This document shows positions 1 through 44,214 of a stretch of 44,214 nt of DNA, piece by piece. The translations under genes were made by a program, and so were the position numbers. Every line of letters begins with the position of its first letter. Positions within the stretch are counted from its first letter, which is position 1. The notes below the pieces were generated by a model. The model did no database searches and was not told where the DNA came from. It worked only from the letters and a program-made list of their open reading frames with translations. This DNA comes from Perkinsus chesapeaki (lineage: Eukaryota > Perkinsozoa > Perkinsida > Perkinsidae), in contig JAAPAO010000272.1 of assembly GCA_013115145.1 (NCBI GenBank), positions 1-44,214 on the forward strand, given 5' to 3'.

Positions 1-1
1 C

Positions 2-172
2 TCTACACACTCAATCATTATGCATGCACCCTTCAACGAGTTGCGTCAAGAGAATGAACGTGATATCTTAACAATATTTACTAATGCTGTTTGGGATTCC
101 CAAATGTCGCACTTCAATAACAGGATTTTCTTAGTGGATCAAAGTTCTACAATCACCTCTGAGCTTCGATAA
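2..172 (+). CDS. Possible 3' terminal exon of an unidentified protein (cut by window edge)
   Basis: The + frame is open from the first full codon to a TAA at 170-172, giving about 56 residues that end in DQSSTITSELR. The composition looks like ordinary soluble protein (charged and hydrophobic residues mixed, e.g. NELRQENERDILTIF). I do not recognise a family. With only the last exon visible, it could also be a chance open frame, so confidence is low. Nothing coding follows before the tRNA at 425. Confidence 0.35.
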   Translation, partial: STHSIIMHAPFNELRQENERDILTIFTNAVWDSQMSHFNNRIFLVDQSSTITSELR

Positions 173-424
173 GTTATTAAATTATTCGATAACCCGATTA
201 ACCGAAAAGGCGGCAATCAACTGAAAAAAACAAGACATGTTAATTAACTCAATCAAGGAATCACATTTCGGGTCACTAATTTCCGAGACATTTGGTTACC
301 AAATTTTGGTATGTTTGTACAAATTGAATAGCCCATATCCAGTTTGCAAGAAGCACAATGGCGCTTCTCGTTCCGTTAGCAATGCAATATTTATTAGTCC
401 TCAAAGTTAAACACATCTGAAAAA

Positions 425-497
425 TGGAGAACCCGGGCATCGATCCCGGTGCCTCTCGCTTGCTAAGCGAGCGCTCTACCATTTGAGCTAGTCCCCC
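425..497 (-). tRNA. tRNA-Ala (anticodon AGC)
   Basis: The reverse complement folds as a full 73-nt cloverleaf. The 7-bp acceptor stem is GGGGGAC with GTTCTCC, with two G-U pairs and discriminator A. The D arm contains AGCTCAAATGGTAGAGC. The anticodon stem is CTCGC/GCGAG with loop TTAGCAA, so the anticodon is AGC. The T arm is CCGGG-ATCGATG-CCCGG. No intron is present and CCA is not encoded. This is a normal Pol III gene with both A and B boxes. Confidence 0.95.
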
Positions 498-1393
498 GAT
501 GACAGATACGTCGTACCTCGGCGGTTTACGAGGTGAAGCAGTATACGCAAGCCAGACGCAATCACTGTTCTTTCTAGTATCCTGCTTTCCTATAGTCCTC
601 ACTCATCAATAAGTGTCTAACATCATCTTTAGGTAGAAATCCTTATATTATATGGCTGCCATACTATGGCATCATCACAACTCTATATACAGATGAAGAC
701 TGGAAAGCCAGTAGACTTTTACTCTTTGGCCTGGCTGCTTCGGACTCCCTACCACTCAGTTCGAGCTTCGAACTGGTTTATTGATCCGTCAACAGCAGTC
801 CGTAGCACGAGTATACTCTTGAGAACGCCAGTGGGCTTTAGTTACTTATACTCGGTAAAAGGAAAGCTTCACCAGAACCACTTGACTACTTTGCCTAATA
901 CTAGAACCACTCTTCCCTACAACTCTATCCGTTTCACCGTTCTTCACGTGTACAATTTCATATCACGACTGCTGTATTTCACCGTCGCTGTACAATAATA
1001 TACAGCTTATTACTCATCCGCTGTCTTTCCTCATACTAATTCTAATCGCCAATTGCCGGTACCCACTACCTCCACTTATCAACTCGACACCTTTCAACTC
1101 TTGAAGAAAAAACTGCAAAACAAACGCAGTGCTGAAATCTTAAGATAAATATACCAAAACCTGGCATCAACTAGGCCTAAACTCGATTACACAGAGCAGC
1201 GAGTGACATGAGAGACAGTGCTAACTCCCAGGAGTAAAGGACCATCCTTAGTTACCCTATCAAAGAGTACCACTTTTTGTAGCAGCATTACGGGAAATGA
1301 AAATGGTTTGGATGAAGCCATATTGGCGTCATATACGAGACCAGATTCGGAAAATACAACCATGCCAACTTGTACGCACAACAAACGCCACTA
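498..1393. other. Intergenic, no convincing gene
   Basis: About 900 nt between tRNA-Ala and the 3' end of the NRAMP gene. A + open frame of about 110 codons at 666-998 has no recognisable domain and I do not accept it as a gene. A perfect 8-bp inverted repeat (CAGTTCGA, loop gct, TCGAACTG) lies at 757-775. The 3' UTR of the NRAMP transcript probably occupies the right-hand part. Confidence 0.5.
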
Positions 1394-3507
1394 TTAAGCA
1401 TCGCCAACCTCCTCCGCCCTCTCTCGCTTAGCGCTCCTTAAGTACGACTTCAACTTCGCCAGTGCACTCAAAAGCTCGGACTTTACACAAGCAATGCATA
1501 GACGGATATAAAGAAAAGCTACAATGCCAATAATAGCCCACGCGTACCTGAAACGATAATCAAACAGCTAGGATTACTCCATTCTATCACCATGGCCATC
1601 CTAGCGGCACCAAGGTCTCTATTATGAGATAAAAGTTAACACCAATAACTAAACATGCCAACATCCACATAATAGACGTCCAAACGTGCCCGATCGCAAA
1701 CCTAAAAGCATAATTGCTTAACACTGTTAATTGTTCTTGGAATGACGAGTAAACCCGCACAAACCTACCTCCCCATAACTTCACGACTCATTGAGAAATG
1801 CAGTACGGGAAGTAAAGCGAAAGGCAATTGGATAGACTGAAGTATATTCAACCAAGCATTCACTCCATTCATAGCTGTTATCTCGCCCTAAAGTACACAG
1901 GATAACTGGAGAAAGTAACGCATAAAAACAGGAGGCCGCACGTGCTCTTGGGAACACTAACTTACCTGAAGTATTGCAAATGCCAACGCAGGCCCGAGGG
2001 CTATAGATCTGGTAATAAGTACACGAACCCACATAGGAATCTGCCACTGCATGAACCCTTCCATAACATATTGACCCGCCAGTGTACCTATAAGACATAC
2101 AAACAATAGCCGCTTCATAATTATCAAGCCTCACCTGTGAGAGTACTAGCCTGACCAGCTGCCAACACTCCCACTGCAAAAATGTACTTAACTCCAGAAG
2201 AGTACCTTACAAGGTAATTCCCACGGACAAAATGCATTAGATGTTTCGCTGCCATAATTCAATAAGTACGAAACACGCCTCTACCTACATAACAGCGGCA
2301 AGAGCACCAGCTGCATTTTCCAGGCCGATATTAGAACAAACACCAGCCATGCCTTCGGGGGTGTGACATTGACAAGCAGGGTCGCTCGGGCTGCATACGG
2401 AGGAATCCCAATCTAAACATAAAGTGAGATAAATGGATGAAGACAAAACTCACCCTCGGGACTTGCTAGGCAGGCAAGAGGACCATTTTGAAGTGTTGCG
2501 CATTGACGGGAGAACATACCATGAGCAAAAGCAGACACCACCGCCAAGTTAATAAGGAATGATACAGATAAAGACGATGTTGAATCGATGAGGAAATATC
2601 TAAAAAAAGAGAATCTAACAGTTTCAAAAGATACCAGTGGGAAAAGAATCCTTGCGAGTGCGCACTTATTAGCTTGTTTGATGTTCCTTTCCTCGCTGCG
2701 ATCAATCTGCCTCGATCGAGTAAGAGCTGAATGTAGGTATAAGTTATGGGGCATAATGACGGCACCAATAAGGCCAACCATTTGCATTACAGCATAACTA
2801 GCAACCAAAGGGATAAAGCCCTTGAAGATATCTTCAGCTGGTGGAGCCGAGATACCCATATCGACAAAGAAGCATATCATCATGGTTAGAATTAATACAA
2901 ATATAAAAGCTTCTAAGACTCTTATACCATGAAACAAATGTAGTGTTAGAAATGTTAAAGTATCAACAGCGGTTATAAGTGTACCAGCCCATAATGGTAT
3001 ATTAAGCAACACTCTGAAGGCTATCGCTGTGCCCAGAACCTCTTGAATGTCTGAGCCTATAATAGCTATCTCGGCCATTATCCACAGAACTGTTGCTGTA
3101 CTTCTAGGATAACGAGCTCTACAATGCTCAGCAAGGTGTACACCAGTAACAGCAGCGATACGGCAAGCAAGCACTTGAAGTAATAAACCAAATATATGTG
3201 CAAGCAACAAAACCCAAAGCATTTGATAACCAGTAAAGGCACCTGCTTGCAGATCAGCTTCAAGGTTACCAGGATCTAGATAGGCTAATGACATTAGCCA
3301 TCCAGGACCAGTATATTTAAAGAATGTACGAAATGAGAACTTAACCCCTGGTGGATCGACCGGGATAACGACTGATTTCTCCTTGCCAAATACTCTTGAA
3401 GATGACGGAACAACTTCCTTTTCTTTAATAGGGCTATTCCCACTCATGGAGGACGCCTGCTCCTCAGTGTCGATAGTGAATTGATCTAAAGGTTTTTCAG
3501 TGGACAT
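1394..3507 (-). CDS. NRAMP-family divalent metal transporter (8 exons)
   Basis: Proton-coupled Fe/Mn uptake transporter of the NRAMP/DMT1 family, an integral membrane protein. The spliced model is 562 aa, normal for the family. A cytosolic N-terminus of about 70 residues precedes TM1 with [13 protein letters not shown] (the metal-binding DPGN motif). TM6 carries [12 protein letters not shown] (the MPH motif). Later exons give [34 protein letters not shown] and [17 protein letters not shown], all typical. Exons: 3507-2666, 2599-2454, 2412-2289, 2205-2135, 2087-1966, 1887-1769, 1701-1591, 1547-1394. Introns are 41 to 83 nt with GT-AG ends and the total is a multiple of three. The start is the ATG at 3507; it follows a pyrimidine tract ending in CAG two bases upstream, which may be a trans-splice acceptor. 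Function is family knowledge; the substrate is not determined. Confidence 0.95.
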
Positions 3508-4366
3508 CACTGAGGGAAACTAAATCTGCGGTGAGTTCGTCTATATGCTAAACCGAGGCAATCGGGATTCCCAGCAACGCATCATTAAATACAGCAAACA
3601 TGAAACTTGAACTATACCGTTCCATAGAGACACAGAATGTCACATTCTGAATGTGCAACGAACAGCAGCAAAGGTTGAGAGATAGAGACGCTCTTTACCA
3701 CCCTACGAAAAAGTGCGCCATTCCTCGGGTTCGTGGAGCGGAGCTGGTACGCCCACACAACGTGCAATTATGAAGTGATACTCTACTGTGAAGTCTATAA
3801 TGTCGCCATAGCATTTCGTCCGCGATTCTCAACAGGTTTGAATAGCTCTACCATGCAGTACTCCTTAACGCGGGGACTCGAACTCGAGTGGGATGCGGTA
3901 CAAGCCTTGTAAAGCGTGCAATGTACACGTGCTGCTGCATGTTAAATAATAAAGAACCCAGGGGAGGAAAGTACAGCTTCATAGAGGAGGAGTTTTGATA
4001 CGCTCTGTATTAAGCCTCTCGATGGCTCTGAGGATCTACAATCATAACTAAACAGCAACTACGAATAAGTTAGAATTCAACCATATAGGCTCCCGAAGAG
4101 AATAGGTGACGTGGCATACGGTAATGGTCCATGCTGGCAAGTGTACCCTAACTTACTTAATATGTTGTAACTTACCTATCAACGCCACATATGTGGACAT
4201 TATCATGGACATCCACATATTATTGTTCTCCATGCTATTGCTCGTGGCATTCATTCGTCCAAGCTCGGCATGGAGCCGTGACGCCAAATCTTGAGTTAGG
4301 AAAGACGCGAGATTTTGCAAGATACGCAAGATTACCCTCACTCTCATCGACACCTTTGTTGTTGTT
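3508..4366. other. Divergent intergenic region between NRAMP (-) and FTR (+)
   Basis: About 860 nt head-to-head spacer that should hold both promoters and 5' leaders. I see no conserved ORF. A short stretch at 3870-3890 resembles a tRNA T arm, but no cloverleaf can be built around it. Small open frames at 4106-4385 lack any recognisable domain. Confidence 0.5.
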
Positions 4367-5086
4367 ATGGTTCACCATCGTCTAGGAGCATTACTCCTTG
4401 GCATTACCCTCCTCCTTGTCCTCCTGAACTTCACCTATACCTTCCTTTATCCCTCTACTTTACACTCTGTTGCCCAGCAGCATCAGGCAGCAGCCTCTCG
4501 AACAAACGTCTATATCACTTCTACTGGCATCACCGCCCTCAAAGGATGTGCATTCCTCACCTCAGCGTGGTTGCTCATCACCGCTCTAGTTCGTAGATCG
4601 GCTGCACGGAGACCTTCCACAGAGGACAAGGTCAAGCAAGCAGAACGCACGATTGCAAGATTCGCCGAAAAATATGCCCGAAGGACCGGTACCAAATTTT
4701 GCCGAGATCGGAGGGTAACAGCGCGAGTCATCAGAGGGCTTGCTGAGGTAGGCTTCGGCTTTGGCGGCTCTATCAGCCCTTCTCTTCAGCACAAGGTAGA
4801 ATTAGGCGCTCCGCTGTGCCCTTGTAGAGATTATGAAGATAAAAAAGAGGAAGTAAGGAGGGCCTATTGGAACTGCCCTTGCGTGCCGATGAGGTAAAGC
4901 CAAGGGTCTCCAACTAACCTATTACGAATCTTTTCCAGAACTCAAGGCCATTGTCATTGCATGTTATTCGTTCAACCCGACAGTCCGTGGGCATCTGACG
5001 CCCCACCGAAGATCACGACCGACGATATAGAAGATTTAGGAAACTACTTTGATACCGATGTTTCATGCCTCCTTCACTTGTGTTAA
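4367..5086 (+). CDS. FTRB: Ferredoxin:thioredoxin reductase catalytic (beta) subunit
   Basis: Iron-sulfur enzyme that passes electrons from reduced ferredoxin to thioredoxin, normally in plastids. All motifs are visible: KFCRD, ELGAPLCPCRDYEDK, YWNCPCVPMR and GHCHCMLF, i.e. the CPC, CPC and CHC sets that supply the 4Fe-4S ligands and the redox-active disulfide. Exons: 4367-4747, 4790-4893, 4939-5086; product 210 aa. The first intron (4748-4789, 42 nt) is in frame and stop-free; removing it restores the family sequence GLAEHKVELGAPLC. The N-terminus has a hydrophobic segment (LGALLLGITLLLVLLNFTY) and then an extension before the conserved domain, as expected for plastid import via the ER; a second hydrophobic stretch (GCAFLTSAWLLITALV) follows at about residues 60-75. 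The GBP gene starts 29 nt after the stop. Confidence 0.93.
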
Positions 5087-5115
5087 CAGTACACCATCCC
5101 AACAGCAGCAGTTCA

Positions 5116-8100
5116 ATGGACTTAGACTCTCTATCATCACACTCTTCTGACATAACTCTTGTGGTTGATCAAGATGACACCCATAATACTGATCGACCAC
5201 AATGGTCATCTCACCAACAACCACTACAACTAATCAGTCTTGCATCTGGTGATGATGGTCGAGACACTGTACGTTTGTTATCAACCTTCCCACTGAATTC
5301 GTAAATCGACTTAGGTTACAGTATCCTCCGAAGCCCGTGATTATTTCACAAATACTATTGGCAATAGGCCAGTAGCGGTTATGGTGGTCTGTGGGCTCTA
5401 CCGTACCCATCTCATCTTACTAGCCTTACTCTTTGAGTTAGGTACCGGCAAATCCTTCCTATTGAACTTACTGAGCAACACCAACAATCAAGCCTTCACC
5501 GTTGGCTCTACTGTGAATGCATGTTCGAGCCGGGGGGAGTGGTAGTCATTGTATGTGTTGTTATAGGTACTTCGGGCATATGGATGTTAGTCAGCAGCAT
5601 CAACAACGGTAAGGGGGAGGGGGGAGGCCAAGGAGTATCCTTTAACTCGTAAGAGCAGGCGGTCCGATATACGTCCTACTGGACTGTGAGGGGTCCGGCA
5701 ATGTAGAGCATGATAGAGAGCATGACTCCACTCTGTTCGCTCTGGCAACGCTGCTCAGTGGTTACTTCATTTACAACAGTAAAGTGAGTATCCAACAGCA
5801 GCCTCCCTTTTAATAGACGTCTCTTATAGGGTGTAATCGATGAAGGGGCAATCCAGACATTGTCGGTCGTGACGTCCCTGGCACAACACATTCAGCAGGC
5901 CCAAGGAGATGATGACAGCTCTGTTCAACGGAGCTCTATCACCGCCCCTCACTTCCTCTGGGTTGTAAGGCTGTCCCTCACACACAGCCTCAGCAACCCT
6001 CTTTGTTAGTTACGGGATTTCGTATTGTCTTTGGAGGATCAGAACAGCCGTCCAATCAGCGCCCAGGAGTAGGAGTTAACTTTGATGAGGTGGAGGCATT
6101 CCATGGTATCAGATATCTGGAGATCGCTCTGTCCGACAAGAGCAGCGTAGCAGCCTATCGCAGCCAGGAAAGTCGAGATTGTCGAGAAAAGCTCTGCAAG
6201 TATATCTGGCGGAATGGATATCCTCTCATCCCTTCATATAAGAGGTCCAGGGTTCTATCCCCTCCTCAGGCTCTTTACCCACCGAGATTGCATAGCCTTG
6301 GTAACTCCGGTTGTCGATGAGGACCAACTGCAGACTCTAGACACTGTACCATACAACCAGCTTCGACAGGAGTTCCGAGATCAAGTCAGAACCCCACGCT
6401 CTTCTTATCTGCCATGCGGTTTAGGTGGAGCTATTGAAGCGGAAAGTGTATCGCGACTGCGAACCGAAGAGGATCAACGGTGTTCCTGTCACTGGGGTTA
6501 CCTTTGCCAAGTTGCTTGACCAATACGTCAGTTCAATAAACAATAAAGAGGTCGGGGGAGTGAGGTAGAGTACTTCAGGCGTCTCTTGGCAGATACCAAA
6601 AGTTGGCTCTGTCTGGCAAGCGTTACAGGCACAGGAAGGAGAGAGGGTGAGCATGCAATATACACCCGTCACTTTTCTGACACCTCTAGCTGCTGCTGCT
6701 GTATTCAGCTCGTAGATGAATGTTCAGCTGAATACAGGCGTATGATGGATGATAAGGTTAATAGTAAGCTGCCAATATCAGAAGTAGACTTGAGTGCCGA
6801 TCTGAAGGAACTAAGGCATGAAGTATGAATTAGCCATTATCTCTCATCACAGCCTAGAGACTGGCAGATATATGGTAAGTTCAAGAGATGTGCCTTGGGG
6901 GAGAAGAAGGTCGTGATGCAGTATCGTGAACAGTTGAAGGATATCATGGATGGAGTTGACAAACAGGTGAAGGGCGGCGGCGTTGGATTACTGTTGCAAT
7001 ACCTATGTATGGTCGCCACGTATGTACAGTATGTCGACGGATGAAACTGTCAGGGAATCTAACTACGAAACATGCTTTATTTCCTGGGTGAAGTAATATG
7101 AGGCTCAACTTGAACTTCTGTGCTTTGTTCGATCGACTCGAAGTAGTTGTGATTTAGTTGTCATAACTTGTTCTAATCTAGCACTACATTATAGCGGTAT
7201 TACCTCCCCAGTTCGCTGTGAATAGAGGACGAGTAGATTGTTAGGCATACGGTTGGAAAACTAACTCAAGGACTACGGAATCCGCTCATTTACTACACCT
7301 TCGAACCAAGACACTAATACGCTCATAGTAAACATCAGGTGAAAAGCAGCAATGATAAGCTCGCCAATAAGGAGTGTTTGAGGGTATTAAAGGCATTATG
7401 GCGGCCTATAGTAGATCGACTGGATGCGTATGATGATGATAATAATGGTATCGTGGGAACCTTTCAACTGCTCTTGAAGGCTCTCTTCAGCTTATAGTAT
7501 CGATGACGGTATCACTGAGTTTACTAGAGACCTCTCCCACTTGCGGGAAGCCTATCAAAAGGAGGCCAGAGGTTGGTAGATGTTCGCCCTAGAACTACGG
7601 CGGCCAGGCTTCTCTCAGGGCCATCTACTGTGGTAATGGACGTGTATACTAAATGGATGACACCTAAACAAGAGCAAGGGCTATTAAAGCTGACACTAAG
7701 GCAGCAAGAGGCAGCAGCACAGCGGGCTGTAGGGCAATAGGGATTATATGGCTTGATGGGTGTATAGGTGATGGCAGAACGTGAGCGAGCTATTGAGGAG
7801 GAAAAGCGAAGGGCTGAGAAGGAACTAGAGGAACGACGCGCTAGAGAGAAGGAGGAGCGGGAGGTCAGTTGCGGAAATGCGTCGATCGAAGGTTATTCAA
7901 GGTGGGCTCAGAAATACCGTGAAGAGCGAACGGAGAAAATGAGGAATGATGTGAAGCAGTTAGTGGTCGACATTGAAGGTATAGACACACCATCATCAGT
8001 AGAGGGGACGGACGATGACGGCAGCCAAGCCATGGGAGATACTGGAAGGATGCAGGTAGAGTTGATAGAAGTTATGGAGGTAAGGTGCCCATTCAGGCCG

Positions 8101-8192
8101 AAGTCGATGATATACGATTGGCTCTGGACGAACAAGATAGAAAGAGAGCTTCGTCGGCTTCAGCGAGTTGTTGTAGATGCACGATAATGTGA
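5116..8192 (+). CDS. Guanylate-binding protein (GBP/atlastin-like dynamin GTPase) with CaaX end, 19 exons
   Basis: Large GTPase of the dynamin superfamily; GBPs self-assemble on membranes. The spliced model is 637 aa, close to animal GBPs. After an acidic N-terminus it shows the P-loop GLYRTGKSFLLNLL, then VNACTSGIWM, the G3 motif LLDCEGSGN, and the RD motif in FLWVLRDFVLSLED. Family-like helical segments follow, including RDCIALVTPV, INGVPVTGVTFAKLLDQYV and ECLRVLKALWRPIVDRLDAY, then a charged coiled coil (ERAIEEEKRRAEKELEERRA). The C-terminus is ASCCRCTIM, a CaaX-type prenylation box with extra cysteines. Exon ends: 5268, 5402, 5522, 5608, 5783, 5964, 6068, 6199, 6384, 6550, 6646, 6822, 6966, 7447, 7571, 7728, 7863, 8055, 8192. 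Introns are 39-70 nt except one of 372 nt (6967-7338). The intron at 7864-7911 is 48 nt and stop-free. Start ATG 5116 lies just after the FTR stop. Confidence 0.93.
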
Positions 8193-8434
8193 TTCACTCA
8201 ATTAGGAATTGTACACTGATCCACATGAACAGCAGCAGCATCAGCACGATAGGCCATTGGCTTAGGTGTTGTGTTTAGAGACAGTATCGCCTTGAACGTT
8301 ACGTCGACTAATGTAAGGGATGCACATAAAGCGGATGCTTATACACACGGAAATAAGTTTGAGGAGGACATTACAGTATGCTAACCGATTGAATGCGGCT
8401 AATTAACAGAACACAACCGCGTTAAGGAAGGACA
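8193..8434. other. Convergent 3' intergenic region
   Basis: A 242-nt spacer between the convergent GBP and first GNAT genes. It contains a few CAG repeats and no gene that I can support. Confidence 0.5.
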
Positions 8435-9256
8435 TTACATAGATATTATGGGCTCAACAACTTTCAGCTTTATCAGCTCAGCGAAGAGGAACCGCATAGT
8501 GATCGAACCTAAGTAGGGCAGCGGCCGCCGGCCGTCGTCTGGGAAATGCTCAGAATCGTCTTCTGGACCGAAGGTGTAAACAAAGTTACAGAACTGACCT
8601 TCTTCTATTCCTGGCAAGTCACCTATTATCAACACCAAAGAGCTTCACTTTTCTCACCAGCGTTGGCGAATCCAGCTTCGAAGTACGCTGACATTGCTGA
8701 TCTATTCGAGCACTGCACCCTCATCCAAGCACCAATGATGTCGGGCTTCTTTTTGTGAACCTGATCACAGGATACTTCACCATGGCTCTTGCATGGTGTG
8801 TACATATCCAAGAAGCTTCCTCAACAACTGAGGTGCCACGCCTTTACCACGACAATCGCTTCGAGTGTCCACGTGTGCGATGTACAGCCATTCTCCATAC
8901 TGCGGGATAACGACGACGCCAAACTCAACAGATCCCACAGCAATCTGAGATGATAAAGCTCCCACTAGCTGAACACTTCAGGCAAAATCTGCGTTCAATG
9001 GCAAATTCGCTCTACAATAGTTAATACGAGGGCCTTAGGTACAGGAGACTACTTCTCCTGGTGTCCTGTTACGCTTCACTGCTACGAAGAAATCGGTGCC
9101 CTCGAGCTCGCGATGTAAACCCATCATGTCTTCTTCCGTTGCCGGGCGATAGTCCAGTGTGGAGATAAATGAGGACTCAGGATGATGATGACTTCCCAGT
9201 GCGAGAGTGACCGGGCAGAATACAGCAAAGACGAGCAGTGGCTTGTGGCCTTTCAT
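8435..9256 (-). CDS. Secreted GNAT-family N-acetyltransferase, copy 1
   Basis: Acetyl-CoA dependent acyltransferase fold. The exon-1 product starts with a signal peptide (MKGHKPLLVFAVFCPVTLAL) followed by LDYRPATEEDMMGLH. Exon 2 has VGSVEFGVV, GEWLYIAHV and the acetyl-CoA loop CRGKGVAPQLLRKLLGY. Exon 3 gives DIIGAWMRVQ and AYFEAGFA, the usual GNAT C-terminal helix. Exons 9256-9053, 8944-8804 and 8760-8658 are firm (GT-AG, phases agree); exons 1 and 2 have exactly the lengths (204 and 141 nt) seen in the neighbouring copy. The C-terminal part down to the TAA at 8435 is in another frame, so one or two short introns lie between 8657 and about 8560; their exact ends are uncertain. Substrate unknown. 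Secretion is inferred from the signal peptide. Confidence 0.8.
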
Positions 9257-9430
9257 AATGAAAAAGCAGGGCTAACAGACGACCCTTGGGAGTGATGTTT
9301 TCGGGCAGTATAACTTGCTCTGAGCAATCGATGAAACCAACGCGAGAAACACTTGGGTTAGCTTATGCTTAGCGCTTTAGACCGCTACGGTAACCCTTGT
9401 CTACCCGGCTTGCACGGAGAATCCGTCTCG

Positions 9431-9467
9431 TCTCCATGATGGAGACTCCATCGGATGGAGTCCATCC
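9431..9467. repeat. Cluster of nested 7-bp palindromes
   Basis: Four overlapping perfect inverted repeats of 7 + 1 + 7 nt are chained: TCTCCAT-g-ATGGAGA (9431-9445), GATGGAG-a-CTCCATC (9438-9452), CTCCATC-g-GATGGAG (9446-9460) and GGATGGA-g-TCCATCC (9453-9467). Thus the element is an alternating forward/reverse array of one heptamer. It lies upstream of GNAT copy 1 and about 150 nt before the tRNA-Arg relic. Function unknown. Confidence 0.8.
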
Positions 9468-9616
9468 GCAACGGAACAGAGGGCGCGCGGGAGCCGCGAC
9501 TCTTGACGCTGAGTATGCGATAATGTCCCAGTGTGTCTTGGAATTTGCCTATCAGTAAGACGGCAAATGCCGGGCGTGTAGTGCTGCGCTCGGTGCCTCG
9601 AGGAAGTAGTCTGGCC

Positions 9617-9684
9617 GCCATGCTGGTGCAATGGATAAGGTGGTGCCCTCTCGAAGATTCCGGGTCCGATCCCCGGGCAGGGTA
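9617..9684 (+). pseudogene. tRNA-Arg pseudogene
   Basis: This 68-nt copy matches the intact tRNA-Arg(CCT) at 11251-11323 through the D arm (CAATGGATAAGG) and T arm (CCGGG-TCCGATC-CCCGG). It is 5 nt shorter because the 3' strand of the anticodon stem is lost, so no anticodon hairpin can form. The acceptor stem also has one mismatch. The internal A and B box regions remain, so Pol III transcription is possible, but a working tRNA is not. Confidence 0.85.
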
Positions 9685-9916
9685 GTTCGAAATCTAATGT
9701 CACGACCTGGAATATATGTCAAGGCATCTGGTAGATTTCAATGTTCAAGACATCAGAGGCATCTTTCGACTATATTGGAATCATTTCAATGAAATGCGTC
9801 ACAATCATCCGGCGTACCAGCGGTACGGCATAAGACACTAAAGTTGTCATGCTGTCTGGGTTGATCATCCTCTCTTCAATCTATCCATATAGTTACTAAA
9901 CTCGAAGCAATAAATA
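9685..9916. other. Short intergenic region
   Basis: A 232-nt spacer between the tRNA relic and the 3' end of GNAT copy 2. No feature recognised. Confidence 0.4.
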
Positions 9917-10797
9917 TTAGCTGGACATTGCCATCACACGAGAGTACACTTCATCAACTATGCCGTTAAGAAGGAAATCCTCGAAGAAGCGAGTAACACG
10001 TGGTGACGTTAGATACGGAATTGAATCATCATCTCCCTGGAATGCTGTTGTGGAATGGGTTGTTGGTGAGAATATGTAAATAAGATAGTGGGAATCGCCA
10101 ATCTTACCTGACATATCGGCAAGAAGCGATCTGTAATACACAGCCTCACCTTTGTCGACGAATCCGGCCTTGAGGAACGCTTTCCTCGCGGCATTATTCC
10201 CCATAAGCGTTCTCGTCCAAGCTGCAATAGTGAGAGGTCGTTTATAGTGAATCTGATCGCCTTCGTCCGACACGGAGCTCCAGAGGTCCCCCTCACATAG
10301 CCAACAAGCCTATTGAGCAACTTCGGTGCTATCCTGTTCCCTCGGTATTTATCATTGACGAAGATGCTCGTGATATACGCCCACTCGCCGTGCTTCATTG
10401 TCCTCACCATACCAAACTCGGCAGATCCAACGATCTTCTGGGAAGCAGAAAGTGTTGAGATATCGTAAAGAGCATTCATCGACCGGAGTCGACTTTTAAG
10501 TTCACGTGAGTACCCTTGTGAAGTCAAGGTCCCCCGGCATGGGGCCCCGGAGGCTGCCCTAGACCCCCGTTTGGGATCCTCCCACTTGCTTACATGGCCT
10601 TCCTCAGCACTGGAGTTTATCGCTAGAAAAGTGACTTCATCATCGAGAGCCCAATCAAGGACGCCGTCAGAAGGCTCTGCTGGGCGGTATTCCAAAGCCT
10701 CGGCGAGTGGATGGAATGCGGACTGGCGGCTCGTGGCAGACTGTGTGGTGACAAGGAGTGTTGCACCGATTACGATTTTCATGCCATGACTTGGCAT
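9917..10797 (-). CDS. Secreted GNAT-family N-acetyltransferase, copy 2
   Basis: Paralogue of the gene at 8435-9256. The four-exon model 10797-10594, 10437-10297, 10252-10108, 10044-9917 totals 205 aa and closes in frame at TAA 9917. It begins MPSHGMKIVIGATLLVTTQS, a signal peptide (a second ATG at 10782 would also give one). Then come LEYRPAEPSDG, VGSAEFGMV, GEWAYITSIFV and the acetyl-CoA loop YRGNRIAPKLLNRLVGY. The last part has YKRPLTIAAWTRTL and AFLKAGFVDKGEAVYY, a clear GNAT ending. Exons 1 and 2 are identical in length to copy 1 and introns 1 and 2 sit at the same places in phase 0. Intron 1 here is 156 nt and GC-rich. Intron 3 (10045-10107, 63 nt) is stop-free. Substrate unknown. Confidence 0.87.
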
Positions 10798-11250
10798 TCT
10801 AATAGACACTGATGACTGATATCGCAGGGCTGACTATGGGAATGATGCCGAGCTCGAATTGTGGCGAGCCGCTACTTACGGAGAACTACCGTGACTGGAA
10901 TTGCCATTCTTCGAGCGAACTTCAACTGTTTGCGCAATCATAGCAAACATGCAACCGTTTGGTAACTTCCTGCTCTTTACCGTGGAGCCGCCTGACCTGT
11001 CCTACTCCACTGCGCAAACCGACATAAATGACTTCTCATTTACGGCTCGTTTCACCATTGCCGAAGGTGCATTTCCATCGCTTGGAATCACTTGTCCATC
11101 ATATAGGACACTTGTGAACTACAATTACTGTGATTACAGTGCTTCGAAACCTTGTCCCACTTTAGCTTCAGTTCATCGGGTAAGCCACAGCCGCACTGCT
11201 GTAAAGGACAGGTACGCGTGCACTCTATGCACAATTCATATATATTCGTC
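10798..11250. other. Intergenic, 5' of GNAT copy 2
   Basis: A + open frame of about 120 codons (10901-11272) runs into the tRNA-Arg gene and has no recognisable domain. I read this stretch as promoter and leader of the GNAT gene rather than coding. Confidence 0.5.
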
Positions 11251-11323
11251 GCCCTGCTGGCCCAATGGATAAGGCGCCACCCTCCTAAGGTGGAGATTCC
11301 GGGTTCGATCCCCGGGTAGGGTA
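11251..11323 (+). tRNA. tRNA-Arg (anticodon CCT)
   Basis: Complete 73-nt cloverleaf. Acceptor GCCCTGC pairs with GTAGGGT (one G-U and one further wobble pair), discriminator A. The D arm is TGGCCCAATGGATAAGGC. Anticodon stem CCACC/GGTGG with loop CTCCTAA gives anticodon CCT. T arm CCGGG-TTCGATC-CCCGG. No intron and no encoded CCA. Confidence 0.95.
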
Positions 11324-11517
11324 AATATTGTACCCCCTATATTCAAAACCCATCGCAACAGTAGTTCGCACGCGGAGTCAACTCTCCCTTTGCAAGAGCG
11401 ACAAGCAAATGTCCATCATCCTCCATCTATCCACCTCTTGCGCGAGTCTTTATCCATGTAGCCCTCCAACTTCACAAACACAAATCAAAGTAGTATTGTA
11501 AATATAGAAGTATACGT

Positions 11518-12399
11518 TCAGTCAAAATCATTTCGCATTTTCATCCACAGCTCGGGCTTCCAGGATCGGCCAGCATGATCCTCACCTATCAAAGTCACCA
11601 ATACTATTGCCAACAGATAGAAACAATTCTTCCTACCGCTCTGTCCTTTAAACCTCTTCATCCTTGTGCGATCTTTACTTGAATACCTGTGCGAGTTTTG
11701 TCGTTCCTTCTTCGACATGCTGGTGAATGTTGGCCGAGGCTCTGCCATCCCTGAGTATTGCCTTAACGAGAGCTACCTTCCCTATCGACTGCTTACCTTT
11801 GCCATGAGGCGGGACCGGCGGCTCTACCGCTTTATCACCATCGGTGACTCGCTGAGTTTCTTCTATATGTTTTTGCTCTGCCGCCCGTCGACGGGCCTCT
11901 TCTCTTTCCCTCTCTAAATCGAATGCCAGCGTTGGCCTGCAACCCAAGACCATCAATTGCCTTATCGCCTGCTTATCGCGCAGCGCCAAGCATGATGGCT
12001 GGGCACTCTTCCACACAATCCGCAAATCATCCAACAGCTTGCCTACCGCGCTTTGTTGGCGACGAAGTTCTTATACGTGAGATCTTCCTCGCCGACCGCC
12101 TCAAAGATGGAGTCGAACGACGGTAGTAGCTTTCCGCTTCCTTCTTCTACAACTTCACCCTCCTCCGTCTGAGGGGTGCAAAGCGATAAACACAACTACC
12201 AAGAGATTCCTACCTCATTCGATTTCTTCACAGCTTTGTCCTCGTCACTATCATCATCACTGTCACTACTGCTGCTGTCGCTATGTCGCCGCTTCTTGCT
12301 CGAGGCCGCTTCAATAGTCTCTACCTCGGATTCCGACGAGGATGAATCGACATCTGAGTATCCCGACGGCAACATCGTTACCACCCTTCTGATAGGCAT
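11518..12399 (-). CDS. Ser/Asp-rich, charged protein of unknown function (5 exons)
   Basis: A spliced model of 209 aa: exons 12399-12214, 12168-12047, 11936-11797, 11750-11637, 11585-11518; all phases agree and TGA 11518 closes the frame. The N-terminus is rich in Ser and acidic residues with a basic patch (SSKKRRHSDSSSSDSDDDSD), as in nuclear proteins. The middle has LPSFDSIFEAVGEEDLTY followed by LAFDLEREREEARRRAAEQK, probably a helix. The end is basic, then compact: DRTRMKRFKGQSGG, DHAGRSWKPELWMKMRNDFD. The ordered C-terminal block looks conserved, but I cannot name the family. A nuclear or nucleolar role is only a guess from composition. Either ATG 12399 or ATG 12375 could start it. Confidence 0.75.
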
Positions 12400-12482
12400 T
12401 CCCTACTGTAACACAACAACAATAATCCTCGACAAGGTCGTCATGTTTAACATCGATAAAGCGATAATGCATCACAGTGATT

Positions 12483-13952
12483 CTATTCCGCATCCTTATT
12501 ACCAGCCAACTTCTCCAAAGCAGAGCTCCATCGACGATTGGCCGGTGATGCCAGCAGGCCCTCAGTGGATGCCGGGGCTCCTCTCTCCCCTAGTATAGCA
12601 GCTGCAGCTTGCACTAAAGACTTCCTCCTCTCTTCCATCTTCTCCCCCAATATGCTATCGAGTGCGCTTGGTCTAGGCTGTCCACCACTCCCCATTAATT
12701 TAGTACCCACCCCTGCCCCTATAATCCTCGCCGCTCCAGCTGCCGATATCGAACCCCTGGAGGCAGCAGCTGGCGAATGGAGTATATGAGCTGCCCTGTT
12801 ATTCGGTGATGGAGCCAATGCTGTCAAGTCAGATGGTAGGGCTGTATTGATTGCACCGGATAGAGTCCTGTTTCCTGTCGAGCCGGTAGTGTGCCTTCTC
12901 CCCGCCATAACATGTGCAATTGATTTTAATGCTTTACGGTGCAGTACAGCATTATTAACAACGTCAGCTAGCGCGTCCTTATCCACCGACTTCAACGAGT
13001 GTTTTCTCGATTCTCCTATTGAAGGTAAGATATTAGACCCAGCCGATGCACGGGACCCTTTACGGCTCCCTGGCATGGGAATTGCGTCCGAGTTCTTCCG
13101 GCTGCTACTCGCGGAGTCACTACGACTGTTCCGTCGACTGCTCCTATGCGATGAGTGCCCACTAGCTCCTCCACTTTCCACCACGCCCCGCGGTGTCATG
13201 TACTCTCTCGGAATCGAAAACTGTCGACTAAAGCGCCTCGGCTTGCCCTCGGCGGCATCCTTGTTGGCCGTTGCTCGCGACCTCTCCTCCGCCTCAATTT
13301 TATCAAACATTTCCTCAGTAAGCGTATTTGATCGTTCTGTTTTCATTAGTGTCCTCGAAGGCCTCCTCCTGCCAGTATTAGCCGCCGACGCAGCTCCTTG
13401 CTGCTGCTGCTGTTGATGATGACTATTCTTACGCTGCTGCTGATGCTCCATCAGTGCAGCAGTAGCGATGCCGCTATCACTCACCACGCCCGAAGCAGGC
13501 TTCTCTTTCACAAAGGTCGACTGAGCGTACGACTCTTTATCAGTAGTTGCCGCCCAAGCCAACTCAGCCTCTCGCATCCTTTTCTCTGTCTCTTTAGCAT
13601 TCTTCTTTTGTTCAGTCCGCAGCTGCCCTTTCTTCCACTCCTTCCCCACCGTGAACATTTTACAATCGATTCTCTCCACAGGCTTGTCTTCAATTGAAAA
13701 GCTGTCGCCCCAGTACCCCTCAGGCCGACATGCCTCGAGATCCACCCTGGAGGCCGCTTCCCTCGGCGTTGCTAAGACCTCTTTAGTATACAGAGGGAGG
13801 GAGCCAAGCCGGTTAAACTGTTCTATTTCATTTGTTCTCCGACGCCTTCGCAAAGGAGGTGCCTGATTGCCCGGAAGGACCGTCGTCCATCTGTCGAAGG
13901 TATAAAAGTGCTTGAAAGTTCGAAGCCTTTTCAGATACCTAAGGACCCACAT
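12483..13952 (-). CDS. Low-complexity Ser/Arg/Ala-rich protein of unknown function
   Basis: A long uninterrupted reading frame of about 490 codons ending at TAG 12483. An N-terminal part of about 150 residues looks ordered (EIEQFNRLGSLPLYTKEVL, EGYWGDSFSIEDKPVERIDC). Then follow a Gln/His run from CTG repeats (about 13398-13435), Ser/Arg segments with RRxS-like sites (SSHRSSRRNSRSDSASSSRK, EERRKSL) and an Ala-rich C-terminus. Such basic-Ser motifs are typical kinase sites, so it may be a phosphoprotein; this is inference. The start is uncertain: MWVLRY at 13952 or an in-frame upstream codon, and a short first exon could replace the basic N-terminus. No family recognised. Confidence 0.7.
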   Translation of the reverse strand: MWVLRYLKRLRTFKHFYTFDRWTTVLPGNQAPPLRRRRRTNEIEQFNRLGSLPLYTKEVLATPREAASRVDLEACRPEGYWGDSFSIEDKPVERIDCKMFTVGKEWKKGQLRTEQKKNAKETEKRMREAELAWAATTDKESYAQSTFVKEKPASGVVSDSGIATAALMEHQQQRKNSHHQQQQQQGAASAANTGRRRPSRTLMKTERSNTLTEEMFDKIEAEERSRATANKDAAEGKPRRFSRQFSIPREYMTPRGVVESGGASGHSSHRSSRRNSRSDSASSSRKNSDAIPMPGSRKGSRASAGSNILPSIGESRKHSLKSVDKDALADVVNNAVLHRKALKSIAHVMAGRRHTTGSTGNRTLSGAINTALPSDLTALAPSPNNRAAHILHSPAAASRGSISAAGAARIIGAGVGTKLMGSGGQPRPSALDSILGEKMEERRKSLVQAAAAILGERGAPASTEGLLASPANRRWSSALEKLAGNKDAE

Positions 13953-14208
13953 AACACTTCCCTTCAACAGCAGTCGCTATGCCCACCAGCCGTTTATCGC
14001 ATTGCATTTACTGCAGACAGCGTTGGACATGGTAAAGCCTTCAATGATACCTTTGCGGGGAGGCAGCACACCACCCCAAGGAGCACGTCTCACCGCTGGT
14101 TCAAGGTTACATCGCCGTAATGATATAACCTAATCAAGAACAATCAAGACAATTGTTGCGAATTTTTATTAAATTAGTGACCAATTGCCCAACAAACTCG
14201 CTATTAAG

Positions 14209-16813
14209 TTATCCACTCGTGATCAACCCCATAATCTGCCCATTGCCATTCACCTCGCTTTTGACACCTATTCCATTGGGGATGACCATGATGGGTGCCA
14301 AGCCCGCCGCCGCCGCCACTGAATCGGGCAGTCGAAGGGTGTTCGAGCTGCTGGCTACGTCAACACATGGTTGATGATGATGATCAGGTTCAAATGGAGG
14401 GCTTGATGGAAGAGATGGTATCACTGACGCCACTGATGGTGACGCGGAGGGTGTCTGGCATGTCGAATCCACAGCAAATTTGGTATAGGCACCCAAAGGC
14501 AAGGGGTCTCCAGTGACGGGGATGCCACAACGTGTACAGTGAAGTGATGGAATGACTGTGAAATGAGAATAGTCATAATTATCGGATGGCAAACCTACCC
14601 GAGGGATCAGCCTTGCCATTAGTAGCCCCTCTTGCCTTGGGAGGGATAACCAAACAAATAGCAGACGGTGGACGGAAGGGGGTATCCTCCATTGATAAAG
14701 CTGATAAGAGATATATGCAATGAATAGGGCACAACAGAGGGGCTTGCTTGAAAAGGGCTATTGAAACGACATGGGCTGCGATGATAGAGGAGACTAATCC
14801 ATAAGCTCATTGTAGAAGCAGAAGCTACTACCACAGTCAGGCTCACCGGCGGTGGTCACTGGACTTAACTCACCACTACTCTGATCACTACGATGAGAGA
14901 ATGATGAAGATGATCTTAGTACCTATCACCAATCCGTAGCCGCCACCATCACCTATCATGCTTTGGGTTTGCCTACCGTGAGATGGTTAAACTTAACTTG
15001 TTTAGTGCGAAGATAATCGATATTATTCTCGTTAGGTCTGGCCGGTACTGCTTTAACTTCTTCAACTAAATCGCCCAAAGCTGCCACCTTGGCTGGGTTG
15101 TTAGTGTATAAGACAACAGACTTGATGCCCAAATGGCGCAGGGCCTGCCCCAGGCAGCAGCAGCAATGAAAGCCTTTACTACGGCACTAGCTGGCCTACC
15201 CTTCGGGCATCGGTGAAATCACGGCAGTCGGGAGCGTATCCGAGCTTCAAGTTAGACTCAACAGTATCGAGTCCTTTCCTATCCTGTAGGTTATACGCCT
15301 TAATCTTATTAGCCAGTCCAATCCCTAATAACACTATTTAGTGTAAACAACAACGACAATACCCCTTCTTTACTACCTCTCCCTTCATGACCTCTGATAT
15401 ACAGTAGGACCCCTCTCGCCTCCTCATCAATGGTGACAAGGAAGTCCAAGAGCTGATCACCACAGTCACACCTATCGTATGGTGATGGCTAACTCCATTC
15501 AAGCTAGTTGACTGTAGCCTACTTCATGCTCCTTAAGACATCACCAGTGAAGCATTCCGAATGAACTCTAACAGGTACGTGAGATCCTAAAAGAGAGTTA
15601 TCCTTTACAGAAAGGTGAATAGACCACTGACGTCCGTAGACATCTCCTTTAATAAGGGTAACTATCTCTAAGGACGGATCAGAGCATCCTCTATAGACAC
15701 GGAGATCACAGTGGGTAGTGGAGCGAACGTGATGTAGAGGTACACGACACGAGGATAGCTGACAAGGGATAAGGGAAGGGTAAACGAGGAGCACGGGCTA
15801 CCAGTTTGATATCTGGCTTGGCAGCAGCTTGAGGCGTGGTAGGAGCATTAATATAGATATCACTGCACTTCACGGCATACTCTTTAAGCATGACCGTGCT
15901 AATCTGATAGAAAAAGCGTAAAACACAAAGAGTAAGGTTGAATAGGTGACCAGAGGTATCCCATGTTCTTTGGCGAATGCCTTGCATTCATCTAGACGCA
16001 TCATGTCACCTTCATCGGTCATCATTTCAGCAATAGCAGCAACAGTCTCAAGACCGGCTAGCCGGCAAAGATCGTATCTAATCTTCAAGCTTGCAAGATA
16101 CTTCGAAGGTTACTAGTTACGCCGATTCAGTATGCCCATCTCTTTCAATAAGCCCATTTGGTTTAGCACATAAAGGGAACATATGACCTAATTCAACAGC
16201 CTCTACTAAGCCTTCTTCTTCCACCTCCTTTCTCAACCTACCCGGCTTGCTAAAATCCTCAGGTTTGTTACTTATATCCGAGAAAGCTTTCAACGTATTA
16301 ACCCTAACCGAGCCCGACGATAATCAACTCTACACTGGTAACCCTCACCTATCTTGCGCGCTGACGCCTGTTGTGGTTGTAGGTATATAATCGGTTGCTA
16401 CATGAAAGTTAGTGCCATTAGAATCAGTGTTGTTAGGTGTTGCAACATGGAGTCTGATGAAGGAGGTTAAAGGGGGGCATGGGGGAGGAGGTCGGTTACC
16501 CAAACGCATCCAACCTCTCTTTATCGGTAACAATACAGACAATGCCGGTTGAATGGCGAATCATAAATGACATATCCTGACCTCACAAGTATCTTGCATG
16601 GTGAACCTCATAGAGTATCTTATAACCTTTTTGGTGCATCCGTGAGCGCTTATTATAAAATCACATTCGTTTTCCCTATCAAGTCTATCCATAACCATAA
16701 CCTACATTACCAACCTACATCACTTCACAGCATAACACCATCGCCCTTACCATTCGACCATCCTTAAAAGCTCTAACTGCAGCCTCAACAACGGAGCGTT
16801 CCTCTACGTCCAT
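14209..16813 (-). CDS. ribBA: Bifunctional RibBA: DHBP synthase + GTP cyclohydrolase II (15 exons)
   Basis: Makes both precursors of riboflavin: 3,4-dihydroxy-2-butanone 4-phosphate from ribulose 5-phosphate (RibB) and the pyrimidine precursor from GTP (RibA). The 608-aa model has the RibB half first: [89 protein letters not shown]. The RibA half follows: [24 protein letters not shown] (zinc cysteines), [52 protein letters not shown] tail of about 155 residues after [13 protein letters not shown] is unusual and carries [19 protein letters not shown]. Exon starts (5'): 16813, 16701, 16576, 16453, 16303, 16187, 16077, 15903, 15758, 15471, 15324, 15144, 14922, 14700, 14555. The acidic motif usually reading DDEDRENEGD is [10 protein letters not shown] here. 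No obvious targeting peptide from ATG 16813. Confidence 0.93.
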
Positions 16814-17072
16814 GTTGCAAGGAAAACTGCTCGGAATGGCTTGCACATAGGAAAAGACATTTCGCGTCAAATCGCAATCCACGCCTTCTCTCAGATTTAG
16901 CTCAACAATGAAATGACTCCCTCAGCCGACGTTCATGAAATCAACCTTTGCGCATCTTAATTTTAGGGCGCTCGCAGTTTACCAGAGACGGTGACGCGTT
17001 TTGGGGGACAATTACGGTCGTTAGGGAATTGGCTGTGTTGCGGTATGGATTATTGGTAGGTTGTTTTAAGTG
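16814..17072. other. Divergent intergenic region (RibBA / small basic protein)
   Basis: 259 nt between oppositely oriented starts; it should hold both promoters. No TATA-like or repeated element stands out. Confidence 0.45.
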
Positions 17073-17589
17073 ATGGCATCTGAACCCTCTGAGACAGTTG
17101 GCAATAGTCTATCACCTCAACTTAAAGATACTTCAGAGGTTAACAATGGAGCATCTATAGCAGCTGTGGTTAATGTAGCAACATTGGGAAGGAGGCTTAG
17201 TCGGAGGTCTGTGAAGCCTATAACACCTGTATTGAAGAGGAGGAGTAGCGCCCCTGGTGAGGGCCCGCGGATAAATCAAGCATTAAAGGGCACGGTCACG
17301 CATAACTTACCTCCAGAAGCTATGGGAAGTCGAAGAGGATCGGCTGATGCATTTGTGTTGCCCAGGAAGCATCGTGAGAATCAAGTGAGTATCTTAGGTT
17401 CAAGCATGCAAGATACGCCATAGGTTGATTCGTGGTATACTTTCTTCTCAGTCCGAAATTAGTGCACCCAAGTCTACTACATCATATTCAGTGGAGTCCA
17501 GTGCCCAGCGTCTTATCGACAGCTCTGGCATGATCAACTCTGGCAGCCTCACCCGAACCTCCTCGATCCCTCGACGATTGAGCAATTAG
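17073..17589 (+). CDS. Small basic Ser-rich protein of unknown function (2 exons)
   Basis: Exons 17073-17384 and 17452-17589 joined over a 67-nt GT-AG intron give 149 aa ending at TAG. It is rich in Ser and Arg and contains several basic-Ser sites: GRRLSRRSVK, KRRSSAPG, SRRGSADAF, TRTSSIPRRLSN. These resemble basophilic kinase sites. No domain is recognised. The open frame, clean intron and in-frame termination support a gene; a regulatory or scaffold role is only inference. Confidence 0.65.
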
Positions 17590-17703
17590 ATGTCATGTTG
17601 TAACATCATCCTCATCAAGTATAATGTAATCATCTCATAGCCCCCAGTATTGAGTTGTTGGTGTTGCTCTTTATTATCCTTCGTCAGCTATTACTTCAAC
17701 TCC

Positions 17704-20700
17704 ATGCTAACCTTTTCTTTATTGCTCCTATTAGCAGCTACTACAACAACCAAGGCTTTTGACGGCATCTTCGAGGGCAGTCAGGTTATACAGGACAATG
17801 GTGACTCATTTCTCACCATCCTTGTCAAAGTAGTATTATTCAGTAAAGGGGGTATCATTTGCTCATCAGGTCGGTGATAAGATTATCAAGGTTATCCCTG
17901 ATAGTGGATCTTTTGATCTCTACCTAATAGACCAAGGAGCATGCTCTAAAGGATTAGGCCTTTGCAGTCTGGCTTACAACTCCAAACAGTAAGCAACACC
18001 AGCAGCAGATATCTAACAAGATTGAGAAACACCTATCGATCAGGTCAAATACTCATACATGTCCATCAAGTGAAGTGATAAAGGATGTAGTGTTCGGTAG
18101 TGGAACGGCAAGATGCCGTCTAGGCTTCGATAAAGCCGAACTGGTAGGGGGGATCAAAGGCATTTGGCAGGTATAAAGTTCATTAGGTTAATAATGCTGA
18201 GGCTGCCGCTGAAGTTGCTGCTACTACTTCTGCTGAGAGCCACACTAAACCCTCGTCACTTGCCGCCCGGCAAGATAAACAGATCCCAAAGGTCCTCTTC
18301 CCGCTATGGCAGATATTTGCCCTTGATGAAGGATTGCTAAGAATGTAAGGATGAACCGCCTCCTCCGCCTGTTGCTGATAGATGTCATTTCAGTTGGGGG
18401 GATGGTCAAGGGTTCCAAGGTATACTGGGAATGGGGTATAAAGCTGGAGAGGATGTCAGCCCCGATGAAGTAAGACGAATCTTACTCACCAATTTCAGAG
18501 GCTCTTCAAACACCATGCGCGAATCTATGGACGTCTGCGGACTGCATCACCTTCTGCATTGATCGTGTATCATGTTCAGGCCATTAAGCAACTTAACGCT
18601 ACCGAAGGCGTCTCCGCTGTGACAGGCATATCAACACTTGCACCCGGTGAAGGGGCATCTGAACTATTTACCGATAGATTTGCTGTTTGCCTGCCCAGAG
18701 GGTCTAGGGTGAGTAGAATCATTCGATAACGAACCTCGAGAACTATGGTCAGCAGGCTAAGAAACTCGTACTTGCCGAGACAGGAAGCCGCCTGCGGAAG
18801 AATCAGAAGGCGATGTCGCTGGCCGCGGAGGGTGAGAAATCAGTACCAGAGGAGACTGGTGGATCTGATGATAAAGGTAATAACGGTAATGATAGTACAG
18901 GAGGGAGAGGTAGTCGTGCATTCTCAGGCATGCTGTGGTGGGGCCAAGCTATACCGAGATCTAGGAAGTTTGCCATCACTACTCCAGTCATTGGGGTGAG
19001 ACATTGGACTATAGATGTTAAAGGAATTGAGGTGAGAATAACGAGAAGCTGTTGGGCTAGAAGGATGGGAAATAGGGACGCAATGTTATAATGGTATTAT
19101 CTGCATTGAACCTTTAATAGTTTATTAGTCTGAATCAAATTAGGAACATTCCTTAATCTTCAGTTTTTAAGCAGGCGCTTGTTGGCATTTATATATAAAA
19201 CTGTATATAATGGACCATAAGGAGATATTAGACCTTATTTATAATATATACCATTATATAAAATATCTAAGTAGATCACACAATCAAGGCACTTTAGAAT
19301 TTTATGTATTAATATGAAATTATGAGCCTCTAATAGTAAAGCTTGATCACACCTGGTGAGTAGTCGTGCTTTAGCGCCGGCGGCGGCGGTGGCACTACCG
19401 CCGGGGGGTGTATGGTTTTGGTAAGATGATGTCATCCGGGTCGATGTAGGTGGCGATGGTTGATCATATTGGTTATTGGAATGTATTCGAGGCTGATGAT
19501 GTGTAGATAATTATAACATGTTTGTTATCTATCATAATCTCCGTGGTCCTCAGGTTGTTGATTCTTCTAAGAAGGGCAGCAGCAGCAGTACCCCCCTCAC
19601 TTCATTCTGTGATAAGTCATCCTGTGCTGCACTGGTTGATAGTGGTAAGCAACTTTAACAGTAGGCTTAAGAAGAACATGCATGAATTTTCAATTTCATT
19701 GTCTCCATCGTTATAAAGACTCTAACTATGTGAGACTAAATAAAGATTCTTTCTAGGTCGGTATGCTGTTACCCACTATCCCACTCGCCATATTGTTATT
19801 GTGCTGTTGTTGTTGCTGCTGCTGGTGTTAGGCACCTCTTTATTCGCTTTACCAGCCCCAAGAGTGAAGCAGATATTCGCCAGTTTGGGCGATCTCAAAC
19901 TGGACTGCTCCAATGTTCAAGATTTACCCGATATCAAGTACTATCGACTTGAATCGCTTTGGGAATAATTTCGTGGCGCGCAGGATTGCAGTTGGAGATT
20001 CGAAACAGCCGTTGGTGATCACACCAGAGTCATATGTTATGAAGATTCAGTCTCATGACCTTCACCTGTATGAGTCGCTCGGCCAGAGCCTCATGCTTGG
20101 AGGGAATCTTGAACAGTTCAAGAAGAATGGCGGCGCTCAGAACATTACACTGTGTAGGCTGACACGTTGATGATGATGATGTTTCTTCTCCTTCACAACT
20201 CCCTCTTCCTCAGGTCTACCAGCTTTCATGTCCTCACCTGTCTCGCAAGCAACAGTTCGAGACTTGCCATCATTCGCTGAAACTAATGATCACCTGACTG
20301 AGATGATGGTCAGCGGAGGGGGGCTGATAGTGTTAACTTTAGCTCTGTCGATTTAGATCCTTGGTATTCCGATATTTAGAGAATACACCGTCCTCTTCGA
20401 TAGAGAAAGGAGTACAATAGGATTTGACAGGTAGTAGGCAGCCATCAATTGGTCGTTCTTCGTGTCATATCACCGACTATCATCAGGAACCCTGAAGATG
20501 GCCCAAGCTGCGGCGGCGTTGCTGCTGGTGGTAGTAGTAGTGGCACCTCGCTCATTCATCGTGGACGTGCCAATGGCGGCAGACCTCTGACTGTAAGGCC
20601 GCGCGGGGTCGTGGCAACACTGCGGCGATTAAGTTGTTGTTGTCCTTTTAGATCCGTGAAATGCCGCGTCCAGAGCATTTGGTATTCCCGAGCGGATTGG

Positions 20701-20709
20701 ACTCAATAA
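17704..20709 (+). CDS. Pepsin-like (A1) aspartic protease family protein (13 exons)
   Basis: 607-aa model. Signal peptide MLTFSLLLLLAATTTTKAF, then FDGIFEGSQVI. The first catalytic motif is KVIPDSGSFDLYLID and the second CAALVDSGTSLFALPAP, so both aspartates are present in DSG form. Other family marks are VVFGSGTARC, GFQGILGMGYKAG, HWTIDVKGIEV, IAVGDSKQPLVITPESYV and ILGIPIFREYTVLFDRERST. Exons: 17704-17829, 17870-17988, 18044-18143, 18187-18344, 18394-18454, 18499-18708, 18753-19031, 19554-19644, 19832-19937, 19984-20165, 20214-20308, 20357-20430, 20487-20709. Most introns are 40-56 nt; two are 522 and 187 nt. The donor at 18455 could instead be 18470. Secreted or vesicular proteolysis is likely, but the insertions between motifs leave activity unproven. 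A Gly/Ala-rich linker lies around 18190-18290. Confidence 0.87.
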
Positions 20710-20874
20710 AGAAGATGGCGCCGCCTCTCAGTGGCGCTGTGATAGGCTCTGAGATGATCCTCTGAGTCATGCTGCATGGTCGTGGCCGTGGTGTTAATAA
20801 TCAGCGATATTCAGGCAACTTGAATTCACAGTGTCAAAATTGATAACTCTGTCAGCAGCAGCATCAGTTTCACA

Positions 20875-22223
20875 ATGTTTAATCATCGGTATCGTCTCCT
20901 TTCACCATCTATGGTGTCTATTTTAATTCTCGCAGCCTTCCGCTGCTGCTGCACCACCACCACGCCTGCCGCCTACTCCGCTACTTCAATCGCCTCCTCC
21001 ATGAACTCGACGTCTCTGAAGACCGAAGACGACGACGATGCTTCGATAAATGTTGGGGAAGTATCCAATTCCGCAAGAAATGCTTCCTCGGGCTTTACAA
21101 TCGATATTCCTGCAATGCTTCTAACACCCCCGATTTTCATCGTCCCTGCTGCCCGCCGGTACGAGTGTGCCCAGCGCTCGGTCACCTGCAACATCGTAAC
21201 GGACAGTGCTCTTCTTTTGCCTGACAATGCAGACGGTTGGACTCTGGATGACCTGATGGAATACGTTCTAGTGGGAGATCCAGTAAATATGGCGCCTGAA
21301 GGAGATGGGCCCTCTGACCCAGTTCCGTCGGTGTCATCTAGTGCTGAAAAAAGGAAAGAGATCACGTACTGGGTCATCTCATTCGCTTTTACCCACTAAC
21401 AGTCGTCGTCTTTAACAGGTTCGAATCTTTCGGTTCCTTCTCCGCCCCAACCGCTACTGATGGTCCTACAATTCTGTACAGGGTATGTTTTATCATTAAT
21501 TATACCATAGATATCTTGTTTGTTGTTTAGGTTTGGCTTCTGAGGAATCTTTCCCAAATGGCTTTAGGTTGGTATAATGTGAACCTGCGTGATCCCAGGA
21601 ACTCCTCACGAGGCACCCTTACCATCGGACTCTTGAACATCACTGATTTCGGTAAGGTATAAGTGCTGCTGCTGCTATTGCCTATTCACATCTTTCCTTC
21701 CTGTATCCCATCACATCACCCTTTAGATCTCCCCGTTCCCACTAATATTGGCCAATTCGGCTTCGGCTTCGGCAGCGCCGATGGTAGGAATAATACTAAC
21801 TATCAGTTCCAGTTCATATTAATAATATTATTCCTCTCAGTTGACCTACCAAATGATCCTTGCCAAGTTCGTCTGATAGTTCTAACTACATTTTTCGGCA
21901 CAGCTTTAGCGGTGCTTGTTATATTAATACTTGTCTCCATTATTGGAACGCTTAGATTGCCCAAATTTGACCACCTTTTCTGTGGGATATGCTGCGCTAG
22001 ACCATCGAATTCCCCTCCAACGGATACGCCAGTTATGGCTACAATGGTACGCGAGGAGGAGGAGGAAGGTGAAGATGAGAGAAGGACAGCACTCATCATC
22101 GGAGATCATCACACTCAACGAACACTGCGGCGATCGTCATCTGCTGCTCCTGCTTCCAGTGATGGTTCACCACCTCTCGAGCTTTTGGCGGCGGCTGCTG
22201 CAGCGGCTACCGGTAATCGGTGA
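20875..22223 (+). CDS. Single-pass membrane protein, tandem family member 1 (5 exons)
   Basis: Spliced product 371 aa from exons 20875-21365, 21419-21482, 21531-21651, 21727-21783, 21841-22223. A hydrophobic N-terminal segment (MVSILILAAFRCCC from the second ATG, 20911) is likely a signal peptide. The ectodomain has paired cysteines (YECAQRSVTCNIV) and possible N-glycosylation sites (RNLSQM, LNITDF). A short conserved block reads VWLLRNLSQMALGWYNVNL. After DPCQVRLIV comes one strong TM helix (GTALAVLVILILVSIIGTL), then a Cys-rich juxtamembrane stretch and an acidic, Ala-rich cytosolic tail. Type I topology is inferred. Function unknown; compare the next two genes. Confidence 0.8.
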
Positions 22224-22509
22224 CAGCTCCCCTTGTTGTTAGTATAATTTATCTTTATATTCTTTATAGATTTGTTCTAACAGATACTTGTCGTGTTTCT
22301 TCCCGCTACCAACAACGAGATCAACAGTTGTTACTCTTGTCAGTTGTTGTTGTTGTTTTTGTTGTCCTACAGCATTCCTCCACTACCCCACTGCTGCTGC
22401 GGCTGCTGCTTGAGAATAACAACACCATAGATTTGCAATAAGGCCCTTCTACTTCATGTCATCATCATCATGCTGCTGCAGCACTCCATCATCTACAGCT
22501 TCGTCGTCG

Positions 22510-23719
22510 ATGATGAAAATGATATTATTGTTCTACCTCTTTGTTGGTATCACTACTGGAACCATAGACTCGCCCTCGATAGCAACAACCACAACAGGGT
22601 CACCGTCATCATCATCATCGGCAATATCAGCACGGCGGCAACCTCATGGATCATCACCATGGATGACGATGGCACCACCAGGCGATGGCGTCGGATCAAG
22701 TTCTCGTGCAACCTACTGTCCGAAAAAGACAGAAGTATGCACCGTTATGTTTATTAACCTTGATTTCACGATAAATTACACTCTCATAGCTGTGCCGACT
22801 ACATTTGATACGAAGGAAGGAGTTGGACCAGTGCTACTATCGTAATATCCTGTGCACTATCTGTATTACTATTAATGCTCGTGTATGGTTAGGTTTAAAC
22901 CATATGTTGGAGCAATTGATAGCGCTGAGGCCTACCCAGCTCCTGAGGTGCAATATATGTGGGTAAGTCAGGCAAAGGAGAAGAAGGAGGGGCGCTATGG
23001 TTTTATATTATTATCATCGCTTAGATATTCTGGTTTAAAGATATGAGCTACGGTACGTACACGCTTTATATATCCAAAGAGTCTGCCAAGACAATGACGC
23101 CTGTAGGCATACTCATCAACGGAGGCTGTAAGGGAGAGAAGACTGATGACACTATATTACCTCGATTCATGCTGTTAGATAGTCCTGAAGGTTTATTACC
23201 CTCGATAGGAGGTAATGATAATACTGCCTGCAATAAGCAGCTACAGACAATGACAGCACTTCTCATCGCAACCAGTGTTGCTATAGCTGTCATTGGACTA
23301 CCTCTCTTTATCGTATTGAGAATTCGAAGACAACGTCGAAAACACAGCGTGGATCGTATCGATGCTGAAGAAGCGACAGCAGCCGGTATCTCATTGCTCG
23401 CCTCCCGTGGATCAGTGACACCACGTCATCGGTATGGACGGAGGTCAGACGACAGTGATGACATGTACTCTGAAGGCTCGGACTTGGTAACACTATATGC
23501 ATTAGACCCGCTACAGGTAGACAGCAGGTGGTGTTGATATTCATTATTATTATTTAATCATTATTTTAGGATCTTGACGACGGCGGCGGGAACATGCTTC
23601 ATTTCGCTCATTCTCAACTTGCAGTTTACGACGCTCCCCCACCGAGCGTTGCTGGATCTGATTCCACTTTGGCGTCGAGTCAGGCAGCATCTCCGCGGTT
23701 TTTAATAAATGATAACTGA
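22510..23719 (+). CDS. Single-pass membrane protein, tandem family member 2 (4 exons)
   Basis: Exons 22510-22841, 22893-22962, 23025-23516, 23570-23719 give 347 aa. It starts MMKMILLFYLFVGITTG, a signal peptide; an in-frame ATG at 22456 is also possible. A Ser/Thr-rich stretch follows, then TYCPKKTEVCTVMFINLDF, LSFKPYVGAIDSAEAYPAPE and IFWFKDMSYGTYTLYI. A TM helix (TALLIATSVAIAVIGLPLFI) follows CNKQLQTM and leads into a basic stop-transfer (RIRRQRRK) and an acidic Ser-rich tail. The intron before IFWF is at the same place and phase 0 as the one before VWLL in member 1. No known family assigned. Confidence 0.8.
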
Positions 23720-24803
23720 AAATGGCAGCTACCGAGCAGCTGTTATTATTATATTTTTTCCGTTCATCGGTCTGAACGGATCCCTTACTATTTACCTGTA
23801 TCTCTACGTTTTTACAAAAACGTTAATATTTTTATAGTATCGGTGTCATAGTATGGAAAGTAGCAGCATCAACAGCATGACCATATGTGACATCGTCATT
23901 ATTACTATTAATACTAAGAAGACTGTAACATGACCTTCGTCAGCAATTGACTCGTTGATACATCTTAACCGGCAATAGTCGTTACTGGACGACCTCTTGA
24001 ATACTTCATCATCATCACCGCTCTCTCTGTAGGCGTCATCATCACTTAACAGCAACAACAGAAGCTTGTTAATTTCGCAACGAAACCTTCATTGGCTCTG
24101 ATTACAGCAACTTGTATTTATTTTTCTCAATTCATTTCGATGTTGTGTTCTTCATCGGTACTGGAATATCGTTGTCACCTCAAATGATAGTAGCGGGCGC
24201 TGTCTGTCCTCGTCCTGCTTCTATCGGTTTGCATCATACAGCCGCCGCCGCACCCTTACAGAGTGTCCCTTGCGGATAGGAACCGTCGAGATCGTTTCAG
24301 ACCTTGTGGGCTTGTGTCTGGCTCATTAGAGATATCTCACCTCAACTGTTTTGAGAATTTGCCGAGCGTGATGATGAGTGTTGACGGGCCTGCCGTCGGG
24401 CTTCACTTACGCCGTTGGTTGCATTATATAACTGTTCTAATGCTGGGCTTTATAATAAATCAGTACTCCTCGGTACTAGTAAGTAACAAATGATTGATGA
24501 TATACGCGCTGAGCTCTCGTATCGGAAAACACGCTGAATGTGCCGCCACCGCCGTTGCAGTTGTTATGTAAGTTGTAAGTCCGACTTGGTCAGGTTGGGT
24601 TAGCTCGACTGCTGTCATACACGCAAGTTTAATGTATACGTTCCCACGTGATTAGTTGGTCTGGGGTCCGTCTAGAGCAGCAGTGGCGGTGCTGGTGAAC
24701 CACTTTTAACGACCTCGTTCTTGTTATTAGAATCGATGGAATGCCTCTTCAGCTTTGCTAATATTATTAAATAATATAATTATCTATCATCAACATCATC
24801 CAG
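23720..24803. other. Intergenic, about 1.1 kb
   Basis: No supported gene. Short open frames (e.g. 24263-24493) lack domain features. The 5' end of the next membrane-protein gene, including its start codon, should lie here but I could not place it. A hairpin-like U-rich stretch around 23750-23840 contains CCGTTCATCGGTCTGAACGG, a 20-nt imperfect inverted repeat just after the previous stop. Confidence 0.4.
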
Positions 24804-25961
24804 CTACATTATCGGCAACGGTTGCTAAAAACAGTTGTATTATTGCTCGTAACATTCTCTGTCTTTCAAACTGTCTCATCGTGGGAGATCAGAAGTAAGG
24901 GGTGGACCTGCCCCCACTGCATCTATACCTTTATTCAGATCATACTCGTTCTCCTCTATGGCAGTACGATATCGAGCCGGGTCGGCGCCTGATCAAGATC
25001 TTTGCCTGCTTTGTCAACAGTTCACATTGCTCGATCATTCTAACTAATACAGGACAATTCCGCGGCCTTAATGTTGTTTCTGTGGACGGAACGCAACCTT
25101 ATTCGGTGAAGTAGGCGGCGGCATACCAAACAGATCCATAATTGCATGTGAATATCCAATTCCAGGTTACCTGGTTCCGAAGTGTGCATAGGAGACGGAG
25201 TTACATTCACTGTGATGTATAATGGGATACTTCCTATCATAACCGCTGTTGTTCAGATATGGTTTATACCATCATCTATCCCCTCCGGCACCTACAGTCT
25301 TTACCTCTACTCCGAATGCGGTTCATCACTATTGCTAAAGTGGGGGCTTTTGCATATTCTTCAACTTGCTAGTCGTAATAGTAAGTACTACCGCAGGCAA
25401 CAACGGCTACTTTGATTCATGCTCATTTTCAGAAGACCCGATGCCCAGCAACACCGAGTCCTCGACGCCCCTAAATGAAAGTGATATAGTTAAGAACATC
25501 GATTACGTACATTACTCCCTATAGGTATTCATCATGACCGCCAAATCCAGCCATGTGCTAAATACACGAGCCTCGTCACGGGGTTGACCGCGGCCGCCAT
25601 TTCCTTCTGCGGCACGATGGGAATGTCCGTTTGTATTTTTTTCTTTTTTTTCTGTTGCTGTCATAAAATGTTCACGCGTTCACGTCCGCCGAGAACATTC
25701 CACCCAACGGTACCATATCATACTGGCTCAGAAGCGAACAGTTTTAGGACTAATAGAAACTCGGACGACCCCAATCATCGAGGACCATCACTAGTTTCTC
25801 TGGAGTCTATTTCAATGGTAGGGAATCTAGCAGCTGCTGCAATCGCTCCTGTTTTCGAAAGTCTTGGCAGGTCGGTTCTCCACTGCCTAGGGTGTCGTCG
25901 GTTTATTCCTCAACCGTCATCACGCGGGAGCCCCTATAGCAGAGCTCCGTTCACTCAGTGA
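24804..25961 (+). CDS. Single-pass membrane protein, tandem family member 3 (5' end unresolved)
   Basis: The reading frame from 24804 encodes LLKTVVLLLVTFSVFQTVSS, a signal peptide core, but no ATG lies in that exon, so the start is in an unplaced upstream exon or lost. Exons ...24894, 24939-25105, 25166-25216, 25257-25380, 25433-25480, 25525-25961 join in phase. The ectodomain has CFVNSSHCSIILTNT and then IWFIPSSIPSGTYSLYLYSE, which matches the block in members 1 and 2, again right after a phase-0 intron. PCAKYTSLVTGLTAAAISF leads into the TM (MSVCIFFFFFCCC) and a basic Ser/Pro-rich tail. Function unknown. Confidence 0.72.
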
Positions 25962-26756
25962 CCGGTATTTTGTTCCATACGCATTTCCCCACGAACCATA
26001 CAATGGTGTGAGATAATCGTCGTTTAACAACATGGTGCTTTTGCCTTCGCACCGTTATCATTAAAGTATGTTCAATACTAAACGGCTTGCTTTCGGTTGA
26101 TATTAATCTGTAGCGTTCAACTCCTTTGGCGTTTGTTATCGGTAGAAGTGCGATAGAGAATGTCTCTCTTCCCGTCGGATACGGATGATGATGTGAAGCA
26201 ATTGAAGGGAGCTAGTTTGAGCGATGTAGCCGCTCGCAGTAATGGATAACTGTTATATCTACTTTAGGTTATTAATTCAAGAGAATGCATCATATTCTCA
26301 ACACCGGCTTGCGGGTGGTGCATTAAAGCCAAGAGATTCCTGACAGAAGATTTGATGGTCCGTTGTAGCTTTTACAGCTTACATGAGTAACATAAAGGCA
26401 TTCTTGGTGAAGTGTAATTTTCATAAGTAGCTCCCCGATACTTGCTCGAGAGCTTATCAACACGACTGGAATGAAAACCGTGCCGAATATCTACATTAAA
26501 GGACGTCATGTTGGGGGCTACGAGGAGCTACTAAAGATGTAAGGGGATCACAGTCCATGAGCCGAGCAGCATTCGCTACACAGTTACAGAAGGTGTCGAA
26601 GTGGTGATCTCGAAGGGGATGATGAACCAATATGCAATTACATGGCGCGCGGTCATGAGGCCGTTATGAGAGCCTCTGAGTGAAGGACAGTTTCCGTGTA
26701 TTTGATTATTGGGTTTACAATGGTTTATGTTGTCACATCTTAAGTTCTACACTGTC
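25962..26756. other. Intergenic, about 0.8 kb
   Basis: Between membrane protein 3 and RRP46, both +. No ORF with recognisable content, no RNA gene found. It presumably holds the 3' UTR of the first and promoter of the second. Confidence 0.45.
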
Positions 26757-27822
26757 ATGTCATCATCATCATCAACGGCGGTGGCGGGGGCGGTTGTTGC
26801 GGCACCTAAAGAGAATCAGGCCGAGGCCGCGGCTCCTGAGTTTATATACCATCAAGATCGAGTAGATGGACGGCAATGTAGATAAAGCTGATGCCTCCAG
26901 CAAAGAAGATGTTGTTAATTTCAGGCACGACAATGAGACCTCCTACATTAGAGCTGGGTCTACTACCTCATAAGGATGGCAGCGCACGACTTGGATTTGG
27001 TGAGACTGAAGTCCTAGTAGGCGTGAATGGCCCAGTGGAGAACAGGTAGACGTCCCCTGAGTTACACTCAATCATAGGAGGATGATCTGTCAGGTTCCCT
27101 ATGGGTGTCACCACTCCCGGCTACCCGGTAGATGTAACAGTACGGTTGGCCTCGGGTATGCCGACTGCTAGTGAGAAAAGTGCCGAGTATCAAATTATAA
27201 AACTAGTAAACAGCATCATTGATCCTCATCTCATGGCTGGCAATACTATGATCACCATCGCAGTAATAAGAAAAGCTTCAATAGTAGTTAATAATCCCCC
27301 TCAGGTGGAGGTGCTCAACAATGATGGTTCGATGTTATCCACCATACTTAACGCTGTCGTTCTGGCTATCCTTGACGCAGGTTCGATCCCCCTCAGAGGT
27401 ATTTTACTGCTTCAACGCTTTGTCTTCTATGCTACTTCAGGTACAGTATTTGCAGCTTCGGTGAGTAAACGATATCAACGAGGGAACGCTCAGCTCTTGG
27501 TTGATCCAGATCGATCGGAGGAGGAGGTGCGTTGGCTCAAGAATATTCCCCGCTGACAGTTCTCATTTTAGTCTTCTGTTTTCAACGATACTTATGTGAT
27601 CGATGTGCATTCGGAAGATATCGTCATGTTGGTGAAGGATGTCGCCATTGGATCGGCTAATACCGAAAAAGACGATGAGCTCTCACCGATTGGAGTCGCC
27701 GCCGTGAAGGTAACTGCATTACTCAACCCTCGATAATGATTCTTCTTTGTTAGGCATTCGAGAAATACGTCCGTTCTTGTTTGGCTGTCCATTACCAAAA
27801 GATTCAAGCTCTCAGTGCTTAA
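26757..27822 (+). CDS. RRP46: Exosome complex subunit RRP46-like (RNase PH fold)
   Basis: Core-ring subunit of the RNA exosome (EXOSC5/RRP46), involved in 3' to 5' RNA processing in nucleus and cytosol; eukaryotic ring subunits are generally inactive. The spliced 254-aa product matches the family length. Marks: VDGRQCTTMRPPTLELGLLP, HKDGSARLGFGETEVLVGVN, GPVE, LASGMPTASEKSAEYQIIK, LNNDGSMLSTILNAVVLAI, LDAGSIPLRG, LLVDPDRSEEE. The N-terminus is a Ser/Ala-rich run of about 25 residues. Exons: 26757-26877, 26925-27045, 27094-27262, 27305-27398, 27441-27460, 27494-27526, 27572-27709, 27754-27822. The 33-nt intron at 27461-27493 is stop-free and in frame, so retention (11 more residues) is possible. 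Confidence 0.9.
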
Positions 27823-28176
27823 TGTTACGTTTCGAGTTTCATTATGTCTTGTTTATACGTAGTTGTTGTGGAAGAAACGCTAAATACGGTTATGATTGGT
27901 ATCATGGTCGTAGTACAACAGCAATGAGCTTATTGTGGTACAGTGTTCTTACTAAACCTATTGAGATATTATCATCAAAGCATAGAACCATTTGATAAGA
28001 CACCCACCCACCAGTGAAGCAGTTCTGTCTTGTAGCTTCGACTCCACTCTAGCAGAGACCTTACCAAACCCAAAACATAGTAGTAGAAAAGCAGTGAAAC
28101 TATCAACATTTGCCTGCTGATCGGCAATCATCTCCTCGAGGGAAGTTCTCTACACAATTATGATGCCCTAAAAACA
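27823..28176. other. Convergent 3' intergenic region
   Basis: 354 nt between RRP46 (+) and the LicD gene (-), expected to hold both 3' UTRs. Nothing else recognised. Confidence 0.45.
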
Positions 28177-30857
28177 TCAAGTCAGATTCGTAGACGTGAC
28201 AGAGTCACCTGGTATGCTACAAAGCATCTCGTTGTCGGAGTCCTCAACCCGGCCAAAGAACACACTTCTGAGTCCATTACGATAAAACAGCGGCCCATAC
28301 CACGATGTCAGATTAATCTGAGTAGTGCTGCTATTGACAAACCGCTCAGCTGCCTTCATCACCACCACCTCTGGATGCTGTAGAGTATTATAAAGCCGAT
28401 TATCGACAGGAACTCTCCAAGAGTCATCAAAAGGCTCTTCTCTCAAGTTGTATTCGATATACAAATGATTGTGATCATTCGCTTGAAGGATCCAAGACTG
28501 AGGGAATGCTCACTTTCCACACTCCCTCGAATGCATACCCGTCCGTTGTCGTGCTTTCGTAAATAATAACCGTCTTGAAGTACTGTAGGGAGTACTTCGG
28601 TCTCTATGCGATAGAAGTCCTAAACAAGGCATGTTGCTCATTCATGGCAATAATTAAACCATACCTCTGTATGGATATGAAGATCAATATCACCGTCCCA
28701 GTCTAAGAGCTTCCCGAACTTGAGCGATCCGAGGAGCGCACCGTCGGTTATCATGTATCTGAATATTCCCTATTGCCAGCTACTGATAATGAGACCTGAA
28801 GCCTAGACGTTTAAACAGATCGTGAGTGTAGTCCATCAGTCTTCGAAGGGTTCTCTGACAGCATGGAGGTATCGAGAAGCCTTTGTACCTGATGTTAAGG
28901 TAAATAGTATGATGCCACCACCGGTGCTCACGCACATCCACGTCATGTCGCAGTTGGTCGACTGGATGGTGCAGCCGAAATTTATTGATCGTCCGTCGAC
29001 TGTTTCGAAACTGTGCTCACGATAATAGTACGGCATTTCACTTCAGTGCTACATTTTCAAATCATTATGGCGCATGAATAGCTGGCCTTGAAGATATGGA
29101 GTGGTCGTGATGTTACCAGCAGAGTCACCAGTGTCGAAGTACCCCTGGCGGGGTGGTCCAAAGTAAAATGATTGCACTTCAGGGCTGAGGACTGGCTATT
29201 CTTATAATGCTGTCATCCGCGTCCACCTTTGAAGAAAGTCCTTCCTTCCCCAAAGATGTGGATGTACTTGATCCTCGGCAGGAGAGATGTCCTCCATGTA
29301 GGCCGATGCACATCTGCATTGGCGAGTCTACAGGCGAAGTTGGCAAGGATGTTACGTGGCGAATCCAAAAGGCATTTTATCATCTTTCGGTCCCCAAGCT
29401 TGAAGGTCCCTCATGTGCAACATAAAATCGAGTATAACCCACTCACTAGTCATCTCTGGATGAAAGTAATGAGATGCCTGGAGAACACCAAGGGACATTA
29501 GAAAACTTGGTGATGTCGTGGCTGAAAGTTTGCATGGCGGACGAACAAAACCTAATTGTCATACTCTACAACAGGTGCTGAGTCTTCTATACCATCCGGC
29601 ACGGGCTGGAAACTCCAGGTGTAAGTCGGGTCGAAAGATAGATGCCAATGCTCAGTTCTCAACTTGTACGAGTAATCCACGTAAACATTGCCTTTATCAA
29701 TGGAAGGGCCACCGACAAAACCAACCTTGGTAGTGGACAGAGTCTAACGGTAACATTAAATAACATCTGTAGGAGTATCGGAGTCACATCAATCATCAAC
29801 TTCAGCGAGTCCCTCGATCTCGGCAGCATAGACCCTGTGACGATGAAGACAAACGGCGTGCTGACCAAACCAGACCTAATCATATTATTAAGCACCTAAA
29901 CTCAAACTTCCTGTCAAACATGTTGATGCCAAGTTTCTTACCCTGCCAGATGGCGCTCCCTCGTATCCGTATACGACTTTCCATCTTTCGCGCTGCGCAA
30001 CGATTTCATCTTCTTCTTGGCAGCCACCTCTTTGCAATACAACCGCGGACTCTGGGAATCTCTCAAATAGGGTCATAAGGAACTGATATGCTGTCATCAA
30101 CGGGCTGCTGCTGCTTCCAGTACCCTTAAAGAGGGGCAACCCTCGGGTATAAGGAAACTAACATCTGCGAAGGGGTGAGCTCCGTCAGATACTGCATGCT
30201 CGAATTTAAACCCATCATAGTAGGCGTGTTGCAGTATAGTCTGGCCGTATACAGCAAGCATTGGCCAATGGCTAGCATCCAATAGGTAACTGAACCTCAC
30301 TACAGTACCTGTGTTGTCTGAGCCATCACCTCCCTCACCTATGTTCAAGTGCCTCCTTAACAAGTGCTCTGATGGTCCATAGTGATATATCACAACCAAG
30401 GTTACGGAAGGCAAGCTGCCAGTAAACTAGTATCTTTTTAAGCAACATTGCTGCAGTGTACTGTTGGATGCATTATTGCTACTATTCCTCCTGCCGTTGC
30501 TATAGCGTTGTAACACTGGGGAAGATAGTCCGCCCTTTGGGACACAACTTCCTTCATCAATGACACTGCCAAGGCAACACCTTCAACTGCGCATTCGTAA
30601 GGGTAGCTGGCGTGTGATATCGACCGCAATGATTGGTTACCCAAGTCGGTTACCTACAACAGGTTGCTGAGAACTAGTGGCGTCTTAAGGGTCACCTCGA
30701 CACGGGGACAGAGCCGACGCAAATCTCGCATGGCCTGTGGCCAATCTATTCCATCCATTGTGGAAGTGCATGACGTGAGCTCCTCGATATAATTACTGCT
30801 AGACACCGGAAAGCTTATTAACAGCAGCAGCAGCACGCATGCTTTTTTTATAAACAT
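28177..30857 (-). CDS. Secretory-pathway LicD-family protein
   Basis: LicD/fukutin-type nucleotidyltransferase-fold proteins transfer phospho-sugars or phosphocholine onto glycans, in eukaryotes in the ER/Golgi. The key block is near the C-terminus: [50 protein letters not shown] (the metal-binding DxD). The start is ATG 30857 with signal sequence [20 protein letters not shown]. Firm 5' exons: 30857-30661, 30606-30483, 30415-30339, 30295-30141, 30090-29942, with products such as [20 protein letters not shown] and [20 protein letters not shown]. Exons in 29050-29700 are coding (e.g. [38 protein letters not shown]) but their exact joins are uncertain. The last exon ends at TGA 28177. The N-terminal half has no family I recognise. 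It sits downstream of ALG2 and two COPI genes on the same strand. Confidence 0.82.
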
Positions 30858-31115
30858 GACAGCTACTTTTGAGCCTCGTGAGCCTCTCGACAAGCCGGAC
30901 TGAGTTCGCACTGGCTTGCAAGGAGAAGCAGTCTCGTTTGAACTTCATGCTATGCCACGCCGATGACGATCGCCTTGTATGGGAAAAGACCACTCAGTGC
31001 TGCTTTACTTTCCACCGCCGAGGTTTCTGGGCTATTTTTCCTATTGACTGCGCAATACAGTGAAGACTGTTAAGAAATATCACGAAAAGAAGTGACACTA
31101 TCATTCTCTCTTCAT

Positions 31116-32428
31116 CTACTCCCGCGGACCATCTGCGCTCGGCTCGTCGTTCATCGTCATCGCACCAAACTGCGCACCTAAACGACAGCGTGCTAATCGG
31201 CTGAAAGCGGAATACAAACCTTGTGGAGCGTGATGTCTCTTCCTTCCGAGGACCAAGCCCCTGAAGTGAAACTACAATACACCTAGCACTCAAGTGGCGC
31301 CTTGCTACTTCTTAGGAGCTCCAGAAGGGAAAGACTGTTGCTGTTGGTAATAGGAACTTGGCGATCCTTCCGAGGATGCCGCCGCCGCAGCTGCTGATGT
31401 GAATCCACCACCTGATGAAATTGCTGTACGGTGTTGAAGAAAGCACCTCTCCGTTGAGCTCACCTTGGAATTGCTGGCGAGATTGTGTACTAGAAGCTGC
31501 CGGGTAATCTCCACCGGCCGTTGAATAATCTCCTATGGTAGAGTCATTACCAAAGCCAGTGGGGCTTGATAACGAATCAACTGTCGAATACGCCTGTCGA
31601 CTGCTACGAAGTTTCGCTTCTGACAAGATGTTATTTGCATGAATCGAGCTAAGATACCTCCTACCTCTGGCTTGCTGGGCTCTTTGCCTTGCCAACTCCA
31701 ACTGCTTCTTTTTAGCAACTTCCTTTGCCTCATTCATCTAATAATATATTTATTATTTATATTATTATTGTTATTATTATTACTTTGCTTTGTTCTATCA
31801 TTTGGGCTAATCTTTCCTCATGTGAATCCATCTCGGTATATGTCTTTATTTGGGATAAAGTAACAGCCTCACGATATCTAATTAATATTAATAATAATAT
31901 CGTCATCCAATCCCAGCCTACCCAAAACTAATAATCTCATCAAAGGCAAATACCAAATCGAATGCATTGTCCAATATAGCATCTTCCGTCACCGAGGTTT
32001 TCACCACATCCTGGACGACCTGAACAACACGCAGAAGAGTAACCGACCAGTCCGACTTCCGGTCTACTACGTTGGTAAAAAGTTTAAGTGTATCAAGATC
32101 CTCTAATATATTAGATTGTCTAGTTGTTATTAATACCTAATAATATTTAATATACAATTATTATTAATAATATTTCACCAAATATAATTGTTCAATTGGT
32201 TGATAAACATATCGGATATTCTCCGTCTCAATATAAGTATGATCAGATTTCTGTGATTCAACCAACTTCATAAATGCCCCCAGTAGACCTGATTAACACA
32301 CATCTTAGCGGAGCGAAGCATTTCATGTTTCACATTTTACCTTCCATTCTGAGCCTCGAGACATCTACAAACTGTCTGGCCAGAAGCACCTTCTGCTTGG
32401 AGACCACCGCTGCTGATAAAACAACCAT
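31116..32428 (-). CDS. Coatomer delta subunit-like (delta-COP), short copy B
   Basis: Delta-COP is part of the COPI coat for Golgi-to-ER vesicles. The 296-aa model has the N-terminal longin domain: [101 protein letters not shown], and the helix [21 protein letters not shown] Ser/Gln/Ala-rich hinge ends in [15 protein letters not shown], then a short tail to TAG 31116. The C-terminal mu-homology domain (over 200 residues in other eukaryotes) is absent. Exons: 32428-32341, 32288-32179, 32136-32071, 32019-31922, 31877-31784, 31737-31665, 31619-31464, 31411-31309, 31260-31220, 31177-31116. All phases agree. Tandem duplicate of copy A, 137 nt downstream of it. Confidence 0.9.
31677..31973. repeat. 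Direct repeat, copy B of exon 4-6 tract of delta-COP
   Basis: Nearly identical to 33490-33787, including two AT-rich introns, with one 1-nt insertion near the exon 6 acceptor and a handful of substitutions. Identity stops abruptly at ...GCATTGTCCA. Flanking exon 7 and exon 4 5' sequence has diverged. A second matching tract is 32073-32291 with 33883-34104. Confidence 0.9.
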
Positions 32429-32565
32429 TTAAATGGCCCTTCGACAGTAAAGAAAAAACAATAGGAACCTTCTACTAGATGATGATACAGAGGAAAAGTG
32501 AAACACTACAAAGGGAAATATGGGAAAAATATCTTCAGATTTACGAAAAAATGAATGATCCCTCA

Positions 32566-34230
32566 TCACTCCAAACCTTGGCCTTGTGAACTCTGAGGTG
32601 GATTGTTCATCGCTATCATCTCACCAAGTGTGGGAGGGATCGCTGATCGATGATGCGCATGCGTGCAAAACAACACAAAGTACCATACTTACCGCTTGTC
32701 CCCGGTTGCTGAGCTTTCTTCCGTCCCAGCACCAAACCCCTAATTAAATAATGACCCTCTCGCCACAAGCCATCCTTACTTCTTCGGGCCTCCCATGACA
32801 GGATACGCATCTTCATAACGATAGTCATCCGATCCTCCTCGGCGCGTTGTAGGTAACTCAGGTGCGGCACTGGTGAACCCACCACCTACCACATGGCAGC
32901 ATTGATGAGCTACAGTGTGAATAAAACCAAAGGGCACTAGGGAGAGCACGATACCTTCGATTGAAGAACACCTTGTACTTGGACTTTGCCACTGTTCTTA
33001 CAACTCTCCAATAGCAGGCTGGACGGTATCACTCAGGAACGGGAGGACACCATTTAGGAGATTGCCCTCAGGTCTTTCGAAATGAAGGAATGCATTCAAG
33101 GTCGTTGGTGATGAAAAGCAGAAACAGGTTTCTTGAACACCTATAGGTTGGTCCCAGGTGCTTCCAGTGGAGTGATTGCCAAAGTATGAATTTAATACGG
33201 TAAAGAGGGAAGCTATGAAGTGTAATCATCTATATAATGAGTTTACCAGATCCCACACCAATAATTGTACAATATCTCTCCACTTTTCTTCTACCTTCAA
33301 ATCTTCCCGCGCTGGTTGATGCCCCAACCGGAGATGAGTCGCCGTCCCCACCAAAGCCAGTAACTGCACTACCGCCAAATCCTGTCGGAGAGCTATCGAA
33401 CGCCATGCCAGCACGACCTCGAAGCCTTTCCTCTGAAATGGGCCAGAGTCAGCAATCGACGAGGGAAAGTGACTTACGTTTGGCGAGCAGGGCTCTTTGC
33501 CTTGCCAACTCCAACTGCTTCTTTTTAGCAACTTCCTTTGCCTCATTCATCTTAATAATATATTTATTATTTATATTATTATTGTTATTATTATTACTTT
33601 GCTTTGTTCTATCATTTGGGCTAATCTTTCCTCATGTGAATCCATCTCGGTATATGTCTTTATTTGTGATAAAGTAACAGCCTCACGATATCTAATTAAT
33701 ATTAATAATAATATCGTCATCCAATCCCAGCCTACCCAAAACTGATAATCTCATCAAAGGCAAATACCAAATCGAATGCATTGTCCAGCACTGTCCCTTC
33801 ACAGACTGTATTTTGGACCACTTCTGGTACCACCTAACTCAACTATCATGTCCACCATGCATTCAGAGCTGATTCATTACCGTGGTAAAAAGTTTAAGTG
33901 TATCAAGATCCTCCAATATATTAGATTGTCTAGTTGTTATTAATACCTAATAATATTTAATATATAATTATCATTATTAATAATAATTTACCAAATATAA
34001 TTGTTCAATTGGTTGATAAACATATCGAATATTCTCCGTCTCAATATAAGTATGATCAGATTTCTGTGCTTCAACCAACTTCATAAATGCCCCCAATAGA
34101 CCTGCCACCGATCCCCATTTTTCTGACACCTCTAGCTATTACCTTCCATTTTCAGTCTCGACATATCGACAAACTGACGGGCCAATAAGACCTTTTGTTT
34201 CGATACTATAGCAGCCGAAAGGACCACCAT
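32566..34230 (-). CDS. Coatomer delta subunit-like (delta-COP), short copy A
   Basis: Paralogue of copy B with the same ten-exon layout: 34230-34143, 34101-33992, 33946-33881, 33833-33736, 33691-33598, 33550-33478, 33432-33295, 32885-32780, 32739-32693, 32642-32566; 298 aa. It begins [20 protein letters not shown] and keeps [35 protein letters not shown] and the long charged helix. The hinge differs ([20 protein letters not shown]), and the end reads [18 protein letters not shown], then [14 protein letters not shown] and TGA. The mu-homology domain is missing here too. Intron 7 is 409 nt, against 52 nt in copy B, so sequence was gained or lost there. The ALG2 stop lies 91 nt upstream. Whether both copies enter COPI is unknown. 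Confidence 0.9.
33490..33787. repeat. Direct repeat, copy A of exon 4-6 tract of delta-COP
   Basis: Partner of 31677-31973, about 1.81 kb away in the same orientation. Intron sequence is as conserved as exon sequence, which suggests recent duplication of the tract or gene conversion rather than selection on protein alone. Confidence 0.9.
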
Positions 34231-34321
34231 TCTATGAAAAGCAGCTTGCTGCTGTCTGTCACTCCAAAGTCACGCGCCACTAAACTCAACATAAACTTCT
34301 TATTTAGAAAGTCTTCCAAGT

Positions 34322-36863
34322 TCATCTTCGCCTCGGATATCCGGCGCCACCATTTCGCTTCGCTTTTTTCGTAGCCGTAACGGTAGCACTTTCAACCTTC
34401 TCCTGCTTCTCACTAGTGCCAGCCGTAGGCTCACAGGTGCCTCGAATCATCTGAAACGGCAGGAAGTTAACTTACCACGCCGGAATGGGCGGCATCTTAC
34501 CTGGTCAAGTTCACTAGCGAAATGATCCAAGCCGAATTTATCTCGAACCCACTCTTCGCAAGCTTTCCCTCTGGTGGCCTAAACTCTCTATAAATAATGA
34601 ATACCGCTCCTTCGCTACGTCTTTATGTTGGAACTCCTTCATGGCACGGCAAAACTCATAGGGTTCAGCAGGCCCCTCGGCACACAGTCGACCTGTTTTA
34701 CCATCACATATGCTCTCCAGGGGACCACCGCTACTAGGAGCGATAACCGGAGTACCTTGAGTATCCAAAGGTTGACCATGCAAGATACAAAACAGGCCAG
34801 CTCACCTAGCGCCATACTTTCACATGGAACAATACCGAAATGCTCTCGACTTGGCGTGTACAGAGTGGCCAATGCATTCCGTAGCAGCCATAATCTCACA
34901 TTATCAGATACTGATCGCATAAACACTACTTCTGGTACCACATATTGGGCTTGTTTCTAATAAAGGTAAGTTCAATACCACTACCACACATCATCCCAAC
35001 CTTCAGCTCCTTGTAGTGCTCAACATTCTCCGGCACTCTAGAGTCGTATCCACCAGCAATGACCAGACGTGGTGGCATGGGGCCAGTGGCATGGCCATCT
35101 GCCTTAGACGAACTCAAAAACAGCTTATATGCTTCCACAGCAAGGCCTATATTCTTCTTCCTCTCGTATCTGAATGTAACATAGGAGCCACCAATGGATA
35201 TACGTATTATTATATAATGTAATAGCAAATTAGATCTTCTATCAGTAAATATTTACCGCTAGTCTCAGTTAAATGACACAATTCTCACAAGACTTAACAA
35301 TAATATTCTCATAGTCGCCAAAAAAGCATCACCCACCTGCGAGAGTAACCCAATCTCATATTACGCGATGTAATGTCATTTACGGATGGAGAAATCGGAC
35401 CCTGGTGAGTTTTAAACTCACCACATTACGCCGTGATAGCGTCACTGGAGATCTACCAAATCTGTTTTACTGTTATACCAGTGCGCCCAACGTCTTATGA
35501 ATAACATTTAATACCAAACTTCCGTCAAATCCCTCCTATTACTACCTATTCAAGGATACATAGAATCCACTTTTAATAAGTTCTGCTGCTATACTAGGAT
35601 CCATCTCATCCTTAGATGGTATCTTAGGTCCATCCTTCAAGAAGGCATCTGTCGCTGATAGGTCCACAGGTGGATAAACCACCTATATAGACAATATAGG
35701 GCCATTTACCGTGTATTTTGTTACCCTAAGTTCCATGTTCTTCAACGATGGAAATGTCGCCCTTGTTGTCTGTCTAGTGAAGTTACTATTAACTGCTATA
35801 CAGTCCGCCATACCAGTAGTTAACTCCTCCATACGGTCAACAGGGTATCTAATCAACCTCGAAAATATCTTTCACTTATGGCAGCCCGGAAATGCGCACC
35901 ACCAAGCCCAGCATAGCCTTTGATAACCGATTAGACCGTAGAGTCATTGGCAAATAGTCTCATTAAGAGCGTATTGACTATAAAGAGACTATTAGTAATA
36001 CTCAGATTTTCGACCATATAACGGTTCCTGCCTACTGGATACAGCACCCATGTCCCTTATTACCTATACAAGCGTTTAATGGCAAGCTTCCTATCAGCAC
36101 ATAGAAGCTGATCTGGAAAATGACAATAGAAGACAACACGAGGAGCTATCAGATGGAGGAGTGGGTTAATAAAGGATACCTGGGGGGGCAAGATTGAGGG
36201 AAAAGTCGGTATGAGAAGTTACTTGGTCATTTATGGCGACGTCAAATCTGGCACCAGAGAGAAAGGCGTATACACAAAGATAAATCATGCGGATAATCGC
36301 ACATACCACAGTAAAGTGACCGAGTACAGTACCTGACCTTTTTTGTATCTTGCACGCTCAACCTAAAGATTCCTACGTGGTAGCCAGTCCCCCGCTACAG
36401 TGACCTTTAAGGTACCATCTTTAGTAGATTGAAAGCAATGGTTAACGTCATGATGGGACGTATAAAACTCCACATGGTGGCCAAGTCTAACCTTACAGCT
36501 CTTCCTTATCACACCTGTTATTTACCTTTGTAAGCCTTCTGCTGCAGACACTACTAGATTTTCGGCACCCCCAATACCGAGGTCAAGATGGAAGAACACC
36601 TATGAGATTACTAATGATAAAGCACCACGGTGGCAGATGACAACCCTGGTAAAGATCAGCGCACAAATGGGTTGCTAATGGCGCTCTACTATAGTGGCCT
36701 TTTTCCATATGGTTTTTCACTGCCAAATGGTAGTGTTTTCTCAATCACCAGCTTAGCTCGCTTATATAGCCGTTCAATATCACTATTCAACGTAACGATG
36801 CCTTCCCATTTCCCTTACAACTCGTAATGGTTCCTTTCCTTCCTTTGCCATATCTGCCACCAT
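34322..36863 (-). CDS. ALG2: ALG2 alpha-1,3/1,6-mannosyltransferase (12 exons)
   Basis: Adds the second and third mannose to the dolichol-linked N-glycan precursor on the cytosolic ER face, from GDP-mannose (GT4 family). The 458-aa model reads [135 protein letters not shown] (the EX7E region) and [15 protein letters not shown]. Exons: 36863-36819, 36599-36526, 36486-36377, 36332-36223, 36179-36064, 35848-35725, 35682-35546, 35169-34979, 34931-34806, 34755-34619, 34578-34501, 34450-34322. Three introns (219, 215, 376 nt) are longer than the usual 40-50. The Lys-rich C-terminal tail has no clear TM segment. One donor (34978 or 34981) is ambiguous. Confidence 0.93.
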
Positions 36864-37117
36864 CAACAATAATCGATCACCAGGGCGCGCGCTTTTTTCA
36901 AACCTGATCTATAAGGCCGTGCGCTGTGAACGCGTGTCACAAGTCTTTAGATGAAATCGGATGTGATGGCGATTTAACGACGTTGAACTGAGTCCTTCGG
37001 ACGATGATGTGACATGTATTAGGCTAGGGTATTATTAATCCCACTGTGATTTGAGATATACTAGCCCTTAACGACGCCATTGCATCTTTGATTTCCAGTG
37101 ACTTTGGTTCTAGAACT

Positions 37118-38119
37118 ATGAAAGGTGGCAGCTTTGGCAAGGGTAAAGGCAAGGGCAAGGGCTCTGGTAAAGGCAAGGGCTTCAGCGGCAAAGGCGGCAA
37201 GGGAAAGGGTAAAGGAAAAGGAGGAAAAGGAAAGGGAGGAAAAGGAAAGGGAGGACCTAAGGGAGCCAACAAGGTCATCGTAGAGCCTCATCGTTTCGAA
37301 GGCTGCTTCGTGTCCCGAGGCAAAGATGAGGCCCTTCTTACCCGTAACATGGTCCCTGGTGAGAGTGTCTATGGTGAGAAGCGTATCACTGTTGAGAAGC
37401 CAGTAGAAGGTCAAGATCAACCTGAGAAGATTGAATACCGTGTCTGGAACCCATTCCGTTCCAAGCTTGGTGCTACCATTGTTGGTGGTGTTGCTAATAT
37501 GCCTATTAAACCTGGTAGCAAGGTTCTCTATTTGGGTGCTGCTTCTGGTACTACTGTATCACACGTCAGTGATATGGTTGGCCCCACTGGCTGTGTCTAT
37601 GCCGTTGAATTTGCTCATCGTCCTGGTCGTGATTTAACCAACATGGCCAAGAAGCGTCCCAATATTGTAAGGCAGTGTATTCTTTATATAACAACATGTC
37701 TCTTCTTCTCAGGTGCCTATCATCGAGGATGCTCGTCAGCCTCTTCGCTATAGAATGTTGGTGCCTATGGTTGATGTGATCTTCGCTGATGTTGCCCAGC
37801 CCGATCAAGCTCGTATTGTAGCTGTTAACGCTCAGAACTTCCTCAAGAACCACGGATGGTACATTATATCCATCAAGGCTAACTGTGTTGATTCCACTGC
37901 CGCTCCAGAGGCTGTTTTCGCCAGTGAGATTGAGAAGCTTAAGAAGGATAAACTGAAGTAAGTGTGCCGTTGTTGTTGTTGTTGTTGTTAAAGATGTTGA
38001 TGATTGCCTCCTTGTTTATTATTAGGCCTAAGGAACAGCTTACTTTGGAGCCTTATCATAGAGATCATGCTGTTGTTATTGGCCAATACCAACCATTGAA
38101 GCATAAGAAGGCTGAGTAG
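37118..38119 (+). CDS. FBL: Fibrillarin (box C/D snoRNP 2'-O-methyltransferase) with Gly-Lys domain
   Basis: Nucleolar methyltransferase that modifies rRNA guided by C/D snoRNAs. Exons 37118-37666, 37713-37957, 38026-38119 give 295 aa. The SAM-binding fold shows [34 protein letters not shown] and [12 protein letters not shown]; the C-terminus has [20 protein letters not shown]. The first about 50 residues are built from GK and GGK units (e.g. [16 protein letters not shown]) where most eukaryotes have Gly-Arg repeats. The start is ATG 37118; a pyrimidine-rich CCAG lies 20 nt upstream and could be a trans-splice acceptor. Intron 2 contains a (GTT)n microsatellite near 37968-37989. Codon use is biased to a few codons (GGT, GTT, AAG), as in highly expressed genes. 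Confidence 0.95.
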
Positions 38120-38179
38120 TTGCTGCTGCGATTTACCATAATCATCCTCAATACCGCCTAAGTCACTATCTGCAGCTAT

Positions 38180-38203
38180 CTGGAGGTTAGTAATAACCTC
38201 CAG
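38180..38203. repeat. Perfect 10-bp hairpin downstream of fibrillarin
   Basis: CTGGAGGTTA (38180-38189), loop GTAA, TAACCTCCAG (38194-38203). It starts 60 nt after the fibrillarin stop, so it is probably in the 3' UTR. It does not match the histone stem-loop consensus. A terminator, RNA-stability element or chance palindrome are all possible. Confidence 0.75.
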
Positions 38204-38585
38204 CCTTGGCTAACGTTTCTACCATTAATAATACTAATGACATTGGGTTGAATAGTCTTATTATTATTGTTGTCAATGTGACGGCTGGTTTCTTCTTGAT
38301 TTTCAGGGAACTTCTCCCAGACCCTCTCCGCTGTAACTATCAACACCTAACCCTTAACAGATGTTACAGCCCTAGCAATTGGCTAATACCAAGTTTAATA
38401 ACATATATACTGTTCAACGTCAATGCACTGCTCTAGGACCCAGACAGGATACCTGGCAGGATATATTCATGCTCGAGTAAAGCAGCCTAAGGGAAAGCTT
38501 TAAATTATAGTTGACCACAGTTTACCTATTTTTTATTCCAAGACTGGCAGAAGCATTATGGTATTTATTATTAATAGTTTTGATA
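38204..38585. other. Intergenic, fibrillarin to next + gene
   Basis: 382 nt with no supported ORF; expected to hold a 3' UTR and the promoter of the next gene. Confidence 0.45.
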
Positions 38586-41500
38586 ATGTCAACAGTGGCA
38601 GAGTTTCCACCAGAGAGATCAGTCCCTCTGAGTAGCGAGGCGACTGCTCTCGAGAAAAAGCTCATAAATGATATAAATGATACAAAGACAACACAAGACG
38701 CATTACAGTTATTAGGAAAGATCAACGTAAATTGCCAGAATTAATAGCAGTAGTAATGGTTAACCTTTAGTCCGAGCTAAGGACCAATACAACACTCCGT
38801 CAAGTGGCCCCAGGCCTGCTGAGCCCTATGATGGACCTGGCTAAGGGGGGCCTGTTAGAGAGCTCTCGTGAAGGAAGGAAGCTTCTTAATAATACCATGT
38901 AGAAGCTGACGGACTTAGAAAAAGCTTATAAATGTTGTCAGATGTGAAATTTGTGTAGTGTCTCGACCTCGAGAGTGCTACACATTCCTGATGGAGGCAA
39001 TGTCCTTATTACCTGATAGAGCTGTAGGTGTTAGGATAGAGGCTATTACGATGTAATGGGTATCTTAGGAAGAGGTAGCCAATACTAGCACCTTTATGGC
39101 AGCTGCTGGGCTGCTTAGAGGCTTATCACGGTTAATGTCAAGTGTACAGACTGGAAGGATGAGAAGTGATAGAGCAAGGTAGAAGAGGGATAAACCCTAT
39201 GCGATAGAATTGTGGATGTAGATTGGTAAGAAAATTGTCCAGCGCCGACCTGAATGAGTTATGGATCGAATTTGAGAGCGAGTCGTATACCCACGAGAAG
39301 GGCTACAAATTTACAAATAACTCATTCACTTTGCCGCTGGACAGATTTTCCGGGACCAGTCTTCTGCACACAAGCAATGCTTGATAGAGATACGTGTAGT
39401 GTCATTGGTAGTTCAGTTGCAACTATCATTGGTATCAAGGACATTTGGAACAACTCCATGGAAGCAATTCACTTGAAATAATTGAATCCTTGAAATCCTC
39501 AATGACGGCAGCTTTAGGCCCCTTTTTATTAGCTCCCTCATAAAAGACTGATGAGGACTATTTATCAAAGATCCACACCACCCTCACCTGTCAGGTATCT
39601 TGTCGGCATAGTTGCCCTCATACAACGCAAGTTCTTTGCTGAACCATCTGACCGTGTGAATTCATCCTGGAATACCAAGAATGATTCCGAGCTTTTAGAG
39701 GAGCTCACAGGGGCCTGTCTGGAGCTCATAAGAACATACGGTTATGACTTTACCGTTGGTGCAGATATGCAGGAGGATTCTAAGGAGGCTTCGTGTCGAT
39801 TAGAGGTAGTCTCTCTTACCTTTGTTTAGGTCTGTTGGTAGGCCTAACAGGTACTAACATCTTTAGCATGCTTAGTGTCTGAGGAGCTATGTCGAAGGGT
39901 CTCTGACCATAGGCTTCATATGCCTTTATTGGGGGATGCTCCTGAGGAGTATCAACTGCAGGAAGGATTAATAGGGAAGCTTCTGGCAGATGGTGATATA
40001 TAGACACGGGGGCTCCGACTATTAGCGGAATATGTTAATAATAATGATCTGAGTGGCACTGACCTCACAGTGGCCTTCTTATAGTTGACTTTGTCATCGG
40101 TTAATAGCCCGAAGTACCTGGAAGACCCTGGGGTTTCGAAGAGGGACAATTACACATTCCACTATGGCACTGAAGAGTATTGGCACGTGTTCTCTTCAGT
40201 TAATAATACCGTGTCATCATCTTCTGGTATACAGCAATACGCCTATAGTAGAGTCCTTACAATGGTACCACATGAGGAGACTGGGTAAGAAGAAGTCAGA
40301 TTAGCAATCTTTAAAAGGATGTTATTATAGGTTAATGCAGAGTAGTGATGGTGTTAGTGCTTTGGATATGGCACAGTGCAGGCTAGGTTGGTTGGTTATT
40401 GCATGTGTTGAGCGTCCTAAGGCAGCAGCATCATCATCAGCAGCTGGATGGATGCCATTAGTTTGGTCACATGCTACTTACACTCATGTTTATGCATGTA
40501 AGCACAACGAAGGGCTTTAGTGGGCACTGACAACGAAGAAGAATAAGCAGATGATCGCAATCCTAGTCGGGTTTTGGTATGCAAAACTCCGCGAGCTAAT
40601 AAAAGGCACCGTGGATGAATGCCTCTCTGTCAGTGAAATCCGATACTCATATCAGTATTGAAAAAAGGCAATATGTCAGGTACAGTTCAGCTCTTATTTG
40701 AGATAAACGATGTTGTGGCTATACGTACTGGACTGTAGGCTACGATCACGTCTCTGTTAACGTTTATTTCTATGCTCTTTAGACGGTTATATGGCAAACA
40801 GCTGCAGGAGCATCTACCATGCCAAACCTACCAAGAGTCAGGGAGACAGCAAAGATGGAATCCTCCACAGCTGTTCAGGCATGTGTTGGAGATATCTGTT
40901 ACTAGTGATGAGCTTGTGGTAGGTTGTGGAGTCGTCGTTAAGTATCTGAAATCGGCTTTATATTGTTGCTTTATATACAACAGGAAGTCGGCAAATTTTG
41001 AACCGGGGCTAACATTCCTACTATTGGAATTGGCTACTCTTATGACCTTCTCATCATCAGGAGAATGCATTTGCCAAGTCAAACCATCAATAATTGAAAA
41101 ATAATCAATCAATCGGCTGGAGCCCTTTCCACATAGTCTAATTGACTCTGTATTACGGTGACATAAGTTCCATGGACCGTTTGCAGTGTTAATTTGAAGG
41201 CAGATGCTAGGCTTATGTATGTTAGATGACATTGAAGGAGCGTCAGACCATCTATACCATAACAGAGATGGACCTACGAACTTTACCGATAGAGGAGAGA
41301 TTCGATGTAACTGCACGGCGGCGCAGCTCACATGGATATGCTTTATTTCAGACATATTATCAAATTGAGAAGTCGAGCGGAGTAGACCAAGTAATTGGTA
41401 TTATATTAAAACTGTATAAGGATGATTGGTGGTCTGAAGTACGTGTTATTCTTCAGAGTTATTTCCTATAGATATTATTATTAGGTTTTGAAGCAGCCTC

Positions 41501-42005
41501 ATGTTGTTCGGCTTAGTTTGGTTAATCGTTTTAGAGATGCTGTTACTGCAGCTTTATCGGGAGACTTCAAAGTAGCCATCTGCACTCTGCTGCACTTGAA
41601 CAATTTGGGCGTTCTTTACAGGTTGTCGATGGCACCGATACGATAATAGGGGCAGCTAATTGGTGTAGACTAGTCTGGCTTGCTGATCCTACTACCAATG
41701 CCACAGCCAGGCATATAAGGTCATCTCAATGGCTTACTGGTGTGGTAACGTCTATGGTGGAGAATGTTGCAAATCAAATAGATGCTGAATTGTCAATTGT
41801 GAAGCGACAGGGAGGAGATGATCAGCAGCAGCAGCAGCAGCTAAAAGGTGTGGAAATTAGCAGACTGGAACTGGTGGCCGATACTGTTGCAAGATTAAGG
41901 GAATTATTAAATACTAATAGCCTGGTGAAGAAGGAGGCCAATACCTCCGAAGATACTATTATGAAGAGTGATGCTGGTAACATTGATAATAATAACACTG
42001 TTTAG
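38586..42005 (+). CDS. Large helical protein of unknown family, many small exons (model partial)
   Basis: Exons 38586-38726, 38771-38898, 38942-39023, 39069-39178 and 39222-39284 join cleanly (44, 43, 45 and 43-nt introns) and encode MSTVAEFPPERSVPL, ALEKKLINDINDTKTTQDAL, ELRTNTTLRQVAPGLLSPMM, CYTFLMEAMSLLPDRAEEVA and LVRKLSSADLNELWIEFESE. Further coding blocks follow (HGSNSLEIIESLKSSMTAAL near 39440; LLEELTGACLELIRTYGYDF near 39690; QTRGLRLLAEYVNNNDLSG near 40000; RRSSHGYALFQTYYQIEK near 41315; ARLRELLNTNSLVKKEAN near 41890), ending at TAG 42005 after a Gln run. The repeated amphipathic helices suggest an ARM/HEAT-type scaffold, but I cannot name a family. It may be two genes, with a break near 40520-40770. 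Confidence 0.6.
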
Positions 42006-42526
42006 AATAATACTGCAGTTTCTATTGTTTCTATTCCATTATGTAATTCGCGTTGATTGGTAAGACCTTTTGTTAATGATCTCGGTGTTTGTTGGGGTTG
42101 GTGCTTGTAAGCATCCAGAAAACCTTCCAGTCATGATATATCCGCCATAAACATTGTGGGTGTCGTCTATACTTACTGCAGGGCAATTCAGAGGTATCAT
42201 CGGAGGTAAGAATGTTTGTTGGTCAGACGTTGGGAGATAGTTTTACTGCCGAAGTGCTTCCTTCGTTGTTTCACTGCCTCCGACCTTGACGAGACGAGTC
42301 TCGAGGCATGGAATAGGAAGTCCTCAGTTTTATTCGGCTACAGTTCTTTGTGTTGTGTTACAAGCAAGTTATTGAACACAACAGATACACTTTTCGGCCG
42401 AGTGATCAATGAAAGTCTATATAAATGGTTTCAGACGCTCCAGTAAAAAATAAAAGGCAACTGAATAAAACCGCGGTGATATCAATAAACCTCAATTCCT
42501 TCGCTGAAGGCCTTGAGCTTCCTATC
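42006..42526. other. Convergent 3' intergenic region
   Basis: 521 nt between the helical-protein gene (+) and the aspartic protease (-). A short open frame at 42216-42446 has no supporting features. Confidence 0.45.
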
Positions 42527-43612
42527 CTACTTCAAATATTCAGCAATAGTAATAGTTCGTGAGTCTAGATCGAAAGACGAGAAGAACGTTGTGAAGAAAG
42601 AGCTACCGAGAGTGGCTTGTGAGCCATCGCAAAACCGAAGAGCAAGTTCACACAATGTACCATTACATCCATTGATATATTTCTCGGGGGGAATGCTTAT
42701 AACAAAAGGACGCTGCTGATCTCCGACATTGAACGTGAGTGTCGGGAAGTATCTTTGCCCTTTGTCTGTGATATACCAAACTCCATTCGTGGACTCGAGG
42801 TGCACCCCGGGCCCAGCGAAAGATAAGATCTTAATAAGAAGGCCTTGAAATATATACCTCGGGATAACAAAAGGAGTTGACCCAGAGTCGAAGATAACAC
42901 CGCCATTTTCTGCTTGCCGCACGAATGTTTCCCCGGTAGAGCTGACTAGACCATAAGAGAAGAGATTCGATTCGAAGTGACTATCCTCACGGGGTTCTGT
43001 CATCGGAATTGTAGTAACAGGCCCCTCGAAAACACACAACCAAAACCATAAACCGAATATTATATATCCGGTAAATGAACTCACATCACCATCGCAACAT
43101 ATCGATACTGCGTACTTGCTGATTATATTATTCTTGTAAAGGTGGCGCGTCAATGTGTCAGGATTAGCGTAATCATCGAAAGCAAGACCAAGAAGATTCA
43201 CCGGCCTCCAGTTTGGCAATAGTGGGCTAGGAGCGTAACCTATAATTAAACGGATCTTCATGTTCAGCTGGTATTCCCCGACTACGACGGTGCTTTCATG
43301 CAAGACAGTGATAAGCTTCCCACCATTAGCGAGTGTGACGATGTATGTATCTTCAGCATAAGGATTACATTTGCCAGGGCAAGAATAGCAGCCTGTTTGT
43401 AAATGCTCGCAGGCACACTGACCGTAGGTTTTCTTATACCAGTCTTTATAAACGAGATAAATGCCACTGAGCCTTGTATCGATATGCATTTTCAAAGGCT
43501 GTCCATCGAACGACACTCCAGTAGCAATACCGTCTTCGAAAGGTAAAAGCACCTTGCTGCATGCCAAAGGATACCAACCACCTAGGACGATCAAGATAGT
43601 CGATGGTTGCAT
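42527..43612 (-). CDS. Pepsin-like aspartic protease paralogue with altered first catalytic motif
   Basis: A single uninterrupted frame of 361 codons, unlike its intron-rich neighbours. It begins MQPSTILIVLGGWYPLACS, a signal peptide, then LLPFEDGIATGVSFDGQPL. The first active-site motif reads KMHIDTRLSGIYLVY: the Gly of DTG is Arg (codon AGG at 43472-43474). The second motif, GGVIFDSGSTPFVIP, is intact. A Cys-rich insert (CACEHLQTGCYSCPGKC) follows the first motif, probably disulfide-bonded. Family marks downstream are GYIIFG, EGPVTTIPM and TLGSSFFTTFFSSFDLDSRT. The neighbour at 44064 has a normal DTG, so the change is specific to this copy. It may be inactive or of changed function. A + strand gene starts divergently 451 nt away. 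Confidence 0.9.
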   Translation of the reverse strand: MQPSTILIVLGGWYPLACSKVLLPFEDGIATGVSFDGQPLKMHIDTRLSGIYLVYKDWYKKTYGQCACEHLQTGCYSCPGKCNPYAEDTYIVTLANGGKLITVLHESTVVVGEYQLNMKIRLIIGYAPSPLLPNWRPVNLLGLAFDDYANPDTLTRHLYKNNIISKYAVSICCDGDVSSFTGYIIFGLWFWLCVFEGPVTTIPMTEPREDSHFESNLFSYGLVSSTGETFVRQAENGGVIFDSGSTPFVIPRYIFQGLLIKILSFAGPGVHLESTNGVWYITDKGQRYFPTLTFNVGDQQRPFVISIPPEKYINGCNGTLCELALRFCDGSQATLGSSFFTTFFSSFDLDSRTITIAEYLK

Positions 43613-44063
43613 GACAACTTGAACACTAACTACTTTAACCAACTCTCTGTAACGCAATTCACGACCTCAAAGAGACTTTATATCCTTCGGGTCATTTGAA
43701 AAGTGACTATAAACCGAAACTGTCTGTCCGCCAGTTAGAAATAACTGACGAGCACGCATGCGCAAGGGGAAGGCACGCATTGGATGGAGCGGCGGGGCGT
43801 AGTTCATGACGCTCCACCAACGAAACCATTAGAATGCTGTGCTTTACGGACGTATGACAGCGCAGAAGCTTACTCTACGTAAGCTTATGTAGATCAGATC
43901 AGATCACTCATAGACTCACATTGATTGCAAGCTGAATGACAGCATATCCAAAGCTTAGCACTACATTTAAAGAACGTGTGCATGCGTGCTGGGGAGCTGT
44001 TAAAATACTTGATACACTTCGCAGCGTTGTGTGCGCAACGGTGAGCTTCATAGTTCGAACAAA
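43613..44063. other. Bidirectional promoter region between two aspartic protease genes
   Basis: 451 nt between the divergent starts. No ORF is supported. The motif GTAAGCTTATG/CAGAAGCTTACTC around 43865-43890 contains two AAGCTTA-type blocks in inverted order, and AGATCAGATCAGATCA (43894-43909) is a short tandem repeat. These could be regulatory but nothing proves it. Confidence 0.45.
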
Positions 44064-44214
44064 ATGCGATACTTGTTCGTTGAGATCGCTTTTACCAGCT
44101 GGTATCTTATGGCACGTGGCGAGATATCTTTGCCTTTCGGGGACGGTGTTATCAATGGAGTCAGATTCGACGGACAACCGATCCAACTATACATGGATAC
44201 TGGCCTTAGTGGAA
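44064..44214 (+). CDS. Pepsin-like aspartic protease, 5' part (cut by window edge)
   Basis: Starts at ATG 44064 (MRYLFVEIAFTSWYLMARG, signal-peptide-like) and continues ISLPFGDGVINGVRFDGQPI, then QLYMDTGLSG, the canonical first catalytic motif, before the window ends. It is a clear paralogue of the divergent gene at 42527-43612 (LPFEDGIATGVSFDGQPL). The rest is not visible. Confidence 0.85.
   Translation, partial: MRYLFVEIAFTSWYLMARGEISLPFGDGVINGVRFDGQPIQLYMDTGLSG

What the first reader, a model, noticed from the sequence alone, without database searches (positions are those of the whole stretch)
4367..5086. Complete catalytic subunit of ferredoxin:thioredoxin reductase in a presumed non-photosynthetic protist
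The spliced protein keeps all three cysteine sets (CPC, CPC, CHC) and sits behind a hydrophobic N-terminal leader. FTR is a plastid enzyme that couples ferredoxin to thioredoxin. If the host is a heterotroph such as Perkinsus, this points to thioredoxin-based redox control in a relict plastid, fed by ferredoxin reduced by FNR rather than by light. Plastid-type RibBA lies in the same window.
Basis: partly seen in the sequence, partly recalled or inferred. Interest (0 to 1): 0.75.

Follow-up and report, generated by a model that had tools for sequence, protein, structure and literature searches.

The report
Ferredoxin:thioredoxin reductase in clam parasite
A non-photosynthetic clam parasite carries an intact gene for a chloroplast enzyme that normally passes light-driven electrons to thioredoxin, suggesting that its leftover plastid still uses this redox switch in the dark; the idea has a precedent in a colourless Euglena, and the partner proteins are only partly found.

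Summary
Window 4367-5086 (+) encodes the catalytic subunit of ferredoxin:thioredoxin reductase (FTRc): Pfam PF02943, 116 bits against a cut-off of 22, motif cysteines in exact spacing. The leader has two hydrophobic segments, shared with the P. olseni orthologue. The host is almost certainly Perkinsus chesapeaki: three exons of an FNR gene in the same assembly are identical to that species' Fnr1p. No chlorophyll-binding match. FNR and SUF genes are present. Plant-type ferredoxin, the variable FTR subunit and a thioredoxin with a plastid-like leader were not found, but a Pfam search also missed FNR, so these absences are weak. Best reading: FTRc works in the relict plastid, NADPH > FNR > ferredoxin > FTR > thioredoxin. 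Precedent: Euglena longa (PMC7580956). Searches of the held library turned up no passage reporting FTR in Perkinsus; UniRef already names the P. olseni protein. A new member of a known kind, and a useful lead on relict-plastid redox control.

The parts
4367..4747 (+). FTRc exon 1: two hydrophobic leader segments (aa 6-22, 55-71), basic stretch, start of the catalytic domain
   Evidence: aligned with P0001
   Evidence: its 14 residues are absent from the P. olseni protein; keeping it breaks the Cys spacing found in 121 of 121
4790..4893 (+). FTRc exon 2: first CPC and second CPC
4894..4938 (+). intron B, 45 nt, GT..AG; predicted
4939..5086 (+). FTRc exon 3: CHC and C-terminus, stop TAA
   Evidence: the last about 15 residues differ from or have no counterpart in P. 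olseni

Best explanation
The gene encodes a working catalytic subunit of plastid ferredoxin:thioredoxin reductase in Perkinsus chesapeaki. The protein enters the secretory route by its N-terminal hydrophobic signal, is carried to the relict plastid by the rest of the leader, and there holds a 4Fe-4S cluster beside a redox disulfide. NADPH reduces a plant-type ferredoxin through FNR run in reverse; ferredoxin gives one electron at a time to FTR; FTR reduces a thioredoxin, which keeps plastid enzymes or peroxiredoxins reduced without light. Shown: gene, motif, predicted fold (on the P. olseni orthologue), host, FNR gene, SUF-family matches, no LHC match. Inferred: plastid location, reverse flow, ferredoxin and thioredoxin partners, presence of a variable subunit, expression, activity.
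For: FTRc intact with exact Cys spacing; of 40 columns that are at least 95% conserved in the other 119 sequences, the window departs at 2, one of them (Glu to Thr at 163) shared with P. olseni. AlphaFold2 model of the P. olseni orthologue with a 64-row alignment matches solved FTRc chains (top 10 of 42 Foldseek matches are FTR, TMt 0.83-0.87, rmsd 1.9-2.0 A). Two-segment leader conserved in P. olseni (model helices 8-27 and 66-84). FNR gene: 7 of 15 matches at E<=1 lie on C727; best PDB match leaf FNR E 2.1e-61; P. marinus FNR 70% identical to the partial protein. PF01458 (SufB/D) 4 matches on two contigs, 3 over the cut-off. Euglena longa keeps Fd, FNR, FTR and Trx in a colourless plastid (PMC7580956, section 11 read). 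Reverse FNR flow to Fd, with FTR among the users, is proposed for non-photosynthetic green algae (PMC7495860, passages).
Against: No variable-subunit match; no plant-type ferredoxin by Fer2 (the 2 matches look like xanthine dehydrogenase) or by two Cys-motif patterns (4 hits against 1 for the reversed control; 13 against 22; none reads as a ferredoxin). None of the thioredoxin loci that I looked at by eye (16 of 21 matches) shows a clear signal-plus-transit leader. No hit named P. marinus or P. chesapeaki is among the 120 listed of 953 FTRc hits. HCF101 of the plastid type, which in Arabidopsis delivers 4Fe-4S clusters to FTR, is reported absent from P. marinus (PMC7980591, passages). The FNR proteins of P. 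marinus and P. chesapeaki do not show the two-segment leader. Targeting rests on hydropathy alone. The structure model is least sure within the domain (blocks of pLDDT 51-64) at residues 161-180, which hold the second CPC and the CHC.
Confidence: 0.66

Rival explanations
1. FTRc has lost its variable subunit and works alone in the relict plastid, as a ferredoxin-dependent disulfide reductase for a narrow set of targets.
For: PF02941 gives 0 matches and 0 first-look candidates (control rings in Synechococcus), while PF02943 gives one clear match. Distant FTRc-like enzymes with solved structures exist outside plastids (4tpu, 7pwe).
Against: The variable subunit is a small domain (67 profile positions); the FNR gene was missed by a Pfam search and found only with a family-specific model at E<=1, so the absence is weak. 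The window departs at only 2 of 40 highly conserved FTRc columns, no sign of a relaxed surface, though the interface residues were not examined.
Confidence: 0.17
2. The protein works outside the plastid, for example held in the secretory system by its two hydrophobic segments, reducing other substrates.
For: The leader has two hydrophobic helices and no targeting program was available; no thioredoxin with a plastid-like leader was seen among those inspected.
Against: Signal plus second hydrophobic segment is the form of plastid leaders in three-membrane plastids of dinoflagellates (recalled, not from a call). That FTR works with plastid or bacterial ferredoxins is likewise recalled.
Confidence: 0.1
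3. The gene is a relic on its way out, no longer functional.
For: No hit named P. marinus or P. chesapeaki among the 120 listed; partners incompletely found.
Against: Open frame, splice sites, all seven motif cysteines kept in two species whose catalytic domains are identical at 72 of 82 positions. dN/dS was not computed.
Confidence: 0.05
4. Origin variant, not exclusive of the others: FTRc came by lateral transfer from a cyanobacterium rather than by inheritance from the plastid; function as in the best explanation.
For: In the free 34-row tree the Perkinsus pair sits with two rows (P0011, P0002; 94/99, a fork not starred), P0011 being Chondrocystis by its record name; P0008, in the same 9-row subgroup of the first tree, has its five nearest relatives in genome contigs in Pleurocapsales-type cyanobacteria (80-83%).
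Against: Very long branch (1.17 and 1.01 changes per column), 106-108 columns; AU tests do not reject a joint clade with red-lineage rows (p 0.335), green rows (0.137) or all plastid rows (0.349). No row is known to be a dinoflagellate or chromerid.
Confidence: 0.2

Closest known systems
Plastid and cyanobacterial ferredoxin:thioredoxin reductase, catalytic subunit (PF02943; 1dj7, 2pu9, 7c3f)
   Same: Catalytic domain, seven cysteines, exact spacing, predicted fold
   Different: Two-segment hydrophobic leader; long branch; Glu at residue 163, kept in 118 of 119 others, is Thr in both Perkinsus species; no variable subunit found
Fd/FNR/FTR/Trx system of the colourless plastid of Euglena longa (PMC7580956)
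   Same: FTR and FNR kept after loss of photosynthesis
   Different: In E. longa, FTR and Trx have clear plastid leaders and Calvin-Benson enzymes are the proposed targets; in Perkinsus the targets are unknown and Fd/Trx were not found here
Apicoplast Fd/FNR system (passages in PMC4010437)
   Same: Relict plastid of a related lineage with Fd and FNR
   Different: The passages call Fd/FNR the only known redox system of the apicoplast; 'thioredoxin' and 'FTR' occur 0 times in that paper's text
Ferredoxin-dependent disulfide reductases of archaea and bacteria (4tpu, 7pwe)
   Same: Distant relatives of the catalytic subunit (E about 4e-4)
   Different: Perkinsus FTRc is much closer to the plastid/cyanobacterial form (E about 1e-36 to 5e-38)

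Membership tests
FTR catalytic subunit | PF02943 domain above the curated cut-off | tested here: met
   116 bits against 22. Among NCBIfam models only FtrB_double_U matches well, 41.7 bits, under its cut-off of 160
FTR catalytic subunit | CPC, CPC, CHC with cluster and redox cysteines in conserved spacing | tested here: met
   strict pattern 121 of 121; which cysteines bind the cluster is recalled
FTR catalytic subunit | FTRc fold | tested here: met
   modelled on the P. olseni orthologue, not on the window protein: mean pLDDT 75.5, blocks 85-95 in most of the domain but 51-64 at 161-180, where the second CPC and the CHC lie; Foldseek top 10 are FTR. The single-sequence model was poor (46.6)
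Plastid FTR heterodimer | variable subunit (PF02941) in the genome | tested here: inconclusive
   0 candidates; the method misses short-exon genes (versus 53)
Plastid Fd/Trx system | plant-type ferredoxin | tested here: inconclusive
   negative; reported for P. marinus (PMC2868825, passages)
Plastid Fd/Trx system | plant-type FNR | tested here: met
   C727, about 52606-49146, minus strand
Plastid Fd/Trx system | thioredoxin with plastid leader | tested here: inconclusive
   21 matches, 16 loci looked at by eye, part of that output being cut, none clear; 5 not looked at
Plastid-targeted protein | signal and transit peptide | tested here: inconclusive
   two hydrophobic segments by Kyte-Doolittle in two species; no targeting program
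Plastid FTR | 4Fe-4S cluster and Fd-dependent thioredoxin reduction | not testable with these tools
   needs protein
Relict plastid of a heterotroph | host lacks light harvesting | tested here: met
   PF00504 0 of 1 genome, control rings in Synechococcus only; one family only: photosystem and Rubisco genes not searched

The most novel reading that the evidence does not exclude
A relict plastid without light harvesting keeps FTRc as a dark, NADPH-powered thioredoxin switch for non-Calvin targets (isoprenoid synthesis, peroxiredoxins, Fe-S supply), possibly with FTRc acting without its variable subunit.
Probability: 0.25. Interest if true: 0.7.

Novelty: new member of a known kind. Interest (0 to 1): 0.5.

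Why it matters
Why relict plastids are kept, and how they are controlled without light, is an open question. FTR is best known as the enzyme that tells plastid metabolism that it is light (recalled). Its retention in a parasite of bivalves, beside FNR but with no chlorophyll-binding protein match, gives a concrete, testable case of dark ferredoxin-thioredoxin control in the alveolates, the group that holds the apicoplast. Animals are not known to have FTR (recalled), so it may also mark an enzyme that the parasite has and its host lacks.

Tried and rejected
Rejected: the two Fer2 matches on C112 as ferredoxins (CGEGGCGAC motif, of xanthine dehydrogenase type by recall). Rejected: L010 (C239) as FNR; its best PDB matches are P450 reductases, with FNR and sulfite reductase entries further down, NCBIfam gives sulfite reductase first and FNR at 33-36 bits, and the extended locus has pieces that look like a CPR/SiR-type FAD domain by eye. 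Rejected: ferredoxin motif hits; the 4 hits lie in repeat-like frames; of the 13 hits (those 4 included), one (L048) looks like succinate dehydrogenase by recall and the rest give no ferredoxin frame. L049 looked tempting by its nine residues but has stops and no ferredoxin flank.

Led nowhere: Rfam SSU search for the species failed five times (the counter suggests that one of these was charged); PMC6810647 not held; single-sequence fold; phylogenetic origin unresolved; the first motif script had a wrong spacing and stopped with an error (redone). The Cpn60/TCP1 search (45 matches on 10 contigs) suggests that the assembly is not grossly incomplete; it is a rough gauge. Paper listings seen but not read beyond the passages named; PMC11838916 was looked up and its one FTR passage concerns Arabidopsis.

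Full report
What is there. The window is contig C193 of a 35.4-Mb, 884-contig assembly. At 4367-5086 on the plus strand lies a three-exon gene: exons 4367-4747, 4790-4893 and 4939-5086, introns of 42 and 45 nt with GT..AG borders (predicted, no transcript seen). Removing it gives GLAE-HKVELGAPLCPC, the form of the relatives; the P. olseni orthologue lacks the 14 residues, and the strict cysteine spacing C-x24-CPC-x16-CPC-x8-CHC, met by 121 of 121 sequences examined (the 120 listed of 953 hits plus the window), fails if the intron is kept. The 210-aa protein scores 116 bits with PF02943, matches six solved plastid/cyanobacterial FTRc sequences at E 4.6e-38 to 1.2e-36, and is the only such gene in the assembly. 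The P. olseni protein is 82% identical over half of the query, 61% over the whole, and 72 of 82 positions in the core domain.

Leader. Kyte-Doolittle hydropathy shows two hydrophobic segments, residues 6-22 and 55-71, followed by a basic stretch and then the catalytic domain; P. olseni has the same at 8-24 and 59-75. The AlphaFold2 model of the P. olseni protein, built on 64 rows, has helices there (8-27, 66-84) and a catalytic domain whose top ten Foldseek matches are FTR structures; its weakest part within the domain (pLDDT 51-64, residues 161-180) holds the second CPC and the CHC. A signal peptide plus a second hydrophobic segment resembles leaders of three-membrane plastids in dinoflagellates; that comparison is recalled, not computed. 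No targeting program was available. The annotated FNR proteins of P. marinus and P. chesapeaki begin with a much shorter hydrophobic stretch and do not show this two-segment form, so a shared leader of FTRc and FNR is not demonstrated.

Host. NRAMP, the neighbouring gene, has P. olseni as its nearest named relative at 72%, so the window is Perkinsus-like but not P. olseni. A plant-type FNR gene on C727 of the same assembly has exons identical to Fnr1p of Perkinsus chesapeaki (33 of 33, 30 of 30 and 37 of 37 residues in three stretches; other stretches 65-96%, lowered by alignment across exon borders). In the protein search Fnr1p is only 61% identical over 82% of my partial query, because its gene model carries stretches that in this DNA lie outside the FNR exons and match there. 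P. marinus FNR is 70% identical. The host is therefore almost certainly P. chesapeaki, a parasite of clams (hosts recalled). Non-photosynthetic life is recalled for the genus and read for P. marinus (PMC5573998, passages). The chlorophyll-binding family PF00504 gives no match (0 of 1 genome; control rings only in Synechococcus). Photosystem and Rubisco genes were not searched. The FTRc gene of P. chesapeaki seems not to be annotated: no hit named P. chesapeaki or P. marinus is among the 120 listed (only about a quarter of the proteins bear names, and only proteins of 0.55-1.75 times the query length are candidates).

Partners. FNR: found (15 matches at E<=1, 7 of them on C727; PDB leaf FNR at 2.1e-61). 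The earlier PF00175 search had missed it (9 matches). Fe-S supply: 4 SUFBD matches on C580 and C479, 3 over the cut-off; against this, the plastid-type HCF101 that matures FTR in Arabidopsis is reported absent from P. marinus (PMC7980591, passages). Ferredoxin: not found. The two Fer2 matches are of xanthine-dehydrogenase type; two codon patterns built on the recalled C-R-x-G-x-C-x2-C motif gave 4 and 13 hits (reversed controls 1 and 22), none of which I can read as a ferredoxin. Variable FTR subunit: no candidate. Thioredoxins: 21 matches; I looked at 16 loci by eye and saw what look like cytosolic, mitochondrial, ER and one membrane-anchored form (L016), but no clear signal-plus-transit leader (whose output was cut in the middle; L025 repeated); five loci (L013, L014, L017, L018, L028) were not looked at. 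Because a real FNR gene escaped the standard search, the three absences are weak evidence. Ferredoxin and FNR of P. marinus are in print (Stelter 2007, seen only as cited in PMC2868825, passages).

Origin. With 106-108 columns and a Perkinsus branch of 1.17 or 1.01 changes per column, the tree cannot place FTRc. The free 34-row tree puts it beside P0011 and P0002 (94/99, not starred), of a 9-row subgroup whose member P0008 has its five nearest relatives among bacterial genomes in Pleurocapsales-type cyanobacteria (80-83%), but joint clades with red-lineage rows (AU p 0.335), green rows (0.137) or all plastid rows (0.349) are not rejected. The 34 rows were chosen by me from 121; the labels red and green rest on a few named rows and on the first tree. 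Lateral transfer and long-branch artefact both remain open.

How it most likely works. NADPH reduces ferredoxin through FNR run backwards, ferredoxin feeds FTR, FTR reduces a plastid thioredoxin. This is close to the scheme proposed for Euglena longa, where Fd, FNR, FTR and Trx are reported in the plastid together with Calvin-Benson targets (PMC7580956, section 11 read), and to that mentioned for non-photosynthetic green algae (PMC7495860, passages). In Perkinsus the targets must be sought; isoprenoid enzymes and peroxiredoxins are my guesses.

Known or new. In the held library, Perkinsus with 'thioredoxin reductase' and 'ferredoxin' gives 6 papers. Passages of all six were read; none of these passages reports FTR in Perkinsus. 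Perkinsus with 'ferredoxin-thioredoxin reductase' gives one paper, where the term concerns Arabidopsis; Perkinsus with whole-word FTR and plastid gives only the E. longa paper. Most subscription papers, including a review of the Perkinsus plastid (PMC6810647), are not held, and supplements were not searched. A UniRef name shown already calls the P. olseni protein 'ferredoxin:thioredoxin reductase', so the gene itself is not unseen. I class it as a new member of a known kind, with moderate interest because it gives a concrete handle on dark redox control in an alveolate relict plastid.

Noticed in passing
window 16109-15312, minus strand: RibBA: stretches matching DHBP synthase (39.6 bits) and GTP cyclohydrolase II (28.7 and 30.8 bits) in order on one strand, with introns between; a fourth stretch (16921-16718) gave no match. 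Plastid origin not tested.
   Followed up: partly
window 37055-37753, plus strand: Fibrillarin (PF01269, 178.7 bits) whose N-terminal tail is rich in Gly-Lys repeats (GKGKGKG...) rather than the usual Gly-Arg repeats (the latter recalled).
   Followed up: no
window 2413-3510, minus strand: NRAMP metal transporter (PF01566, 228 bits); nearest hit is an unnamed metagenome protein at 88%, P. olseni 72%.
   Followed up: partly
window 42530-43666, minus strand: Aspartyl protease-like frame (PF00026, 36.7 bits).
   Followed up: no
window 10012-10833, minus strand: GNAT acetyltransferase-like frame (PF00583, 28.8 bits).
   Followed up: no
C145:10522-23873, C664, C61, C315 of the assembly: Six very long open frames (1438-1896 aa) with CPR-type NAD-binding domains, three on C145 within about 13 kb; they may be pyruvate:NADP oxidoreductase fusions (recalled, not tested).
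   Followed up: no
L016 (C441:8625-8945, minus strand): A thioredoxin domain with a WCGPC site and, upstream, a frame with one hydrophobic segment; possible candidate partner, location unknown.
   Followed up: no
P0242 (Perkinsus chesapeaki Fnr1p, public record): The public FNR gene model seems to carry intron-derived stretches and to lack the last exon: it ends in VCKVTKD, while C727 has a further exon ending in HAEVY like P. marinus.
   Followed up: partly
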